Shown in pieces: positions 1 to 64,000 of a stretch of 64,000 nucleotides of DNA. The translations under genes and the position numbers were made by a program. Below the pieces are notes generated by a model. It was not told the DNA's origin and ran no database searches. It saw nothing but the letters and a program-made list of their open reading frames with translations. How positions within the stretch are numbered: position 1 is the first letter of the stretch; each line of letters starts with the position of its first letter. Location of the stretch: contig SVJA01000001.1 of NCBI GenBank assembly GCA_015069195.1, forward strand, positions 78,148-142,147. The letters are read 5' to 3'. This stretch comes from Oscillospiraceae bacterium (GTDB lineage Bacteria > Bacillota > Clostridia > UBA1212).

Positions 1-767
1 TCCGAATATCGTTCAGTCACAAAATATTCATCGTCGTCGGCATCCACCAGGATAATACCCCAGGTATCCATATCTCTTACTTCGTATGCATCCTCTGCGG
101 ATTTAACAAAAAGACCGACTATGCTGTAACCGCTCTCACCGATATAATTCTTACCGAAAAAACTGCCGTCAGCCAAAGCTGATTTGTACAAAGGTTCTTC
201 TTCCTCTTTGCACACTATATTTTCGAACTCGTCCTCTTTGTCCGAAGCAGTATTCATCGCAGAAATGAAAAGGCCTCTGAAATTTTCGTCGCATAGTCTT
301 ATCATATTGCGGATGCCTTCGCATGATGAATACGGAGAAACAGTAAGTGCGTCAACGCTGAATGTACCTTCTACCAAAGTTCCGCCGTCTTCTGCAACTC
401 CGGCAGCATCTGCCGAAAGATAAGCTCTCGCATACGCTTCGCATTCTTCTTTTGTGCCGCCTCTTTTTCCGTCGGCAATCACAATCAATCCTTTTGTTCT
501 TGCATATTTTACTGTCGCATCAAATGCCACAAATCCGCTTATACCGTAAGCCTCATAATCTGCAATAGGCATCACTATCGCAGGAATAATATCGCAAACC
601 GCATCAATAAAGCCTTTGTTATACATATAAAGAGCCGCACCCAAGCTTTTGCAGCCTTTTTTTATAAAATCCGGAATTTTCTTTACATCAGGGCGCAAAG
701 CAAGTGCCAAATGACTTTTTTTATCTTTGCACGCTTTTACTAATCTATCCGAAAATCTCTCAGTCAT
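1..767 (-). CDS. PyrF-like (OMP decarboxylase family) protein, partial, degenerate active site
   Basis: The gene starts at ATG 767 behind a perfect AAGGAGG site and runs off the left edge, so the C-terminus is missing (255 codons visible). The fold and order of motifs match class 2 orotidine 5'-phosphate decarboxylase, which makes UMP in pyrimidine synthesis: an N-terminal strand corresponding to GLDP, a KP.xAFYE-like segment, and the DxKRGD loop followed by an AYA helix. Key residues are changed: GLDP reads ALRP (Arg25), the catalytic Lys of KPN/Q is Met66 (MPIADYE), and DAKRGD reads DGKRGG (Asp99 and Lys101 kept, second Asp replaced by Gly104). NPYLG is SPYSS. It is therefore probably not an active decarboxylase; it may bind a phosphate ligand or have another role. 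It lies 3' of the lipoprotein gene on the same strand. Confidence 0.7.
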   Translation of the reverse strand, partial: MTERFSDRLVKACKDKKSHLALALRPDVKKIPDFIKKGCKSLGAALYMYNKGFIDAVCDIIPAIVMPIADYEAYGISGFVAFDATVKYARTKGLIVIADGKRGGTKEECEAYARAYLSADAAGVAEDGGTLVEGTFSVDALTVSPYSSCEGIRNMIRLCDENFRGLFISAMNTASDKEDEFENIVCKEEEEPLYKSALADGSFFGKNYIGESGYSIVGLFVKSAEDAYEVRDMDTWGIILVDADDDEYFVTERYS

Positions 768-797
768 AAAATCCTCCTTAAACAGTTACGCCTATTA

Positions 798-1763
798 TCA
801 ATTTGCACTGTTATCTTTAAAACAATTTTCGTCAACATTCACAGCGCCGGGGCAATTTATCGCCTGACCGCCTGCACTTACGGTTGTCATACCGCCCGAA
901 ATTGTAACCGTCTGTAACGATTGGAGCGCATCATCTCCGGCAGTTACATTTACAGTGCCGCCCTCGATACAGAGATATCCCTTCTCAGGTTCAAGATCAT
1001 TTTCTACTTTAACACCGTCATCCTGCGACTCTACATTTACATTTCCGGAATTTACGGCAAGGCTGTCTTTACCCTTTATACCGTTGTTCACCGCAGTAAC
1101 ATTTATTGTACCGGATACAATTTTGAGATCATTTGTAGTAGCTATACCGTTGTTATAATTACCTGTTACGTTAAGAGTGCCCGAACCGTTAAATGTAAGG
1201 TCATCCTTACTGTAAATACACGAATTATGCTCTGCAGCACCTACTGCGTATGTATAGTTTTTTCCGTCAACGAAACTATTTACCGTACCTTTTGCAAGAG
1301 TTACAGATACCTTATCAGCACTTGTCACATAAAGCGCAGAAGAATCTTTACAGGTAACATCGGCACCGTTTAAAACGATATGAACTTTCTCTGTTTTCTC
1401 TACGGAAACTTTTATCTGTCCGTCGCTGAGTGAACCGCTCAGGACGTAAGTACCCTCACGATTTATTGTAAGATCACTTCCGTCAGCCTTCGCACCTAAA
1501 CCGGTAATTTTTATATTATTGTCAGCAAGGGTTATAAAAGTAGATTTTGAATCCCACATAGCATTCAGATCAAATTCGGAATACTTATCAGAAGCAGCGG
1601 CAACGCTTTCCTCTCCGTATACTCCGCCTGTCATTGTCTGACCGTCACCGCTCTGTGCACCGCCAGTATCACCTGTACCGACAGGCTCTCCGCAACCGGC
1701 AAACATACAGACACATATAAGTGCAATAAGCATTGCAACAGATTTTATAAAAATTTTTTTCAT
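798..1763 (-). CDS. Cthe_2159-type carbohydrate-binding domain lipoprotein
   Basis: A 321-residue exported lipoprotein. The first 25 residues are a type II signal peptide ending in the lipobox FAGC, so the mature protein should be anchored to the outer face of the membrane. Residues about 75-310 consist of short beta-strand repeats rich in Asn, Gly, Thr and Val (INREGTYVLSG, then units such as GGTVNVTAGDDALQS), the pattern of the right-handed beta-helix family PF14262 (Cthe_2159), described as acidic-polysaccharide binding. It is short for the family, with only one set of coils. GGAGGT precedes the ATG at good spacing. The partial PyrF-like gene follows 30 bases downstream on the same strand. 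The bound sugar cannot be told from sequence. Confidence 0.8.
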   Translation of the reverse strand: MKKIFIKSVAMLIALICVCMFAGCGEPVGTGDTGGAQSGDGQTMTGGVYGEESVAAASDKYSEFDLNAMWDSKSTFITLADNNIKITGLGAKADGSDLTINREGTYVLSGSLSDGQIKVSVEKTEKVHIVLNGADVTCKDSSALYVTSADKVSVTLAKGTVNSFVDGKNYTYAVGAAEHNSCIYSKDDLTFNGSGTLNVTGNYNNGIATTNDLKIVSGTINVTAVNNGIKGKDSLAVNSGNVNVESQDDGVKVENDLEPEKGYLCIEGGTVNVTAGDDALQSLQTVTISGGMTTVSAGGQAINCPGAVNVDENCFKDNSAN

Positions 1764-1865
1764 ATCTTTTACCTCCGATATGTCGATCTTAATAAATCAC
1801 ACTTTATTATATAATAAAGTTCAATAAATGTAAATTTAGATTAACGGTTTTATGAATAAAATAAC

Positions 1866-1902
1866 GCCGCCGCTGCCTCTATCGACCAAGGGCAGCGACG
1901 GC
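1866..1902 (-). terminator. Hairpin terminator after the hydroxyacid dehydrogenase gene
   Basis: Twelve-base arms (1866-1877 and 1891-1902) pair with a single position that is G-U on the minus-strand RNA; the loop is 13 bases. It lies about 40 bases past the dehydrogenase stop. The sequence after the stem on the minus strand is T-rich but not a clean U run. Confidence 0.6.
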
Positions 1903-1942
1903 AACCAATCAATTACCTTTTATAAATTGCTATTTTATTTTG

Positions 1943-2902
1943 TTATACTATTCTGTTTCGTCTTTCTCCGGCAAAAAATGATTTAATATTTTTTGCCACT
2001 TCGCTCAAGCATCTATTCCTCGCTTCATAAGCACCCCACGCCATATGCGGGGTAAGACATACATTAGGGAAACATTTTATACGATTGTATGGATGATTTT
2101 CACTAAAAGGTTCTACAGAATATACATCACATCCGAAAGCACCTATTTTACCGTTTAAAACAGCATCGGCAACAGCCTGCTCGTCAACAACTGCTCCTCG
2201 TGCAACATTCACTAAAATTACACTATTTTTCATTAATGCAATTTTAGCTTTATCTATAAGACTTCTTGTTTCATCATTTAACGGAGTATGTAAAGTTACT
2301 ACGTCAGATTGTCTGCAAAGTTCGTCAATCGAAACGCACTCTACGCCATACTCGGGAGTTCTTTTGTTTACAAGCACTCGGCAACCGAAAGCCTCTGCAA
2401 CCTTTGCCACCTGTTTACCTATTCCTCCGTAGCCTATAATACCCCAAGTTTTACCGCAAAGCTCATGATATGTAGGAGAAAGATGATTTTGGACACCGCC
2501 TGCAGTATATTTTCCTGAATTTACGTAGTCGGTATATTCATTTAAGTGCACAGAAAGAGAAAGAACCATCGCCGCAGTAAGCTGAGCGACGCTGTGTGAT
2601 GAATATCCTGCGACATTACATACAGCAATATTGTTTTCTCGGCAATATTCAAGGTCTATGTTGTCATATCCTGTTGCGGCAACACAAATCACCTTGAGAT
2701 TCTTTGCAAAAGGTAAATTCGTTCTGTCAAGTTTTACTTTATTGAGGACTACTGCATCACATTCTGCTATACGAACGGAAACGACCTCGGGTGAGGTCAT
2801 TTCGTATTTGCACACTTCGCCTACATCATACAGCGGTGTCAAATCAATATCCTTTCCCAAGGTCGCTGAATCTAAAATTGTTATTTTTATTTTCTTCTCC
2901 AT
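1943..2902 (-). CDS. D-isomer-specific 2-hydroxyacid dehydrogenase
   Basis: A 319-residue NAD-dependent oxidoreductase. The Rossmann motif GYGGIG is near residue 157. The family's catalytic triad is visible: Arg in VNVARGAVVD, Glu in YSVEP and His in TPHMAW. Length is normal for glycerate/hydroxypyruvate reductases and related phosphoglycerate dehydrogenases; there is no ACT domain, so it is not a long SerA. It most resembles the glycerate dehydrogenase branch, but the substrate is uncertain. The ribosome site before the ATG is weak (GAGAA). The GH28-like gene ends 18 bases upstream on the same strand, so the two are probably co-transcribed; a role in catabolism of sugar acids released by the glycosidase is possible but inferred. 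Confidence 0.85.
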   Translation of the reverse strand: MEKKIKITILDSATLGKDIDLTPLYDVGEVCKYEMTSPEVVSVRIAECDAVVLNKVKLDRTNLPFAKNLKVICVAATGYDNIDLEYCRENNIAVCNVAGYSSHSVAQLTAAMVLSLSVHLNEYTDYVNSGKYTAGGVQNHLSPTYHELCGKTWGIIGYGGIGKQVAKVAEAFGCRVLVNKRTPEYGVECVSIDELCRQSDVVTLHTPLNDETRSLIDKAKIALMKNSVILVNVARGAVVDEQAVADAVLNGKIGAFGCDVYSVEPFSENHPYNRIKCFPNVCLTPHMAWGAYEARNRCLSEVAKNIKSFFAGERRNRIV

Positions 2903-2920
2903 TATAAAATTCTCACATTT

Positions 2921-4366
2921 TTAAGAAACAAATATCTTTGTAACGTTCGGATCCGGTGTGTATGTCATCTCACTCAAATCGAGAATCTTTTTACCGTTTA
3001 CATAAAGTCCGTCAATAAAGAAGTCGTACGGCACAGCATCAGCAGATCTTGAGCCTATGTGTATGCACGGCATCGGCAATCCGTCATCCAAATATACGTT
3101 TATGTTTTTATATATTATGCCATGAGTGATTCCGAATGTATTTATTTCTTCTTCAGTTGCATTAGGCAATATAAACTTAAAGTTGTCAGCAAAGATAAGA
3201 TACGGCATACCGACACGACCGTGTGCTTCGTATTTCATTTCATCAGATTCCTGATAAACTTCCTGCATGCATTTGTTTGAATACTCTACATTTATGTTTT
3301 CAAATCTGATATGCGAAATTTCCGCTACTCCGCCATTCTGTATATCTATACATGATGCCGAACTGTGTACGAGTTCACAATTTCTGAATTCTATGTTCGA
3401 AAATTCCGTACAATATGTTTCGATACCGATTTCGATATTTCTTCCCCAACCACACCACATTACGCAATTGTCTACCAAAATATGACCTACAGGCAAATGT
3501 CTGTAATCAGGAATACCTTTTATCGTAATAACATCATCAAACGCTCTGATAAAAGAGTTTTTAACAACTACATCTTTACTGTTGCAAATATCTACGCCGT
3601 CAGTATTATAACGCCACTGACCTATGATTTTGACACCATCAATATGTACAAGATTACAACCGAAAAGGCTAATTACCCATATCGCAGAGTTACGCAATAT
3701 GACACCTTCGATAGATATATCGCTGCAGTCATAGAATTTTATATTTCCCTTTGTGCTGGAAAGATAACAGTGCTCTATAAGACGTTCCTCATAAGTTCCG
3801 TCAATGATACCCTGACCGAAAATCTTTATATCATGTACGCCTTCTCCCATAAACGAACCGTTTACGACAGCTTCTTTGTCGACATATACTCTGTCGCCGC
3901 TTTTAAGTCTTACAAGACCGGGATAGTGTACACCCGGACCGTAATAATATGTAGCACTTCCCGCATCCGGATAATCGTTCGGTTTGTTTACAAATATATG
4001 AAGAGCCTGATGTTCGTCATCCAGTTCGAGAACATACTGACCGCACTCTGTTATCTCCATAACAACCGTAGTACCCTCGGAACTGACGGATACATTTTTA
4101 GACAACGGTCTTACAATAGCTTTCTCAAAAGACTTCTGACACTCTATAGTCAATGTCACTTTTTCGTCAGCCTCAAAGCTGATGAAAGCAGCCAACTCAG
4201 ATTGATCGATCGATCTCTGTTTTCCGGGCCATGCTCTGTTAAAAGGCATAGCAGAAACTCTGGCAGGATGCACATCGCAATCAATACCGTTAACTTTTAC
4301 TTTATATAAATCAGTAATATCCCTTGAACCATCAGGTGCTGCGGGACTTTTTGCCAAACGTATCAT
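2921..4366 (-). CDS. GH28-like right-handed beta-helix glycosidase
   Basis: A 481-residue protein. An N-terminal beta-sandwich of about 140 residues is followed by a parallel beta-helix of the polygalacturonase type. The GH28 motifs NTDG (Asn254-Gly257, followed by VDI) and the paired Asp (277-278, FDDVITIKG) are present, but the family GHG motif is replaced by WGRNIEIGIET. The N-terminal layout recalls GH49 dextranases of the same clan. No signal peptide is seen, so it probably acts inside the cell on short oligosaccharides. The reading frame extends up to a TTG at 4402, but the ATG at 4366 has GGGGGT about ten bases upstream and is preferred. Substrate is unknown; uronic-acid oligomers are a guess. 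Confidence 0.75.
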   Translation of the reverse strand: MIRLAKSPAAPDGSRDITDLYKVKVNGIDCDVHPARVSAMPFNRAWPGKQRSIDQSELAAFISFEADEKVTLTIECQKSFEKAIVRPLSKNVSVSSEGTTVVMEITECGQYVLELDDEHQALHIFVNKPNDYPDAGSATYYYGPGVHYPGLVRLKSGDRVYVDKEAVVNGSFMGEGVHDIKIFGQGIIDGTYEERLIEHCYLSSTKGNIKFYDCSDISIEGVILRNSAIWVISLFGCNLVHIDGVKIIGQWRYNTDGVDICNSKDVVVKNSFIRAFDDVITIKGIPDYRHLPVGHILVDNCVMWCGWGRNIEIGIETYCTEFSNIEFRNCELVHSSASCIDIQNGGVAEISHIRFENINVEYSNKCMQEVYQESDEMKYEAHGRVGMPYLIFADNFKFILPNATEEEINTFGITHGIIYKNINVYLDDGLPMPCIHIGSRSADAVPYDFFIDGLYVNGKKILDLSEMTYTPDPNVTKIFVS

Positions 4367-4440
4367 TTTAAAATTTACCCCCGAAGGATTTTTATACCAC
4401 AAACGTGGTTATTATAAAGCTTATATATTTTTTTGCAACA

Positions 4441-5472
4441 TTATTTTTTCTTAAATCTTATATTCTCGCCTATAAATTTCAAGCTTGTAAATTCAGCGTA
4501 AATTCTGGAAGCAATTCGCTCGTCATAATAGCGGAACATATTTTTCTGTGACAAATTCGTCGATATAACAGTACGCAAACCTTTTCCGTACTTCCGACTT
4601 CTCTCATTTAATATTTCAAGAAGCTCCTGATACTTTGTATCACTCTGCTTTTCTGTACCGAGATCATCAATTATCAGGACATCAATATTTCGTACCAAAT
4701 CACAAAACTCTTGTTTTTCTATGCGTTGTTCATCATTTACAGTAATCGCGGTAGCTTTTGATAGCATCGAAGGCGCAGATACATACAGCACAGGAATACC
4801 TTTTTTTATAAGATCGCAAGCGATCGCATTACACATAAAGCTTTTTCCGACGCCGGATTTTCCCCACATAAGCAAGTTTCGGTTTTCGCTCTTACCGAAA
4901 TTCTCTGTAAAGCTACGGCATTTTTCAAGAACGGCACTCATATATTCTGCAGGAGACATCGGTGCTATGGCGTTTTTGTCTTTTATATCATCTTCGTCAT
5001 TAGGGTCCAACGTATACACATCTGTTCTGAAGGTCTCAAATGTGCCGAGTTGTTCGGTTATCGCAAAATTCTCTGCGAGTTTATCGGCAAGAAGTTGTCT
5101 GTAACATTGGCATCTTACTGATTTTCCGCTTTCTTCCGTAAAAAAACCTTCATCTCTGCAAACACCGCATGTATATACATCATCAAAAAAGCCTTCGGGC
5201 ATATTTTTAAACAGCAATTCTTTTTCATTGAGTAATCCATTCAGTTCATCCTGCACGGACTTATACTCACCGGAATTCTTACCTTTGAATGCTGTTCTGC
5301 CGAGTTGCAAACCCTTTTTTCTTATTTCTTCACTAAGTTCTTTGTAACCTGTGATATTTTCTTCCGCATAAGCAATACGTTCTGCTTTTAAGCGAGAAGC
5401 TTTTGCCTTTCTGTCTGCGATGACCGAAGCAATAATTCCGTGAATATTTTTCATGTTCTTTTCAGCCATCAT
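4441..5472 (-). CDS. DnaC/DnaI-like replication ATPase
   Basis: A 343-residue AAA+ ATPase of the helicase-loader type. The N-terminal third is charged and helical and carries a zinc-binding cluster (CGVCRDEG...CQC, about residues 100-125). The ATPase domain has Walker A GKSGVGKS and Walker B VLIIDDLGTE, and ends with the sensor segment STNLS and an Arg finger region (IASRIY). It should load the replicative helicase together with a DnaD-like protein. ATG 5472 sits five bases after GGGAGGA and overlaps the stop codon of the upstream DnaD-like gene; the in-frame GTG at 5487 overlaps that ribosome site and is less likely. Known chromosomal DnaI proteins in Clostridia share this layout. Confidence 0.85.
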   Translation of the reverse strand: MMAEKNMKNIHGIIASVIADRKAKASRLKAERIAYAEENITGYKELSEEIRKKGLQLGRTAFKGKNSGEYKSVQDELNGLLNEKELLFKNMPEGFFDDVYTCGVCRDEGFFTEESGKSVRCQCYRQLLADKLAENFAITEQLGTFETFRTDVYTLDPNDEDDIKDKNAIAPMSPAEYMSAVLEKCRSFTENFGKSENRNLLMWGKSGVGKSFMCNAIACDLIKKGIPVLYVSAPSMLSKATAITVNDEQRIEKQEFCDLVRNIDVLIIDDLGTEKQSDTKYQELLEILNERSRKYGKGLRTVISTNLSQKNMFRYYDERIASRIYAEFTSLKFIGENIRFKKK

Positions 5473-6490
5473 TGCTTCCTCCCGCACTTTTCAGCTCATC
5501 AATACCGACACCTGATATTTTATCAAAAAAGCTGTCATCATATTTGCGCTGTTCAAAATTACTTCTTATGGCATCACCTTGTACACTTTGTATTTTCGGC
5601 TTTTCAGTTGACTTTCCCGTATACTGCTTTTTACGCTGTGCCTCATACTCTTCTATTGCAGTAACGGTTTTAAGGTCATTTCTGTACCAATCCGATATAA
5701 TCGCATCAAATGTACCGAGTGTAGCGTTTGTCCTGTAAACAGACTTTTTCAGAGCAATCTCCACAATCGTCATCGTATATCCGTATGTAAAGTACCATTT
5801 CTTTATGATACTCTCTTCGTATTCATTGAAGTATCTCTTTATGTTGAGCTTCTTTGCAATCATACTTCTCATCTTGCAGTACTCGTCATAATCCTCAAGA
5901 TACTTGCCCAAATCGCCGCCCGTTTTTATGCCCTGCTTGTGCCATTCTTCCGCAACAGCTCTGACATACGCCTTTGTCATACTTCTGTTCATCTCACAAT
6001 GCTGGAAAAGCATAAATATAACGTCCGATGAAAAGCTGAATTTTTCCTGCCACAGTTCTATCTGATTCACCCACGACGGAGGCATATTTCCGCCGAAAAA
6101 TCTGTCACTCACAGACTTCATCATCTGAACGTGTTCTTTTCTCTTTTCATCAGATAAATTGCTTTGAAGCGGATTTTTAGCGGTTCTGAGCGTATAACTT
6201 TTATTAAGTTCATTGAGCGCCAAATCATTTATAACGACCACGCCTGCCTGCACAGTAAGCAAATCACTCGCCTGAAGCATTACAAAGCAATCCTCGAGGA
6301 CATTTTGCTCCATACGAAGGTCACCCGCCAATGAATCAAATGTAAATTCCTTTCCTTCTGATGTCAGATACAGGCAATACAAATATACTTTTACACACTG
6401 CGGACTGAGTATCGGCAGATAGTCGGTAAAAAACAATTTATTCAATTCTATATTTTCGAACATCGGATTGTTCACTTTTTCAAATTTCAT
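5462..6490 (-). CDS. DnaD-like primosome protein
   Basis: A 342-residue protein with an N-terminal winged-helix region (about residues 15-100) and a C-terminal DnaB_2/DnaD domain (about residues 220-285, around IIKKWYFTYGYTMTIVEIAL and the following YxxxILxxW-like stretch, here FDAIISDWY). DnaD acts in primosome assembly at oriC and at stalled forks in low-GC Gram-positive bacteria. Its stop overlaps the start of the DnaC-like ATPase, so the pair is translationally coupled, which supports a joint function in helicase loading. GAGGT lies seven bases before the ATG. The surrounding genes are not phage-like, so a housekeeping copy is likely. Confidence 0.85.
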   Translation of the reverse strand: MKFEKVNNPMFENIELNKLFFTDYLPILSPQCVKVYLYCLYLTSEGKEFTFDSLAGDLRMEQNVLEDCFVMLQASDLLTVQAGVVVINDLALNELNKSYTLRTAKNPLQSNLSDEKRKEHVQMMKSVSDRFFGGNMPPSWVNQIELWQEKFSFSSDVIFMLFQHCEMNRSMTKAYVRAVAEEWHKQGIKTGGDLGKYLEDYDEYCKMRSMIAKKLNIKRYFNEYEESIIKKWYFTYGYTMTIVEIALKKSVYRTNATLGTFDAIISDWYRNDLKTVTAIEEYEAQRKKQYTGKSTEKPKIQSVQGDAIRSNFEQRKYDDSFFDKISGVGIDELKSAGGSNDG

Positions 6491-6503
6491 TAATGTACCT
6501 CGT

Positions 6504-7400
6504 TTAAGCTATAGCAGATGTAAATACCTTTTCTGCATGGACAACCAATCGTCCGTTATCGTAATCATATTTATGACAAGTAGAAAGTGTAAGTATAACA
6601 TCGTCACTCGTCAGCTCAGTATCAGCCGCATACATAGAACTTTTCTGCAAGCCTTTTATAAATTCTAAATAGTTGTCATCATTTACAAAACCTGTCTGAA
6701 TGTAGTAGTTATCTGTCGTAGTTTCGTATACGGAAAAAATCTTCCATGCAGTAACTTCTGTGTCTGTATATGTGTAAATCATACGGTGTTTGTCATAGTA
6801 GGACTTTGTCGAATATTTTTTCAAAGTGCCGAACATTGTACCGTTCTGCATATTGTGACCGTAAACGATATTGTTTCCGTACGACATATCAGGCATATTT
6901 CTGTAATCCAGGAATACCGTGCCGGAAAGATTGGTCTTTCCGTTTATGTTTTTTCTCAGGTAATATTCATTATCTGCAGCCTGAACGACGGGGTAACTTA
7001 TACTTGTACCGTCAATATACAGCCAGAAAACAAAATCGCCGTATGTTTCCGAAAGACTTTTTATACTGTCAATAGACGATAAAACGGGATAGGTAAAACG
7101 CTGCTCACCGGAATCGTTCTCGGTGTCCTCGATAGGATACTTCGGAACTTCTCTGCCGGTATCATCTGTAGTTTTGTCATCGGACGGTTTGAACTCAATA
7201 CCAAACTCATCAACAATGGATTGGTTAAGCTCAATATCCTCTATATATCCGGAGGCATAATTGCTGAGAACTGCAAGTGAACAAAACATAATAACGAATG
7301 CCACAGCTCGCACAAGCGAATTGAAGTCCGGAAGATTATTCTTTTTTTTGCGTGAAATCTTCTTGGTTTGCTTCACAGGTAATTCCGGGCGTTTTTGCAT
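6504..7400 (-). CDS. srtB: Class B sortase
   Basis: A 298-residue membrane-anchored transpeptidase that links surface proteins to the cell wall. A basic cytoplasmic start (KKISRKKKN) is followed by one membrane segment (about residues 30-50) and an extracellular sortase domain. The catalytic His is in YGHNM, the catalytic Cys in LSTC, and the Arg follows in GRLVVHA. The spacing and the extra helices between strands fit class B rather than class A. AGGAGGT precedes the ATG. No substrate with a recognisable NPxTG-type sorting signal is present in the window. It lies just upstream of the dnaD-like gene with a 13-base gap and may be co-transcribed with it. Confidence 0.92.
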   Translation of the reverse strand: MQKRPELPVKQTKKISRKKKNNLPDFNSLVRAVAFVIMFCSLAVLSNYASGYIEDIELNQSIVDEFGIEFKPSDDKTTDDTGREVPKYPIEDTENDSGEQRFTYPVLSSIDSIKSLSETYGDFVFWLYIDGTSISYPVVQAADNEYYLRKNINGKTNLSGTVFLDYRNMPDMSYGNNIVYGHNMQNGTMFGTLKKYSTKSYYDKHRMIYTYTDTEVTAWKIFSVYETTTDNYYIQTGFVNDDNYLEFIKGLQKSSMYAADTELTSDDVILTLSTCHKYDYDNGRLVVHAEKVFTSAIA

Positions 7401-7464
7401 ACCCTCAACCTCCTAAAAACAATAAGTCAATCTATTTTACAACAGTATACCCTTGGCGGTCAAT

Positions 7465-7533
7465 TAAATTTCCTACTAAAGATGCTGAAATTTGCCCGAT
7501 ATCAAATTATCAGCATCTTTAGTAGGAAATTTA
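7465..7533. repeat. Long hairpin with conserved CCCGATAT loop (copy 1)
   Basis: Perfect 24-base arms (7465-7488 and 7510-7533) flank an inner 6-bp stem (AATTTG 7489-7494 with CAAATT 7503-7508), an 8-base loop CCCGATAT (7495-7502) and a single bulged base (7509). The same architecture recurs at 60726-60795 with different stem sequence. On the minus strand it lies in three degenerate tandem units of about 71 bases (roughly 7637 down to 7465) sharing CTTATAAATTTCCT and ATATCG. It sits between the lipoprotein terminator and the sortase gene. Function unknown. Confidence 0.8.
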
Positions 7534-7558
7534 TAAGAAGTTTATGGAATTTGGTAGA

Positions 7559-7580
7559 AAATCGACTCGATATTCGATTT
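7559..7580. repeat. Degenerate short copy of the CCCGATAY hairpin
   Basis: A 7-bp stem (AAATCGA 7559-7565 with TCGATTT 7574-7580) carries an 8-base loop CTCGATAT, one base different from copy 1. It belongs to the neighbouring tandem unit of the same array. The whole stretch 7401-7747 has no gene; besides these hairpins and one terminator nothing else was recognised. Confidence 0.55.
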
Positions 7581-7644
7581 ATCGCAACATCGGCAGGAAA
7601 TTTATAAGAAATGTCAGATAATTGGTATAAATTTGCCCAAAATC

Positions 7645-7707
7645 AAAAGCCCCTGAAATATTTCAAAACCGTGAGATAACGATTCATGAAATATTTCAGA
7701 GGCTTTT
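7645..7707 (-). terminator. Hairpin terminator of the small lipoprotein gene
   Basis: Arms of 21 bases (7645-7665 and 7687-7707) pair with one G-U on the minus strand; the loop is 21 bases. The minus-strand RNA then reads UUUUGAUUUU. It lies about 40 bases past the stop of the lipoprotein gene at 7748. Confidence 0.7.
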
Positions 7708-7747
7708 CAGATATAATATTTTTTTACTTTTAATCAATGATCAGATA

Positions 7748-8128
7748 TCATCGAGGTCGCAACTCTTTAACCATCGAATTCACAAGTTGATACTGTTCAT
7801 AAGGAATACAAAGGTCACGATTGCGACTCTCATCGCGGAATACACCCATATCAGAATACAATATCGTTCTGTCTCCTACCGAAAAGCTGTACTGAAACCG
7901 AGCTTTGATATCACGATCTTCCCACTCTTGCAGATTAATCATATCAAGGATAATATCCGTATCGGTATCACTTAAAACAATAGTTTTTTCCGGATTTTCC
8001 CGATAGGCAACGCTTATACTTTCGGCACTATAAATCACATTTTCAGGCTCATTATCAGAATTACAAGCACAAAGAATAAGTATAACCAACAAAGGCAAGA
8101 ATAAAAGAACGATTTTTTTCTTTTTCAT
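7748..8128 (-). CDS. Small lipoprotein, function unknown
   Basis: A 126-residue protein whose first 22 residues form a type II signal peptide (four Lys, a Leu/Ile run, lipobox ILCAC), giving a membrane-anchored mature domain of about 105 residues with mixed beta strands. I do not recognise the family. ATG 8128 has GGGGTG at suitable distance; the longer in-frame extension to 8281 lacks a ribosome site, is very basic, and would run through the upstream gene's terminator, so it was not used. It has its own terminator at 7645-7707 and is probably expressed alone. Confidence 0.75.
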   Translation of the reverse strand: MKKKKIVLLFLPLLVILILCACNSDNEPENVIYSAESISVAYRENPEKTIVLSDTDTDIILDMINLQEWEDRDIKARFQYSFSVGDRTILYSDMGVFRDESRNRDLCIPYEQYQLVNSMVKELRPR

Positions 8129-8184
8129 GCAAATATCACCCCGTAATCTCCCTATCATCTGTATCACAATATACCTACACAAAA

Positions 8185-8218
8185 AAAGAGGACATCCTAC
8201 AAATCGGATATCCTCTTT
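8185..8218 (-). terminator. Intrinsic terminator of the CD1247-like gene
   Basis: Arms of 13 bases (8185-8197 and 8206-8218), one G-U pair on the minus strand, 8-base loop, followed on the minus strand by a run of U residues. It starts 20 bases after the stop at 8239. Confidence 0.85.
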
Positions 8219-8238
8219 CAAAAAATCGAATTTTAAAA

Positions 8239-8667
8239 TTATTCTTCGTCCTCGTCGTCGCAACCTGCGCAGCAGCAGCAATCTCCGTCACACTCAAAGT
8301 CGATAGTAACATCTTCGCCGCAACCTGGGCACTGAACAGTGATGCTGTCATCATCTGTAATAAGATCTTCGTCTATAGAAAGAATGCTTCCGCAGTTCGG
8401 GCACTCAATCTCATCACAACAACACTCTTCGTCGTCATCTTCTTCATCAAAGATATAATCTTCGAGGTCACAGAAATCTTCTTCGAGATCGTCAAATCTC
8501 TCTGCAAGATCATCACTCTGCTCTTCCAAAGCTTCTACAGAAGTAGCAACGTCATCGATAAGCTCAATAATCTCTTCTAAAAGTCTTACTTCGTCAGACT
8601 CTTTGTTAAGTTTCATACCGTCAGCAAGTCCTCTTAAGTAGCTGACACGCTCAATCAAATATCCCAT
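8239..8667 (-). CDS. CD1247 N-terminal domain-like acidic zinc-ribbon protein
   Basis: A 142-residue cytoplasmic protein. Residues 1-70 form a charged helical region that starts like the CD1247 N-terminal domain (YLIERVSYLRGLADGMKL). The rest is very rich in Asp, Glu and Cys: a CCC cluster, a zinc-ribbon pair CPNCG ... CPGCG, and a final CCCCAGC cluster next to an acidic tail. At least thirteen Cys residues suggest metal binding. The molecular role of the family is not known to me. AAGGAGG precedes the ATG, and it lies between EF-P (42 bases upstream) and a strong terminator, so it may be co-transcribed with efp. Confidence 0.75.
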   Translation of the reverse strand: MGYLIERVSYLRGLADGMKLNKESDEVRLLEEIIELIDDVATSVEALEEQSDDLAERFDDLEEDFCDLEDYIFDEEDDDEECCCDEIECPNCGSILSIDEDLITDDDSITVQCPGCGEDVTIDFECDGDCCCCAGCDDEDEE

Positions 8668-8708
8668 TGTAAAGTCCTCCTTTTAAGTAGTAAAACAACC
8701 CGTAGGAA

Positions 8709-9266
8709 TTATGCACGGCCGAGGTACTCACCTGTACGTGTGTCAATCTTTATACGGTCACCGATGTTGATGAACATCTGAACTTTAACAGTAGCGCCTG
8801 TCTCAACTGTAGCGGGCTTAAGTGTGTTTGTAGCAGTATCGCCTTTTATACCGGGCTCTGTCTCTGTAACTTCGAGCTCTACGAATGTCGGGGGCTCGAT
8901 ACCGAAAACATTACCTTTGAAAGAAAGGATCTTGCAAACATCGTTTTCTTTTACAAACTTAAGTGAATCGCCTACTGTCTCTGCATTTATAGGCATCTGG
9001 TCATATGTCTCAACATCCATAAAGTAGTAGAGATCTTCGTCGTTGTAAAGATACTGCATATCTCTTCTCTCTACTCTTGCCTCAGGAACTCTGTCTGTAG
9101 GGTTAAAAGATCTTTCTACAGTAGCACCTGTAATTACGTTTTTAATCTTTGTTCTGACAAAAGCTGCGCCTTTGCCGGGTTTAACATGCTGGAACTCAAC
9201 GATCTGCCATACGCCGTTGTCCATCTCAAATGTCATACCGTTTCTGAAATCACCTGCTGATATCAT
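8709..9266 (-). CDS. efp: Translation elongation factor P
   Basis: A 185-residue three-domain protein that relieves ribosome stalling at polyproline stretches. The N-terminal KOW-like domain carries the tip loop KPGKGAAF, with the normally modified Lys at position 32. The C-terminal OB domains end with the conserved [17 protein letters not shown]. The ATG at 9266 has GGAGGT seven bases upstream; an upstream in-frame ATG at 9290 lies before that ribosome site and is rejected. No EpmA/EpmB-type modification gene is nearby. Confidence 0.96.
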
Positions 9267-9353
9267 AAATGTACCTCCAAATATATACAAAAATTAACTA
9301 AATAAATAACCTTCAAAATTATACATCATATCAAACGCTTTCACAAGTAAAAA

Positions 9354-9911
9354 TTACTGCATTACTACATATTCATTTTCATCTCTTGCAAAATCATCCG
9401 CAAACGCATGCCACTCGCCGTCCTCTACACTGTAAGTGAGTGTGTATTCTTTTATCTCTAAAGCGGCATAGCCTTCTTTTTCTTCTCCGTATACAGCAGA
9501 AACTTTATCTGCGTCCATACCGAATCCATTTAACAAATTCGCGGCACCGTCAGGGAATGGAAGCATATCTTTGTACTCGTCTGTAAATGTAAATCCGCAA
9601 GTTTCAGACTCAATTTTATATTGACCTCTGATGGACAATTTTCCGGTGAAAACAATTTTTGCCGAACCCAAAGAGTCATCTGCAAGCTTTACTATATCAA
9701 CGCTTTTTACGGTAAATACTGATATTTTGTCACCTGCTTTTATCGTTTTTAAATCAAACCCTGCAGTAGATATATCTGCATCATTTCCCGTCTCTGTGCT
9801 CTGACCGGGAGTAGCAGTTGCACCGCTCTGCTCTTTTTCTACCTTACAACCGTTCAAAAAACACAGCAAAACAACAGTAGTCATAAGTATAACAATTACT
9901 TTTTTTAACAT
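9354..9911 (-). CDS. Lipoprotein, function unknown
   Basis: A 185-residue exported lipoprotein with a signal peptide ending in lipobox LNGC, a Ser/Thr/Gly-rich linker (about residues 27-50) and a single mixed alpha/beta domain of about 130 residues. I do not recognise the family. GGAGGT is seven bases before the ATG. It lies between rluD and efp on the same strand, about 75 bases from rluD, with no terminator visible between, so read-through from lspA-rluD is possible. Confidence 0.75.
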   Translation of the reverse strand: MLKKVIVILMTTVVLLCFLNGCKVEKEQSGATATPGQSTETGNDADISTAGFDLKTIKAGDKISVFTVKSVDIVKLADDSLGSAKIVFTGKLSIRGQYKIESETCGFTFTDEYKDMLPFPDGAANLLNGFGMDADKVSAVYGEEKEGYAALEIKEYTLTYSVEDGEWHAFADDFARDENEYVVMQ

Positions 9912-9985
9912 AATTACCTCCGAAATTCACAGCGTTTTTGTCAGCTGCTGATTTCATATCTATATTATCATATTTTTTACATTTT

Positions 9986-10957
9986 TCAATGAATCAATCC
10001 ATTTCTCAACTTTTTCAGAAGCTCTGTAAAATCATACGGCAAATCCGCTTCGTAACAAACTTTTTCACCCGAAGAAGGATGCGTAAATTCTATTTTACCG
10101 GCGTGAAGTGCCTGACCTGACATTCCACGGTGATTTTTTATACCGTACACCGGATCTCCCGTAACAGGATGACCTATATACTGCATATGGACTCTTATCT
10201 GGTGCGTTCTGCCGGTTTCCAACTTGCACTCTACAAAAGTACACTTTTCAAATCGCTCGAGAACTTTAAAATGAGTTACGGCTGACTTTCCGTTTTTTAC
10301 ATTCACACACATTTTTTTACGATCCTGAGGATGTCTTCCTACCGGCGCATCGACAGTTCCGCCGCTTTCTTTTATAGTACCTTCTACTATTGCGTAATAT
10401 GTACGTGCCGCATCGTGAACTTTTATCTGCTCCGCAAGACTGTGATGAGATTTATTGTTTTTTGCGACAACCAAAAGTCCCGTAGTATCCTTATCTATTC
10501 TGTGGACAATACCCGGTCTTTTTACACCGTTTATATCCGACAGCTCACCACAATGAAACATAAGCGCATTTACCAATGTGCCGCTGTAGTTTCCAGGTGC
10601 GGGATGTACCACCATACCCCGTGGTTTGTTTATTACAACAATATCGCTATCTTCAAAAACAATATCTATAGGTATATCTTCCGCCTCTATATCAAGCTCT
10701 TCGGGATCCTCGAATATGACTTCTATCAAATCACCCGTGCGCACTTTGTAATTACTTTTTACAGTTTTGCCGTCTATTGTGACCTTGCCGTTTTCTATAA
10801 GTTTCTGTACGGTGCTTCTGCTTAATTCAGACAGATACGATGACTCATCACCAAGCTCTCCTGTACTGAAATTCCCATCTGCAACAGCCAATGCAACATA
10901 AGAGTCTACACGCTTGCCTTCGCCCTCTTTTTCTACCGAAATCATAATTGTGTACAT
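9986..10957 (-). CDS. rluD: RluD-type 23S rRNA pseudouridine synthase
   Basis: A 323-residue RNA-modifying enzyme of the RluA family. An N-terminal S4 RNA-binding domain (about residues 10-85) is followed by the synthase domain with the catalytic Asp in HRIDKDTTGLL and the conserved GRTHQIRVHM segment. GAGGAA lies eight bases before the ATG. The start is three bases after the lspA stop; lspA-rluD is a conserved pair in Bacillota. Which uridines are modified cannot be read from sequence alone. Confidence 0.93.
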   Translation of the reverse strand: MYTIMISVEKEGEGKRVDSYVALAVADGNFSTGELGDESSYLSELSRSTVQKLIENGKVTIDGKTVKSNYKVRTGDLIEVIFEDPEELDIEAEDIPIDIVFEDSDIVVINKPRGMVVHPAPGNYSGTLVNALMFHCGELSDINGVKRPGIVHRIDKDTTGLLVVAKNNKSHHSLAEQIKVHDAARTYYAIVEGTIKESGGTVDAPVGRHPQDRKKMCVNVKNGKSAVTHFKVLERFEKCTFVECKLETGRTHQIRVHMQYIGHPVTGDPVYGIKNHRGMSGQALHAGKIEFTHPSSGEKVCYEADLPYDFTELLKKLRNGLIH

Positions 10958-10960
10958 AAA

Positions 10961-11566
10961 TCATTCCTCGGAAGCAATCTGAGCTTCACCCTCTAAATGG
11001 TCTTTTGTGTCGTTTGTTTCTTTTATTTCTTCCTTTTCGTTGAATATCTTACCGATTTTTGTACGGTCGTCAAAAAGCGGAGTCTTTACAAAAATTATAC
11101 AAATTATAAGTCCGATGCATCCGGAAACAACGCAGATGTCGGCAAGATTGAACGCAGGGAAATTATATCCGAAAAGATTGTAAAAATTGAGATAATCTAT
11201 AACATAGCCGAGTCTGATTCTGTCTATAACATTTCCTACAGCACCGCTCAAAATCAAAACGAATGAAGCATTTGCAAGTACAGCTTCAGAGCAAACAATA
11301 AGATATGACACTGCCGTACATGCAATAACGGTCATTATCGTCAATACCCATGTGTAATCTGACATAATACCCCATGCACCGCCGGTGTTGTGCCAATGTA
11401 CAATACTGAAAAAATTATCGATAACAGAAATTTCTTCTGACAAATATTCTACATTCTTATCTATAAAAAACTTTATGAATTGGTCGAAAAAGATAAGCAA
11501 CAACGCTGAAACGATGCTCACACAAATCATTGTAATTTTTCTTTTATCAAAAAAATCTTTTACCAT
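10961..11566 (-). CDS. lspA: Signal peptidase II
   Basis: A 201-residue membrane protease that removes signal peptides from prolipoproteins. Four membrane segments are visible, and the two catalytic Asp are in GNVIDRIRLGYVIDYL and FNLADICV. A charged cytoplasmic tail of about 40 residues extends past the last segment. The start has GAGGGA eight bases upstream. The window encodes several lipoproteins that would be substrates (genes at 798, 7748, 9354, 11618, 49877). Confidence 0.95.
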   Translation of the reverse strand: MVKDFFDKRKITMICVSIVSALLLIFFDQFIKFFIDKNVEYLSEEISVIDNFFSIVHWHNTGGAWGIMSDYTWVLTIMTVIACTAVSYLIVCSEAVLANASFVLILSGAVGNVIDRIRLGYVIDYLNFYNLFGYNFPAFNLADICVVSGCIGLIICIIFVKTPLFDDRTKIGKIFNEKEEIKETNDTKDHLEGEAQIASEE

Positions 11567-11617
11567 AAAAACTTCCCTCGGATATTTGATATATATAAAA
11601 TACCATTTATCCGGATT

Positions 11618-13204
11618 TTATTCAATGTACCATTTGTGAACCGATGCAAAAATATCCCATGAATACATGGTGTTACTTTCAATACCGTGTAGTTTCTCGG
11701 ATGTCACAACAAGTTGATTCTTTACATACAAACCGCAACATATCGAATCACTGCCTACTTTTTCGGCAATCTCTGAATAAGTTTTCTGCAATTCGGCTTG
11801 GTTGGTAATCTTTTCGGAATCCGTAATCAACTTATCTACATCAGCATTTGAATACGAATTAATGTTGTACTTTCCGCCGGTTTTGTAGGCACTTTCAAAG
11901 TCTGTGTATGTGTCAAAGGACGTCCCCATAAGGGCAATTGAATACGAACCTTTCTTTAATAAGTCAGCATATTCGGAAGTTGTACAATATTTGAGAGTTA
12001 CCGATATTCCGTTTTTCCCAAGATTTTTTTTAAGTCTCTCCGCCAAAAGCAAATATCCTGTATCATTTGCCGGAACCAAGCAAACTGCATTTATTACACT
12101 GCCGTTTTTCGCCCACATTCCTGAAGAATTTTTTGAATATCCGGCAATGCCCATAAGTTCGTCTCCGAGCACCTTATCAGGAGAAGACGGAACTTTATCT
12201 CCGTCATATAAAAAGGTCCCCTGCTTTACGGGGTACAATGCAGACTCCGCATGACCATACGCGCCGGCCTTTATCAAATCAGCTCTGTCAACGTAGTTTT
12301 GTATGGCCTTTCGAACCGCAATATCGCTCGTCGCACCGCTGTTCAGATTAAACCACAATCCTGTAAACTCGTCACCTGAAATCTTGTATGTGATCACACC
12401 CTCTTTTAAATAGGATGCTTTCATAACTCCGTCATATATTACAGAAAAACCACTTTCTGCTTTGTACTTTTCGTCATTCGATGCGTATGTCGATATCTCT
12501 ACCGCTTCAATATAAGGTTTCTCGCCGAAATATCCGTCGAAGTTTCTGAGATAAACTTTATCCTTGGTACTCCTCGCCGAATCAAACGAATATATACCGC
12601 TGCCTATCGGATTTTTTCCGGCATCTTTTATATTCTCCGCTTTCAGAACGGGAAAAGACAGCAGACAAGGCAATATACTGCACGGTTCATTACAAACTAT
12701 TTCCACGGTTTCGGAATCTGTGGCTTTAAAAGACTTTATCTTCTTAACATTTTCTGAATAATTTCCGCCATTTGTTTTTATGAAATTTATCGTAGAAACA
12801 ATATCTTCGGAATCTGCAACTCCGCCATCATGCCACTTAGCATCCGTTCTGAGTTTGAATGTCCAGGTAACACCGTTGTCATCACTTGACCAATTCTTCG
12901 CTATCTCCGGTGTAGGCTTTCCGCTGTAATCAAGCGATATAAAATTCGAATACACAAGTGACATATACTGTCTTATATCTTCAGAATCCGTAATAAGCGG
13001 ATTAAGGCTACTGTATTTAGTCGTTGCAAGACGCAAAACTCCGCCGAATACGGGTTCGGAAATATCGTTTTCTATCCCGGGTGAATCGGTTGTCGTTGGC
13101 TCTGACGTATCATCTGCCACATACTGCTCGCCGCTGCAGGACACAGAAGAAATCACTATAATAAAAGTCAGTATCACAAGCAATCCTCTGTATATTTTTC
13201 TCAT
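11618..13204 (-). CDS. Oligopeptide/nickel-type ABC transporter substrate-binding lipoprotein
   Basis: A 528-residue extracellular solute-binding protein of family 5 (OppA/DppA type). Signal peptide with lipobox VSSVSC, a Thr/Ser-rich linker, then the two-lobed domain with typical segments (PLITDSEDIRQYMSLVYSNF, then AKNWSSDDNGVTWTFKLRTDAKWHDG). No permease or ATPase gene adjoins it, so it may serve a transporter encoded elsewhere or act as a peptide sensor. ATG 13204 has GGGAGG at seven bases; the ATG at 13210 is only one base from that site and is unlikely. The ligand is unknown. Confidence 0.88.
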   Translation of the reverse strand: MRKIYRGLLVILTFIIVISSVSCSGEQYVADDTSEPTTTDSPGIENDISEPVFGGVLRLATTKYSSLNPLITDSEDIRQYMSLVYSNFISLDYSGKPTPEIAKNWSSDDNGVTWTFKLRTDAKWHDGGVADSEDIVSTINFIKTNGGNYSENVKKIKSFKATDSETVEIVCNEPCSILPCLLSFPVLKAENIKDAGKNPIGSGIYSFDSARSTKDKVYLRNFDGYFGEKPYIEAVEISTYASNDEKYKAESGFSVIYDGVMKASYLKEGVITYKISGDEFTGLWFNLNSGATSDIAVRKAIQNYVDRADLIKAGAYGHAESALYPVKQGTFLYDGDKVPSSPDKVLGDELMGIAGYSKNSSGMWAKNGSVINAVCLVPANDTGYLLLAERLKKNLGKNGISVTLKYCTTSEYADLLKKGSYSIALMGTSFDTYTDFESAYKTGGKYNINSYSNADVDKLITDSEKITNQAELQKTYSEIAEKVGSDSICCGLYVKNQLVVTSEKLHGIESNTMYSWDIFASVHKWYIE

Positions 13205-13230
13205 TATCATTCCTCCCGTTAACCAAAGAC

Positions 13231-14070
13231 CTACTTAAGCATTATAAAACCGGACATAGCCCCTGTATTACCCTTTTCTCTTCTGTGCGAAAAGTATTTA
13301 TCTTTATTTTCTACGCAACAGGTACATATACCGCTTCTGACTATATTTTTCTCCGGTACACCTGCAGCAATCAATGTCTTACATACAATACCCGGTAAAG
13401 ATATATACCATTTACCGGTCCTTGTCAAATCAGGTCTGCAAACATCTGTATCCTCTGAAAAATCCGCACCATATTTTTCCGCAAAAGCATTATAAACATC
13501 TTCCGATGCCTCAAAACAATCCTGACATATTCCCGGACCTATCACAGCAATAATATTTTCAGGACTTGCCCCGTAGTTCTTCTCCATCGCAGACACTGCA
13601 TTTGCTGAAATCCCGGCGTGTGTACTTCTCCAACCCGAATGAATCATACCGACGCTTTGAGAGTTCTCATCATACAAAAATACAGGTATACAATCGCCGT
13701 GTATCGTAGCAAGCGTAACTCCCTTAACGTTCGTCACCATCGCATCATATCCGTCATCAAATACCTCACGGCTCACACCTCTGCCGGCATCATCCGAAGT
13801 AATGACTTTAACATCACCTGCATGCACCTGCGGAACCATCGTTACACTTTCAAAAGGCACACCGCAAGCCACTGCAACGCGCTTTATATTCTCCGTGACA
13901 TTATCTCTGTCTGTATCGCGTTTAAAGCTCATATTAAGCGTTTCGCACGCCCCTTTTGAAACACCGCCGATTCTCGTAGTAAAGCAATGCACTATATTCT
14001 TTTTTTCTGCCAAACGATCAAACTTCAAAAGCACAACATCGTTTTTGTCATTTTGTTCGTAGCGATACAT
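13231..14070 (-). CDS. pgeF: PgeF/YfiH family (laccase domain) peptidoglycan editing or purine nucleoside enzyme
   Basis: A 279-residue single-domain protein. The zinc-site residues of the family are present: His in IHGDCIPV, Cys in the same motif, and His in GMIHSGWRSTHAGI; the GPGICQDCFE and CTCC segments are also typical. Relatives act on purine nucleosides, and E. coli PgeF (YfiH) prevents misincorporation of Ser into peptidoglycan precursors. Which role applies here is not decided by sequence. AGGAGA precedes the ATG. The OppA-like gene follows after 26 bases on the same strand and may be co-transcribed. Confidence 0.88.
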   Translation of the reverse strand: MYRYEQNDKNDVVLLKFDRLAEKKNIVHCFTTRIGGVSKGACETLNMSFKRDTDRDNVTENIKRVAVACGVPFESVTMVPQVHAGDVKVITSDDAGRGVSREVFDDGYDAMVTNVKGVTLATIHGDCIPVFLYDENSQSVGMIHSGWRSTHAGISANAVSAMEKNYGASPENIIAVIGPGICQDCFEASEDVYNAFAEKYGADFSEDTDVCRPDLTRTGKWYISLPGIVCKTLIAAGVPEKNIVRSGICTCCVENKDKYFSHRREKGNTGAMSGFIMLK

Positions 14071-14090
14071 AACAATTCTCCTATCAAAAA

Positions 14091-14117
14091 TCCCTCATCT
14101 TTATCTTCGATGAGGGA
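14091..14117 (-). terminator. Terminator of the CotH-VTC-DUF4956 operon
   Basis: A 9-bp stem (14091-14099 with 14109-14117) with a 9-base loop, followed directly on the minus strand by five U residues. It closes the operon 30 bases after the DUF4956 stop. Confidence 0.85.
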
Positions 14118-14147
14118 CTATAAAAACATAACACAACTCTATTATAT

Positions 14148-14822
14148 TCAAGCTGCGGTAATTTCTCCATCATGGCTAAGCAATGATGCCATTGTTACTC
14201 CATCAAGCTTCATTACTTCACTAAGCAATTCGCTCTCATCGGCAACATTAACTTCTACTATTATGTCCAAAGTAGTACGAGTAAGATTTTTTGATTTAAT
14301 CTTATAGCTCTTACTAAAGCTTTTTACTACATCTAATATTTTCTTATCACTATCAAGAGAAGTACTGTTCACTACCAGAATCATAGAAGCCTTCTTAACA
14401 GGATACATCTGCAGAAAAACAACAATAACAGCCATTGTTAACGACAATACAACAGCTACCATAGATAGTCCTGCACCGCAAATTATACCCAAGCTAATAG
14501 CCCAATATAAGAAAACCAAATCTAACGGATCTTTAACAGCAGTTCTAAAACGTACTATGGAAAGTGCGCCCACCATTCCGAGTGAAAGTACAATGTTTGA
14601 TTGTATCGCGAGTATTATAGCTGCTGTTATAACAGCCATAGCAACCAATGATATATTAAAAGTCTTTGAATAAAACGTTTTTCTCGTTATAACCCTATAA
14701 ATAAAAAATACAAAAAGTGACAAAAACACAGTTACACATAATCTAGCCAAAATTGTTTTAGCGTCTACATGACTCATATAACCACTAATAAAAGAATTGC
14801 TAAAAATATCTTTAAAACTCAT
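14148..14822 (-). CDS. DUF4956 membrane protein
   Basis: A 224-residue protein with about four membrane segments (roughly residues 25-140) and a cytoplasmic C-terminal domain of about 75 residues with an ACT-like beta-alpha-beta pattern. The signature GALSIVRFRTAVKDPLD between membrane segments identifies DUF4956; this segment and the layout resemble MgtC proteins (compare the MgtC gene at 28301). Its ATG overlaps the stop of the VTC gene in an ATGA, with GGAGGG upstream, so it is translationally coupled. Function unknown; as the last gene of CotH-VTC-DUF4956 it could be a membrane partner or a channel for the VTC product, which is inference. Confidence 0.85.
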   Translation of the reverse strand: MSFKDIFSNSFISGYMSHVDAKTILARLCVTVFLSLFVFFIYRVITRKTFYSKTFNISLVAMAVITAAIILAIQSNIVLSLGMVGALSIVRFRTAVKDPLDLVFLYWAISLGIICGAGLSMVAVVLSLTMAVIVVFLQMYPVKKASMILVVNSTSLDSDKKILDVVKSFSKSYKIKSKNLTRTTLDIIVEVNVADESELLSEVMKLDGVTMASLLSHDGEITAA

Positions 14823-15517
14823 AATAAACCCTCCATAGAAAATTTCCTGCACAAATAATATTTAGAAAAAGCACTTCTCTGCAAACCATCAATCTGCAGT
14901 ATATCTTTTATAAAATCAGGCAACAATTCATCATATTTCACTTCCAACAGATGTTGACCTGATTGCAGAACAGGCCGTGTAGATATATTTTCATCAAAGA
15001 AGTGCGCAACTTCATTAGAAGACCTGATATTCATATCTAATGTAATTCTGACATTTCCGACACGATATACATAGGGAGTTCTATCATATTCGACAATAAC
15101 AACCGGTTTGAATAACTGAGACTTTTGTAAAACATAAAACTTACGAAATAATGGATGTTTCTCTCCTATGTTATCGACACTTCCACCATCCAAGATGGCA
15201 CGATACTCATCCTCTTTAAGAAGGCAAGAACTTTTATAGGTCTTACCTCGTTCTTTTCTTTTACACTCTAGAACAATTCGATCAGATTTTGCATTATAAA
15301 TTCTGATTCGAAACTTCTCCCTAGGGTCAATACCATTCTCGTTTTCATAATAGCAACGATTATCTAAGTTGTCAAAATACATACTTCGTATACAGTACTG
15401 TCCGTTTTCCGTATGTTTATCTAGAGGAACAATATATTTTAATCGATTTTTGATTTCTTCAATTTGGCGAATGTTACACAGATATTTCCATTCATAACGG
15501 TATTTTAAATCCTTCAT
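14819..15517 (-). CDS. VTC domain polyphosphate polymerase-like protein
   Basis: A 232-residue single-domain tunnel enzyme of the VTC family (PF09359), related to yeast Vtc4, which makes polyphosphate from ATP. Likely tunnel residues are kept: Lys11 (EWKYL), Arg70 and Arg72 (KFRIRIYN), Glu84 followed by KRK (LECKRK), Arg181 and Glu192/Lys194 (LLEVKY). No SPX domain and no membrane segment are present, so membrane recruitment must come from a partner, most simply the coupled DUF4956 protein. It overlaps the end of the CotH gene by 26 bases and has GGGAGA before the ATG. Polymerase activity in bacterial homologues is inferred from fold and conserved residues. Confidence 0.85.
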   Translation of the reverse strand: MKDLKYRYEWKYLCNIRQIEEIKNRLKYIVPLDKHTENGQYCIRSMYFDNLDNRCYYENENGIDPREKFRIRIYNAKSDRIVLECKRKERGKTYKSSCLLKEDEYRAILDGGSVDNIGEKHPLFRKFYVLQKSQLFKPVVIVEYDRTPYVYRVGNVRITLDMNIRSSNEVAHFFDENISTRPVLQSGQHLLEVKYDELLPDFIKDILQIDGLQRSAFSKYYLCRKFSMEGLL

Positions 15518-17528
15518 TTTTTCTTTTCTCCCGTATTTTTTTCAATGCGACAAATATATCTTTACCAATACAAAACGAAATCACAAAAAATACTATTGTA
15601 AATCCCACAATTGTATACTTATTTTTATTTGCCAACATTGATTTCAATTTTTGTACAAATCCTACATCAGCACTATTCGAAACAGAGGAAGAAGAAAAAT
15701 CATCTTCAATTTTTTTCCACGAGGCAATATACGAGATATTGTCTTCCACAACATTTGTCAAATCAAGTTTCTCACCGCTAACGCTATTAACAAATCCAAG
15801 AAACTCATATCCATCAAACTTAAATATAGGAACATTATCAATGCATTTACCTTTTTCAACAGAGACAAAAATTCTTTCATCTGGCATAGGATCCCCTGCG
15901 CTAAAAGTAACCCTCACAAAATCTTTATTTTGAAGCCACGCATCATCCAAAAATGCAATTCTCTCATTTAAAAATCTCGATAAATATTCTATATGTTCAT
16001 GGAAGGAATCATAGTGATTACCCGACGCATAAGGTTGAACGCCTTCCCATCTTTTGCTATTCATAGAATAAGACTTTTGTATTAATTTTTCATATTCCAG
16101 CAATTTTTCATTAGCATATTTTACTAATAAATTTCTAAAAGAATCCTTATATTCTTTTTTCAGCAATTCCTTAAAAATTTCATTATTATATAATGTTTTG
16201 TAATAACCAAACATATTCGAGTAAAAAGCCTTTGGATTTGCATCTTTTCCTAAATACAAAGAACCCATAGAAAAATCAAAATCCCAAATAGGACCGGCAT
16301 AAACTTTATCACTTACTTTATCAGAATCTTTATAAAAATAAAGACTATATTGATCAGTATTCGCAAAACATTCTTGTATCAAGTAATACTTCACCCAAGA
16401 ATCCACATCTATGTAATCATTATAATCAGTTGTTGCTAGTTTTTCTTTAATCTCATACATTAAATTACTTATGTAGACAATTTGACCTTGTGTCGCATAT
16501 CGTGGAAATTTAACTGAAAACGCAGTATTATCAGGCAATATGAAGTAACTATTATCAGATTTAGCTCGCCCTATCGAATCAATTTCGAGTAAATACCCAC
16601 CGGTTATATCAGTTGGTTCTGATGGAATATCATAATACTTCATTTCTATTCCCGAAACATTGGAAATACTATTAGAATATTCTTTTAAAGAGTAATAATT
16701 AGCCGATTGGGTAACAGATTCCAAATTTGTAATATTTACACACGATGGCGAAATATCAATATTTTCTGTCAACAAATACAATCCATAGTAAACATCGTCT
16801 ATATACAGATCAACGAACTCCGAATCAATCGCCGCCGTTAATCCGATTTCTTTAGAAGCATCATAAACCATCTTATTTCGAAGATTAGACTCATCACACG
16901 CATTGGCCAAAAGACAATATTTACTCGAATACCCCATATTGAATAATTCCACATTTTGTTCAAATTCAATCACATATGGTTTTTTCTTCTCCCACCAAGT
17001 AGAATTACCTCTACTGCGAAAGCTCGAAAAAAAGCCAACATACTCCACTTCAGTATCGGACTTTATCAAAGTACATATACCGGACTTTTCCGTTTCCTTA
17101 TCCTTATGAATATCCTCAATGCTACCGTTAGTTAATCTCAAAGACATTGTAGCAATATTCTCTGATTTCAAAATAACAAGAGTTTCATCAGCAACAGTCA
17201 CCCCAAACTCCGTACATATTTTTAATGAATATTCCTTATCTGCAGATAAGGATAAGCAATTATTGCTTATCGTATATTCACAATCATCTATATACACCCT
17301 ATATCCCTGAGTACTTTTTATGTTTATATTTTCCATTTTGGCGTACGAAGGAAGAAATACATAATATTTGTCATTATTGTGAAAAAGGGATATCGATTCT
17401 GTAACATTTTGATTACTTACTACAAATCTAACAGAGTCTAAGCATCTCAAATTTTGCATATGCACGCAGCCAATTATTATAACAACAAAACACAATATAA
17501 AAAAAATAATTCCGACGCATTTTTTCAT
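15492..17528 (-). CDS. CotH kinase family membrane protein
   Basis: A 678-residue protein: N-terminal membrane segment or signal (residues 5-22), an Ig-like region, a CotH kinase domain (about residues 130-500) with RSRGNSTWWEKKKPY, a YYGLYLLTENID segment and the metal-binding WDFDFSMG, then an InlB/Listeria-Bacteroides-type repeat (about 555-610), and a C-terminal membrane segment (about 635-655) with a basic tail. The kinase domain should therefore face outward. CotH proteins phosphorylate spore-coat proteins in Bacillus. First gene of an overlapping operon with VTC and DUF4956. Its DNA is AT-richer than its surroundings. GAGGTT lies nine bases before the ATG. Confidence 0.88.
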   Translation of the reverse strand: MKKCVGIIFFILCFVVIIIGCVHMQNLRCLDSVRFVVSNQNVTESISLFHNNDKYYVFLPSYAKMENINIKSTQGYRVYIDDCEYTISNNCLSLSADKEYSLKICTEFGVTVADETLVILKSENIATMSLRLTNGSIEDIHKDKETEKSGICTLIKSDTEVEYVGFFSSFRSRGNSTWWEKKKPYVIEFEQNVELFNMGYSSKYCLLANACDESNLRNKMVYDASKEIGLTAAIDSEFVDLYIDDVYYGLYLLTENIDISPSCVNITNLESVTQSANYYSLKEYSNSISNVSGIEMKYYDIPSEPTDITGGYLLEIDSIGRAKSDNSYFILPDNTAFSVKFPRYATQGQIVYISNLMYEIKEKLATTDYNDYIDVDSWVKYYLIQECFANTDQYSLYFYKDSDKVSDKVYAGPIWDFDFSMGSLYLGKDANPKAFYSNMFGYYKTLYNNEIFKELLKKEYKDSFRNLLVKYANEKLLEYEKLIQKSYSMNSKRWEGVQPYASGNHYDSFHEHIEYLSRFLNERIAFLDDAWLQNKDFVRVTFSAGDPMPDERIFVSVEKGKCIDNVPIFKFDGYEFLGFVNSVSGEKLDLTNVVEDNISYIASWKKIEDDFSSSSVSNSADVGFVQKLKSMLANKNKYTIVGFTIVFFVISFCIGKDIFVALKKIREKRKNEGFKIPL

Positions 17529-17640
17529 ACAAAACTAACCTCAAGCCAAAACTGCATTGCAAAAAACAACTAACCTACCGTTTTGTACAGTACCATAAAT
17601 GGATTGTTTATGCAATACAAATTTAATTTATCAAGCAAAA

Positions 17641-17674
17641 CCGCCGCCCCTTTTACAAAATCAGGGGGCAGCGG
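17641..17674 (-). terminator. Terminator of spoVS
   Basis: Ten-base arms (17641-17650 and 17665-17674), one G-U pair on the minus strand, 14-base loop, then UUUUG on the minus strand. Stem sequence resembles the terminator at 1866. Confidence 0.7.
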
Positions 17675-17736
17675 CTTCACGTTTTGCTTTACTAAAGTTT
17701 TTCAGTTCCGATAAGGATCATCGGTAAGTTTACATT

Positions 17737-18018
17737 TTACATAGCATAGAGTCTGGTCTGTCTCGGCTCTACGACCAATCGGATAGCAGTTCTCTCCTCA
17801 CCATCAATAAAAATGTCGGTAAATGCAGGTATGCATACAAGCTCAATGCCTGCAGGGGCAAGGAAACCTCTTGAAATAGCAACAGCCTTTACAGCCTGAT
17901 TTAATGCTCCGGCTCCTATAGCCTGAATTTCCGCACCGCCTGATTCTCTGACAACGCCCGCAAGCGCGCCTGCAACTGAATTTGGGTTTGATCTTGCTGA
18001 AACTTTTAAAACATCCAT
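17737..18018 (-). CDS. spoVS: Stage V sporulation protein S
   Basis: A 93-residue Alba-like protein. The start MDVLKVSARSNPNSVAGALAGVVRE and the end FTDIFIDGEERTAIRLVVEP match SpoVS, a small protein needed for progress past stage V of sporulation in Bacillus and often regulated by the alternative sigma factor H. ATG 18018 has GGAGGT nine bases upstream; the frame extends to 18057 without another good start. It lies about 190 bases downstream of ymdB, and ymdB-spoVS adjacency is conserved in Bacillota. Confidence 0.96.
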   Translation of the reverse strand: MDVLKVSARSNPNSVAGALAGVVRESGGAEIQAIGAGALNQAVKAVAISRGFLAPAGIELVCIPAFTDIFIDGEERTAIRLVVEPRQTRLYAM

Positions 18019-18125
18019 CTTTTTGTAACCTCCAAAAGTTTTAATTTCAATGACCAAAGTCTACCACCGGCTACCCGTTTTTTCATCAATTTATGCATTA
18101 TTTCCCGACCGTACATTATGCACAA

Positions 18126-18168
18126 AGCGGAAGAAAAGCCTTTATATAAAGGTTTTCTTCCGCTTAAA
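18126..18168. terminator. Long hairpin between ymdB and spoVS
   Basis: Arms of about 18 bases (AAGCGGAAGAAAA...TTTTCTTCCGCTT, with one bulged base) meet around a short loop near 18147. A T-run follows on the plus strand rather than the minus strand, although both flanking genes are on the minus strand; it may still stop or process ymdB transcripts. Confidence 0.5.
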
Positions 18169-18211
18169 ATTTTTTGAATTTTCCGAAAAACGCACCGATT
18201 ATTTCCCAAAA

Positions 18212-18985
18212 TTATTCGTAAACATTTATGCGTTCTATTGATACAGCGTTCATTCCGTCTGTTTCGATTATTACGCCTGACATTACGGCTTTGCCCTCTG
18301 CCGGTTCAAATCGTTTCGGCATTCCGGTGACAAACTTTTCAAGCACCTGAGCACGCTTCATTCCTATGACGCCTGCTCGCGTACCGGTCATTCCTGCGTC
18401 GGTTATGTAAGCGGTACCGCCCTGCAATATACATTCATCCGCGGTCTGCACATGTGTATGTGTTCCGACTACCGCTGTGACTTTTCCGTCAAGATAGTAT
18501 GACATAGCGATTTTTTCCGATGTAGCTTCCGCATGAAAGTCCACAAAGATCACATCAGCGCCGCCTTTTTCTTCGATTTCCTTTAAACATCTGTCAGCAC
18601 TTTGAAACGGATTTTCACAAGGATCCATTGAAACTCTGCCCAAAAGATTTATTACGGCAATTTTACCGCTTACCGTTTCCACTATCTCATAACCTCTGCC
18701 GGGCAAACCTTCTGCATAGTTTGCAGGTCTTATAACAGGGTAATATTCTATAAAATCAAAGATTTCACCATTGCCCCATGTGTGATTTCCCATTGTTATG
18801 AAATCGACACCTGCTCCGTACAAAGTATCTGCTGCAGACATTGACATACCGCGTCCGTGCGATGCATTTTCCGCATTTGCTATACAAAAATCAATATTGT
18901 TCTTCTGCTTTATTTCGTCGATCCTATTTTCTACTATTCTCCTGCCCGGAACTCCGAATATATCTCCGATAAAAAGTATTCTCAT
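18212..18985 (-). CDS. ymdB: YmdB family metallophosphoesterase (2',3'-cyclic-nucleotide phosphodiesterase)
   Basis: A 257-residue binuclear metal phosphoesterase of the TIGR00282 family. Metal ligands are seen in GDIFG (Asp8), ENASHG, MGNHTWG, FVDFHAEATSEK and VGTHTHVQTAD. In Bacillus YmdB hydrolyses 2',3'-cyclic nucleotides and affects biofilm and motility decisions. Its start overlaps the stop of the CPBP protease gene by one base. spoVS follows downstream as in other Bacillota, which supports the assignment. Confidence 0.94.
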   Translation of the reverse strand: MRILFIGDIFGVPGRRIVENRIDEIKQKNNIDFCIANAENASHGRGMSMSAADTLYGAGVDFITMGNHTWGNGEIFDFIEYYPVIRPANYAEGLPGRGYEIVETVSGKIAVINLLGRVSMDPCENPFQSADRCLKEIEEKGGADVIFVDFHAEATSEKIAMSYYLDGKVTAVVGTHTHVQTADECILQGGTAYITDAGMTGTRAGVIGMKRAQVLEKFVTGMPKRFEPAEGKAVMSGVIIETDGMNAVSIERINVYE

Positions 18986-19833
18986 CAGTTATTTCCTTTC
19001 ACTTTCTTTTTTCTGTCGCTGAAAACGAACTCTGCGCCGCATATTACCACGATAAAAGCTATAAGGCCCACGGCACACTTTACTACATCAGGAACTTTTC
19101 CCATAAGCACAGTCAGTATATTTGACATATTAAATCCGCAATGTGCAAGGAAGGCACACCAAAATGAATTTCCCTTTACTCTGAAATACGAAAACGCAAG
19201 AGCCGCCGCAAATGTATACAGACCTTGAAGGATGTTTCCGTGTATTATTCCGAAAATCAATGCAGGCAATATTACCGCAGGTGTAATGCTCCAGTATTTT
19301 TTTATAAAGCCCATCATAAGCCCCCGAAATACAAATTCTTCAAGAAACGGAGCCAATATAAATACAAACAACAACGCTAAAACAGGATTCCCGGTGGTTG
19401 CTGCACTCACCGACTCCTTATTGGCTTCATTCCACGCATCGGGGAACGGAATTATGTTTATCAAGGTAGAAAGGCACACACCTATAAATACTCCACCGAA
19501 ATACGACAACCACGCAAAATTTTTCTTCGGTTTCCGCATTCCCAATATGTTTTTTCCATCCATACCAGAAAACAAAAATATCAATGCGGTAATTCCAACC
19601 ATCAAAACAGTTGTTATAATACTCGCAACACCGTTCAATGCATACATTTTGTTAAGCAAAAGATCTTGCTGCTCAGCAGATAAAGTCTCACCCGCTGTGA
19701 AAAATCCCGGAAAATACCGCAAAATGACTGCCAGCTCTGTAAAGAAGCTGACAGCCACATTTATTCCGTAATATAATGCAAAAAAAACTACAGCATACCC
19801 GAGACCTTTTGCAATTTTTTTAAATTTACCCAT
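18985..19833 (-). CDS. CPBP family intramembrane metalloprotease
   Basis: A 282-residue protein with about seven or eight membrane segments. The CPBP (Abi/CAAX-protease) motifs are visible: EEFVFRG (EExxxR), FGIIHGN (FxxxH) and HCGFNMSN (HxxxN). Relatives cleave prenylated or membrane proteins, and in bacteria often process peptide signals or bacteriocins; no such peptide is seen nearby. The ribosome site is weak. The stop is fused to the ymdB start (TGATG), implying coupled translation. Confidence 0.9.
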   Translation of the reverse strand: MGKFKKIAKGLGYAVVFFALYYGINVAVSFFTELAVILRYFPGFFTAGETLSAEQQDLLLNKMYALNGVASIITTVLMVGITALIFLFSGMDGKNILGMRKPKKNFAWLSYFGGVFIGVCLSTLINIIPFPDAWNEANKESVSAATTGNPVLALLFVFILAPFLEEFVFRGLMMGFIKKYWSITPAVILPALIFGIIHGNILQGLYTFAAALAFSYFRVKGNSFWCAFLAHCGFNMSNILTVLMGKVPDVVKCAVGLIAFIVVICGAEFVFSDRKKKVKGNN

Positions 19834-19859
19834 ATTGAATAATCCGATCTAAGCGAATA

Positions 19860-20555
19860 TCATTCGCAGAATTTACCTACTATTTCACCCTGTTTTTTGT
19901 AAATGCTGTTTGCCTTTACGTAACCTCTAACTGAGGACAAAGGATAAATATTTGAATTTCTTCCGATGACGGTGCCGGGATTGAGAACGCTTCCGCAACC
20001 TACCTCTACATTATCACCGATCATCGCACCGAATTTTTTAAGACCTGTTTCGATACATTCTCTCTGTCCGTTTGCATTCTCATATTTAAGTATAACAAGC
20101 TTTTTATCTGACTTTACGTTTGAAGTGATAGAACCTGCACCCATGTGTGCTTTGTAACCGAGGATCGCATCACCTACATAGTTATAATGCGGAACCTGTA
20201 CGTTATCGAAAAGAACTACGTTTTTAAGTTCTGTCGAGTTGCCGACGACTGCATTTGCTCCTACGATAGCATTACCTCTGATAAATGCACAATGTCTTAC
20301 TTCAGCACCTTTACATATGATAGCAGGACCATTTATATATGCTGTCGGATAAACATTAGCCTCTTTTGAAATCCATATATCATCGCCGCGCTTTTCGTAT
20401 TCGTCTTCCGAAAGTGTAGCTCCTAATTTTTTTATGAAAGCGCCTATCTCGGGAAGTGCCTCCCAAGGATAAATCTTACCTTCGAAAAGCTCTGCAGCTA
20501 TAGTCTTTGTCAAATCATAAAGTTCTGATATTTTCAAATCATTACATTCACCCAT
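19860..20555 (-). CDS. Left-handed beta-helix (LbH) transferase-like protein, often called UDP-GlcNAc pyrophosphorylase
   Basis: A 231-residue protein. An N-terminal helical part (about residues 1-60) is followed by hexapeptide-repeat coils (about 65-215), with segments such as AIVGANAVVGNSTELKNVVLF, KAHMGAGS and NVEVGCGSVLNPGTVIGRNS. It has only the helix part of GlmU-type enzymes, with no nucleotidyltransferase domain, so the pyrophosphorylase name used for relatives is doubtful; an acyltransferase or sugar-nucleotide binding role fits better. GGAGGTT precedes the ATG. Confidence 0.75.
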   Translation of the reverse strand: MGECNDLKISELYDLTKTIAAELFEGKIYPWEALPEIGAFIKKLGATLSEDEYEKRGDDIWISKEANVYPTAYINGPAIICKGAEVRHCAFIRGNAIVGANAVVGNSTELKNVVLFDNVQVPHYNYVGDAILGYKAHMGAGSITSNVKSDKKLVILKYENANGQRECIETGLKKFGAMIGDNVEVGCGSVLNPGTVIGRNSNIYPLSSVRGYVKANSIYKKQGEIVGKFCE

Positions 20556-20610
20556 TTTTACAACCTCCGTTTTTTTTATAAATATATGATAGGATTACAA
20601 GCAATATTTA

Positions 20611-20961
20611 TTACCATTCTTTTCCGTATCGTTTATTTGCACCTCTGACCGCAAGAATAACTGCGAGTATCAGACTGAGCACACATGTAATAGGGATAGC
20701 CCACTTAAAAAACGTACTGTTTGATTGTCGTTCAGCCTCGCCTTTAGCGTCATTTTGAGTATCTTCTGACGAAGTCTCACTCTCTGAACTATCAGCAGCA
20801 CCGATTGTCGGTATCTCAGCATCTTCTGCAGCATACACAATGTTATATGAACAATAATCCTGTGCGTCAGACATTTTCGGCAAAGCAAAAGACACACTTA
20901 AAAGTGCAACCGTCAATACTACAGCCGAAATTTTTAAAATTTTATTTTTTAATATTTTCAA
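20611..20961 (-). CDS. Small exported membrane protein, function unknown
   Basis: A 116-residue protein with a signal peptide (residues 1-28, possible cleavage after SFA or SDA), a low-complexity Ser/Glu/Asp/Thr-rich stretch (about 50-83), and a C-terminal membrane segment (about 86-108) with a short basic tail. The start is TTG at 20961, supported by GGGAGG eight bases upstream; no ATG fits. I do not recognise the family. Confidence 0.65.
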   Translation of the reverse strand: MKILKNKILKISAVVLTVALLSVSFALPKMSDAQDYCSYNIVYAAEDAEIPTIGAADSSESETSSEDTQNDAKGEAERQSNSTFFKWAIPITCVLSLILAVILAVRGANKRYGKEW

Positions 20962-21038
20962 AGGAAATGCCTCCCCCTAAAATCAAACATCAACATATGC
21001 ATATTTTATCATATCGTTTGCCGTCATACAACAAACTA

Positions 21039-21617
21039 TCATCTTTTTTTACTTTTATCTGCTCTCATAGGCTGTCTTTTTTCTGCGATAAAAACATAAT
21101 ATCCGTCAATTTCATTAACCTTTACACCGCCGAACACCGATGACAGCTTGTTTTTATACCAATCAAGCCTTTTCGTGACCATATACATATGACCGCCGAC
21201 TTTCAGACGATTGAAGCCTTTTTCGATAAACATTTTTGCCACGGAAAAATCGGTATGATAAGGTGGGTTTGATAAGATGATATCAAATCCTGCCCTGTCG
21301 AGATTTTCACAACCGTTGCTTTCAATTATATTCAAGCATTCAAAGCCATTCAGTTCGGCATTCTTCCGCGCACATTCAAGTGCGTTCGTGTTTATATCAA
21401 GCATATAGATGTTTTCAGGTTTCGTGAAATGTGCCGCCCAGATTCCGACAGTTCCGTAGCCGCAACCGAGGTCAATTACCGTTTCGCCCTGCTCTATCTT
21501 GCAAGCTGAAAGCATTGCTATCGTACCTTTATCTGCATTTTTAGGAGAAAAGCATTCGTCATTTGTTACGAAAGAACATTCCACTCCGCATATATTTTCA
21601 GTAAAATTATATTCCAT
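21039..21617 (-). CDS. RsmC-like class I methyltransferase
   Basis: A 192-residue SAM-dependent methyltransferase. Motif I is DLGCGYGTVG and motif IV is SNPPYH, the form used by enzymes that methylate exocyclic amino groups of nucleobases, as in RsmC (16S rRNA G1207). It has a single catalytic domain without the RsmC N-terminal domain, as is usual in Bacillota YbxB-type proteins. The ribosome site is weak; the start is 17 bases after the stop of the flippase gene, so coupling is likely. Target not proven. Confidence 0.85.
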   Translation of the reverse strand: MEYNFTENICGVECSFVTNDECFSPKNADKGTIAMLSACKIEQGETVIDLGCGYGTVGIWAAHFTKPENIYMLDINTNALECARKNAELNGFECLNIIESNGCENLDRAGFDIILSNPPYHTDFSVAKMFIEKGFNRLKVGGHMYMVTKRLDWYKNKLSSVFGGVKVNEIDGYYVFIAEKRQPMRADKSKKR

Positions 21618-21634
21618 ATTAAAACCAATTTAAA

Positions 21635-23269
21635 TTATTTTATAAGATGTACTTTTTTAAGCAATTTTGTTATTTTCGGAGAAATATCATCAAGTTCCTC
21701 ATTTGTAAGGGCGCCCATCTTTCTCATTGCAATGAAATACACAAATACTCCTACAATAACAGTAGGTATAAAAGCAACAAGTGTCATAAAATAACCGTCA
21801 CTTACAAAACCGGTTGCGAATTTAAGCAACATATACAAAGGAAGTGCTATGCAAACCATTATAATTGAAGCAATAAGCGGACGATATACTATTTTCACGA
21901 AAGATATTTTTATTCCTTCTTTTTTCGATATTACAAAATGATTTAAAAGCACCGGTATCAGATATGATATATACGTTGCAATAACCGCACCGTAAACATT
22001 TATACCGGGAATTACAACCAAAAAATAATTTGATACAGCTTTTATCACAACACATAGACACAGGAACATTGAAGAAGTAAACATTCGGTTTACACCCTGC
22101 AATACAGAACTTTGAAGATGCATCGTACCGAGAAGAATTACGCTTCCGGCAGCTGCCATAAGAAGAGGATAGTTTGTACTTCCGTATCCGAGCAACTTAT
22201 ATATGGGCTGAGCAAAAGCAATCATTGCAGCTATTACAGGTATTGAAACTGTGTAGCACAATTTAAATCCGTACTCCGCACGTTCGGAAACTTTCTTTAT
22301 ATCTTTTACTGCATACGCAGAAGCAACTGCAGGAAGAACACTTATACAAAGTGCTGTCACCAAAGCCACCGGAACATTTATGAGCTGACGCATTGCCATA
22401 AATGCACCGTGCATACTCTTGGCGTCAAATTCTATAAAACCTGCGTCAAGCAATCGACTTTTTATCATTTTGTTATCTATGAGATCTCCGCCGTACTGAA
22501 CAGCCGAACTGAGAGTTATAGGCAAACTGTAATAAAAAATCTTCTTTATTATCTCCGAAGTTTTTACAGGCAATATTCCCGATGCCTTGCGAAGTTCCCT
22601 TTCAGCCTCTATAGCAGAATATACGGAAGGCTTTGTTTTACCGTAAAAATACATAACGATAAGCAACGCCACAAGTGCACCTGCCGCAGTACCTATGGAA
22701 GCTCCGGCAACGGCCCACACAACACCTTTTGATTTAAGAAGAATTACAAGAAGAATTGAAACGCCGACATGAACAATCTGCTCTATTATCTGAGAAGATG
22801 CAGTCGGTATCATATTTTTACGACCTTGGAAATAGCCTCTGTACGCAGACAAAACTGCACAAATAAGAAGCGTCGGAGCAATACAAAGTATACCTGCCCA
22901 GCTCTCTTCGTTATTCATAAAGCGCGCAATCGGTTTTGCAAATATTGCCATAAGGGCAGTAAAGAATGTACCGATTATTATCAGAAACATTCTCGCAGTC
23001 TTAAAGGCCTTCTGAGCCTCTTCGGAATGTTTTGTAACGGTAAGCTCCGTAACCAGTTTTGAAATTGCAACAGGAAAACCTGCTGTTGTCAGAACATAAA
23101 TAAATGCATAAACGGAATAAGCGGTGCTGTACACACTGTAACCAGCATCACCGCCAAGGCAACTCCTTATCACCGGTACAAACACCAGTGACATAAGTTT
23201 TACCGCTATGCTCGCCGCAGAAAGTATCAGAAAGCCTGCGCCGACAGATTGTTTTTTTTCATTATCCAT
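21635..23269 (-). CDS. MurJ/SpoVB-type polysaccharide flippase
   Basis: A 544-residue membrane protein with about 14 segments of the MOP superfamily. The N-terminal AGFLILSAASIAVKLMSLVF and the ISKLVTE and GYFQGRKNM segments match the SpoVB/MurJ branch, which flips lipid-linked cell-wall precursors. In spore formers such copies are used either for lipid II or for cortex synthesis; which one applies is not clear. The RsmC-like methyltransferase gene follows closely. GGAG is somewhat distant from the ATG. Confidence 0.88.
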   Translation of the reverse strand: MDNEKKQSVGAGFLILSAASIAVKLMSLVFVPVIRSCLGGDAGYSVYSTAYSVYAFIYVLTTAGFPVAISKLVTELTVTKHSEEAQKAFKTARMFLIIIGTFFTALMAIFAKPIARFMNNEESWAGILCIAPTLLICAVLSAYRGYFQGRKNMIPTASSQIIEQIVHVGVSILLVILLKSKGVVWAVAGASIGTAAGALVALLIVMYFYGKTKPSVYSAIEAERELRKASGILPVKTSEIIKKIFYYSLPITLSSAVQYGGDLIDNKMIKSRLLDAGFIEFDAKSMHGAFMAMRQLINVPVALVTALCISVLPAVASAYAVKDIKKVSERAEYGFKLCYTVSIPVIAAMIAFAQPIYKLLGYGSTNYPLLMAAAGSVILLGTMHLQSSVLQGVNRMFTSSMFLCLCVVIKAVSNYFLVVIPGINVYGAVIATYISYLIPVLLNHFVISKKEGIKISFVKIVYRPLIASIIMVCIALPLYMLLKFATGFVSDGYFMTLVAFIPTVIVGVFVYFIAMRKMGALTNEELDDISPKITKLLKKVHLIK

Positions 23270-23302
23270 TTAAATCCATGCTCCGCAACTTTAATTACTT
23301 TA

Positions 23303-23884
23303 TCAGTATTTCTTTAATCCGCAATAAAATACAGCTATATGAGAAAGACTTCTGAAAAGATAGAATACAAAAGTATTTGTATTTATCGCACCGTTTGAAA
23401 GCATAAGGCAGTGTATTATGAAAAGTCCTACCGTCGCAATCAATCCGGTTACCCACGCAGCATCTTTAAGTTTTCCGGAACCGAGATGGTAAAAGAAAAA
23501 CAGCAGATACGCAATCAATAAAACTATCATTGCCGAAATATTCCAGAATGTTGTATATGCAAGTGAAAGCGGCCAAGAATAAAACATATACAGACCGTAG
23601 CAAATCAACGTTATTATCGTAACAACCGTTGAAAATATAAGCACTCCGCGTTTTATCAGATTAAGATCTTTTATAACAGTCACAAAGAACGCTATTGCAA
23701 GCATCAGAAGTGCCAGGCAGTACATTTCCGTACCGAAGAAATATTTGAATATACTGTTTCCGAACTTATAACCGAGGACCCAATTTACAAATTCTTCTAT
23801 TCCGTAGTAAAACAACCAACCTGCGCCTAAACAACCGCATATCACGGCAAGCACACTGCCCGCTTTTTTTGAAGCTTTTGCCAT
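23303..23884 (-). CDS. Multi-pass membrane protein, function unknown
   Basis: A 193-residue protein with about six hydrophobic segments and short loops. There are no charged catalytic motifs that I recognise. ATG 23884 has AAGGTG upstream; an in-frame GTG at 23893 coincides with the ribosome site and is less likely. It lies between yqeG and the flippase on the same strand, with short gaps, and may belong to the same transcription unit. Confidence 0.7.
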   Translation of the reverse strand: MAKASKKAGSVLAVICGCLGAGWLFYYGIEEFVNWVLGYKFGNSIFKYFFGTEMYCLALLMLAIAFFVTVIKDLNLIKRGVLIFSTVVTIITLICYGLYMFYSWPLSLAYTTFWNISAMIVLLIAYLLFFFYHLGSGKLKDAAWVTGLIATVGLFIIHCLMLSNGAINTNTFVFYLFRSLSHIAVFYCGLKKY

Positions 23885-23927
23885 AATTATCACCTTTTCC
23901 TTTTGTATCTCTTTTCTGAATTTTAAT

Positions 23928-24431
23928 TTAATTGCTTTCGGATTTTTTGAGTTTTTTCATAACCGGCTTTTCAAAAATTCTTTTGAATTTCACGAATGCC
24001 GGATCACCTTTCGGTTCGATAGGCGTCACCAGAACAGTATAACATTTGTAACGATTACCGCCCCATATGTCTGTAAAAAGTTGGTCGCCTATCATAACAA
24101 CCTCATCATTTTTTACGCCAAGTCTTTCGCTCAGACGATTAAAACCTTTTCTTCGCGGTTTCAAAGCCTTGCCCTCAAAATCAAGTCCGAGGGCATCGGC
24201 AAAAAGTTTTGCACGTCCGCTTTTTGCATTTGACAAAACGCCGACCTTAAAACCGATATCGTGAAGCATTTTTATAAAGTTGTGTATTTTCTCGTCCGGA
24301 AGCGGTGTCTGATAACTTGCCATCGTGTTATCAATATCAAAATATATTGCTCGCTTACCGCTTTCATATAATTTTTTGTAGTCTATGTTATGTATTGTTT
24401 CAACCCATATAGAAGGTGTCAAAAAATGCAT
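23928..24431 (-). CDS. yqeG: YqeG family HAD phosphatase
   Basis: A 167-residue HAD hydrolase of subfamily IIIA. Motif I is FDIDNTMA (nucleophile Asp), motif II is LSNAK, and motif III/IV is KPRRKGF ... VMIGDQLFTDIWGGN. YqeG relatives act as phosphatases, including phosphatidylglycerophosphate phosphatase in the GEP4/YqeG group. ATG 24431 follows AGGAGAAAGAG; the longer frame to 24470 overlaps aroQ and is not needed. It follows aroQ by 16 bases, so the two are likely co-transcribed. Confidence 0.92.
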   Translation of the reverse strand: MHFLTPSIWVETIHNIDYKKLYESGKRAIYFDIDNTMASYQTPLPDEKIHNFIKMLHDIGFKVGVLSNAKSGRAKLFADALGLDFEGKALKPRRKGFNRLSERLGVKNDEVVMIGDQLFTDIWGGNRYKCYTVLVTPIEPKGDPAFVKFKRIFEKPVMKKLKKSESN

Positions 24432-24447
24432 ACTCTTTCTCCTGTAG

Positions 24448-24900
24448 TTATATTCTGTCATTATCCGCAAGGTATTTTTTCAGTCGCACCGCAGCCTCTT
24501 TATAACCTTTTATACCCATTCCGCAAACAACGTCCACGCAAGCAGGTCTGATAACCGAATTTTTGCGAAACTCATCACGTTTGTTTATGTCGCTTAAGTG
24601 TACTTCTACAGCTGCAACCTTTCCCGAAACAGCCTTCAGGGCATCTAGAATCGCATAGCTGTAATGAGTATACGCACCTGCATTTATAACAATTCCGTCA
24701 TATTTTCCGTAAGATTCCTGTATAAAATCAACAACCTTGCCCTCACTGTTTGACTGAACAACAGTCACGGTGTCACCCATTTCGTCAGCTGACTTTTTGA
24801 TAAAATCGCACAAATCATCATATGTATCGCGTCCGTAAATTTCCGGCTCACGAATGCCTATCATATTTATGTTAGGTCCGTTAATAACGATGTAATTCAC
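24448..24900 (-). CDS. aroQ: Type II 3-dehydroquinate dehydratase
   Basis: A 150-residue enzyme of the shikimate pathway that converts 3-dehydroquinate to 3-dehydroshikimate. Signature NGPNINMIGIREPEIYG, catalytic Tyr in the flexible lid (GRDTY region), NAGAYTHYSYAI, and EVHLSDINKRDEFRKNSV with the catalytic His and Arg are all present. The start is GTG at 24900 with GGAGG eight bases upstream; no ATG is available near. Only this shikimate gene is in the window. Confidence 0.95.
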   Translation of the reverse strand: MNYIVINGPNINMIGIREPEIYGRDTYDDLCDFIKKSADEMGDTVTVVQSNSEGKVVDFIQESYGKYDGIVINAGAYTHYSYAILDALKAVSGKVAAVEVHLSDINKRDEFRKNSVIRPACVDVVCGMGIKGYKEAAVRLKKYLADNDRI

Positions 24901-24927
24901 TTTAATATCCTCCGGGTTTCGTCTTTA

Positions 24928-25272
24928 TCAAACGATTTTTTCGCCCATCATACCGCCTGCAAGAATGTGGTAGTGAATATGATGTACTGTCTGCATAGCG
25001 TCTCTTCCGCAGTTGTTTATCACACGGAAACCGTTTTCTGCAAAGCCCTGCTCTCTCGCAATATTTGCTATCGCGAGCTGAATTCTGCCTGCAATCTCTA
25101 TATCTTCTTCCGTGCACTCAAGCACATTTGCAAGATGCTTTTTAGGTACAACTATAATGTGTACCGGCATCTGAGGTGCTATATCCTTGAACGCATAGCA
25201 ATACTCATCCTCATATACTTTTGTCGAAGGAATTTCTCCTGCTATTATTTTACAAAAAAGACAATCTGCCAT
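24928..25272 (-). CDS. HIT family nucleotide hydrolase
   Basis: A 114-residue histidine-triad protein of the HINT branch. The triad HIHYHIL carries the catalytic His, and the N-terminal FCKIIAGEIPSTKVYEDE is typical. HINT proteins hydrolyse AMP-lysine or similar phosphoramidates; the physiological substrate is unknown. AGGAGGT precedes the ATG. It heads a run with aroQ and yqeG, the aroQ gene starting 27 bases after its stop. Confidence 0.93.
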   Translation of the reverse strand: MADCLFCKIIAGEIPSTKVYEDEYCYAFKDIAPQMPVHIIVVPKKHLANVLECTEEDIEIAGRIQLAIANIAREQGFAENGFRVINNCGRDAMQTVHHIHYHILAGGMMGEKIV

Positions 25273-25297
25273 TTTTTACCTCCTGAAGTTGGTTTCA

Positions 25298-25327
25298 CCG
25301 CAAAAATTTCCGCGGAAATTTTTGCGG
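25298..25327. terminator. Perfect 30-base palindrome downstream of alaS
   Basis: The sequence CCGCAAAAATTTCC and its complement meet at a central CGCGG, giving an uninterrupted palindrome. It is the last of three consecutive hairpins after alaS. Confidence 0.5.
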
Positions 25328-25331
25328 ACAC

Positions 25332-25369
25332 GCCCGAGCGAATCTTCCCTACGGAAGATTCGCTCGGGC
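25332..25369. terminator. Strong 17-bp hairpin downstream of alaS
   Basis: Perfect 17-base arms (25332-25348 and 25353-25369) with a 4-base loop CTAC. It lies between alaS and the HIT gene. No immediate U-run follows on the minus strand, but stem stability and position suit a terminator or 3'-end barrier. Confidence 0.6.
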
Positions 25370-25382
25370 ATTTATAATCTGC

Positions 25383-25410
25383 GCGGTTTTAATTCTCCGA
25401 TTAAAACCGC
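25383..25410. terminator. 11-bp hairpin just after alaS
   Basis: Arms GCGGTTTTAAT (25383-25393) and ATTAAAACCGC (25400-25410) with a 6-base loop, 15 bases beyond the alaS stop. First of three hairpins in series. Confidence 0.55.
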
Positions 25411-25424
25411 TTACAATATTTTTA

Positions 25425-28079
25425 TCAAAGCATTGTATCAATCTTTGAAAGCATTTCATCGATAGCTTCGGGATTCTTTCCGCCTGCCTGTGCCATATCG
25501 GGACGTCCGCCGCCGCCACCACCGCACATAGCTGCAGCCTGCTTTATAACCTTACCGCACGATACTCCGCTTTCTACGGCTGTTTTGGTCGCCATTGCAA
25601 CAATCTGAACTTTATCATTTGCACCTGATGCAACAACTACGATACCTGTTTTGATTTTATCACGGAGCTTTTCTGCCATATCACGGAGAGCTTCGCCTTC
25701 GAGCAAGTCAAAACGACCGGTTACCACGGTTATACCGTTTACTGTTTTTGCTTTCAAAATAAGTGCGTCTACATCACCGGCAGCCATTTCTTTCTTTATA
25801 TCGCTGAGTTCTTTTACAGCAGCCTTGTACTGTACAGAAAGAGCCGCTACCCTATCCTTAATATCTGCAGGAGTTGCCTTGAGCGCCGAAGCTGTTTCAT
25901 TAAGCACTTGTTCTTTTTCTGCATAGTACATTCTGGCAATATTTCCCGTAACAGCCTCTATTCTTCTGATACCTGCCGCAACAGCACTCTCGTGAAGAAT
26001 CTTTATAAGACCGATAGTCGCTGTGCTCTTTACATGTGTACCGCCGCAGAACTCAACGCTGTAACCGCCCATATCTACTACTCGTACAACATTTCCGTAC
26101 TTTTCTCCGAACAGAGCCATAGCACCGATTTTCTTTGCCTCTTCTATAGGCATTTCCTGTACATTTACAATGTAGTCTTCGTAGATAGCTTCATTTACAA
26201 TAGCCTCAACCTGCTTTATCTCGTCTTCTGTCATAGCCTGCATATGGTTGAAGTCAAAACGGAGTCTCTCAGGATTTACGCTCGAACCTGCCTGGTGTAC
26301 ATGGTCACCGAGTACTTTCTGGAGAGCTTTCTGCACAAGGTGAGTAGCACTGTGGTTTCTCTCTGTAGCAAGTCGTTCTGCACGGTCAACTTTCATCACG
26401 CACTTATCGCCCTGCTCAATCATGCCGCTCTCAATTACGCAAATATGCTTCCACTTCTTATCAGCAGTCTTTTCTGTACCGATAACACGGATAATGCTGT
26501 CCGATGCAGTTTCGATAACACCTGTATCGCCTGCCTGTCCGCCGCTTTCAGCATAGAAAGGAGTCTTGTCTGTAATAATAATAACTTCATCACCGTCGTT
26601 AGCATTTTCTACCGCAACGATACTGGGCTGGCCTTCTTCCGCATTCTCATCTTTTTTGAGTATGTAAAGAATCTCTGCATCGCAATTAAGTGTTTCGTAA
26701 CCGACAAAATCAGTTGCGGGACACTCTGCGGGAATCTCAATTTCTTTTCCGCTCCACGAGCTGTTTTTGCCCTTTGCAGATGCACGGGCTGTTTCTTTCT
26801 GAATTTTCATAGCACTTCTGAAACCGTCTTCGTCAATGCTGAAACCGTTTTCTGCAGCAATCTCTTTTGTGAGATCAAACGGGAATCCGTATGTATCGTG
26901 AAGTCTGAATGCAGCCTCTCCGGAAACTTCTGTTTTTCCTTCTGACTTAGCGTCTTCTATGATTGTAGAAAGGAGCGCCATACCCTGATCGATTGTAGAA
27001 GCAAAACTTGCCTCTTCTATACTGATAACTTTCTTTATGTAGTCAGCCTTCTCTACGAGATTGGGATAAGCTCCGCCTGACTCTTCGATAACAACCTGTG
27101 CAAGGTCGCTGAGGAAAGGTTTGTTAAGACCGAGCATTCTGCCGTGTCTCGCCGCACCTCTCAAAAGTCGTCTGAGAACGTAGCCTCTGCCGCCGTTTGA
27201 AGGAACAACACCGTCGCTGACCATCATTACCGTACTTCTGATGTGGTCTGTGATAACACGGATGGATACGTCATTTTTCCACTCAACACCGTACTTTACG
27301 CCGGACCAGTCGCAAACTGTATCAAGAACTCTTCTTACAGTATCAACTTCGAAAAGGTTGTCCACGTTCTGCATTACGCAGGCAAGTCTTTCAAGTCCCA
27401 TACCTGTATCGATATTCGGGAATGCAAGTCTTTCGTAAGAGCCGTCTGCTTTTCTGTCAAACTGAGTAAATACGAGATTCCAGACTTCCATAAATCTGTC
27501 GCAGTCGCAACCGACTTTACAATCAGGTTTTCCGCAACCGTACTTTTCGCCTCTGTCAAAGTGAATCTCAGAACAAGGACCGCAAGGACCTGTGCCGTGC
27601 TCCCAGAAGTTGTCTTCTTTGCCCATTCTGAAAATGTGACTGTCCGGAACACCTACATCTTTTGTCCAGATTTCATATGCCTCATCATCATCAAGATATA
27701 TCGTAACATAAAGCTTGTCTGCAGGGATTTCCATAACCTCTGTCATAAACTCCCAAGCCCACGGAATAACTTCTTTTTTAAAATAGTCACCGAACGAGAA
27801 GTTTCCGAGCATCTCAAAGAATGTACCGTGACGAGCAGTTTTACCTACGTTATCAATATCAGGTGTACGGATACACTTCTGACAAGTCGTAACACGCTTT
27901 CTCGGAGGCTCCTCTGCTCCCGTAAAATAAGGTTTAAGAGGTGTCATACCTGCATTTATCAAAAGAATACTGGGGTCGTTCTGCGGTACGAGCGAAAAGC
28001 TCTGCATACGCAAGTGACCTTTGCTTTCAAAGAATGAAAGATACTTTTCTCTAATTTCGTTTAAACCCATGTTGCGCAT
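25425..28079 (-). CDS. alaS: Alanyl-tRNA synthetase
   Basis: An 884-residue class II synthetase of full length. The aminoacylation domain starts MGLNEIREKYLSFFESKGH and has RVTTCQKCIRTPDIDNVG and GRGYVLRRLLRGA. The editing domain carries the zinc motif HSATHLVQKAL ... CGGTH, and the C-terminal DHHA1 domain has CGGGGGGRPDMAQAGGK. AAAGGA lies about ten bases before the ATG at 28079. A TTGACA/GATAAT promoter lies close upstream, and the leader is too short for a T-box. Confidence 0.97.
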   Translation of the reverse strand: MRNMGLNEIREKYLSFFESKGHLRMQSFSLVPQNDPSILLINAGMTPLKPYFTGAEEPPRKRVTTCQKCIRTPDIDNVGKTARHGTFFEMLGNFSFGDYFKKEVIPWAWEFMTEVMEIPADKLYVTIYLDDDEAYEIWTKDVGVPDSHIFRMGKEDNFWEHGTGPCGPCSEIHFDRGEKYGCGKPDCKVGCDCDRFMEVWNLVFTQFDRKADGSYERLAFPNIDTGMGLERLACVMQNVDNLFEVDTVRRVLDTVCDWSGVKYGVEWKNDVSIRVITDHIRSTVMMVSDGVVPSNGGRGYVLRRLLRGAARHGRMLGLNKPFLSDLAQVVIEESGGAYPNLVEKADYIKKVISIEEASFASTIDQGMALLSTIIEDAKSEGKTEVSGEAAFRLHDTYGFPFDLTKEIAAENGFSIDEDGFRSAMKIQKETARASAKGKNSSWSGKEIEIPAECPATDFVGYETLNCDAEILYILKKDENAEEGQPSIVAVENANDGDEVIIITDKTPFYAESGGQAGDTGVIETASDSIIRVIGTEKTADKKWKHICVIESGMIEQGDKCVMKVDRAERLATERNHSATHLVQKALQKVLGDHVHQAGSSVNPERLRFDFNHMQAMTEDEIKQVEAIVNEAIYEDYIVNVQEMPIEEAKKIGAMALFGEKYGNVVRVVDMGGYSVEFCGGTHVKSTATIGLIKILHESAVAAGIRRIEAVTGNIARMYYAEKEQVLNETASALKATPADIKDRVAALSVQYKAAVKELSDIKKEMAAGDVDALILKAKTVNGITVVTGRFDLLEGEALRDMAEKLRDKIKTGIVVVASGANDKVQIVAMATKTAVESGVSCGKVIKQAAAMCGGGGGGRPDMAQAGGKNPEAIDEMLSKIDTML

Positions 28080-28130
28080 AAATTTATATTCCTTTCGTGT
28101 ATGGTTTCATAAACAATTTTTCACCGATAC

Positions 28131-28159
28131 ATTATCGCACTGCAAAGCTTTTGTGTCAA
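28131..28159 (-). promoter_or_regulatory. Sigma-A-type promoter of alaS
   Basis: On the minus strand TTGACA (28154-28159), a 17-base spacer and GATAAT (28131-28136), about 50 bases before the alaS ATG. Confidence 0.7.
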
Positions 28160-28214
28160 GAAAAACAGCCGTAAAATATAATAATATATGGCAGTTTATT
28201 TAAATTGGCTTTGC

Positions 28215-28243
28215 TTGAAATACACAGCTCGACAGAGTATAAT
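28215..28243 (+). promoter_or_regulatory. Sigma-A-type promoter of mgtC
   Basis: TTGAAA (28215-28220), a 17-base spacer and TATAAT (28238-28243), giving a leader of about 50 bases before the mgtC ATG. It diverges from the alaS promoter. Confidence 0.7.
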
Positions 28244-28300
28244 AATCGTAGGATATAATCAATTGATGAAATTTTACACAAGGGACTATTTGGTGATTTT

Positions 28301-28987
28301 ATGGACACTTTGAAAGAAATTATTACATATTTGAACGAAATCCATATTGTAACAGTCGCTCTCCGTCTTTTTCTTGCCATTATCATAGGCGGCGTCATAG
28401 GAAGTGAAAGAGGAAGACACGGCAGTGCAGCAGGACTTCGTACACATATTCTGGTGTGCTTAGGTGCTGCCTTGACATCTATTACAAGCATGTATGTATC
28501 TGAAATCCTCGGTGTTCAGGGAGATGTTTCCCGTATGCCGGCGCAGGTTATATCCGGTATCGGTTTCCTCGGCGCAGGTATGATTATTATTAAAAACAGC
28601 AATATGATTACCGGACTTACGACCGCGGCAGGTATGTGGGCAACGGCTGCTATCGGAGTGGCACTCGGTTACGGTTTTTACAGCGGTGCAATCATCGCCA
28701 TGATTTGTTGCGTAGGCACCGCGGCATTCCTTACAAAACTCGAGCGTAAGAGAAAAATGTCCGTACATATTTACCTTGAAATTTCAGACCTCAAAAAAGC
28801 CGGTGACATTTGCGACAAAATTAAAAACATTTACGGTTCCGAAATTCTTCTTGAAACTACTGCCCCGAAAAGTACAATAACAGGAAATATCGGTGTCAGA
28901 ATTACAGCAAACAGAATTTATGATTACCCGGCTATGCGAGACAATCTCGAAACCATAGACGGTATAGAATTTGTAATACCCGAATAA
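28301..28987 (+). CDS. MgtC/SapB family membrane protein
   Basis: A 228-residue protein with about four or five membrane segments and the family signature IGSERGRHGSAAGLRTHILVCLGAALTSI, followed by VISGIGFLGAGMI. A cytoplasmic domain of about 70 residues with an ACT-like pattern closes the protein. MgtC proteins are linked to magnesium homeostasis and modulation of F-type ATPase in some pathogens; here the role is not known. It is transcribed alone, with its own promoter and terminator. Confidence 0.9.
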   Translation: MDTLKEIITYLNEIHIVTVALRLFLAIIIGGVIGSERGRHGSAAGLRTHILVCLGAALTSITSMYVSEILGVQGDVSRMPAQVISGIGFLGAGMIIIKNSNMITGLTTAAGMWATAAIGVALGYGFYSGAIIAMICCVGTAAFLTKLERKRKMSVHIYLEISDLKKAGDICDKIKNIYGSEILLETTAPKSTITGNIGVRITANRIYDYPAMRDNLETIDGIEFVIPE

Positions 28988-29026
28988 AATACATCATCAG
29001 CTCAATTTATATCGAGATAATCATCG

Positions 29027-29057
29027 GTGCGGTGTCAATGTCTTATTGACACCGCAC
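29027..29057 (+). terminator. Terminator of mgtC
   Basis: Perfect 13-bp stem (29027-29039 and 29045-29057) with a 5-base loop, followed by TCTTTC on the plus strand. Confidence 0.8.
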
Positions 29058-29129
29058 TCTTTCAATTATAAAATTATAATGCGTTATTATATATTAGTAC
29101 ATTAAAAAACTACGGAGGTGCTCTTTATT

Positions 29130-30470
29130 ATGAGCAACAAAATATACGAAAACATCGGACTTATGATTCCTGATATACTTCTTCCGAAAAAGGGCACGGA
29201 TATGTCTAAATGGGCAACCGTCGCTTGTGACCAATTCACTTCACAGCCCGACTATTGGGAAGAAACTGAAAGGTGTACAAACGGTGCAACATCGACATAT
29301 AACCTTATGCTCCCCGAGATATATTTGAATTGCGATGACGCAGATGACAGAATTGCAAATATAAACAAAACAATGACTTCGTATCTCAAGGACGGTATTC
29401 TTACAAAGCACGAGTCTTCGATGATTCTGCTCGAAAGAACAACTCCGATTTCACCTGTCCGCACAGGTATCGTTGTTGCACTCGACCTCGAGAAATACGA
29501 TTTCAGAAAAGGTTCGGACTCTCTCATAAGAGCTACCGAGGGTACTGTTATCGAAAGAATTCCCCCGAGAATGAAAATCAGAAAAAATGCCGACATCGAG
29601 ATGCCCCACATCATGATTTTGATTGATGACCCGGGCAGAACAGTTGTAGAGCCGATTGCCAAAAAAGCTAAAAGCGGCTCATTCGAGTGCGTATATGACT
29701 TTGATATGATCCAGAACGGCGGTCACATCAAAGGCTACAAAATATCCGACGAGTCAGTATGCGACAACATGGCAGACGCTCTCGCAAAACTTGCGTCAAA
29801 AGAAGTGTTTACAAAGAAATATGACTTGACAGAAGATCTCGCTCCACTTCTCTTCGCGGTAGGCGACGGAAACCACTCTCTCGCCTCGGCAAAGTGCCAT
29901 TGGGACGAAGTAAAAGCTTCCGGAGCAAACATGGATCACCCTGCACGATTTGCACTTTGTGAAATAGTAAATGTCCATGATAGTGGCATCTTGTTTGAAC
30001 CTATCCACAGGGTTTTATTTGGCATCGATGTTGAACTCTTTACAGACAGTCTTACGGAATATTTTGGCGACAAAGCGACTTGCGTTTACGGTGGTGCAGG
30101 AACTTTTGAAGAAGCCTACACAAGCGAAGAGTTCGGAAAATTTCACGTTATACCTTTCTGCTCACCGAAAGGAAACGGCATCATATACATTGACAGTAGC
30201 GTCCACACACTTGCAGTCGGAGCCATTCAGATGTATATAGACGATTATCTTACAAAGAACCCTTCGGTAACAGTCGATTACGTTCACGGTGACGATGTCA
30301 CAAGAACTTTAGGAATCTCAGAAAACAATATGGGTATACTCCTTCCGAAGATGGACAAAAACGATTTGTTCCTCACAGTTATAAAAAATGGTTCACTCCC
30401 GAGAAAAACTTTCTCCATGGGCGAAGCATTTGAAAAACGCTACTACATCGAATGCAGAGAAATCAGATAA
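29130..30470 (+). CDS. DUF1015 family protein
   Basis: A 446-residue cytoplasmic protein. It matches DUF1015 (PF06245) by the N-terminal TVACDQFTSQPDYW and the central GDGNHSLASAKCHWDEVK. The family occurs beside serine-biosynthesis genes in some Clostridia and has been suggested to be kinase-like, but I cannot assign a reaction. ATG 29130 is nine bases after GGAGGTG; the upstream ATG at 29118 lies too close to that site. Its stop overlaps the start of the first glycosyltransferase by one base, so it is co-expressed with the glycan genes. Confidence 0.85.
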   Translation: MSNKIYENIGLMIPDILLPKKGTDMSKWATVACDQFTSQPDYWEETERCTNGATSTYNLMLPEIYLNCDDADDRIANINKTMTSYLKDGILTKHESSMILLERTTPISPVRTGIVVALDLEKYDFRKGSDSLIRATEGTVIERIPPRMKIRKNADIEMPHIMILIDDPGRTVVEPIAKKAKSGSFECVYDFDMIQNGGHIKGYKISDESVCDNMADALAKLASKEVFTKKYDLTEDLAPLLFAVGDGNHSLASAKCHWDEVKASGANMDHPARFALCEIVNVHDSGILFEPIHRVLFGIDVELFTDSLTEYFGDKATCVYGGAGTFEEAYTSEEFGKFHVIPFCSPKGNGIIYIDSSVHTLAVGAIQMYIDDYLTKNPSVTVDYVHGDDVTRTLGISENNMGILLPKMDKNDLFLTVIKNGSLPRKTFSMGEAFEKRYYIECREIR

Positions 30471-31645
30471 TGAAAATAATTTACGTTTCAAGCCTTTGCA
30501 GTAAAAGAATTTATAAAAATCTTTTCGGCGGTACAAAACACGCACCCGGTATGCAGGCACAAAAGTACAACAGACTTATGGCAGAAGGCATCGCAGCAAA
30601 TGACGGCAGCGATGTCACAGTGCTTTCTGCCGCTCCCGTAACGAGAGCAAACCACGGCGGTCTTTCCTTTTCTGCACCAACCGAAAAAGAGGACAGTCTT
30701 TTGTACGATTATGTAAAATTTTCACTTCTTCCGATTATTAAACATCTTAGTATCATACGAAATACTAAAAAAAAGTGTCACAGATTGTTCAAGTCAGCCG
30801 AATGTAATGACATTGCGATAGTCTGTGACGTACTCAGTCTCTCTGCTTCATACGGGGCATTAAAGGCGGCAAAAAAGTGCGGTATAAAAAGTGTTTCACT
30901 CATTACTGACTTACCTGAATATCTCGGAATATCTCAAAACAAACTTTTTAACAAACTTTATGACAAAGTAATTAAAATGAGTGATAGTTTTGTCCTTATG
31001 ACAGAAGATATGAACGCCAGGATAAATCCGGATAAAAAGCCATATAAAGTTATCGAAGGACAAGCCGATATAAATATGTCTTTTTCCGAAAATTCCATTG
31101 AGAATAAGTATCACGAAAAAATCTGCCTTTATGCAGGCGGTATAGAAATCGAATACGGCCTTAAAATACTTGCAGAAGGTTTTGTCTCGGCAAACATTGA
31201 CGGCAGCGAGCTGTGGATATACGGCAACGGCTCTTATACAGAAGAGCTGAAAGCATTTTGCAAAAATCACCGAAACATCATTTACAAAGGTATTGCGCCT
31301 AACGATGAGATTGTTAAAACCGAGCAACGGGCTACCCTGCTTATAAATCCGAGACCTTCAAGCGGAGAATTTACAAAATATTCTTTTCCGTCGAAAAATC
31401 TTGAATATATGGCGTCGGGTACTCCGATTCTCACAACAAAACTTCCCGGTATGCCAAATGATTATTACGACTATATCTACACGATAGATGATGAAACACC
31501 AGACGGCATCGCGGAATGTCTTAAAGAAATTCTTTCCAAAGATATAACAGAACTCCACGAAAAAGGTGCTGCAGCAAAAAATTTTGTGCTGATACACAAG
31601 AATAACAAAGCACAGGCAAGAAAGGTTTTAGAACTTTTATTATGA
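30470..31645 (+). CDS. Glycosyltransferase family 4 protein
   Basis: A 391-residue GT-B fold glycosyltransferase. The C-terminal nucleotide-sugar domain has YGNGSYTEELKAF, then a GIAPNDEIVKTEQRATLLINPRPS stretch and FPSKNLEYMASGTPILTTKLPG with the usual Glu-x7-type region reduced to LEYMASG. No signal or membrane segment, so it works at the cytoplasmic face of the membrane. Start overlaps the DUF1015 stop; the 3' end overlaps the next gene in ATGA. Donor and acceptor unknown. Confidence 0.87.
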   Translation: MKIIYVSSLCSKRIYKNLFGGTKHAPGMQAQKYNRLMAEGIAANDGSDVTVLSAAPVTRANHGGLSFSAPTEKEDSLLYDYVKFSLLPIIKHLSIIRNTKKKCHRLFKSAECNDIAIVCDVLSLSASYGALKAAKKCGIKSVSLITDLPEYLGISQNKLFNKLYDKVIKMSDSFVLMTEDMNARINPDKKPYKVIEGQADINMSFSENSIENKYHEKICLYAGGIEIEYGLKILAEGFVSANIDGSELWIYGNGSYTEELKAFCKNHRNIIYKGIAPNDEIVKTEQRATLLINPRPSSGEFTKYSFPSKNLEYMASGTPILTTKLPGMPNDYYDYIYTIDDETPDGIAECLKEILSKDITELHEKGAAAKNFVLIHKNNKAQARKVLELLL

Positions 31646-33876
31646 AAAAAAACATAACGATCGTACATCATTGCAAAACAATAGGCGGTGCAGGCAGAAG
31701 TCTCATTCAGACAACGAAAATGCTTGAAAATGATTATAATGTCACGGTACTCTGCCCCGAAGGTTCCGATATGCAGATGCTCCTTATGGAAAACGGCATC
31801 TCTGTTTCCGTGTACGAAAACAAACTCGGTACGATTGAATATTACAGCGGCGGGCCTTCCGTTTGCAGCAGAACATATGCAAAACAAGCACTCAGAAGAA
31901 ATCCTTCATGGAATGAGATAAAACCCATTATCGAGCAAACCAAGCCCGATATCGTTATGCTCAACTCCATAACTTTGAGTTTTATGATCCCAAAGATAAA
32001 AAAAGAAACCACAGCAAAAGCAGTTTGTTTTGTAAGAGAAACATTCCCCGAAGACGGCAAAAAATCACTTTTCAAAAAATACCGCAACTTGCTTAACAAA
32101 GCAGACGGAGTTTTCTTTATATCTGACTATGACAGATTAAAATTCAATCTTGAAATAAAACACACTATAACTTTAAAAAACAGCGTTCCCGACAGTTTCT
32201 TCGAAAAACATGACCAACACGAAGCTTTTCAGAAACTCGGTATAGAAAAAAACGATTGTGCATTCTACGCTCTTTATGTCGGCGGAAGCAGTGCCCTCAA
32301 AGGCATCGAAGTCTTAGAGAAAGCATTTCAAAAGCTCGACAGCAAAGTTCATTTGCTTATAGCCGGCGACGAAAAAGAAGCATTTAGTGAAAGTTTTAAA
32401 AAACTTTCAGAAAAGAATGCTGACAGAATTCATTTCCTCGGTATGGTTCGTGATATGCAACTTGCCTATGCGGCGTGTGATGTTTTAGTATTCCCATCAG
32501 TAAAACCGCACCAGGCACGCCCGGCTTTCGAGGCAGGTTGTTTTGAAAAACCTGTAATCATTTCCGATTTTGCGCAGACAAAAGAATGTGTACAAGACGG
32601 TTGTAACGGTCTCTGCTTTTCACCTTGCAAAGCAGACTCACTTGCAGAGAAAATAAATACATTGGCAAACGATGCCGAAAAGTGTAACGAACTCGGGAAA
32701 TCAAACCGTTTGCTCAGCGAAAACAACCACAGCATAGATAAAGTTACAGAAGTTCTTATGGGTACGGTTGATAAAATTCTTAATCCTACTCACGTAAAAT
32801 ATCTTCACATAATGACCGCTTCAAACTACGGAACGGTTGACGGATATGTAAAGCTTGTAAACGAAAACTTTGACAACAACGAACATCTCTTCATTATTCG
32901 CGACACAAAAGAAAATCCGCAGCATAGCCTTGAAAACTTTGAAAATATCATCTGGCTTCCCAAAGCGGAAAAAGGCGAATACGGAAGAATGTTTGCTTAT
33001 ATTGATTCAGCAGAAAGAGTACTCTGGCACTCTATGGGCTGGTACTGGACAACCCAGCTTAAACTGCTCCGGAAACCTTCATTCATGGAAAAATCCACTT
33101 GGGTCGAATGGGGGGCAGACCTTTTTAACTGGAAACGAAAAGACGGCAATCCGATTGTGCGCTACGTCGTAAATACCATTCACAGACTTTGGAGAAAGAA
33201 AGTTGATTCTGTTGTTGTAATATTCCCGACAGACGAGGACGTTTACAGAAAAGAATTTAATAAAAATCAAAAAATAATGCTCGCAACATACAGCGTTTAC
33301 AGACACACACAGATTGACGAGCAGAAACCGGAAGTTTTCCACGATCCGTCTTTGGTAAATATCTTAGTCGGTCACTCTGCTACACCCAACGCGCACCACA
33401 TCGAAGTGCTTGACAGCCTTGCAAAATTTGCTGACGAAAACATTCATATTTACATTCCGCTCTCATACGGAGAGAATGACTATGCACAGAAAGTAATCGA
33501 CCACGCGACAAAGCTTTTCGGCGACAAAGTTACGTTCCAGATGAAAAATATGCCGCTTTGGGACTACGTGCATTTTCTCTGGGATATCGACGTTGCAATA
33601 TTTAAAGTTTACAGACAGATTGCTCTCGGTAACATCTGCAGACTTCTTTATATGACAAAGAAAGTCTATCTTCCTAAAGGCAGTCTTCTCTATGATTATT
33701 ACATCGAAAATGACACAGAAGTTTATGACTGCGACGTTATAGCAGATATGACGTTTGAAGAATTTAAAGAGAAGCCGAAAATGACAGAACCTTCTGCTTG
33801 TATAAAAGAGCGAATGAACCGAGGCGCAGTTATCGAAATGTGGCGCAATGTGTTCGAGAAAACGGGAGGTAAATAA
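31642..33876 (+). CDS. Fused glycosyltransferase: GT4-like N-half plus WecF-like (GT56) C-half
   Basis: A 744-residue two-part enzyme. Residues 1-370 are a GT4 GT-B domain (IGGAGRSLIQTT start, YVGGSSALKGIEVLEKAF, then FPSVKPHQARPAFEAGCFEKPVI). Residues about 380-740 resemble WecF/RffT, the enzyme adding 4-acetamido-4,6-dideoxygalactose to a lipid-linked sugar: LHIMTASNYGTVDGYVKLVN, VLWHSMGWYW, VGHSATPNAHHIEVL, PLSYGENDYAQKV and FKVYRQIALGNICRLLYM. Two consecutive sugar additions by one polypeptide would be the simplest reading. It overlaps the previous gene by four bases (ATGA). Exact sugars unknown. Confidence 0.82.
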   Translation: MKKNITIVHHCKTIGGAGRSLIQTTKMLENDYNVTVLCPEGSDMQMLLMENGISVSVYENKLGTIEYYSGGPSVCSRTYAKQALRRNPSWNEIKPIIEQTKPDIVMLNSITLSFMIPKIKKETTAKAVCFVRETFPEDGKKSLFKKYRNLLNKADGVFFISDYDRLKFNLEIKHTITLKNSVPDSFFEKHDQHEAFQKLGIEKNDCAFYALYVGGSSALKGIEVLEKAFQKLDSKVHLLIAGDEKEAFSESFKKLSEKNADRIHFLGMVRDMQLAYAACDVLVFPSVKPHQARPAFEAGCFEKPVIISDFAQTKECVQDGCNGLCFSPCKADSLAEKINTLANDAEKCNELGKSNRLLSENNHSIDKVTEVLMGTVDKILNPTHVKYLHIMTASNYGTVDGYVKLVNENFDNNEHLFIIRDTKENPQHSLENFENIIWLPKAEKGEYGRMFAYIDSAERVLWHSMGWYWTTQLKLLRKPSFMEKSTWVEWGADLFNWKRKDGNPIVRYVVNTIHRLWRKKVDSVVVIFPTDEDVYRKEFNKNQKIMLATYSVYRHTQIDEQKPEVFHDPSLVNILVGHSATPNAHHIEVLDSLAKFADENIHIYIPLSYGENDYAQKVIDHATKLFGDKVTFQMKNMPLWDYVHFLWDIDVAIFKVYRQIALGNICRLLYMTKKVYLPKGSLLYDYYIENDTEVYDCDVIADMTFEEFKEKPKMTEPSACIKERMNRGAVIEMWRNVFEKTGGK

Positions 33877-33878
33877 TT

Positions 33879-34982
33879 TTGCGTAAAGTTTTATTCATCA
33901 CAAACGTTCCCGTGCCGTACAGAGTTGACTTTTTCAATGAGTTTGCAAAGCTCGTTGACTTAACGGTCTGCTTTGAACGAAAAGGTGCATCTGACAGAGA
34001 AGAAAGCTGGATAAAAACAAAAGGACTTAATTTTAACGCAATTTTTCTCAGAGGCATTAAAGTGTCCTCTGATAAGGCGTTTTGTCCTTCGATACACAAA
34101 ATTATAAAAAAAGGAAACTACGACAGCATTATTGTCAGCGGGTACAGCTCTCCTACCGCTATGCTTGCGATAAAATATCTCCGCAAACATAATATTTCGT
34201 ACATTTTAAGTTCTGACGGCGGTCTCATAAAAGATAACGGCAATGGTTTAAAACATAAATTCAAAAGTCACTTTATAAAAGGTGCCGACGGTTATCTCTC
34301 CACAGGCAGTGAAACTGACAGATACTTGTCACATTACGGCGCCGATAAAAGCAAAATTCATCACTATCCGTTTACGTCTTTGTACGCAAAGGATATATTC
34401 GAAAGTCCTGCCACGGCATATGAAAAACTCACTCTCCGTCGCGAGCTCGGTATGCCTGAACACAACAGAATTGTTATATCTGTCGGACGTTTTATAGAGA
34501 GCAAAGGATTTGATGTTCTTATAAAGTCTGCAAAAAATCTCCGTGAAAACACAACAGTTTATATCGTAGGCGGCGAACCGACCGACGAGTACAAAAAACT
34601 TATCGAAGAAAACAATGTGACAAAAGTAAACTTTGTAGGATTCAAATCTTTTGCAGAACTTGTAAAATATTACAGAGCCGCAGATGTTTTTGTACTGCCC
34701 ACCAGAACCGATGTATGGGGACTTGTTATAAACGAAGCGATGGCTTGCGGTCTGCCGGTAGTTACTACCGACAAGTGCGTCGCCGGCATCACACTTGTAA
34801 AAGACAGCAAAAACGGATTCATCGTGCCGATTGACGATGTTTCGACTTTGTCAGACAAAATAAATACCCTGCTCTCAATGTCCGATGACGAACTTTCAAA
34901 AGCAGGGAATGTTTCCATTGAAACCATAAAAAATTATACATTCGAAAAGATGGCTGAAAAGCACGCCGAAATAGTCAGCTGA
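33879..34982 (+). CDS. Glycosyltransferase family 4 protein
   Basis: A 367-residue GT-B enzyme. Visible motifs are SVGRFIESKGFDVLIKSAKNL (start of the donor domain), VGGEPTDEYKKLIEE and VLPTRTDVWGLVINEAMACGLPVVTTDKC with the conserved E-x7-E-like segment. The start is TTG at 33879, eight bases after GGGAGGT, and two bases after the stop of the fused transferase; no ATG is suitably placed. Third and last gene of the glycan block on this strand; the next gene is convergent. Confidence 0.88.
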   Translation: MRKVLFITNVPVPYRVDFFNEFAKLVDLTVCFERKGASDREESWIKTKGLNFNAIFLRGIKVSSDKAFCPSIHKIIKKGNYDSIIVSGYSSPTAMLAIKYLRKHNISYILSSDGGLIKDNGNGLKHKFKSHFIKGADGYLSTGSETDRYLSHYGADKSKIHHYPFTSLYAKDIFESPATAYEKLTLRRELGMPEHNRIVISVGRFIESKGFDVLIKSAKNLRENTTVYIVGGEPTDEYKKLIEENNVTKVNFVGFKSFAELVKYYRAADVFVLPTRTDVWGLVINEAMACGLPVVTTDKCVAGITLVKDSKNGFIVPIDDVSTLSDKINTLLSMSDDELSKAGNVSIETIKNYTFEKMAEKHAEIVS

Positions 34983-34987
34983 AGCAC

Positions 34988-35839
34988 CTACAGAACTATT
35001 TTTCTTTTTACAAAACGTTTTGTTATTTTATTAAGATTTGTGACCATAACATCGCCGGTAACACGCAGATTGCGCTCGTTATCCGCTTTGTCATTTTCTT
35101 CGATGTTCTTGTAGACAGATTCAACATTTTCATAGCCGTCGGCTAACATCTTTGAAAGAATTTCCTTTGTACGTTTGTAGCCATCGTCTATCATTCTGTC
35201 AATACTCTCTTTCTTAAATACCACAGACTGTTTTATGACGCTGTCGCTCGGGAAAGTAACTTTAATAATCCTGTTATCAAAAGAATCATTCTCAAACTTA
35301 TAACAGACATCATCAAAATATATGCAAACAATATAGTCAAGTTTTCTTTTAAACAGCGGATATACAGGAATATTATCAATCACCGCTCCGTCAAAATACG
35401 AAACCCCTTCAATCTTTATCGCATCATTATAAAACGGCATAGCAACGCTCGCCTGCAAGTATTCTTTTGCATCCAGAGCCTGTACATTCAAATTCTTATA
35501 AACAGTAGTCTTATTCGTCGCATCAAGTAATGTCGTATAAAAATCCGCAGAAAGGGCCGGAGAGTCTTCCGAAAGTCTCGTTATAATATCCTGCAATGCC
35601 GCACTTTTCAGCACCTTATTTATAACGGTTTTGCCCTCATCAGCACAAAAATTTCGCCACATATCTTCCGCTTTGTCAACTTGTCCCGTCACATAGGCAT
35701 AGCCGTTAAGCACGCCGACAGAAGCACAGCTTACACACTTTATGTCTTCTCGCGGAATGAATTCACTTATAGCTTTTAGCGCGCCGACCTGATATGCACC
35801 TTTTGCCATACCGCCCGACAAAACCAATCCTATGTCCAT
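34988..35839 (-). CDS. Patatin-like phospholipase
   Basis: A 283-residue protein of the patatin family. The oxyanion motif LSGGMAKGAYQVG and the catalytic Asp in YFDGAVIDNIP are present. The nucleophile elbow, usually GxSxG, reads ASVG (SCASVGVLNG), so the first Gly is Ala while the Ser is kept; lipase activity is plausible but not certain. ATG 35839 lies seven bases after GAGG; the GTG at 35851 overlaps that site. It converges on the glycosyltransferase with only five bases between. A second patatin gene is at the right edge. Confidence 0.85.
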   Translation of the reverse strand: MDIGLVLSGGMAKGAYQVGALKAISEFIPREDIKCVSCASVGVLNGYAYVTGQVDKAEDMWRNFCADEGKTVINKVLKSAALQDIITRLSEDSPALSADFYTTLLDATNKTTVYKNLNVQALDAKEYLQASVAMPFYNDAIKIEGVSYFDGAVIDNIPVYPLFKRKLDYIVCIYFDDVCYKFENDSFDNRIIKVTFPSDSVIKQSVVFKKESIDRMIDDGYKRTKEILSKMLADGYENVESVYKNIEENDKADNERNLRVTGDVMVTNLNKITKRFVKRKIVL

Positions 35840-35958
35840 TACTATCCTCACTGAATCAATGCTACGGAATTTGTTGCAAAATTGTAACCAACTAAATGGT
35901 ATGATACTCTACCAAACTGTAATATGTCAATTAAAAAGAAATGCGAATTTTATAAAAA

Positions 35959-35986
35959 ATCGGAGATGACACAAATCCTCTCCGAT
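35959..35986 (-). terminator. Terminator of the gene at 36008
   Basis: 8-bp stem (35959-35966 and 35979-35986) with a 12-base loop and a run of U residues after it on the minus strand. Confidence 0.8.
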
Positions 35987-36007
35987 AACACCTGACTTTA
36001 AATTTAT

Positions 36008-36385
36008 TTACTGTTTTTGCCATGATTCGTATTCGTATTTGTAAACAATATCACCTACATCTCCGCTCGAAACAATGATGTCACAGGAGTCTCCTGCAAA
36101 ACTTACGGAATGTAAATCATACGACCTGTACCTATCCTGGCAAATAAACATTTCTTCACCGCTTGATTTTTCACATATCTTAAATGAAACAAATTTCATA
36201 TCCAAAGACTCATCATATGTTTCATAAGGCTTCAATACAAAACCGTTTTTTTCGGTTTCAACACATTCAAACGAATCATCAGTCATATCATTGTTAAATA
36301 CAACCAATCCCAAATACAGACCGGCAGATAACACTAATAAAGCAGCCACTATCAAAGAACCGATTAAAACAACTTTCTTTGTCAT
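36008..36385 (-). CDS. Small membrane-anchored protein, function unknown
   Basis: A 125-residue protein with one N-terminal membrane anchor (residues 6-29) and an extracytoplasmic domain of about 90 residues containing two Cys pairs and many aromatic residues. No family recognised. It has its own terminator and lies 49 bases after the SanA/YdcF-like gene on the same strand. Confidence 0.65.
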   Translation of the reverse strand: MTKKVVLIGSLIVAALLVLSAGLYLGLVVFNNDMTDDSFECVETEKNGFVLKPYETYDESLDMKFVSFKICEKSSGEEMFICQDRYRSYDLHSVSFAGDSCDIIVSSGDVGDIVYKYEYESWQKQ

Positions 36386-36433
36386 AAAACCACACTCTCC
36401 TTTTATATATTCTTCAAGCAGTACAGTTTACAT

Positions 36434-37150
36434 TTAAATAAAATCTCTCATATAATACTTATCATTAGTCAGATCACCGTCGCCGCTTACCGAAATTACT
36501 TCACCCAAATACGTAGGCGCCGGCTTTGCAATAGTCATCATAAAATCTTTGCATCTGGCGAGAACTTCACGCACGTCACGTCTCGTTTGCCCCATATAAC
36601 CGCGAAGGTCAGAATCCACACCGTACGCCTCCAGACCAAGCTCCTCGGCAATGTACAATGCACGCGACAAATGATATTCCTGTGTCACCACAATAACTTT
36701 CTTTGCATCAAAAACTTCTTTTGCACGATACATAGTTTCATAAGTAGAAAAGCCGGCATGGTCCATAAATACATCTTCGGACGGAACGCCTGACTCAACT
36801 GCAAATTTTTTCATAGCACCGACTTCGTTGTAATCCGCTCTGCCGTGGTCACCGCTCATCAAAATTTTTGTATCGTCTAAAATATTATAAATCTCTACAC
36901 CTCGGCTAAGTCTGTCGTGCAACATATCACTCAGACTGCCGTCATCTCTCACCTGACAGCCGAGAACTATTACACAATCGACATTTTCAAGTTCAGCCGC
37001 TTCATCAACCGTTATCATACGCGATGTTCCGACATTCTTTACCAAACCGTTTACAAAAAGCAACGAGCATATGCAAGATATAACACAGAATAAAACCATT
37101 CTGATTTTTATATTAATTTTTTTCTCAGGTAACAATGATTTATTTTTCAT
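36434..37150 (-). CDS. SanA/YdcF/ElyC family protein
   Basis: A 238-residue DUF218 protein with an N-terminal membrane anchor (about residues 13-32). Conserved segments are VIVLGCQVRDDGSLSDMLHDRL, ILMSGDHGRADYNEVGAM, DVFMDHAGFSTYETMYRAK and VIVVTQEYHLSRALYIAEELG. Relatives (SanA, ElyC) affect envelope integrity and vancomycin sensitivity, by a mechanism that is not settled. AGAGGT lies about nine bases before the ATG. A 15-bp inverted repeat is located just upstream of the gene. Confidence 0.9.
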   Translation of the reverse strand: MKNKSLLPEKKINIKIRMVLFCVISCICSLLFVNGLVKNVGTSRMITVDEAAELENVDCVIVLGCQVRDDGSLSDMLHDRLSRGVEIYNILDDTKILMSGDHGRADYNEVGAMKKFAVESGVPSEDVFMDHAGFSTYETMYRAKEVFDAKKVIVVTQEYHLSRALYIAEELGLEAYGVDSDLRGYMGQTRRDVREVLARCKDFMMTIAKPAPTYLGEVISVSGDGDLTNDKYYMRDFI

Positions 37151-37170
37151 ATAATCTGTAACCTCTTTTA

Positions 37171-37206
37171 CGGTTAGTTGTATTAGTTATATAATACAAC
37201 TAACCG
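37171..37206. repeat. 15-bp inverted repeat upstream of the SanA/YdcF-like gene
   Basis: Perfect arms (37171-37185 and 37192-37206) with a 6-base loop, ending 20 bases before the start codon. It could stop read-through from glnA or serve as a protein-binding site. Confidence 0.55.
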
Positions 37207-37382
37207 TTTCCCCTGTCAACACAATAAGAACCGCGCCAAATTTTCTTTGGACACGGCCAATCCACTTTCCATTGTGTATAAGAAATCAGCTGCTGCAAAA
37301 TCCTTTTTAGCGAAGCCAAACCGCTTTTCCTTGGTGTATAAAAGTTCAAACGTTTCAAAATCCTTTTTAGCGAAGCTAAACC
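37203..37382. repeat. Three 60-bp tandem repeats downstream of glnA
   Basis: Reading the minus strand, units at 37382-37323 and 37322-37263 are 60 bases each and share GGTTTxGCTTCGCTAAAAAGG and the TTATACACxAxGGAAA end; a third, more diverged unit covers 37262-37203. Each of the first two holds a small TTAGC/GCTAA hairpin. The array lies between glnA and the SanA-like gene. Confidence 0.75.
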
Positions 37383-37410
37383 AGGATTTTGAAACGTTTG
37401 ACTTTTATAC
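37336..37410. terminator. 28-bp near-perfect hairpin overlapping the glnA stop
   Basis: Left arm 37336-37364 and right arm 37383-37410 pair throughout except for one extra base; the loop holds a smaller hairpin. The right arm includes the glnA stop codon (37405-37407). It likely forms the glnA 3' end, and its left arm is part of the first tandem repeat. Confidence 0.65.
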
Positions 37411-39495
37411 TCTGAACAACATATCTCCATAAGTCGGAAGCGGCCAATATTCGGATGCCGTTATAGTTTCCATTCGATCAACCTTATCTCGCAAATCATT
37501 CATTGCAGGAATTACATCGTCGTGGTATGCCTCTGCCTGCAAAATGTGATCTTTCATAGCAGCAGCATTTGACACGGTGTTTCTGAGAACCTTTACAGCC
37601 TTGTATGCGGCATTATTGAGCTCTGAAAGTTCGGTAATCAAATCTTCTTCCATAAAGCAACTTGCATCCGGTACAACAGCTTGTTTTGCGGCAGCAGAGC
37701 CGGCCACATCGGCGATATACGCCGATACTGCCGGTATGATGTCACGGCTAGCCATTTCTATCATAGTAAGCGCTTCGATGTTTATAATCTTTGAATAATT
37801 TTCAAACAAAATATCTGTTCTGGAATTTATCTCTACACTGCTCATTACATTGAACATTTTGAAAAGATCAATATTTTTCTGCATAGGGAATACCTTATAC
37901 GCATCAACAGCGGTTTTGAGATTGCAAAGACCTCTCTTTTCTGCCTCCGCTTCCCATTCCTTGGAATAGCCGTTTCCGGAGAATATAACTCTTCTGTGGT
38001 TCGTGAAAGTTTCTTTCAATATCTGTGCAACGGCAATATCAAAGTTCTCGGCATTTTCAAGTATATCCGCAAACTCTTTGAACTCTTTTGCAATAGCCGT
38101 GTTCAAAACAATGTTCGGCAATGCAATATTCTGCGACGAGCCAACCATACGGAACTCAAACTTGTTTCCTGTAAATGCAAACGGTGATGTACGGTTTCTG
38201 TCCGTTGTATCTTTTCTGAATGTCGGAACGGTGGGAATACCCAAATCCATTACAGAAGCCTTAACGCTTGTATAAGTCTTTCCGTTTACGATGGCATCGA
38301 TTATCTCTTCAAGTTCCTCACCTACAAATACTGAAGTGATAGCCGGGGGAGCTTCGCCAGCGCCGAGACGGTGGTCATTTCCGGCGTGAGCAACGGATAT
38401 TCGCATAAGTTCCTGATATTCGTCAACAGCCTTGATTATACCTGCAAGTATCAAAAGGAATTGAATGTTCTCGGCAGGAGTTTTTCCCGGATCAAGAAGA
38501 TTCTTTCCGGTGTCTGTCGCAAGCGACCAGTTATTGTGTTTGCCGGAGCCGTTTACACCCTTGTAAGGCTTTTCATGAAGCAAGCAAACAAGACCATGTT
38601 TTTCGGCAGTTTTCTTCATGTATTCCATAATCAAAAGGTTCTGGTCAACTGCCATATTTGTTGTAGCGTATATCGGAGCAAGTTCGTGCTGTGCAGGTGC
38701 TGCTTCATTATGCTTTGTTTTTGAATTTATGCCGAGCTTCCAAAGGTTTTCATCTAGTTCTGCCATGTATGCGGAAATTCTCGAATTGAGCGGACCGAAG
38801 TAATGATCCTCGAGTTCCTGGCCTTTCGGAGCCGGAGCGCCGAAAAGAGTTCTTCCCGAATACATGAGATCTTTTCTCAAATCGTAAATTTCTTTATCGA
38901 CAATAAAATATTCCTGCTCAGCGCCGACCGTCGGTGTAACTCTTTGAGTCAATGAATCACCGAAAAGTCTTACGATACGAAGAGACTGATTGCTGATGGC
39001 CTCCATAGAACGAAGGAGCGGAGTCTTAGCATCAAGAGCCTCTCCGGTGTATGAACAAAATGCTGTAGGAATATAAAGCGTACCGTCTTTTACAAAAGCA
39101 TACGAAGAAGAGTCCCATGTCGTGTAACCTCTCGCCTCAAAAGTAGCACGAATTCCTCCTGACGGAAAAGATGAAGCATCAGACTCGCCTCTTATAAGCT
39201 CCTTTCCGGAAAACTCCATAACAACTTTACAATCACCTACCGGAGATATAAAAGCATCGTGTTTTTCTGCAGTAACACCTGTGAGCGGCTGGAACCAATG
39301 AGTATAGTGTGTAGCACCTTTTGCTATAGCCCAGTCCTTCATCGCATTTGCGACAACATCTGCGATTTTCGAGTCAATCGGCTTACCCTGCTCGATAGTC
39401 TTGACCATAGATTTATAAACATCTTTAGGAAGACGTTCTCTCATAACATCTTCATTAAAAACCATACATCCGAATATTTCAGAAATACTGCTCAT
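37405..39495 (-). CDS. glnN: Type III glutamine synthetase
   Basis: A 696-residue enzyme of the GSIII family, making glutamine from glutamate, ammonia and ATP. The length and the N-terminal EIFGCMVFNEDVMRERL are typical; catalytic segments include ATHYTHWFQPLTGVTAEKHD, the glutamate-binding NEAAPAQHELAPIY, HEKPYKGVNGSGKHNNWS and FEFRMVGSSQN. It forms a dodecamer in known relatives. GGAGGA precedes the ATG. It is the only glutamine synthetase in the window. The 3' end is covered by a large hairpin. Confidence 0.97.
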   Translation of the reverse strand: MSSISEIFGCMVFNEDVMRERLPKDVYKSMVKTIEQGKPIDSKIADVVANAMKDWAIAKGATHYTHWFQPLTGVTAEKHDAFISPVGDCKVVMEFSGKELIRGESDASSFPSGGIRATFEARGYTTWDSSSYAFVKDGTLYIPTAFCSYTGEALDAKTPLLRSMEAISNQSLRIVRLFGDSLTQRVTPTVGAEQEYFIVDKEIYDLRKDLMYSGRTLFGAPAPKGQELEDHYFGPLNSRISAYMAELDENLWKLGINSKTKHNEAAPAQHELAPIYATTNMAVDQNLLIMEYMKKTAEKHGLVCLLHEKPYKGVNGSGKHNNWSLATDTGKNLLDPGKTPAENIQFLLILAGIIKAVDEYQELMRISVAHAGNDHRLGAGEAPPAITSVFVGEELEEIIDAIVNGKTYTSVKASVMDLGIPTVPTFRKDTTDRNRTSPFAFTGNKFEFRMVGSSQNIALPNIVLNTAIAKEFKEFADILENAENFDIAVAQILKETFTNHRRVIFSGNGYSKEWEAEAEKRGLCNLKTAVDAYKVFPMQKNIDLFKMFNVMSSVEINSRTDILFENYSKIINIEALTMIEMASRDIIPAVSAYIADVAGSAAAKQAVVPDASCFMEEDLITELSELNNAAYKAVKVLRNTVSNAAAMKDHILQAEAYHDDVIPAMNDLRDKVDRMETITASEYWPLPTYGDMLFRV

Positions 39496-39648
39496 AGTTT
39501 CCTCCGCTTATGCAACAAAAGCATTATCAAAATCGTATTTTATGAGACAAACTCATACGAATGTAATTTACAGCCTAATTGGTTTTATGTCAACTATTTC
39601 AGACAATATTTATCAGACTTTTAGTACTGGCTTTTTACTTAAATAGAT

Positions 39649-39656
39649 GTTATAAT
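39649..39656 (+). promoter_or_regulatory. Extended -10 promoter element of the dockerin-protein gene
   Basis: TGTTATAAT (TATAAT at 39651-39656) without a good -35 box, 57 bases before the ATG at 39713. The rest of 39496-39712 holds nothing else recognised. Confidence 0.45.
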
Positions 39657-39712
39657 ACTCCTACTTATGTATCAAGTAACAGACATTTTAAAATATTTAA
39701 TAGGAGTGTTTT

Positions 39713-41782
39713 ATGAAAAACCATTCAAAAATGCGCCCGTTTATGTTGGTGCGTATACTTAGTTTATTACTTATAATGATTATCGCAAGCGGCAGTATAT
39801 CTGTTATTGCACAGGGTGGCGGTTATGAGTCCACTACGCTTCCGATAAACAACACATCTGCCATTACTACTATGTCAGGTTATTCGTATAAAATGAGTCA
39901 GCTTACATACGCACTTGACGGAGTGTTTACTGTGAAACCTAATACAAGTGCCACAAACAATACGTTCAATAAGTATTTGATAACATACTCTACCGACAGC
40001 TATTTACGCGGCACTATCAGTTATACGCAGGGATATATGAGTGTCACCGAAGAATTCTTTTTGGAACCCGGAGAGAATGTTGTATTTACATCACTTATTG
40101 ACGGATACCTTAACGATATCGGCGGTAAGAATATAGACAAACTTACCTTTGAAATATTAAAGAAAGGCAGCGTAGGCTATATACAGCTTCATAATATAAA
40201 CACCGTAGCTTACAACAACATTTCAGTATCTGATGTAGTTTATATTGAAAATTCCCGTTTTAAAGTCGGTGTCGCACTTTATGACGGCGGCGGTATGACT
40301 TATTACGAAGACAAAGCAGATGGTTTGTATGAAGTCGGAAATATGCTTAACAACCATGATGCCGGCAGACTTGTTCAGCAGTCTTACTATGGCACAATGG
40401 ACTATCCGTATCAATGCGCCACCTACAACGGTACCACATGGGCATACAATCCTGTGCAAGGCGGTGACCAGTACAACAATAAGAGTAAAGTTATAGACTA
40501 TGTAATCGGTGATGACTTTATATATGTAAAATGCAGACCGCTTGACTGGGCTCAGAACAACAAATACACATACTGCTATATGGAAAACTACTACTTTGTA
40601 AAGGATACTTACGTAGAAGTAGACAACCGTTTTATAGATTTTTCATCATACAATCATGGTACAGCCAGACATCAGGAGCTTCCTGCATTCTATACGATAA
40701 GCTCGCTTGATGCATTTTCGTTCTACAACGGCAGCGCTCCATGGACAAACGGAGCTATCACAACAAAATACAATATGCCTTTCTGGGGCGGAAATCCTGA
40801 TTGTTATTTCAATGTTCAAAACGGAAACACAGAAGTCTGGTGTGCTTGGACAAACAGCCAGAACGGAAAAGGAATAGGACTTTATTCTCCCGGCACCGAG
40901 ATACTCCTCGCAGGACGTCACAACCCGACAGGATCTACTGATCCGGCAAATGACGGAACAAGCTATGTAGCACCGCTCAGAACATTCATAATGGAAAACT
41001 TCAAACCTTTCGAATACAGCTATCTTATAACGTCCGGTACTGTCAACGAAATACGTTCTACATTTAAAGAAAACAAAGACTATCTGTCAGAAGATAAAAC
41101 CGGTACATATACTCTGTCCGCATACTCTACAAACGGAACCGCGCATATAGACGGAAACGGAAACTCAAGTTCATACGTTGCAAAAACAAAAATCAGCGGA
41201 AGTGACTTTGAAATAACATTCAAACCCGAACCAGGCTTCACATCATTTAATATTACACGTTCAGACGGACTTGCAGTAACTTACAGAAACAACGCAGATG
41301 GAACATTGACTGTATATGGTGAGATGCCTCAATGCGATCTTTCCGTGAGTGTAACATTTCTATTATCGTTTAATACGACAGTAGAAAAACTCACTCCGCA
41401 TATTTTAAACAGCGGTATTCATATAGCAGGATTTTCAAAGGGTATAACCTGTCGAAAGGCAAAAGAAGCATTGCTCAATTCAATAATCGATGATACTACA
41501 AATGCGACGGTCAGATATTATAACGCAGACGGTACAACAGCTTCATCATCAAGTGCGTTCGTAACAGGCATGTATATTTCGGTTAACGGAATAAACTACT
41601 ACTGCTCTGTAGACGGAGATATAGACAAAGATTCTGCAGTAACCATCGCAGATGCATTGGCAGTATACAATCATATACAAAAAAACACAGAACTTACAAG
41701 CACTGAGTTTTACGCAGCGGATATTGTTGAAAATGAGAGAATAAACATACTCGATTTGATGGCAGTTCTGAACAACATTTAA
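39713..41782 (+). CDS. Large secreted protein with C-terminal dockerin-like module
   Basis: A 689-residue exported protein. Signal peptide about residues 1-34 (cleavage near VIAQ). Residues about 40-480 are beta-rich, with many aromatic residues and Asn/Gly, and do not match a family I know. A small repeat of about 75 residues follows (residues 480-560). The last 57 residues form a type I dockerin-like pair: GDIDKDSAVTIADALAVYNHI keeps the calcium-loop Asp/Asp/Ser pattern, while the second half (ADIVENERINILDLMAVLNNI) has lost most loop ligands. Such a module would attach the protein to a cohesin; none is seen here. AGGAGTG precedes the ATG. Confidence 0.75.
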   Translation: MKNHSKMRPFMLVRILSLLLIMIIASGSISVIAQGGGYESTTLPINNTSAITTMSGYSYKMSQLTYALDGVFTVKPNTSATNNTFNKYLITYSTDSYLRGTISYTQGYMSVTEEFFLEPGENVVFTSLIDGYLNDIGGKNIDKLTFEILKKGSVGYIQLHNINTVAYNNISVSDVVYIENSRFKVGVALYDGGGMTYYEDKADGLYEVGNMLNNHDAGRLVQQSYYGTMDYPYQCATYNGTTWAYNPVQGGDQYNNKSKVIDYVIGDDFIYVKCRPLDWAQNNKYTYCYMENYYFVKDTYVEVDNRFIDFSSYNHGTARHQELPAFYTISSLDAFSFYNGSAPWTNGAITTKYNMPFWGGNPDCYFNVQNGNTEVWCAWTNSQNGKGIGLYSPGTEILLAGRHNPTGSTDPANDGTSYVAPLRTFIMENFKPFEYSYLITSGTVNEIRSTFKENKDYLSEDKTGTYTLSAYSTNGTAHIDGNGNSSSYVAKTKISGSDFEITFKPEPGFTSFNITRSDGLAVTYRNNADGTLTVYGEMPQCDLSVSVTFLLSFNTTVEKLTPHILNSGIHIAGFSKGITCRKAKEALLNSIIDDTTNATVRYYNADGTTASSSSAFVTGMYISVNGINYYCSVDGDIDKDSAVTIADALAVYNHIQKNTELTSTEFYAADIVENERINILDLMAVLNNI

Positions 41783-41805
41783 TAGTTCTATAAAAAAAAG
41801 ATGAC

Positions 41806-41839
41806 CGAGCGTAGCAGTTCCGAAGAACTGCTACGCTCG
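41806..41839. terminator. Bidirectional terminator between convergent genes (1)
   Basis: 15-bp perfect stem (41806-41820 and 41825-41839) with CGAA tetraloop, 24 bases after the dockerin gene. A run of eight A residues at 41792 gives a U-tract on the minus strand; the plus side is moderately T-rich. Confidence 0.75.
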
Positions 41840-41850
41840 ATTTAATTTAT

Positions 41851-41890
41851 GCTAAGCGGCTTGTCCGGTCTGCCGAACAAGCCGCTTAGC
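41851..41890. terminator. Bidirectional terminator between convergent genes (2)
   Basis: Perfect 14-bp stem (41851-41864 and 41877-41890), 12-base loop, 18 bases before the GT39 stop (minus strand). Confidence 0.7.
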
Positions 41891-41908
41891 TATCAAAATT
41901 TATTCAAT

Positions 41909-43504
41909 TTAATTTTCCAAACTGTAACAAACAGCATAATTGCCGAAAGGCTTTACCATATAGCCGAAATCGATAAAACGGTCTGTATCTTCACTTTTTA
42001 CAATATATGCATCATACTCGCCAAGACTATAATAATCAACACCGAAGTCATATTTGCCGAAGCTTTTTACTGAAAGAAACGCTGCAGGATAATTTGTATA
42101 TTCGACTGTTTCAATATATTCATCCACAGGCGTTTGGTCATAAAACAAAACCTGCGAGTGGAAAATTGACGAATCCACGGCACATCTGTCAACATTCAAA
42201 GATTTTACATACTGTATGCACTCACCGGCTCCGTAATTGAAATACTCGCCTATTTCTGAATTGTATGCCCCATAGTATGTTCCGCAAAAACTAAAAAGCA
42301 CGAAGAAATACCCGACAGCAATTGCGTATTTTATATATATACCTGACTTAACCCAGGATACAGTTTCTGCGATACCGACCGCTATAAAAATCAAAGTATT
42401 CAAGTGAATACAGTTTATTCTGTTGATATTCGGTTGGTTGAGCATAAGACAGCAAAGCACACATCCGAGTCCATATAAAAGGAATAAAAATTCATACGAA
42501 AATACTTTTTGTTTTAATTTTTCTACGGAAACTCCGATAACCTTTCCTACACCGATTATCATAAACGGAACACTGATAAATCCGAACATTCCGAAGTCAC
42601 CGACAGAGTTCCACGGTAAGCCGTCATTTTGTTTGTAAAATACGCTCCAGAAAGATTTCCAGCAATTCGGGTCAATCAGATTTTTCGGTGAAATCTCAGA
42701 ATCGCGCATTACAGGCATCATAGGTACAGAGAAGAAACTTGTCTTTATCTCTCCGATATAGCCGTTGTTTACAAGAACGAAAAGTATAAGCGGTATTGCC
42801 ATCACAAACAGCACACACACCGATATTATTACATAACGCCACATAAGTTTTTGCTTTGTAATCAAAAGATATGCCGCGCACAAAGCAACTGTCATCGGAA
42901 CAACCGCCCACGTAATCGCATACGAATAAAGAGTCGTGCCGTACATCAAGGCAGAAAGTATAAAGAATTTGTTGTTACGTGTTCCCTTTACGAAAAAATA
43001 AAATCCAAAAAGTAAAAATGCAGGTGCAAGATTTGCATCGAGTGCCCAACGACTGAGCATAATGTGCCATGGACATATCGCAAGTACTGAAAGACCTATA
43101 AGCGCATAGTTCCGAATAAACATTTCTCTCAAAAGAAGATAAAATACCGGAAGCGAAATACAAGCACAGATAAGCATAGGCAATCTGAATGTAAATACAG
43201 AAAGTCCGAAAAGCTTTATGAAAGGAATCGCAAGGTAACTCTCAAGAACACTCATGCCGCTACCCCATACTGTCAAATAGCAAGGAAAAGCATATCCGAA
43301 CGAATCTTTCCCGTACTTCATAAGGGAATACGCTTCGTAGCCGGCAAATGCCTCGTCTTGGTTAAGTCCTGCAGGAAGATTTCCGAACTCAAACACGCGC
43401 AATATTATACCTAAAATTATCAAAGCTATTACGCAGAAAGTATGTTTATTTTCTGCAACCGTCTTTCTTAAATCAAACGGCTTTCTTATCCTTTTTGTAC
43501 CCAT
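41909..43504 (-). CDS. GT39/ArnT-like membrane glycosyltransferase
   Basis: A 531-residue protein with about 12 membrane segments and an extracytoplasmic C-terminal region of about 110 residues. The first loop has the metal/catalytic motif GLNQDEAFAGYEAYSL, as in protein mannosyltransferases and ArnT, which use lipid-linked sugars as donors. Which acceptor is used is unknown; cell-surface proteins or teichoic-type polymers are possible. GAGGGA precedes the ATG. The CDF gene ends 15 bases upstream on the same strand. Confidence 0.85.
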   Translation of the reverse strand: MGTKRIRKPFDLRKTVAENKHTFCVIALIILGIILRVFEFGNLPAGLNQDEAFAGYEAYSLMKYGKDSFGYAFPCYLTVWGSGMSVLESYLAIPFIKLFGLSVFTFRLPMLICACISLPVFYLLLREMFIRNYALIGLSVLAICPWHIMLSRWALDANLAPAFLLFGFYFFVKGTRNNKFFILSALMYGTTLYSYAITWAVVPMTVALCAAYLLITKQKLMWRYVIISVCVLFVMAIPLILFVLVNNGYIGEIKTSFFSVPMMPVMRDSEISPKNLIDPNCWKSFWSVFYKQNDGLPWNSVGDFGMFGFISVPFMIIGVGKVIGVSVEKLKQKVFSYEFLFLLYGLGCVLCCLMLNQPNINRINCIHLNTLIFIAVGIAETVSWVKSGIYIKYAIAVGYFFVLFSFCGTYYGAYNSEIGEYFNYGAGECIQYVKSLNVDRCAVDSSIFHSQVLFYDQTPVDEYIETVEYTNYPAAFLSVKSFGKYDFGVDYYSLGEYDAYIVKSEDTDRFIDFGYMVKPFGNYAVCYSLEN

Positions 43505-43519
43505 ATAAATCCCTCTAAA

Positions 43520-44689
43520 TCAGTATGCACCTTCAACTTTTATGACAGCGTAATACTTTTCGTCAGTTTCGTGAATTTTTGTTGCAACCGCGTCTGCTAC
43601 GGCTTTTCTTGCCTTTTCATCCGTACCAAACGGAACGGTCATATCAAATATCATATTTATACGGTTTTCCCCGTCTGTTATACGAAAATCGTGAATTGTA
43701 TACTCACTGTTGTACTCTTTTACAATGCCTTCTGCCATCGCTTTAAGACCGTTTACAAACTCGTTGTCCGTTGTTACAGGATCCATATGGATGACCAATA
43801 TTATTCCGAGCTCTGCTTCCGCACGTACTTCTGTGGCATCAATAGCTTCGTGAGCTTTTACGATATCACACTTATCGGAAACTTCTGCATGAACCGATGC
43901 GATAACTCTGCCCGGACCGTAATCGTGTACTATCAGATCGTGTACACCTATTATTTCGTCATTCGCCATAAGTATATCGGTAATTTTCTGTATAAACTCC
44001 GGTTCCGGAGGTGCACCGAGCAAAACGTTTATGACTTCTTTTGCAATATTAAAACCGGCATACATTATAATAACAGACACTATCATACCTATAATTCCGT
44101 CAAAAGGTATGCTTGGGAAAAAGTGTGCCAATATGATTGAAACTATTACAGCAGCGGTCGAGATGCAATCACTCAAGCTATCCTGCGCTGTAGCCTTCAA
44201 AATTGACGATTTTATCGTTTTTCCCATATAACTGTTATAACTGAACATCCAGACCTTTATAAGCACGGAAAGCGCCAAAAATACGGTCATAATGACATCG
44301 AACTTCATCGCAACAGGGTTTATTATCTTATCAAACGATGTTTTAAGAAGTTCAAATCCAACCAGCATTATCAAAAATGATACAATGAGTGACGCTATAT
44401 ATTCTACACGACCATGACCGAAAGGATGATCCTTGTCGGGATGTTTGTTACTCAACTTCACACTAACGATAGAAACAAGCGAAGTGCCGATATCCGCAAG
44501 GTTGTTAAACGCATCCGAAATTACGGCAATACTGTTTATCAAAAATCCTATAATGATTTTTATCGCAAACAAAAGCACATTACAGAAAATGCCGAGAACT
44601 CCCGAAAGTACACTGTATTTTTCACGGACGACCGAATTTTCAGTATTTTTGAAGTCCGGTATAAACATTTTAATCAATAACTTTATCAT
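43520..44689 (-). CDS. Cation diffusion facilitator, manganese-type metal site
   Basis: A 389-residue CDF transporter with six membrane segments and a cytoplasmic domain of about 110 residues plus an extra C-terminal stretch. The transport site is NNLAD (NxxxD) in segment 2 and DSLSD (DxxxD) in segment 5. Zinc transporters have HxxxD here, while N/DxxxD with DxxxD is typical of manganese-type CDFs, so Mn export is the best inference. The HPFGHGR loop is conserved. GGAGGA precedes the ATG. It is grouped with the GT39 gene. Confidence 0.87.
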   Translation of the reverse strand: MIKLLIKMFIPDFKNTENSVVREKYSVLSGVLGIFCNVLLFAIKIIIGFLINSIAVISDAFNNLADIGTSLVSIVSVKLSNKHPDKDHPFGHGRVEYIASLIVSFLIMLVGFELLKTSFDKIINPVAMKFDVIMTVFLALSVLIKVWMFSYNSYMGKTIKSSILKATAQDSLSDCISTAAVIVSIILAHFFPSIPFDGIIGMIVSVIIMYAGFNIAKEVINVLLGAPPEPEFIQKITDILMANDEIIGVHDLIVHDYGPGRVIASVHAEVSDKCDIVKAHEAIDATEVRAEAELGIILVIHMDPVTTDNEFVNGLKAMAEGIVKEYNSEYTIHDFRITDGENRINMIFDMTVPFGTDEKARKAVADAVATKIHETDEKYYAVIKVEGAY

Positions 44690-44731
44690 TCCGAATCCTC
44701 CGAAATGTCTGATATATTATATGTGTAAAAA

Positions 44732-45931
44732 TTACGCTTTTACACCGTATTCTTCTGCAAGAAGTCTGAACTTCTCCAAAGAACGCTCAACCTTGTCGGT
44801 ATCCGTGCAATATGCTATACGGAAATGACCCGGACATCCAAAGCCATCACCGGGTACCAATACAAGGTCATACTTACGAGCCTTTTCACAGAACGCAACA
44901 GCGTCCGGCTCCAATGAACGCGGGAATGCATAAAATGTTCCGCCCGGTTCTACACAAGTGTAGCCGATTTCGGTCAATCCTTTATAAAGAATATTTTTAT
45001 TTGTTTCATAAACAGTTGTGTCCGAGGTCAAACCGTCACACTCTTTTATAACCTGTTGGAACATCATAGGCACACCTACGTATGTCATTGAACGAGCGGC
45101 AGCCGCAATAACGCCCAAAAGAATATTTGCATGCTTTGCTTTGTTTGTGAATGCGATATAACCGATACGCTCTCCCGGTATTGAAAGAGACTTACTGTAT
45201 GAATAACAAACGAGTGTATTGTCATAGTAATTCGGCACATACGGAACTTCAAAACCCTTGAAAACAATTTCTCTGTACGGCTCGTCCGAAATAATGTAAA
45301 TGCTCCTACCGTACTCCCGCTGCTTCTTTTCAAGAATCGCCGCAAGCTTTTTTATAGTCTCTTCACTATATACAACGCCGCACGGGTTGTTAGGTGAATT
45401 TATCAACACCGCTTTTGTATGCTCGTTTATGGCCTTTTCAAACTCTTCAAAGTTTATCTGAAAACTGTCAATATCTGCAGGAATTACAACAAGCTTTGCG
45501 CCAGCACTCTGAACAAACACGGTATATTCAGGAAAGAACGGTGCAAATGTTATTATCTCGTCGCCTGCATCTCTGTCCGTAAGTGAATTAAAACAAATAC
45601 CGAGAGCCGCGGCTGCACCTGTTGTCATAAAAATATTCTTTTCTGTATAGTCAGTGCCATACTTTTTATTAAGGTTCTCTGCAATCTTTGCACGTACTGC
45701 CGAATCACCCTCTGCGCTCGGATATCCGTGAGCAGCGATAGGGTTAAGGTTTTCCATAATGTTTACGATAGCCTTATCAACCTCTGCCGGTGGCGGAACG
45801 CTCGGATTTCCTATACTGAAATCAAATACGTTTTCCGCACCGATAACAGCGGCACGCTGTTTGCTGTATTCGAAACATTCTCTTATAACGGAACGCTTTC
45901 CTATATTCTGACTGTATAATTTGGATAACAT
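44732..45931 (-). CDS. Class I PLP-dependent aminotransferase
   Basis: A 399-residue fold-type I enzyme. The PLP lysine is in SYSKSLSIPGERIGY, the phosphate/ring contacts are NSPNNPCGVVY and DEPYREIVF, and an RIAYCTD segment supplies the carboxylate-binding Arg. Relatives are aspartate or aromatic aminotransferases of the AspB/YugH type; substrate not resolved. AGAGGATG precedes the ATG. The CDF transporter follows after 42 bases. Confidence 0.9.
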   Translation of the reverse strand: MLSKLYSQNIGKRSVIRECFEYSKQRAAVIGAENVFDFSIGNPSVPPPAEVDKAIVNIMENLNPIAAHGYPSAEGDSAVRAKIAENLNKKYGTDYTEKNIFMTTGAAAALGICFNSLTDRDAGDEIITFAPFFPEYTVFVQSAGAKLVVIPADIDSFQINFEEFEKAINEHTKAVLINSPNNPCGVVYSEETIKKLAAILEKKQREYGRSIYIISDEPYREIVFKGFEVPYVPNYYDNTLVCYSYSKSLSIPGERIGYIAFTNKAKHANILLGVIAAAARSMTYVGVPMMFQQVIKECDGLTSDTTVYETNKNILYKGLTEIGYTCVEPGGTFYAFPRSLEPDAVAFCEKARKYDLVLVPGDGFGCPGHFRIAYCTDTDKVERSLEKFRLLAEEYGVKA

Positions 45932-45961
45932 AATAACATCCTCTCTATTTTTTCTTATATT

Positions 45962-47905
45962 TTACTCTTCAATATCCGACAGTTCCTCAGCGGATTCTGT
46001 ATGTTCCGGAGCAACCGTTTCAGTCGGCACACTCTCCGATTCGGAAGTTTCGGGAGTGGCGGTTTCAGGAACAGATGTTTCGGGAGCATCGGTCTCTTCA
46101 GGAGTATCGGTAGGCTTCGGTTTCTCTGTTTCTGACGGACTTTCGGTTTTGTCCGGTTCAGGAGTTTCCGGCTTCTCGGATTCTGCAGGCGCGTCGGTCG
46201 CATCCGGTGTCTCTGTACTTTCCGTAGAATCCGGCGTCAATGTCGCCGACGGAGAATTTGAAGCACCCGGAGTTTCCGTCACACCCGGAGTTCCGTCAGG
46301 CAACTGCGCTGAAGGAGGAGTTTCCGGCGGATCATTATCAATAACTTTCACTCTATCATACACATACATAGCAGCAAAACCACGTTTAAACAAACCTGTA
46401 GCCTCCACCTCTTCAAGCACATCACTGTATGCCTCAAAATACAAAAGAGCGGGAGAATTTGAAATATCGATTTTAGTAAAAGCATTGTGGCTGCATTTCG
46501 CAAAATAAAGAGCCGGACACTTCTCAAAACTCAACGTTTTTATTCCGCAGTTGGTAATATCAACTTTTTTCAGTGTCGGAAAAACAGACAAATCTATATC
46601 ACCCAACCACGGATTGTTTCGGAGATCAAGATACAGCAAATTCTGAAGCGACGCTATGTGTTTTGTATCAAAACCTTTGAAATTCGATTCAGCAGCGCTG
46701 AAATAAATGATTTTTGAATTCTCGGGAAGTACAAACTGCTTTATACTTGCGCCCTCCATACTCAGACTTACCAACTCTTTGCACCCGGAAACATCCAGAT
46801 TATCGATCATACTGCCGTCTGCTTGTAACTGCAAAAGTGATTTAAGCTTGCCGAAAGTGCATTTTTTTATAACGGAACCCATGAAATTCACTTTGCGCAA
46901 CTGTTTGAATCCCGAAAAATCGACATTCTCTACTTTACAATTAGCACACGAAAAATATTCAAGTTTTTCAAAATACTTTAAATCAGAAGTAATGTCACCC
47001 AAATTTAATCCCGAAAGTTCAAGATTCTTCACTCTCAAAAGGTCCGTTTCACCCAAAACATAATCATTCGGTAGATTTCCGTATACAAGAGGAAATTTCG
47101 CTTTTAAATACGCAAGTGCCGTCTTTCGTATACCGTCATTTTTAAGGTCCGCTTTTTTGAGAGCCGACATCATTTTGTAATAACCTGAAAACACTATATC
47201 TCGGTAAGCCGAGCGAAGACCCGATGAGCTTGCCGCATATACCTGACCGTTAACAACGGTATTGTCGTATGTAACATGTGCATTCGGCGCAATCAATGTT
47301 CCCGTCAAAATAGTATCCTTCAACAAAATCTCTTCTGCTTCGTAACAGTTTATTAAAAGTCTCGATGCAAGATTTGCAGAAGAATCCCTCACAAGAATAT
47401 AGTAATCGGAAAAATCAACTACTCTTCCGGAAATATTTATAACCGTATAAAAGCTTCCGCTAAATGAGTCAACCCATATGTAATCAAAATCCTTAAGGCT
47501 GTAACCGTCCTTACATATATCATTCTGCTCAATGTTGTATACACACTCGGAAGCCTTGTCCTCCGCAATGCAGAAAAAGCCCGTCTGAGACTTATCCTCT
47601 TTTATATTTGTCCACTCTGAATGTGTGGAACCGAGCGCCGCAAGTTCCTCGGACAATTGCAAAATATCGGTAACACCTTCTATACGGCTATCTGAAAGCG
47701 CACCCTCCGAATCAAGTATAATACTCTCTCCTGTATCCACCGTATCCGTCTCTCTAAGAGCAACAGACTCCGCAAATTCGTAAATGGCAAAGAAAGAAAC
47801 CGCCGTAACAATAAATATACAGCATATATATTTCCATTCAGAAATCTTCTGTTTCACAAGCGGAAGCACATCTATTAACTTTTTAATGGTTTTCTTTATA
47901 TCCAT
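45962..47905 (-). CDS. Membrane-anchored surface protein with choice-of-anchor A, leucine-rich repeats and acidic Pro/Thr tail
   Basis: A 647-residue protein. One membrane anchor (about residues 27-48) places the rest outside. Residues about 85-235 resemble the choice-of-anchor A region (TGTLIAPNAHVTYDNTVVNGQVYA). Residues about 270-500 are leucine-rich repeats of the short type (LRKVNFMGSVIKKCTFGKL and similar). The last 115 residues are a low-complexity stretch of Pro, Thr, Glu and Ser (ETPEPDKTESPSETEKP and so on). No sorting signal. The in-frame TTG at 47908 precedes the better ATG at 47905, behind AAAGGGA. Likely a surface adhesin or wall-spanning protein. Confidence 0.78.
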   Translation of the reverse strand: MDIKKTIKKLIDVLPLVKQKISEWKYICCIFIVTAVSFFAIYEFAESVALRETDTVDTGESIILDSEGALSDSRIEGVTDILQLSEELAALGSTHSEWTNIKEDKSQTGFFCIAEDKASECVYNIEQNDICKDGYSLKDFDYIWVDSFSGSFYTVINISGRVVDFSDYYILVRDSSANLASRLLINCYEAEEILLKDTILTGTLIAPNAHVTYDNTVVNGQVYAASSSGLRSAYRDIVFSGYYKMMSALKKADLKNDGIRKTALAYLKAKFPLVYGNLPNDYVLGETDLLRVKNLELSGLNLGDITSDLKYFEKLEYFSCANCKVENVDFSGFKQLRKVNFMGSVIKKCTFGKLKSLLQLQADGSMIDNLDVSGCKELVSLSMEGASIKQFVLPENSKIIYFSAAESNFKGFDTKHIASLQNLLYLDLRNNPWLGDIDLSVFPTLKKVDITNCGIKTLSFEKCPALYFAKCSHNAFTKIDISNSPALLYFEAYSDVLEEVEATGLFKRGFAAMYVYDRVKVIDNDPPETPPSAQLPDGTPGVTETPGASNSPSATLTPDSTESTETPDATDAPAESEKPETPEPDKTESPSETEKPKPTDTPEETDAPETSVPETATPETSESESVPTETVAPEHTESAEELSDIEE

Positions 47906-48016
47906 CAAAACAATCCCTTTCCGAGTATACGTTGTGATTATAACATATCTTTATGGAAAATGCAGTATGTAAAAAACCGGAAAAACATTAAAATTGTGAA
48001 TTTTTTTATATAGAAA

Positions 48017-48051
48017 ACGGCGGCTCAGAACCAAATGTTCCGGACCGCCGT
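48017..48051 (-). terminator. Terminator of mscL
   Basis: Stem ACGGCGG/CCGCCGT (48017-48023 and 48045-48051) with an inner GAAC/GTTC stem, followed by a U-rich stretch on the minus strand, 25 bases after the mscL stop. Confidence 0.7.
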
Positions 48052-48075
48052 AACCGTATCTTATACTTTAAGAAA

Positions 48076-48645
48076 CTATGCATCAAGTTCAGAAGTACAG
48101 TGAGGGCAACGCTTCGCCGCAACATGTATCTCTGTCTGACAGAAAGGACAAACTTTCTTAAGTGCAGCAGCCTCTGCAGCAGCTCTCTCTGCTTCTGCAG
48201 CAGCAACCTCTGCGGCAGCCTTCTCTGCTCTTCTAGCCTTAACATTTGCATTCTTTATAAGCATAACTACGATAAATACTGAAATCGCGATAAGGAAGAA
48301 ACTGATAATCGCATTTATAAAATTACCATAGTTCAAAGTAACGGCGCCGAGAGCCTGAGCCTCTTCGAGTGTAGCACCTGCATGGATAGCAGCCTTCTGC
48401 TCTGCATCCAAAGCATGCTGATTGAGAACCATATACATATCTGCATAGTTAACATTTCCGGTGAGCATAGAAATGCAAGGTGTGATAAGATCCTTAACAA
48501 GTGAGTTTACAATCGCCGTGAAAGCAGAACCTACTACAACACCGACAGCCATATCAATGATGTTTCCTTTAAAAGCGAACTTTTTAAAATCGTCGGTAAC
48601 TTTTCCCATAGCTTTTACGCCCTTGGAATCCTTTAATTTACCCAA
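48076..48645 (-). CDS. mscL: Large-conductance mechanosensitive channel with zinc-ribbon tail
   Basis: A 189-residue channel that opens under high membrane tension. The core is FKKFAFKGNIIDMAVGVVVGSAFTAIVNSL (first segment) and a second segment around residues 100-125 (YGNFINAIISFFLIAISVF). An Ala/Glu-rich coiled-coil tail is followed by a zinc ribbon, CPFCQ ... CPHC, as found in several Clostridial MscL proteins. The start is uncertain: TTG 48645 is nine bases after AAAGGAG, whereas ATG 48609 matches the E. coli start but has a poor ribosome site. A TTGCTT/TATTAT promoter lies upstream. Confidence 0.9.
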   Translation of the reverse strand: MGKLKDSKGVKAMGKVTDDFKKFAFKGNIIDMAVGVVVGSAFTAIVNSLVKDLITPCISMLTGNVNYADMYMVLNQHALDAEQKAAIHAGATLEEAQALGAVTLNYGNFINAIISFFLIAISVFIVVMLIKNANVKARRAEKAAAEVAAAEAERAAAEAAALKKVCPFCQTEIHVAAKRCPHCTSELDA

Positions 48646-48693
48646 AACAAACAACTCCTTTTACTGCATTTATTACAAAAAAATTACTATCTA

Positions 48694-48722
48694 ATAATAC
48701 ATCATTAAAGGAGTATAAGCAA
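48694..48722 (-). promoter_or_regulatory. Sigma-A-type promoter of mscL
   Basis: Minus strand TTGCTT (48717-48722), a 17-base spacer, TATTAT (48694-48699). The spacer includes ACTCCTTT (48707-48714), complementary to the mscL ribosome site AAAGGAGT (48654-48661). Confidence 0.55.
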
Positions 48723-48729
48723 TAAAAAG

Positions 48730-49851
48730 TTATTGTATGTTTTGAAATTTTCCTTCTTTTTCACGATTTGAAACAAAAAAGCCGGCAATCAACAAAATAA
48801 TCGGCAAAACAAATTCAAATGCGACATTGATTGTAATATTTAATTTTGTATCCGTATACACGCTGTTCAAAATCCGAGGGTTTCCTATGACAGTCAATAC
48901 AAGTGCCGCCGCTCCGGCTATCAAATGGTTATTCTTCGAGCGTCTTCCGTCGGTTACCGACTTAAACATCTCGCACGTTGCAAACAGCCAAATCGAAGCT
49001 TTAAAGAATGCCAATATCATAAGCATTCCCGCATAAAATATCTCTACACGACTGAATATTTCACCGATATTTATCATTCGTATGCTTTCAAATGTCGGGA
49101 ATATAAAATACTTTACCAGCACACCCAAAGTTCCGGTGTCGCGAATTGCGTTTATCAAAAACGTGACATATCCGAGAACTAGTGAAATCAACATTGTTTT
49201 TATCAAAGTTCCGCTTTTTCTGATATTTTTCACGTGTGGTATAACCGTCAAAAAAACTATAAGTTCACCAAAAGGCTCTACCGATGCAATAGCAAAACCT
49301 TTCAGATAGTTTGATTGACTTTCGGCAAATTGCGGCAGAAAATTTCCGAGTTCATACTGCGAAGCAAGAAAAAGAGCTGACCCTACGGTAATTACAAATA
49401 CCGTAACAGTCAATAAAAAGCCGATACTGCTTACAACCGTTATTCCGAAGTTTACCGCAAATACACACAATCCGATTATCAATATAAGAATTACCCACTC
49501 CGGCGTTTTCGGTAATATCGTATCCGTTACAAAAGATGAAAATTCAAATACCGTGTCACAAAATTTCCAAAAGAAATAAATTACATAAATTACGGAAATA
49601 AGTTTTCCGATTATTTTTCCAAAGCCGGTTTCAGTCATTTCACCCAGACTTTTTCTTCCGTATACTTTATCGAGCGCACCTATTAACAGTATCGAAACGA
49701 CACCGGAAAGAGCCGCCGCCGTCAAAACCAGCCAAGACGATTGGACGGCTAAATTCTTCATCATACTGATATGAATTGTTACGCATTGAAGAAAACACAC
49801 TACGGTGAATAAAAATTGTCTTTTTTCTATTTTGACTGTCCCCGATTTCAT
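48730..49851 (-). CDS. gerB: GerB-type spore germination permease
   Basis: A 373-residue membrane protein of the APC superfamily with ten membrane segments, the B subunit of a GerA-family nutrient germinant receptor. It starts with a basic segment (MKSGTVKIEKRQF) and has the ISVIYVIYFFWKF and FPTFESIRMINIGEIFSRVE segments typical of GerAB/GerBB. The B subunit is thought to bind the germinant. GGAGGC precedes the ATG; it is third in the order A, C, B. The germinant cannot be predicted. Confidence 0.93.
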   Translation of the reverse strand: MKSGTVKIEKRQFLFTVVCFLQCVTIHISMMKNLAVQSSWLVLTAAALSGVVSILLIGALDKVYGRKSLGEMTETGFGKIIGKLISVIYVIYFFWKFCDTVFEFSSFVTDTILPKTPEWVILILIIGLCVFAVNFGITVVSSIGFLLTVTVFVITVGSALFLASQYELGNFLPQFAESQSNYLKGFAIASVEPFGELIVFLTVIPHVKNIRKSGTLIKTMLISLVLGYVTFLINAIRDTGTLGVLVKYFIFPTFESIRMINIGEIFSRVEIFYAGMLMILAFFKASIWLFATCEMFKSVTDGRRSKNNHLIAGAAALVLTVIGNPRILNSVYTDTKLNITINVAFEFVLPIILLIAGFFVSNREKEGKFQNIQ

Positions 49852-49876
49852 ACGAGCCTCCGATAGACTTTTAAAT

Positions 49877-51061
49877 TCAATGTGCTACATTCAGAGTACC
49901 TATACCTTTAATGTTCACCTTGATTTCTGTAGACACCTCAATTTTTTGGAGATAATTCTCTCCGCCAGACGAGTTTTTGTAATCATTCCATTTTTTGCTG
50001 TTTATTTGGTTTAATTGATTTGCTATCCCTATAAAATCCGCATCCAGACGTTTCGATTCATCAAATACCTTTCTGATTTCTTCGTCAATTACAGCCTTGC
50101 AGTCATTTTCCAGAAGTTTTTTCAACTTCTTCTCATCCTTTTCGTGACTTCCCTTTATCATACCGACAACGCAATCGGCATCGACTTTTACTTTTACTTT
50201 CAGAGCGCCTTCCTTACTTATGGAAACATCAAAATCACCTTTCGAATTCAAGACTTCGATGTCCGCACTTCCGTTTTCATTCTCCGTCACTATAACCGAT
50301 GACTCTTCTTCGTCACGAATCCAAAGATACCCTCTTACCGCAGAAGGATCAATAGTACCTATCATTTCATCTTTTTTTATTACCGCTGCACCGGTTAACT
50401 TTATGCTTGAAGTCTCTTTTTGTTCTTCGCTTCCTTCCGCACCTTTTGAATCTTCGTTCTTTTCAATTTTTACAAGTGGAAGAAGCGTTGCGGAACTCTC
50501 CTCTGCCATGGATTTTATATAATCCAGCAATGTGATACGGACATTGAGCGAATTGATTTCCTGCATATCAATAAGTTGTGATAATTCCGTTGCCGGCATA
50601 TCGTCATAGTAAGTTGTGGCATCAAATATCTCCGACGCTTTCCCCTCGGCGACGGCAAGCCACATCGTATATCGGAACTCGTTATCTCTTACAAGATAGT
50701 CAATATAATCACGAACTCCGCCTTTTGCAACATCAGAGCTGAACAGAACTACCTCAGTGTGCGAATTATAGAGCTGTCGATTTGATATCGTAGTCATTTT
50801 TCTTATGATTTCAAACAGGTCACTGTCCTCGTAAACAAGATTGCTGTATGCGCCCATTGAATCTCCGCCCGAGCTGTTTTGTTCACTGTTGCATCGTGCC
50901 ACCTGTGCCGTCACTTTCAGTTCTCCGCTATCTGTTTTATCCAGAGCTATACCCATTACTATCGCAAGTTCATTCAATTCGCGGTTATCCCAACAACCGG
51001 TAAAAGAAACCATTACGGTTATCAAAAGCAATACTACTACAAGTTTTTTTAAAATTATCAT
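49877..51061 (-). CDS. gerC: GerC-type spore germination lipoprotein
   Basis: A 394-residue Ger(x)C lipoprotein. The signal peptide ends in lipobox FTGC followed by WDNRELNELAIVMGIALDK, the family hallmark. Three domains follow and the last is helical with a NQINSKKWNDY segment. It forms a complex with GerA and GerB in the inner spore membrane. ATG 51061 lies ten bases after GAGGAG; the GTG at 51079 is farther upstream and precedes the ribosome site. The gene overlaps the gerA 3' end by an in-frame extension only; with the ATG start it does not overlap. Confidence 0.94.
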   Translation of the reverse strand: MIILKKLVVVLLLITVMVSFTGCWDNRELNELAIVMGIALDKTDSGELKVTAQVARCNSEQNSSGGDSMGAYSNLVYEDSDLFEIIRKMTTISNRQLYNSHTEVVLFSSDVAKGGVRDYIDYLVRDNEFRYTMWLAVAEGKASEIFDATTYYDDMPATELSQLIDMQEINSLNVRITLLDYIKSMAEESSATLLPLVKIEKNEDSKGAEGSEEQKETSSIKLTGAAVIKKDEMIGTIDPSAVRGYLWIRDEEESSVIVTENENGSADIEVLNSKGDFDVSISKEGALKVKVKVDADCVVGMIKGSHEKDEKKLKKLLENDCKAVIDEEIRKVFDESKRLDADFIGIANQLNQINSKKWNDYKNSSGGENYLQKIEVSTEIKVNIKGIGTLNVAH

Positions 51062-51068
51062 ATGACCG

Positions 51069-52688
51069 TCACTCCTCACTTTCAGGCGGTATCGGATTGT
51101 TCTCCCTTATAGGATTCTCCGTTGCAAATCCGACAGGTCTTGTTCTCATAACCCAAAGCGGCGCTCTCACTGCTCCGTCTTTTAAATCTTCCCATATGAG
51201 CGGCATCATCGGTGTCATATAAAATCTTCCGAACGATTTAAGTGATACCATATTGATCGTAAGAAGTATAAAACCGAACACTATTCCGTATCCGCCGAAC
51301 AACCCTGCTAGCACCAGGAAGAATATGCGTAATATAAAAACCTGGTCATTCAAAAACGAAACGACAAATCCGGCAACCGCGGCAAAAGCGATTGTTATTA
51401 CAAGCGGTGCACTGGCTATTCCCGCAGACACAGCAGCATCACCCATTACAAGAGCGCCGACAATACTGATCGTCTGACCGATTGACTTTGGTAAACGAAG
51501 ACCGGCTTCTTTCAATATTTCAAATATTAAAAGCATAACCAATGCCTCTGCAAAGGCCGAAAACGGAATTCCTTCTCTCGCTTTTGCAATCGTTATCAAT
51601 AGTTTTGACGGCAAAAATTCCTGATGAAAAGTTGTTATCGCCACATAAATTGCAGGTGCCATTATCGTTATTATGAATGCAAATATTCTGAAAGCTCGTA
51701 TAAAAAAAGAATATGCCGGTTTTGAATAGTAGTCGGACGGGGTCTGAAATGCCTCTATGAAAAGGTACGGCAAAGTAAGTGCAAACGGCGAACCGTCAAC
51801 GATTATTACAATTCTTCCTTCCAAAAGTTTTGCCGACGCGACATCGGGGCGCTCCGTATATCCTACCGTTTCAAATATTGAAAACGGTGCATCGTCTATA
51901 AGCTGAGCTATATAACCTGAATCAAGTATTCCGTCGATATCAATTCCTTTAAGGCGGCGTTTAACTTCTCTTATCAATGTTTTTTCGGCAATTCCGTCAA
52001 TGTAGGCAACCGCCACAGGTGTCTTTGTCTGCTCACCGAGTCTGATTGTTTCAAAAACAAGGTTATTGTTCTTTACCCTACGCCTTATCATCGCGGTGTT
52101 ATCACGCAGATTTTCCACAAAACTGTCCTTCGGCCCACGTACATTCACCTCATCCTCAGGATTTGTGATGCTTCTTTTTTCATACCCCTTAGAACCGATT
52201 ATTAGCGCCGAACTCATCCCGTCTGCAAACAATACCGTATCACCGTCAAGACAACCTAAAATTGCATCCTCAATTGTAAAAATTTCACGAATCTCACCGA
52301 CGCTTATCATACTGTTGTCAATAGGTGCATTGTTACTTTCCGCTTCATTAAATTCGGTCTGCCCCGGTATTCCGGAAATCAACGGTCCGACGATGGATTC
52401 ATTTATAACTTTTCCGCTGACTAAACCATCGATAAATACGATAAACGCTTTTCGTCTTTTTCCGGTTTCGGAATTTATCAGAAACTCTCTAAATTTGAGA
52501 TCATCCGAGCCACAGAATTCGTTTTGAATACTCCTGTAGTTATCATTTATATTTTTTGAAATGTTTCTTTTTTTACCGTTGTCTTCTACAATTTCTTTAA
52601 AAAACTTTTTCTCCGATTTGCTTTCTCTGCCGCTTTCATAACGCTTACGGATTCTGTATTTTATTTTCTGTGTGATTTTTCGCAACAT
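51069..52688 (-). CDS. gerA: GerA-type spore germination protein
   Basis: A 539-residue A subunit of the germinant receptor. A long cytoplasmic N-terminal part (about residues 1-300) has the conserved RTLGEQTKTPVAVAYIDGIA-like stretch (here RLGEQ) and VIIVDGSPFALTLPYLFIEAFQTPSDYY; five membrane segments follow with EGIPFSAFAEALVMLLIFEILKEAGLRLP and GDAAVSAGIASAPLVI. The ATG is immediately preceded by six T residues that are the U-tract of the terminator at 52692-52735; the ribosome site AAAAGG is inside the terminator's 3' region. Confidence 0.95.
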   Translation of the reverse strand: MLRKITQKIKYRIRKRYESGRESKSEKKFFKEIVEDNGKKRNISKNINDNYRSIQNEFCGSDDLKFREFLINSETGKRRKAFIVFIDGLVSGKVINESIVGPLISGIPGQTEFNEAESNNAPIDNSMISVGEIREIFTIEDAILGCLDGDTVLFADGMSSALIIGSKGYEKRSITNPEDEVNVRGPKDSFVENLRDNTAMIRRRVKNNNLVFETIRLGEQTKTPVAVAYIDGIAEKTLIREVKRRLKGIDIDGILDSGYIAQLIDDAPFSIFETVGYTERPDVASAKLLEGRIVIIVDGSPFALTLPYLFIEAFQTPSDYYSKPAYSFFIRAFRIFAFIITIMAPAIYVAITTFHQEFLPSKLLITIAKAREGIPFSAFAEALVMLLIFEILKEAGLRLPKSIGQTISIVGALVMGDAAVSAGIASAPLVITIAFAAVAGFVVSFLNDQVFILRIFFLVLAGLFGGYGIVFGFILLTINMVSLKSFGRFYMTPMMPLIWEDLKDGAVRAPLWVMRTRPVGFATENPIRENNPIPPESEE

Positions 52689-52691
52689 AAA

Positions 52692-52735
52692 AAACCGACC
52701 TTTTACAAATTATCAATTTGTAGTATGGTCGGTTT
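52692..52735 (-). terminator. Terminator of cysE overlapping the gerA leader
   Basis: On the minus strand AAACCGACC (52735-52727) pairs with GGTCGGTTT (52700-52692), with an inner 8-bp stem (52722-52715 with 52711-52704) and a 3-base loop, then UUUUUU directly before the gerA ATG (52688). The gerA ribosome site is in the 3' half of the structure. Confidence 0.85.
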
Positions 52736-52750
52736 CACTTTAAATTATTT
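52721..52750 (-). promoter_or_regulatory. Sigma-G-like promoter inside the gerA terminator
   Basis: Minus strand AAATA (52750-52746; four of five match GHATR), an 18-base spacer and CATACTA (52727-52721; full match to the forespore sigma-G -10 box). Transcription would start near 52714, in the middle of the terminator hairpin. Confidence 0.6.
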
Positions 52751-52774
52751 ATTTTTGTTGTTTAAACCGCGAAG

Positions 52775-53410
52775 TCAGTTTTTCTCTTCGAGTTTTGCAC
52801 GAAGCGCTTCGATTTCTTCTTTGAGCTGGTTGATTTCCTGCGCAATCGGATCAATAACTTTATGGTGATCAAGGTCAATAGAGTGAGCAACACGCTCTCC
52901 GTCAGTTTTTATAACACGAGCTTTAAGTCCCGTAACCGTAGAATTTGCCGGAACGTCGTGAAGCACGACAGAGCCTGAACCTATAAGGCAGTTGTCACCT
53001 ATCGTGACAGGGCCCAATATTTTGGCACCTGCACCTATCAAAACATTATTCCCGACAGTCGGGTGACGTTTTATATGTTTTGTGCGACCTGTACCGCCGA
53101 GTGTAACCTGATGGTATATCGTGCAGTTGTCTCCTATCACCGCAGTTTCACCGATAACTATACCGTGTCCGTGGTCGATGAAAAGACCATCTCCGATTTT
53201 AGCACCCGGATGTATCTCTATACCGGTACGACGGCTCGAACACTGTGATACAAAACGTGCTATAAAATACATTTTGTGTCTGTGAAAAAACGACGCTACC
53301 CTATGACTTCTGAGAGCTTTGTAACCCGGATAAAGAAGCATTACTTCAATTACATTTCTTGCTGCAGGATCTCGCTCCGCTATCAATTTTGCATCTTTTA
53401 TAAATCCCAT
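52775..53410 (-). CDS. cysE: Serine O-acetyltransferase
   Basis: A 211-residue enzyme making O-acetylserine, the first step of cysteine synthesis. A helical N-terminal part (FIKDAKLIAERDPAARNVIEVMLLYPG) is followed by left-handed beta-helix coils with IEIHPGAKIGDGLFIDHGHGIVIGET and HQVTLGGTG, the CoA- and serine-binding region; the family catalytic His are present. The short EpsC-like C-terminus continues as a coiled coil (QLKEEIEALRAKLEEKN). ATG 53410 has AGAAGG five bases upstream; a TTG at 53428 has none. Located just downstream of the atp operon on the same strand. Confidence 0.93.
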   Translation of the reverse strand: MGFIKDAKLIAERDPAARNVIEVMLLYPGYKALRSHRVASFFHRHKMYFIARFVSQCSSRRTGIEIHPGAKIGDGLFIDHGHGIVIGETAVIGDNCTIYHQVTLGGTGRTKHIKRHPTVGNNVLIGAGAKILGPVTIGDNCLIGSGSVVLHDVPANSTVTGLKARVIKTDGERVAHSIDLDHHKVIDPIAQEINQLKEEIEALRAKLEEKN

Positions 53411-53442
53411 AAAAACCTTCTTGAACAACCAATCACTGTCCG

Positions 53443-53844
53443 TTATTTTTCCTTGGCACTTATTCTGGTGAGTGCTCTTTTGAGTTTTATCTCCGCCAAA
53501 TGCGTATCAGCATCCGAAATATGAGCGGCTATGCGTTTTTCTGCTCTTTCCTTCGCAGCATTTGCACGAGCCAAGTCGATATCCTCTGAAAATTCAAAAG
53601 TCGTTGCCGCAATTCTTACCATGCCTTTTTTTACAGATAAAAATCCGTCAGCACAGGCACATTTACTAATCTCACCATCAGCATCTTTTATTTTTACCAC
53701 GCCTGCATCAATGGTTGTCACATAATCAATGTGTTTTGCCATAATGCAAACATCTCCGACAGAGCTACGCACGGTAACGCTCTGAGCCTCGCCGTCAAAT
53801 GCCACACCATCCGGTGTAACTATCTGAAGTCTGAAACAGCTCAT
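53443..53844 (-). CDS. atpC: ATP synthase epsilon subunit
   Basis: A 133-residue subunit of the F1 sector. The N-terminal beta-sandwich (FRLQIVTPDGVAFDGEAQSVTVRSSVGDVCIMAKH) and the C-terminal helical hairpin (DLARANAAKERAEKRI) are both present. The C-terminal helices regulate ATP hydrolysis in other species. Start ATG directly follows the atpD stop. Last gene of the atp operon. Confidence 0.94.
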   Translation of the reverse strand: MSCFRLQIVTPDGVAFDGEAQSVTVRSSVGDVCIMAKHIDYVTTIDAGVVKIKDADGEISKCACADGFLSVKKGMVRIAATTFEFSEDIDLARANAAKERAEKRIAAHISDADTHLAEIKLKRALTRISAKEK

Positions 53845-55263
<1,419 letters not shown>

Positions 55264-56112
55264 TTATAAAGCCTCAGCACCGGCAACAATTTCGTTAAGT
55301 TCTTGTGTAATAACGTTTTGTCTTGCACGGTTGTATTTCAAAGTAAGATCATCAATCATTTCAGTAGCATTTTTTGTTGCGGAATCCATCGCACTTCTTC
55401 TTGCGGCATACTCTGATGCCAAGGACTCACAAACCGCGTTATATATAGTGCCGGAAATATACTGAGGAACTATTTTTTCGTATATCTCCTCCGGCTCAGG
55501 TTCGTAAAGAGTAAGCATTTTCGGACCGTTTTCGACATCCGACTTTTTAGGAAGAGGCAACACGTTTTTAAGTGACGCTACCTGTGAAATCATTGAAACA
55601 AACTCTGTATACACAACACAAACTCTGTCAAAGTCACCTTTTCTGAAACCGCCTGCAACCAGTTTTCCGATTTCCACACACGAGCCGACATGCATCTCGG
55701 AAGTTAACGGGTATTTATCATAAACAATTTCCTTACCTATATGTACAAAATGCTCCAATGCTTTTTTGCCTATCGGCATTACACAGTAAGGGATATCACC
55801 TGCATCTTCCGCAACGAGTTTAAATACATTATTGTTGAAACCGCCCGCAAGACCTCGGTCACCGGCAATCACTATGTAACAAATTTTCTTAACTTCCCGC
55901 TTTTTTGAAAAAACATTTTCAAAGCCGCCGCTGCTTTCAAGTTCTGTAATCGCTGCGTCAAGTATGTCATAAAACACCTTTGTACGTTCTGCATTCTCTC
56001 GAGCCTTACGAACTTTTGAGGAAGCAACAAGCTCCATAGCCTTTGTAATTTTCTTTGTACTTTCGATGCTCTTTATACGGCCCCTGATATCTCTCAGAGA
56101 AGCTCCTGCCAT
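55264..56112 (-). CDS. atpG: ATP synthase gamma subunit
   Basis: A 282-residue rotor subunit. The N-terminal helix SLRDIRGRIKSIESTKKITKAMELVASSKVRKARE and the C-terminal helix MDSATKNATEMIDDLTLKYNRARQNVITQELNEIV are the typical coiled-coil ends, and GDRGLAGGFNNNV lies between. GGAGGTGATG precedes the ATG. Confidence 0.97.
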   Translation of the reverse strand: MAGASLRDIRGRIKSIESTKKITKAMELVASSKVRKARENAERTKVFYDILDAAITELESSGGFENVFSKKREVKKICYIVIAGDRGLAGGFNNNVFKLVAEDAGDIPYCVMPIGKKALEHFVHIGKEIVYDKYPLTSEMHVGSCVEIGKLVAGGFRKGDFDRVCVVYTEFVSMISQVASLKNVLPLPKKSDVENGPKMLTLYEPEPEEIYEKIVPQYISGTIYNAVCESLASEYAARRSAMDSATKNATEMIDDLTLKYNRARQNVITQELNEIVAGAEAL

Positions 56113-56155
56113 TTAAGCATCACCTCCGCATTATCTATCCGAAAAATTCTGTAAA

Positions 56156-57658
56156 TCAAGCTTTATACTTTTCTTTACAGATATTTATAACTTTCTCTAT
56201 CTCAGCAATAATCTCCGCTGTATAGTCTGTCTTTATCGCCTGCATAAGTTCGTCACACGATACTGACATATAATCAAACAACAAATCCTCAAAACGACCG
56301 ATTTCCTTTGCCGGAATATCGCTGAGCATATTGTTTATAACTGCGTAAATTATAACTACCTGCATAGCAACATCGACAGGGCTGTTTCTGTCTTGCTTAA
56401 GAACCTCAACAATTCTTGCACCCTGCTCAAGTCTTGCCTTTGTATCTTCATCAAGGTCTGAACCAAACTGTGCAAAAGACTGGAGTTCTCTGAACTGCGA
56501 ATATGCAAGTTTCAATGTACCCGAAACTTTTTTCATTGACTTTATCTGAGCGTTACCGCCTACTCGGGATACCGAAATACCCGGGTTTACCGCAGGTCTT
56601 ATACCGCTGTGGAAAAGTTCTGTTTCGAGGAATATCTGTCCGTCCGTAATAGAGATAACATTCGTAGGAATGTATGCAGATACGTCACCTGCCTGTGTCT
56701 CGATAATAGGAAGCGCGGTAAGTGAACCACCGCCGTGCTCTTCCGACATCTGCGCTGCCCTTTCAAGAAGTCTTGAGTGAATGTAGAATACATCACCCGG
56801 ATACGCTTCACGTCCCGGAGGTCTTCTTATGAGAAGTGAAAGCGCACGGTATGCAACCGCGTGTTTTGACAGGTCATCGTATATAATAAGAACGTCTTTG
56901 CCCTGTGCCATAAAATATTCACCGATAGCACAACCTGAATAAGGTGCAATGTACTGAAGCGGTGCAAGTTCAGATGCAGTTGCCGAGACGATTATCGAAT
57001 AATCCATCGCTCCGTTTTTCTCAAGAGTATCAGCTATCTGTGCAACTGTAGAACGCTTCTGACCTATCGCAACATATATACAAATAACATCCTGACCTTT
57101 TTGATTTATGATAGTATCTGTCGCAATAACAGTCTTACCGGTCTGACGGTCTCCTATGATAAGCTCACGCTGTCCGCGACCGATCGGAATCATTGAGTCA
57201 ATAGCCTTTATACCTGTCTGGAGAGGTCTATTAACAGACTTTCTCTCGATAATGCCGGGAGCTTTGCTCTCTATCGGGCGGATTTCTTTTGAGTCGATAG
57301 GACCTTTTCCGTCAATCGGCTGACCGAGTGCATTTACTACACGGCCTATAAGGGCATCACCTACGGGAACAGATACGACTTCACCTGTTCTCTTTACTAT
57401 ATCACCCTCGCAGATACCTTCGTCAGAACCAAGCATAACTACGCTTACAAAAGATTCCTCAAGGTTAAGTGCCATACCGTACTCACCGTTTGAAAACTGC
57501 AAAAGCTCATTTGACATACAGTTTTCTACGCCGTGAACTTTTGCAATACCGTCACCGACGGATATAATATAGCCGGTCTCTTTTTGTTCTATTTTGTTGC
57601 CGTAATTTTTTATACGGTCTTTTATTATTTTACTTATTTCGTCTGCTTTTAATTGCAT
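56156..57658 (-). CDS. atpA: ATP synthase alpha subunit
   Basis: A 500-residue subunit of the F1 hexamer. Walker [51 protein letters not shown] and the regulatory [12 protein letters not shown] region are present. It carries the non-catalytic nucleotide sites. GAGG precedes the ATG. Neighbours atpH and atpG are in the standard order. Confidence 0.98.
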
Positions 57659-57695
57659 AATTTAACCTCGCAAACATTAAAATATGTTACAGAAA

Positions 57696-58232
57696 TTATA
57701 ATACTATATCTGCAAGCTGCTTCTTTATACCATCAAGTCTGCTCGCAATACTACCGTCAAGCTGTCTGCCTTCGTAACGCAAAATGACTCCGCCCAATAT
57801 AGAAGGATCGATTTTTTTTGACGGAATGACTTTTTTGCCGGTAGCCGCAGTTATCTTTGCACAAATAGCATCGCATTGTGCATCACTTAGTTCTACCGCT
57901 GTTATGATTTCGGCACGCAAAATACCGTTTGCATCGTCATACAACTTACAATAACCGTCTGCACACTTAAAGAACGCAGACATCTGACGCATTTCCGTCA
58001 GAAGCTTTATAAAATTAAGTGTTATATATGACGCACCTTTGAAAGCATCATCGACCATAGCAATACGCTCCTCGGTCGAAACTGCAGGAGAATCAAGCAG
58101 TCCCGTAAACCCGGGATTTTCAGCCAGTACATCCTTTACAGTCATTAAATCGGAAAGCACCGCGTCGGCAACATTTTCTTCTGACGCCAACTCAAACAAA
58201 GCTCTGCTGTAATCTTCAAAATTCGAAATCAT
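57696..58232 (-). CDS. atpH: ATP synthase delta subunit
   Basis: A 178-residue stalk subunit joining F1 to the b subunits. Helical N-terminal domain (YSRALFELASEENVADAVLSDL) and the C-terminal signature DPSILGGVILRYEGRQLDGSIASRLDGIKKQL. The start overlaps the atpF stop by four bases. Confidence 0.95.
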   Translation of the reverse strand: MISNFEDYSRALFELASEENVADAVLSDLMTVKDVLAENPGFTGLLDSPAVSTEERIAMVDDAFKGASYITLNFIKLLTEMRQMSAFFKCADGYCKLYDDANGILRAEIITAVELSDAQCDAICAKITAATGKKVIPSKKIDPSILGGVILRYEGRQLDGSIASRLDGIKKQLADIVL

Positions 58233-58759
58233 GACTCATCACCCATATTGTCGATAAATTCATCAATAAGAGCAGAATGATCCTCGGCATTTATGTCGCG
58301 TTCGATAACCTTTGCGGCAATATCAACAGCCATGCCTGAAATGTCGTTTTTGATTTCGTTTACGGCATTCTTCTTTTCCAATTCTATCTGTGTTTCTGCG
58401 TGCTTCATAATGGCTGACGCCTGTGCATGAGCATCTTTAATGATTTCTTCTTCCTTGAGCTGAGCCTTACGTACTGCATTTCTCACAATATCCTCAGACT
58501 CGGCATTTGCCTCCGAAAGTTTTACCTCGTACTCTTCTTTGAGTCTGAGACCTTCTTCCTGAGACTTTGAAGCATCGTCATACATAGCCTGAACCTCATT
58601 TTCACGGTCAAGCATTACTTTACGGATCTTCTCAAAAAAGAATTTTTTAAGAACCAGAAACAGTATAAGCAAGTTTCCGAGTGTAAATATCATCGTCCAA
58701 ACATCTATGCTAACAAACCCCTGCGTTTCAGAGGTCGCTAATATTAAAAGTTCTTCCAC
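58229..58759 (-). CDS. atpF: ATP synthase b subunit
   Basis: A 176-residue peripheral stalk subunit: one membrane segment (about residues 18-40, WTMIFTLGNLLILFLVLKKFFFEKIRKVM) and a long charged coiled coil. The start is GTG at 58759, with AAAGGAG upstream; there is no closer ATG. Overlaps atpH. Confidence 0.95.
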   Translation of the reverse strand: MEELLILATSETQGFVSIDVWTMIFTLGNLLILFLVLKKFFFEKIRKVMLDRENEVQAMYDDASKSQEEGLRLKEEYEVKLSEANAESEDIVRNAVRKAQLKEEEIIKDAHAQASAIMKHAETQIELEKKNAVNEIKNDISGMAVDIAAKVIERDINAEDHSALIDEFIDNMGDES

Positions 58760-58804
58760 TTGCCTTTTTCACTCCTTTCAATTCCGTTTTGATTATGAAT
58801 TTTA

Positions 58805-59071
<267 letters not shown>

Positions 59072-59143
59072 CTAAAAATGTAACAAATTTTTATTAATCA
59101 AATTTAATTTATATAAATGGGTGGGGCTGCAACTTCCGGAAAA

Positions 59144-59887
59144 TCAATCTCCTTCCGGACCTGCGCCTCCCACGTATACCATTGTAAGTGTACATATAAT
59201 AAATGCCTGTAAATAACTTGAGAACAAGTCAAAATAAAGTGAAAGTACAGCCGGTAAACCGAGCTGGAATATCGGAATGTTTGCAATAAAATCATTCGGA
59301 ATCCACCCGAGCACCATATTGCTGAGACTTGCAAGAGCACCGTAAATGAGTGATGTGATAATTGTACCGGCCGCTATGTTTCCGAAGTGACGGAATGCCA
59401 TCGAAACCGGGTTTGCAACTTCACTTATGATATTCAAAGGCAAAATAACAGGCACCGGATCAACGAAAGACTTGAGCCAACCACCGACACCGTTTGTTTT
59501 TATCGACCTGAACCAGACCATAACAGTCGTCATAAGTGCAAATGTAAGCGTAACACTTAAGTTTGACGTATATGGTTTTAATGTCACCATACTCGACAAA
59601 CTACCGACGATGGAAAACATAAACAACGTGCCTATGTACGGTGTAAAATGCAGATTGTGCCTACCCATGGTATCCTCTACCATATTGTAGAAATATTTTA
59701 CCAGCCACTCTGCAAACACTTGCTTTCCCTTGGGAACTTTTTTTAAGCCGGATGCAAGCCACAAACACACTATGAGTATAAATGCCGAAACAATCAGCAT
59801 ATTTCTCATTGTCTCCGTAAACGGAATTTCCAAGCCGAAAATATCAAATGTAAAATATATCTTAGGTCCTGTTACCTGAACATTCAT
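59144..59887 (-). CDS. atpB: ATP synthase a subunit
   Basis: A 247-residue F0 stator protein with five or six membrane segments. The essential Arg lies in VSMAFRHFGNIAAGTII, and the C-terminal FSSYLQAFIICTLTMVYVGGA matches the family. Start overlaps the atpI stop (TGATG). A 84-base gap with a good ribosome site leads to atpE. Confidence 0.96.
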   Translation of the reverse strand: MNVQVTGPKIYFTFDIFGLEIPFTETMRNMLIVSAFILIVCLWLASGLKKVPKGKQVFAEWLVKYFYNMVEDTMGRHNLHFTPYIGTLFMFSIVGSLSSMVTLKPYTSNLSVTLTFALMTTVMVWFRSIKTNGVGGWLKSFVDPVPVILPLNIISEVANPVSMAFRHFGNIAAGTIITSLIYGALASLSNMVLGWIPNDFIANIPIFQLGLPAVLSLYFDLFSSYLQAFIICTLTMVYVGGAGPEGD

Positions 59888-60357
59888 CAGTTTTTCCTCG
59901 ATTCAATAAATAGAAAAATATATGCAAGCGGTTTTGTGAAAGCAAGCGGTATAAGCACAGCCCAATTGTAGAAACAATCGAACTTAAGCCCGACTATCAC
60001 AAGTATAATCAATATCACCATTCTGCCGATGTACGGAATCTTTATAACTGTCGTTTTCGACACATAAAGAAGCAACCAATACAACACAGCAGTTGTCATA
60101 CCGAGCAAACTGCCCCAAATAAGCGGCATACTGAAAGACATACACAAACCCATAATCACAAACATCACGGCAGTACCTAAAACAACGCCCAGGCACGCAA
60201 GTAATATTTCACGAAGCAATTCCTTCTTGTAAAGTTTTTCATACTCGGTCGAAGATACTTTCTCCGCAACATCATCAACTGCGACATCACAGGGAATCGA
60301 ATCGTCTGTGTTTTCAATATTCTGATTTTCTACTGTCTCAATATCGTTTTCAGACAT
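59887..60357 (-). CDS. atpI: ATP synthase subunit I-like membrane protein
   Basis: A 156-residue protein with an acidic N-terminal part (about 50 residues) and four membrane segments. Position directly before atpB and the four-segment layout identify it as the AtpI-type assembly factor, proposed in other species to help c-ring assembly or magnesium entry. Sequence similarity is weak, as usual for this family. It overlaps atpZ by eight bases. Confidence 0.8.
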   Translation of the reverse strand: MSENDIETVENQNIENTDDSIPCDVAVDDVAEKVSSTEYEKLYKKELLREILLACLGVVLGTAVMFVIMGLCMSFSMPLIWGSLLGMTTAVLYWLLLYVSKTTVIKIPYIGRMVILIILVIVGLKFDCFYNWAVLIPLAFTKPLAYIFLFIESRKN

Positions 60358-60607
60358 CTTTCTCCCCTGTTTCTTTCTTTTTCTTATTCTTTACCGCAAG
60401 CTTGTATATCGACGTGAACATATTGTACACACCGCAGACGGCACCGAGCACAATCGCTCCGACAACAACCTTTTCGGACCAACCGAAATACTTTACACAA
60501 AGCTTTGCTCCTATGAGCAACAAAGCAAGCGGCGAAAGAACCGAAATACCGGCTTCCGTAACGGCAATGACAGCCTTTGCAATTTCTCTTCTGTCTTTAT
60601 TTGCCAT
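60350..60607 (-). CDS. atpZ: AtpZ-type ATP synthase accessory protein
   Basis: An 85-residue protein with two membrane segments and a basic C-terminus (KNKKKKETGE). It matches small AtpZ/AtpI-family proteins encoded first in Bacillota and sodium-type atp operons. GGGCGGTG precedes the ATG. First gene of the operon. Confidence 0.8.
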   Translation of the reverse strand: MANKDRREIAKAVIAVTEAGISVLSPLALLLIGAKLCVKYFGWSEKVVVGAIVLGAVCGVYNMFTSIYKLAVKNKKKKETGEKDV

Positions 60608-60725
60608 AAGGAAAACACCGCCCTCAAAGAAACTCTTTGTATGTTAAAATCAATGTAAAAAAGATCAAAACAATCCATTTTCACATACACGCTAAAGTTA
60701 ACAACTTTTTGGCTGATTTGTCAAT

Positions 60726-60795
60726 AAAAATCGAACTACGAAAACTTCAAAAATCGCCCGATACCGATTTGTTGAAGTTTTGTAGTTCGATTTTT
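60726..60795. repeat. Long hairpin with conserved CCCGATAC loop (copy 2)
   Basis: Arms of 24-25 bases (60726-60750 and 60772-60795), inner 6-bp stem (AAATCG 60751-60756 with CGATTT 60765-60770), 8-base loop CCCGATAC (60757-60764) and one bulged base (60771). This is the same plan as 7465-7533, and stem bases differ between copies while pairing is kept. A partial second copy of its right half follows about 56 bases later. Confidence 0.8.
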
Positions 60796-60823
60796 TCGAT
60801 ATAGTGGTAACGCCCTATATCGA
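60796..60823. repeat. Partial copy of the CCCGATAY element as a small hairpin
   Basis: TCGATATAG (60796-60804) pairs with CTATATCGA (60815-60823). The right part (CGCCCTATATCGATTTATTGAA from 60811) aligns with the right half of copy 2 (from 60755). The remainder of 60608-60885 holds no gene. Confidence 0.6.
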
Positions 60824-60885
60824 TTTATTGAAATTTTTCGACTTGATTTTTTTAGAGATTATAATCAATTAAAAACATCAGTATG

Positions 60886-62757
60886 TTACGGCTTGGATTT
60901 CAATCGCAAAGTTCGCATTGCATTAAGTATCGCAATCACTGATACACCGACATCTGCAAACACAGCCGCCCACATTCCTACAAGGCCGAAAGCTCCGAGC
61001 GCAAGAACCAAAAGCTTTACTGCCAAGGCAAATACGATATTTTGAATAACAATGCTCTTGGTGTAGCGTGAAATCATTATTGCAAATGCAATTTTCTGCG
61101 GATTATCGTCCATCAGCACAATATCCGCGGCTTCTATAGCAGCGTCGCTTCCCATTGCACCCATAGCGATTCCGATGTCAGCCATTGAAAGTACAGGAGC
61201 ATCATTTATGCCGTCGCCCACAAAGGCAAGTTTTTCTTTCTTATCAGCAGAGTCTATAAGTCGTTTTACGCACGCCACCTTGTCTGCAGGAAGAAGTTCG
61301 GCATAAAACTCATCAATTCCTATCCGACCAGCCACAGCCTCCGCCACAGTAGATTTATCGCCTGTCAGCATCACCGTCTTTTTTATTCCGAGTTTTTTAA
61401 GTTTTGAAATAATTTCGCCCGACTCTTCTTTAATCTCATCGGATATTACAATGTGACCCAAATACTCATCTTCAGAAGCCACATGGATGATTGTTCCGCT
61501 CAGATGACAGTCCTTGTGCGTAATGTTGTTTAATTTCATCAATTTGTCATTGCCGACGAATATTGTCTTGCCGTCAAACGAAGCTTTGATTCCGTGACCT
61601 GCTATTTCTTCTATCAGGCTAATCCGCTTGCTGTCAGGTTCTTTGCCGTATGCACTCAGAACAGACCTTGATACAGGGTGATCAGAGTAATATTCAGCAA
61701 ATGCCGCAAGCTCCAAAAGGTCATCTTTTGAAATCTTTTCCGGATGAATGTCGGTTACGGCGAAATTGCCTTTTGTAAGAGTTCCTGTTTTGTCAAAAAC
61801 AACAGTCTTGCACTCAGAAAGCGACTCAAGGTATTCAGCACCCTTTATGAGTATGCCATCTTTTGAGGCTCTGCCGATTGCTCCGAAATATGAAAGCGGA
61901 ACCGATATAACAAGCGCACACGGGCACGATATTACAAGAAAAGTAAGCGCTCTGTGAAGCCAATCCTGCCAAGTATCAAAACCAATGAAAACCGGCGGCA
62001 ACACCGCAATGAGCAAAGCTGACACAACAACGGCAGGCGTATAATATTTCGCAAACTTTGTTATGAAGTTTTCTGTTTTGGCTTTGTGAAGGCTTGAATT
62101 TTCAACAAGTTCAAGCACTTTTGCAACGGTCGAATCGCTGTATTTTTTTGACACCTTGATTTTAAGAACGCTGTTTATATTTATGCAACCGCTTATAACG
62201 CTGTCGCCCTCGGAAACATCCTTCGGCAAAGCTTCACCGGTGAGCGACGCCGTATCAATTCCGGAACAACCTTCCACAACAACACCATCCAAAGGAATCT
62301 TCTGCCCCGGCTTTACCACAACAATATCACCGACATCCACTTCTTCGGGAAAAACTTCTACAATTTCACCACCGCGAAGCACATATGCAAAATCAGCCTG
62401 CAACTCCATCATATCCGAAATGGACTTTCTGCTTTTACCTACGGCATAACTTTCAAAAAATTCACCGACCTTGAAGAAAAGCATTACAAAAGACGCCTCA
62501 GGATACTCGCCTATACAAAGCGCACCGATTGTCGCAAGACTCATCAAAAAGTTTTCATCGAAAATCTGCCCGTGAATTATATTTATGAATGACTTTTTCA
62601 GCACATCCCAACCGATAAAAATGTACGGGACAAAATATACCGCAAATTCTAAAATACCGCCGTCCTTGATAAAAAAGTAATCGCAAAACGCTGCCGCAAC
62701 AAAAAGTGCTGCACCGATCAATATATTAACAATTTTCTTTTTCTGCTTTTTACTCAC
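60886..62757 (-). CDS. Heavy-metal P1B-type ATPase (cadmium/zinc exporter type)
   Basis: A 623-residue metal-exporting ATPase. It has eight membrane segments, the CPC metal site (SCPCALVIS), DKTGTLT with the phosphorylated Asp, SLTGEALP, HP locus (SDHPVSRSV) and GDGINDAPVL. There is no N-terminal HMA domain; that domain is a separate gene at 62842. The frame starts at an ATG at 62799, but the first 14 codons lie in two hairpins; GTG 62757 or TTG 62760 after AGGTG is preferred. The cysteine site and the ArsR-type regulator suggest Cd/Zn/Pb export. C-terminus is as in ZntA/CadA. Confidence 0.92.
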   Translation of the reverse strand: MSKKQKKKIVNILIGAALFVAAAFCDYFFIKDGGILEFAVYFVPYIFIGWDVLKKSFINIIHGQIFDENFLMSLATIGALCIGEYPEASFVMLFFKVGEFFESYAVGKSRKSISDMMELQADFAYVLRGGEIVEVFPEEVDVGDIVVVKPGQKIPLDGVVVEGCSGIDTASLTGEALPKDVSEGDSVISGCININSVLKIKVSKKYSDSTVAKVLELVENSSLHKAKTENFITKFAKYYTPAVVVSALLIAVLPPVFIGFDTWQDWLHRALTFLVISCPCALVISVPLSYFGAIGRASKDGILIKGAEYLESLSECKTVVFDKTGTLTKGNFAVTDIHPEKISKDDLLELAAFAEYYSDHPVSRSVLSAYGKEPDSKRISLIEEIAGHGIKASFDGKTIFVGNDKLMKLNNITHKDCHLSGTIIHVASEDEYLGHIVISDEIKEESGEIISKLKKLGIKKTVMLTGDKSTVAEAVAGRIGIDEFYAELLPADKVACVKRLIDSADKKEKLAFVGDGINDAPVLSMADIGIAMGAMGSDAAIEAADIVLMDDNPQKIAFAIMISRYTKSIVIQNIVFALAVKLLVLALGAFGLVGMWAAVFADVGVSVIAILNAMRTLRLKSKP

Positions 62758-62772
62758 CAAATACACCTGCCC

Positions 62773-62798
62773 TGCAAAAACCGCACGCGGTTTTTGCA
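62773..62798. terminator. Near-palindrome between HMA gene and P-type ATPase
   Basis: Arms TGCAAAAACCG/CGGTTTTTGCA (62773-62783 and 62788-62798) around CACG. Together with 62807-62834 it forms two consecutive hairpins. Confidence 0.5.
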
Positions 62799-62806
62799 TA
62801 ATATAT

Positions 62807-62834
62807 GCACGCGGCTTCGCAAGAAGCCGCGTGC
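62807..62834 (-). terminator. Hairpin after the HMA gene
   Basis: 11-bp arms (62807-62817 and 62824-62834) with a 6-base loop, 7 bases past the HMA stop. It probably reduces but does not end transcription into the ATPase gene. Confidence 0.6.
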
Positions 62835-62841
62835 CTCCGGA

Positions 62842-63060
62842 TTATCCTATGATATCGCAATCCGGCTCGATTTTTTTGATAACCTTTTCCGCCTTTTTAA
62901 GGACATCGTCAAAAACATCGTCATCAGCTTCTATAACAAGCTTCTGTGCCATAAAACTGACTGCCGCATAAGTTACGCCGTCAATCTTTCTGATGCCGTC
63001 CTCCATCTTTGCCGCACAGTTTGCGCAGTCAACTTCGTCAAGTTTAAATACCTTTTTCAT
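62842..63060 (-). CDS. HMA-domain metallochaperone
   Basis: A 72-residue protein with the ferredoxin-like heavy-metal-associated fold. Motif DCANCAAKM gives the CxxC metal site (Cys12, Cys15). It should deliver metal to the neighbouring P-type ATPase, which lacks its own HMA domain. GGGAGA precedes the ATG. It lies between the ArsR-type regulator and the ATPase, all on the minus strand. Confidence 0.92.
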   Translation of the reverse strand: MKKVFKLDEVDCANCAAKMEDGIRKIDGVTYAAVSFMAQKLVIEADDDVFDDVLKKAEKVIKKIEPDCDIIG

Positions 63061-63128
63061 AATATCAATCTCCCTGAAATTTATTTAATTTTATATATAC
63101 ATAGCGCCTGAATCGTCGCCGATCACGG

Positions 63129-63485
63129 TCACTCGCAGATATGTTCCATACCCTGATTTATAATCGACCTCACATGGTCATCGGCAAGTGAATAGAAAAC
63201 CGTCTTACCATCGCGTCGTGACTTTACAAGTTTTGCATTTTTCAGAACCCTGAGCTGATGAGAAATCGCAGAAACCGTCATAGAGAGAAGCTGGGCAATG
63301 TCACACACGCACATCTCCGATTCAAACAACGCATACAAAATTCTTATGCGTGTAGAATCACCGAAAACCTTGTAAAGCTCCGCCAAATCGTAAAGCTTCT
63401 CTTCGTCAGGCATCTCTTTTTTAACTTTATCTATGATATCGTCGTGAGCCTGAGCACACTCGCATATATCAATACTCTCTCTCAT
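63129..63485 (-). CDS. CadC/SmtB-like metal-sensing repressor
   Basis: A 118-residue ArsR-family winged-helix regulator. It carries the alpha3-type cysteine site (CEC near the N-terminus at 8-10 and CVC at 59-61) and a complete alpha5 site (Asp102, His104, His115, Glu118, spacing DxHx10HxxE). DNA-recognition helix is TVSAISHQLRVLK. ATG 63485 lies nine bases after AGGAG; the frame extends upstream to 63539 but no ribosome site supports that. It should repress its own operon until Cd, Zn or Pb binds. Confidence 0.93.
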   Translation of the reverse strand: MRESIDICECAQAHDDIIDKVKKEMPDEEKLYDLAELYKVFGDSTRIRILYALFESEMCVCDIAQLLSMTVSAISHQLRVLKNAKLVKSRRDGKTVFYSLADDHVRSIINQGMEHICE

Positions 63486-63539
63486 AAAAGTCTCCTGTGT
63501 AAATAATTTGAAACCGGTCGTCAACACCCGTTTGAACAT

Positions 63540-63555
63540 TTGAGCAACCGTTCAA
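63540..63555. promoter_or_regulatory. Operator-like inverted repeat of the metal-resistance operon
   Basis: TTGAGC-N4-GTTCAA (63540-63555) on the plus strand, an imperfect palindrome lying between the -10 box and the start codon of the regulator gene, the place where ArsR/SmtB repressors bind. A further TTTGAACA (63531-63538) extends it. Confidence 0.6.
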
Positions 63556-63560
63556 GTGTT

Positions 63561-63588
63561 ATTATATGCAAATTCGTTGAGAAGTCAA
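63561..63588 (-). promoter_or_regulatory. Sigma-A promoter of the metal-resistance operon
   Basis: Minus strand TTGACT (63588-63583), a 16-base spacer and TATAAT (63566-63561). It drives the regulator, HMA and ATPase genes. Confidence 0.8.
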
Positions 63589-63654
63589 TATTTTATTTTC
63601 TATAAATAGGTGATATAATTGTGAAAATTGATTTTTGGTTATGGAGATTGCAGG

Positions 63655-64000
63655 ATGAAAAAAGGCTTAGTAATGGAAGGCGGCGCAATGCGAGGAATGT
63701 TTACCGCAGGCGTGACCGATGTAATGATGGAAAATAATATAACTTTTGACGGAGCTATCGGTGTCTCGGCAGGTGCGGCATTCGGTTGCAACTACAAATC
63801 AAACCAGCCCGGCAGAGTTATCCGCTACAACAAACGTTTCTGCAACGACAAACGCTTCTGCAGCTTCCGTTCCCTCAGAAAAACCGGCGACCTGTACGGC
63901 CACGAATTCTGCTATTACACCGTTCCGAACGAGCTCGACATTTTTGACAGGGAAACATACAAAAATTCACCGATGGAGTTCTACGCAGTTGCCACAAATG
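63655..64000 (+). CDS. Patatin-like phospholipase, partial
   Basis: The gene begins at ATG 63655, with GGAG eight bases upstream, and runs off the right edge after 115 codons. The oxyanion motif EGGAMRGMFTAG and the intact nucleophile elbow GVSAGA identify a patatin-family lipase. An extended -10 element TGATATAAT (63611-63619) lies about 35 bases before the start. It belongs to the YjjU/RssA-like branch rather than being a close copy of the patatin gene at 34988. Confidence 0.88.
   Translation, partial: MKKGLVMEGGAMRGMFTAGVTDVMMENNITFDGAIGVSAGAAFGCNYKSNQPGRVIRYNKRFCNDKRFCSFRSLRKTGDLYGHEFCYYTVPNELDIFDRETYKNSPMEFYAVATN

Follow-up and report, generated by a model that had tools for sequence, protein, structure and literature searches.

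Dispersed long-stem hairpins with conserved tips and locus-specific arms, probable intrinsic terminators or insulators, in a genus of Clostridia

Dispersed terminator-like repeats are already known and can usually be recognised by the sequence of the whole element. Of the kinds described so far, the pneumococcal SPRITE comes closest to the hairpins analysed here; this dispersed, terminator-like repeat lies near gene ends and is described as hardly occurring outside S. pneumoniae and S. mitis (PMC3049150). As in that description, the present hairpins are dispersed, AT-rich repeats of about 30 copies with a stem exceeding that of ordinary terminators and AAAA/TTTT ends; they are located near gene 3' ends, are limited to one species group, and have no established target-site duplication. 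Dispersed long terminator-like stems at gene 3' ends were indeed found. However, the account considered (PMC3049150) gives SPRITE one whole-element sequence profile, while conservation in the present families is limited to the tip, each locus having arms of its own; sequence and host differ as well, and right-half companion arrays are not reported for SPRITE there. The BOX element of pneumococcus (boxA-boxBn-boxC), as outlined in that source (PMC3049150), is likewise a genus-level dispersed hairpin repeat with a variable-number module, but its terminal modules are conserved and a target-site duplication is present, whereas here the repeated module comprises the core and the right arm, with no conserved end sequence. 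REP/BIME sequences of the GTAG and CGTC superfamilies (PMC3733652) are also extragenic imperfect palindromes, often near gene ends, whose stems differ among families; these stems are 5–13 bp long compared to about 30 bp here, where the constant part is the tip, and neither a GTAG nor a CGTC tag was shared in the aligned hairpin ends. With ordinary intrinsic (Rho-independent) terminators, the present hairpins share a stem-loop at the stop codon, directly downstream of the gene, and flanking A and T runs, but not the stem of about 30 bp or the 8-base loop conserved across unlinked loci.

The window, the whole stretch of 64,000 nucleotides analysed, contains two hairpins of the first family, H1 and H2, whose parts were read from the sequence:

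7465–7488, + strand: left arm (24 nt) of hairpin H1, family 1
7489–7508, + strand: conserved core of H1, with inner stem AATTTG (7489–7494)/CAAATT (7503–7508) and loop CCCGATAT (7495–7502)
7509–7533, + strand: bulged A (7509), then the right arm of H1 (7510–7533)
60726–60750, + strand: left arm of hairpin H2, family 1
60751–60770, + strand: conserved core of H2, with inner stem AAATCG (60751–60756)/CGATTT (60765–60770) and loop CCCGATAC (60757–60764)
60771–60795, + strand: bulged G (60771), then the right arm of H2

The architecture that an earlier note had described as common to 7465–7533 and 60726–60795 is real in both position and anatomy. The arms of H1 (7465–7488/7510–7533) pair perfectly, and the left arm of H2 has one further unpaired base, absent from that note. 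Two details given there hold for both window copies and only partly for the family: many copies, though not all, have the single bulged base on the 3' side, others having none or two, and the inner stem, 6 bp in the window, ranges over 6 or 7 bp family-wide. A covariance model (R3) constructed from 15 other copies, neither window copy included, matched H1 at E 3.5e-9 and H2 at E 2.2e-8 (64 kb searched). Since this model, built without them, recovers both, the two hairpins are beyond chance. No Rfam family scored above its gathering threshold in the window, and the only matches were sub-threshold hairpin look-alikes, in agreement with the note, whose author knew of no family with this loop.

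An initial pattern search of the genome from which the window comes (2.0 Mb, 23 contigs; hereafter the window genome) revealed more copies of the core AAATCGCCCGATAYCGATTT; the 20-base core pattern, with up to two mismatches allowed, occurs there at five sites, and a reversed-pattern control gave none. With successive covariance models, in searches that scored 150 first-look candidates per genome, at least 14 intact family-1 copies were found in the window genome and at least three in the sister species, represented by isolate RGIG4242, a bin labelled Clostridia from a roe deer colon metagenome (69% complete) and the only other genome of the genus examined. Among the matches listed, no strong one came from 29 other genomes of the order, belonging to 11 further genera. 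The family data thus cover one genus and two genomes, at least one of them a metagenome bin, with anchor alignments that were partly hand-made. The genome does hold further copies, the lack of which the note had named as grounds for abandoning its proposal, and the covariance-model check it had suggested yielded many of them in the window genome and its relative, all intact ones being intergenic, with compensatory changes and the loop kept. Several candidates for a wider distribution were discarded: contig pattern matches had paired arms or belonged to known arrays only in RGIG4242, the rest being unpaired; two viral pattern matches were not hairpins; and weak covariance-model matches in other genera (E about 1–6) were ordinary terminators without the loop. 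A scattered motif of the DNA-uptake type was also rejected, as the half motif CGATAYCN{0,1}RATTT, where it is not part of a known copy, falls almost solely in coding sequence; this search revealed one further degraded intergenic hairpin, on contig C10.

Seven full hairpins align without gaps, with both sides altered in 24 of 28 pairs. Paired cells make up 83% of this alignment versus 58% in shuffles, and the observed covariation score was reached by none of 500 shuffles in any copy set, so the claim that pairing is kept despite base changes is well founded. In 15 copies, the loop is mostly CCCGATAT, with CTCGATAT, CCCGAAAC, GTCGATAT, and others as variants; within the inner stem, the A/T half does not vary and the remainder changes in pairs, and the arms pair over about 30 bp despite sharing little or no sequence. 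The rho hairpins, which are orthologous between the two species, differ by compensated changes (AAATCG/CGATTT versus AAATTGG/CCAATTT). Sequence constraint or common ancestry would keep the tip and the A/T inner stem as they are. In these hairpins, the arms are unrecognisable and the tip alone identifies the family; ordinary repeat finders would therefore miss such repeats. Ordinary terminators with a loop likeness arising by chance would account for the terminator-like position and A/T runs, but this explanation is highly improbable given leave-out E-values between 1e-9 and 1e-8 for the window copies and five core-pattern matches, with 0–1 mismatch, in 2 Mb against none for the reversed control.

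A weak match at 37341–37406 led to a second family, whose core, AATCCT-GGTTTAGCTNCGCTAAAA-AGGATT, with the tip GGTTTAGCTNCGCTAAA, is unrelated to that of family 1 and is set in the same architecture:

37341–37406, − strand: family-2 hairpin with core AATCCT-GGTTTAGCTTCGCTAAAA-AGGATT; its left arm overlaps the stop codon of the glutamine synthetase III gene
37306–37322, − strand: core belonging to the right-half companion of this hairpin, 60 nt downstream

The glutamine synthetase III gene spans 37405–39495, and its last codon and stop codon lie inside the left arm of the hairpin. Since the left arm includes a coding end, the right arm must be the follower at this site. The family-2 core has 17 matches in the window genome and five in the sister species, compared to zero and two, respectively, for the reversed pattern; no copies were found elsewhere in the order among the genomes searched, which makes this family genus-restricted. 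Its hairpins have locus-specific perfect arms, right-half companions at about 60 nt and a location at the stop codon, and all copies examined have the same sense as the preceding gene. In both species, a family-2 hairpin follows rodA, in which the core and the outer base are kept and the middle arms are wholly different yet paired; one species has the stop codon TAA pairing with TTA, where its relative has TGA pairing with TCA. On contig C2 of the window genome, two tandem paralogous genes each end in a near-identical family-2 hairpin (80206 and 81841; loci L167 and L169), and their sequences are alike up to the companion core and different beyond it, as if the duplication had ended in the core.

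The positions of the copies fall mainly into two classes. Eight family-1 copies sit 3' of a gene in the gene's own sense; the stop codon is at −5 to +26 nt from the start of the left arm in seven of them, and the eighth, at mutS, is located behind a family-2 hairpin. When both families are pooled, the stop codon ends within this interval in 18 of 20 sense-oriented hairpins. Seven other family-1 sites, including H1 and H2, are upstream of an opposite-strand gene, and there the divergent promoter usually has its −35 box directly at the left end of the hairpin. The corresponding features in the window are:

7434–7463, − strand: promoter-like site TTGACC-N18-TAAAAT of the sortase gene, −35 box at 7463
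6504–7400, − strand: sortase gene downstream of this site (Pfam PF04203, E 2.5e-19)
60719–60724, − strand: TTGACA, −35-like, 1 nt from H2 (by eye from the sequence)

H1 starts 2 nt upstream of the sortase-gene −35 box, and the TTGACA at 60724–60719 precedes a gene starting at 60607 which, by gene order and sizes, looks like the first gene of a putative ATP synthase (atp) operon. At sortase, atp, rho, and rnz, the hairpin begins 1–3 nt upstream of the −35 box (assigned partly by eye), and at trpB the putative −35 box overlaps the arm; a second hairpin of the rnz region in the window genome fits neither class neatly. A-runs precede the stem and T-runs follow it in most copies. The promoter-like site of the sortase gene is also present in the sister species, there without a hairpin, and the orthologous loci of spoIID, HAD/sbcD, and the zapA-side lipoprotein lack the hairpin too, canonical GC-rich terminators replacing the hairpin after spoIID and the lipoprotein gene. 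The rho and rnz hairpins are common to both species. Four orthologous sister loci without the hairpin, together with rho and rnz with it, support dispersal.

We consider it probable (roughly 0.6) that the hairpins are dispersed, genus-restricted, long-stem bidirectional intrinsic terminators or insulators. Termination itself is proposed from position and structure. At about half of the sites, a stop codon abuts the left arm, and the hairpin would end the mRNA of the gene concerned; at the other half, both window copies among them, a hairpin placed against the −35 box would keep transcripts out of the promoter, whether these read through from the upstream gene or are divergent. Selection for termination would keep the arms paired and leave them otherwise free to change, and similarity would be lost through matched substitutions. 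The terminator role fits because of the stop-codon position, the A/T runs, the ordinary terminators at the same genes of the sister species, and the paired change of the arms, and the insulator role fits because of the placement just upstream of promoters. One could speculate that a long stem would help where the terminating ribosome covers the lower arm. A simple terminator scan reported none in either window region, although T-runs of 3–7 are visible, partly in the stem; the rule used wants a GC-bearing stem and T residues outside it, whereas here the T-run lies partly in the paired arm. Two unrelated tips on one architecture, at stop codons and −35 boxes, suggest a general route by which a compact genome acquires and keeps intergenic punctuation.

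A plain terminator has no need of a conserved 8-base loop, and the terminator model leaves the constancy of the tip, the best-conserved feature, unexplained. Ordinary terminators without a conserved loop were the other adverse outcome foreseen in the note, and the copies do look terminator-like by position, yet the loop is kept. Given this constancy, a factor binding the tip or a mechanism of spread acting on DNA is conceivable. The former would be central to a regulatory RNA in 3'-UTRs or leaders, in which an RNA-binding protein or a partner RNA would recognise the tip, CCCGAUAY or, in family 2, GGUUUAGCUNCGCUAAA, and through it a regulon would be coordinated. Conservation of the loop and inner stem with random arms, and the occurrence of every family-2 copy in the sense of the gene it follows, agree with such a function, which we nevertheless regard as improbable, since family-1 copies occur in both orientations, so that in many transcripts the tip would be present as its complement, and neither a shared gene function nor a partner was identified. 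The scarcity of G.T pairs in the hairpin stems (about 1%) is compatible also with a palindrome acting at the DNA level. On the loop strand, the non-standard pairs near promoters comprise one G.T and nine A.C, and those after stop codons six of each, a directional lean that is not significant (Fisher p 0.06). An A.C on the loop strand is a G.U on the other strand, so the near-promoter non-standard pairs would mostly be G.U in transcripts arriving from the upstream gene (1 versus 9).

Nine loci carry one or two right-half copies, always 3' of an intact hairpin; each companion consists of the core, the right arm, and a tail, without the left arm, at a loop spacing of 54–78 nt from its neighbour. 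Those of the window hairpins are:

7559–7608, + strand: H1 companion, core AAATCGA-CTCGATAT-TCGATTT and a right arm like that of H1, no left arm (R3 match at 7557, E 0.0018)
60813–60856, + strand: H2 companion, loop CCCTATAT and right arm, no left arm

The right arms of the companions resemble those of their neighbours (z 3.9–11.5 for 10 of 11), and the left sides are generally unlike, one z of 3.7 including core sequence; in the window, right-arm similarity has z 7.7 for H1 and 4.5 for H2, and left z is 0.9 and −2.0. For family 2, it is clear at 37341 only (z 4.7; others 0–1.5). Companions lack self-pairing. The partial copies that the note had called degenerate do exist, at loop distances of 71 and 56, but they are not generally degenerate, the core and right arm being kept. 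Companions may have arisen by tandem duplication of the core and right arm. BLAST similarity between unlinked loci spans the intact copy and its companion (e.g., 62% over 178 bp), and the array may be an old unit, as judged from these alignments; repeated local duplication of the core and right arm is equally possible. One-sided companions, together with a change of stop codon mirrored by the right arm, offer a concrete handle on the upkeep of long perfect pairing.

The fixed polarity of these tandem right-half copies at all nine loci, as if cut between the left arm and loop, could also be expected of a non-autonomous mobile DNA element (MITE, REP, or SPRITE-like), with any terminator activity incidental, whose tip a trans-acting enzyme recognises in a single-stranded or cruciform hairpin before moving or duplicating it. 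The differing presence of hairpins between the two species, the copy numbers of at least 14 versus at least three, and the near absence of G.T pairs point the same way. We consider this possible, although unlikely: no near-identical recent copy pair, target-site duplication, or matching transposase was seen, and copies at the orthologous sites of rho, rnz, and rodA have maintained their arms after long divergence. Sites without the hairpin exist in the sister species, at a divergence too high to define duplications. No associated Y1/RAYT gene was identified; the two Y1 transposase matches in the window genome are degenerate, IS200-like and accompanied by hairpins of their own, and the sister genome has none. 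A RAYT/REP mechanism was set aside as unlikely, as these Y1 genes and their flanking sequence look like IS200 remnants. From the suggestion of the note that the hairpin is an RNA structure or a mobile element, the first part stands, most probably in the sense of a terminator, and mobility is unsupported by an enzyme, target-site duplications, or recent identical copies.

A doubtful elaboration of the terminator reading would make these hairpins "tip-coded" terminators, with unrelated cores, two of which were seen, atop long stems. Their arms, particular to each locus, would be renewed by fold-back copying or selection to suit the coding end that they overlap, while a dedicated factor would read the tip and each locus would leave right-half copies trailing 3'. 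Insertion of the core into loops of pre-existing terminators was discarded, because the sister-species terminators at these genes have arms unrelated to those of the hairpins and, in the rodA pair, the arms have diverged in place around a retained core.

Several other sequences were noticed. The degenerate IS200-like Y1 remnants, with their own hairpins, lie at C18:79000–79800 (L149) and on C7 (L150) of the window genome, and one is just downstream of rnz, near a hairpin array. Downstream of the hairpins at L111 (2840–2912) and L032, there are very short reading frames, e.g., MSDYELVMVFLTVIGLILKDKQKK, resembling type I toxins of the TxpA/BsrG type (Hol_Tox), accompanied by an antisense small-RNA-like sequence (GGTTATGCTCCT..., with promoter and terminator). 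The small-RNA-like part also adjoins hairpins at rho in both species and at HAD/sbcD (L036). The palindrome TTTCCCGGGAAA, perhaps an operator, recurs with small variants intergenically at L032, L089, L036, L113, and L111. An intergenic repeat of about 110 bp with 75–77% identity is common to unlinked loci of both species (L113 in the sister species versus L020 and L131 in the window genome).

Follow-up and report, generated by a model that had tools for sequence, protein, structure and literature searches.

What do a CotH-family kinase, a VTC-domain protein and a DUF4956 membrane protein do together when they are encoded apart from pel genes? The question is raised by three overlapping genes in the window, that is, the whole stretch of 64,000 nucleotides of Oscillospiraceae DNA that was analysed. 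The earlier note on this DNA knew of no characterised system of this make-up. This has to be corrected, as the trio is already in the literature, where it accompanies the Gram-positive Pel cluster as accessory genes, and deletion phenotypes have been described for two of the three (PMC7112168, PMC12345266). We conclude that the trio probably forms a cell-surface-modifying system, even without the sugar-polymer genes that it was thought to serve.

The operon and its products

The genes and the terminator following them are arranged as follows.

15492–17528, minus strand: CotH-family kinase, 678 aa (PF08757, E 6.3e-35, above the curated cut-off)
14819–15517, minus strand: VTC-domain protein, 232 aa (PF09359, E 1.5e-42, above the curated cut-off)
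14148–14822, minus strand: DUF4956 membrane protein, 224 aa from an internal ATG (PF16316, E 1.8e-10, above the curated cut-off)
14083–14119, minus strand: intrinsic terminator 3' of the DUF4956 gene, an 11-bp stem (14089–14119) and then a T run

The CotH and VTC genes overlap by 26 bases (15492–15517), and the VTC and DUF4956 genes by 4 bases (14819–14822), if the latter gene is counted from the internal ATG; an alternative GTG start yields an ORF at 14148–14852. The folding energy of the terminator hairpin is −17.3 kcal/mol (z −4.0), and none of 200 shuffled sequences was equally stable. A simple terminator scan does not list it, the loop limit of the scan being 8 and the hairpin loop 9. The overlaps and the shared terminator bear out the earlier description of the trio as one overlapping operon. 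The SpoVS gene (17737–18057) lies upstream of CotH on the same strand, and a G+C-rich inverted repeat between these two genes was seen by eye.

The CotH protein has hydrophobic segments at both ends according to hydropathy, residues 1–30 (a putative signal or anchor) and 636–663 (a putative C-terminal anchor), with the kinase domain at 171–527. This fits the earlier claim that the kinase is located outside the membrane and held by a C-terminal anchor. The profile of 24 proteins has a single clear relative of solved structure, spore coat protein H (5jd9, E 1.4e-49). Apart from the CotH domain itself (PF08757), both catalytic aspartates are present judging by conserved columns and the alignment with 5jd9, where the candidates D392 and D416 match the N-x-D and W-D positions. 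In CotH of B. subtilis, changing either D228 or D251 inactivates the kinase (PMC7821199). The two 5jd9 positions are 23 residues apart, like D228 and D251, and by our own equation they correspond to D392 and D416. The likeness to the spore-coat protein thus comprises the kinase fold, as seen by profile, and both catalytic positions. However, the spore-type copies are open frames of 365–373 aa situated away from VTC, whereas the window protein adjoins VTC and, with its 678 aa, also contains an additional N-terminal region and a membrane anchor; hence it does not belong to the short secreted spore-coat type (about 365–373 aa, apart from VTC). Where the ATP comes from in the spore coat has been called an unanswered question (PMC7821199).

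The VTC protein is soluble, with no hydrophobic segment in the hydropathy plot, and all its 232 residues are covered by the VTC catalytic domain in Pfam. Its profile finds yeast Vtc4 (3g3q) with E 1.3e-13. Residues K11, R70, R72, K86, K95, R146, E192 and K219 are invariant in 45 sequences, the first three being aligned with what we take to be K200, R264 and R266 of Vtc4 (the offset was counted by hand). None of the positions taken for the polyphosphate tunnel of Vtc4 varies among these 45 proteins, the tunnel residues and the catalytic glutamate being kept. Judging from the sequences, both VTC and CotH look active, and VTC is probably a polyphosphate-making enzyme. An SPX domain and a membrane part of the yeast-complex kind are absent from it according to Pfam and hydropathy. 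The earlier claim of a VTC protein that retains the tunnel but lacks these parts therefore stands. Compared to the yeast VTC complex, the catalytic domain and the basic tunnel positions are the same, but the SPX and membrane parts are missing, and the partner protein, which is MgtC-like, is unrelated.

The superfamily of the VTC fold holds several activities, which leaves room for VTC being a different tunnel metalloenzyme (a triphosphatase, for example, or a sensor that binds polyphosphate) and for CotH being an ordinary co-regulated outside kinase that uses ATP. The deletion of VTC in S. intermedius, for which no phenotype was reported, is consistent with such a role (PMC12345266). We nevertheless consider it unlikely, given the invariance of the presumed Vtc4 tunnel positions in 45 sequences and the fact that the profile match is Vtc4 itself. 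A simpler suggestion, that VTC merely substitutes for PPK1, is weakened by the presence of PPK1 in nine of the 27 VTC genomes of the phylum (20 of 172 in the others; Fisher p 0.007, the test ignoring the kinship of genomes), although PPK1 is found in none of the nine genomes of the window's family. Thus, a genome may have polyphosphate independently of VTC.

The N-terminal two thirds of the DUF4956 protein are hydrophobic. The model predicted from 29 sequences (pLDDT 80.6) contains helices 21–45, 52–73, 77–95, 99–116 and 120–139 and then an ACT-like domain; such a C-terminal domain following a membrane part is a trait of MgtC/SapB. The modelled tail matches ACT domains and the tail of M. tuberculosis MgtC (2lqj, Z 9.8, 3.5 Å, 82 residues), with other ferredoxin-like folds scoring on par. 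The fold comparison covered the tail, and over its full length the protein matches no membrane protein of solved structure. Residues G85, R91, R93 and G112 do not vary in the 46 sequences compared, and two arginines in or beside the membrane are kept in all of them. The profile of VTC-linked DUF4956 proteins, from which MgtC was kept out, finds the true MgtC of the window (28301–28987, PF02308 1.9e-37) with E 7.7e-5, against a background set containing some ORFs twice, and this is the sole listed match outside DUF4956. At the Pfam MgtC/SapB cut-off, the window protein matches DUF4956 only, and the best of the examined relatives reaches PF02308 with 2.5e-4, below the cut-off. Hence, by sequence and model, DUF4956 appears as a distant relative of MgtC with an ACT-like tail, and not as a member of the MgtC family by the Pfam cut-off; the profile link, the model and the fold match of the tail lend support to the MgtC-like reading of the earlier note. 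MgtC proteins are known as regulators and not as polyphosphate channels. The S. intermedius homologue has likewise been read as an MgtC-type membrane part with ACT (PMC12345266).

Recurrence of the trio with and without pel genes

VTC has 34 matches in 27 of the 199 searched genomes of the phylum, and the 34 matches of DUF4956 come from exactly the same 27 genomes. DUF4956 is situated within 3 kb and on the same strand for 33 of the 34 VTC genes, the remaining case being split over two contig ends. CotH exceeds the cut-off in 27 genomes, including 24 of those with VTC, and is found within 3 kb of 21 of the 34 VTC genes, the order of genes being variable. These counts are based on family-search coordinates and exclude one sub-cut-off CotH match (G168) and the second pieces of split CotH matches; the co-occurrence tests ignore the kinship of genomes.

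A separate scan of species contigs, counting all six-frame ORFs, produced 43 VTC loci from the Bacillota, Pseudomonadota (including SAR11), Nitrospinota, Deltaproteobacteria and Fermentibacterota. DUF4956 is present within 4 kb in 41 of them, and the two exceptions (L066 and L088) are both near contig ends. CotH is present within 4 kb in 31 loci of the 43, and in 21 of the 25 that have at least 4 kb on both sides. The divergence of VTC is tightly matched by that of DUF4956 with r 0.91 (43 loci), and less closely by that of CotH with r 0.52 (19 loci). All three families are also represented in Corynebacterium glutamicum, which served as a control.

As these counts demonstrate, the trio belongs together far beyond chance. 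Recurring linkage across phyla had been set as the test of a system, with scattered homologues as its refutation; the linkage is there, and the homologues are not scattered. What does not hold is the equal partnership implied by a three-gene unit: VTC and DUF4956 form a tight core (33 of 34), and CotH is a looser, optional partner (21 of 34). The fact that CotH adjoins VTC in only one of the nine VTC copies in the window's family could be taken to mean that the genes are chance neighbours with no joint function. This is hardly credible in view of the recurrence across phyla and because VTC and DUF4956 occupy exactly the same genomes, and for this pair it is refuted.

The 2025 study of the Pel cluster states that its own analyses failed to find synteny of the trio beyond the Pel locus (PMC12345266). 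In our data, pel genes flank only one of the 43 loci (L064) and one of the 32 VTC loci of the phylum sample (L119). In both, PelF and PelG adjoin the trio, and L064 also has DUF2194 and DUF4832. The window contains no pel match, hence no contiguity with pel genes, and PelG is absent from all nine genomes of the window's family, the window genome being 95.75% complete. Therefore, the trio occurs without Pel, contradicting the published Pel-only synteny (PMC12345266). Our search of an open literature collection yielded no paper treating the trio as a pel-free system. It is very unlikely that the trio serves Pel production and that the window operon is a remnant of a pel cluster: the published position beside pel (PMC12345266, PMC7112168) and the loci L064 and L119 speak for it, whereas the lack of PelG, established for the window's family, and the rarity of pel flanks largely refute it. 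Consequently, we reject the description of the window operon as a Pel relic.

The closest described counterpart is SIR_1594-SIR_1593-SIR_1592 of S. intermedius, where a CotH kinase, a polyphosphate-polymerase-like protein and an MgtC-type protein with ACT are encoded side by side (PMC12345266). The Gram-positive Pel set is CotH-PPP-DUF4956-DUF4832 (PMC12345266, PMC7112168), but the window operon has neither the DUF4832 partner nor adjacent pel genes, and its genome lacks PelG; an FN3 domain is part of SIR_1594 as described, whereas the window CotH has the predicted C-terminal anchor (PMC12345266). Deletion of the CotH or the DUF4956 homologue in S. intermedius decreased aggregation by more than half in one medium; Pel was raised in the DUF4956-homologue mutant and lowered in the CotH-homologue mutant, and for the VTC-homologue mutant no change in aggregation or Pel is reported (PMC12345266). 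Another cluster with both VTC and CotH genes is NELoc-2 of Clostridium perfringens; it differs in having two VTC genes with one CotH and in including a glycosyltransferase and a polysaccharide deacetylase (PMC2879425, PMC11677781). By analogy of size and place, the NELoc-2 proteins of 222–226 aa denoted as "tubulin/FtsZ" are probably DUF4956.

In the tree of 45 VTC sequences (31 labelled by us as CotH-linked, 12 as not linked, 2 unlabelled; a quick method), the CotH-linked members cluster, with 4 label changes as compared to 10.7 in shuffles and none of 500 shuffles as low; L079 was scored as linked with CotH 3.1 kb off, and L118 is a long branch. The window VTC belongs to a clade in which 21 of the 22 members are accompanied by CotH, its nearest relative coming from a gut Eubacterium MAG. 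The genome has a second VTC-DUF4956 pair on contig C3, with no CotH in the 18 kb covered; this VTC falls into the other, mostly CotH-free clade, and the identity between the two pairs is 28% for VTC and 23% for DUF4956. Seven other genomes of the family with VTC have one VTC-DUF4956 pair each and no adjacent CotH, and the eighth (69% complete) has no VTC match. The G+C content of the trio is 31–34%, compared to 38.5–45% in 17 other genes of the window. Low G+C, absence from relatives and the separate VTC clade together suggest that the operon was acquired.

Genomic neighbours and a possible role at the cell surface

Of the 32 VTC genes in the phylum sample, 14 have both a response regulator and a histidine kinase within 4 kb, and the other 308 kb of flanks contain one of each. 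For eight of the 32, a Cthe_2159 carbohydrate-binding protein is encoded within 4 kb; such proteins occur nowhere further out, and in some loci one takes the place of CotH. As the 43-locus set contains none of these genes at E 1e-15, both couplings are lineage-bound. In ten loci of the Fermentibacterota, a gene for a predicted porin-like barrel is located between CotH and VTC. Foldseek ranks OprO first for this protein (E 5.7e-6, from a poor model with pLDDT 57), and in VIA-align 2 OprO has Z 14.0 and rank 25, being tied with many porins. Pfam and PDB sequence searches assign no porin family, one of the ten members reaching OMP_b-brl at 0.006. Hence we dropped the assignment to OprO-type, polyphosphate-selective porins and retain only a porin-like barrel. 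The gene preceding CotH in the Proteobacteria and Nitrospina has no Pfam match and no clear PDB match.

Our favoured reading, to which we give not quite an even chance, is that VTC makes polyphosphate inside the cell, DUF4956 exports or gates it, and CotH phosphorylates a surface target. The operon would then be a horizontally moving cell-surface phosphate module with cytosolic VTC and DUF4956 as its core. VTC would polymerise phosphate from ATP. DUF4956, MgtC-like and with a putative ACT-like sensor domain, would anchor VTC and pass or gate polyphosphate across the membrane, so that together they would be the equivalent, split into separate proteins, of the yeast VTC complex, whose subunits carry membrane parts of their own. 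CotH, outside the membrane, would phosphorylate a surface protein or polysaccharide, or attach the exported chain. Complex formation, polymer synthesis, export and the CotH substrate are what we infer in this scheme; the set of genes and its recurrence, the joint inheritance of VTC with DUF4956, the conserved active-site residues and the hydrophobic CotH ends, which suit an outside protein, are what the data show.

A soluble polymerase that is constantly paired with one type of membrane protein, and optionally with a kinase outside the cell or a protein that binds carbohydrate, is consistent with delivery of phosphate polymer to the surface. The model is favoured by the co-distribution and matched divergence of VTC and DUF4956, by the active-site residues kept in VTC and CotH, by the conserved arginines and the distant MgtC kinship of DUF4956, by the proximity of CotH to VTC across phyla, and by surface-type partners (Cthe_2159, the porin-like barrel). 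Further, the S. intermedius deletions of CotH and DUF4956 have an envelope phenotype (PMC12345266), and yeast provides the precedent of synthesis combined with a channel, polyphosphate being made at the cytosolic face and thought to cross the membrane domains of the VTC complex itself (PMC10657179). On the other hand, the main problem is the S. intermedius VTC deletion, for which no change in aggregation or Pel is reported (PMC12345266); a second source of the polymer could explain it, or the model may be wrong. Also against the model are the known function of MgtC proteins in regulation, the lack of an adjacent CotH in many VTC-DUF4956 pairs (those of the seven family genomes and the second one of this genome among them), and the co-occurrence of PPK1 with VTC.

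The strongest alternative is regulatory: polyphosphate stays intracellular, and DUF4956 is not a channel but a regulator of the MgtC kind, which senses the state of phosphate or nucleotides by its ACT-like domain and thereby adjusts CotH or exopolysaccharide output. We regard it as a real possibility, although a doubtful one. It would account for the MgtC similarity and the ACT-like domain, for the opposite Pel changes in the S. intermedius DUF4956 and CotH mutants (PMC12345266), and for the two-component genes near 14 of the 32 VTC genes. However, no VTC without a DUF4956 partner was found in the genomes of the phylum (34 versus 34), which is closer to the behaviour of a physical partner than of an optional regulator, and the two-component genes are absent both from the 43-locus set (E 1e-15) and from the window operon.

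An extension of the export model, improbable in our estimate, is that CotH takes its phosphoryl groups from exported polyphosphate outside the cell, where ATP is scarce, and (poly)phosphorylates surface proteins or polysaccharide with them. It would make the trio a self-powered extracellular kinase system and suggest an answer to the question of the phosphate source of CotH-type kinases. Export in itself, if true, would give bacteria a polyphosphate synthase-translocator of their own, split in comparison with the eukaryotic one, and would make the phosphate source of outside-acting kinases testable. The pel-free loci in the Bacillota, Pseudomonadota, Nitrospinota and Fermentibacterota contradict the arrangement published as Pel-only (PMC12345266), and the question shifts from regulation of Pel to a general surface-phosphate system, in which DUF4956 is the constant partner of VTC in the sampled genomes.

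Two minor observations concern individual loci. The only Rhodospirillales CotH scanned (L065) has a beta-helix region, and the loci L055, L062, L069 and L105 are situated among sugar genes.

Relatives of the VTC and DUF4956 genes

A second VTC-DUF4956 pair is present in the genome that contains the window, on another contig.

Contig C3, locus L008, 2855-4301: VTC-DUF4956 pair, second copy

This pair lacks CotH and is only distantly related to the pair in the window; it represents the type common to the family and looks ancestral. The window also contains a true MgtC gene, whose product and DUF4956 are distant kin.

28301-28987, plus strand: MgtC (PF02308, E-value 1.9e-37)

The 222-226-aa proteins adjoining VTC in the NELoc-2 locus of C. 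perfringens are entered as tubulin/FtsZ in PMC2879425; judging by their size and position, they are probably misnamed DUF4956 membrane proteins.

Genes adjoining VTC, DUF4956 and CotH

The Cthe_2159 family adjoins VTC-DUF4956 at a quarter of the surveyed loci (8 of 32). The window gene of this family is situated about 12 kb from the trio, and a glycoside hydrolase gene comes after it.

798-1763, minus strand: Cthe_2159 carbohydrate-binding protein (PF14262, E-value 9.3e-74)
2921-4402: family-28 glycoside hydrolase

At L103, L105, L107-L109, L111, L112, L114-L117 and L120-L122, VTC-DUF4956 has a histidine kinase and a response regulator as neighbours, which in most cases are divergently oriented or lie just upstream; this pair looks like a dedicated two-component system.

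In the Gram-negative loci L065, L067, L068, L069, L071 and L088 (and as a fragment in L066), the gene immediately before CotH always belongs to one family, whose proteins are some 340 aa long, carry a hydrophobic segment at the N terminus and have no Pfam match.

The porin-like barrel of the Fermentibacterota

L077, 4520-5590: secreted porin-like barrel, encoded between CotH and VTC

The top Foldseek match of this protein is the polyphosphate-selective porin OprO, although the match is not clear-cut. Nine relatives, likewise encoded between CotH and VTC, are found at L082-L084, L086, L087, L090-L092 and L094.
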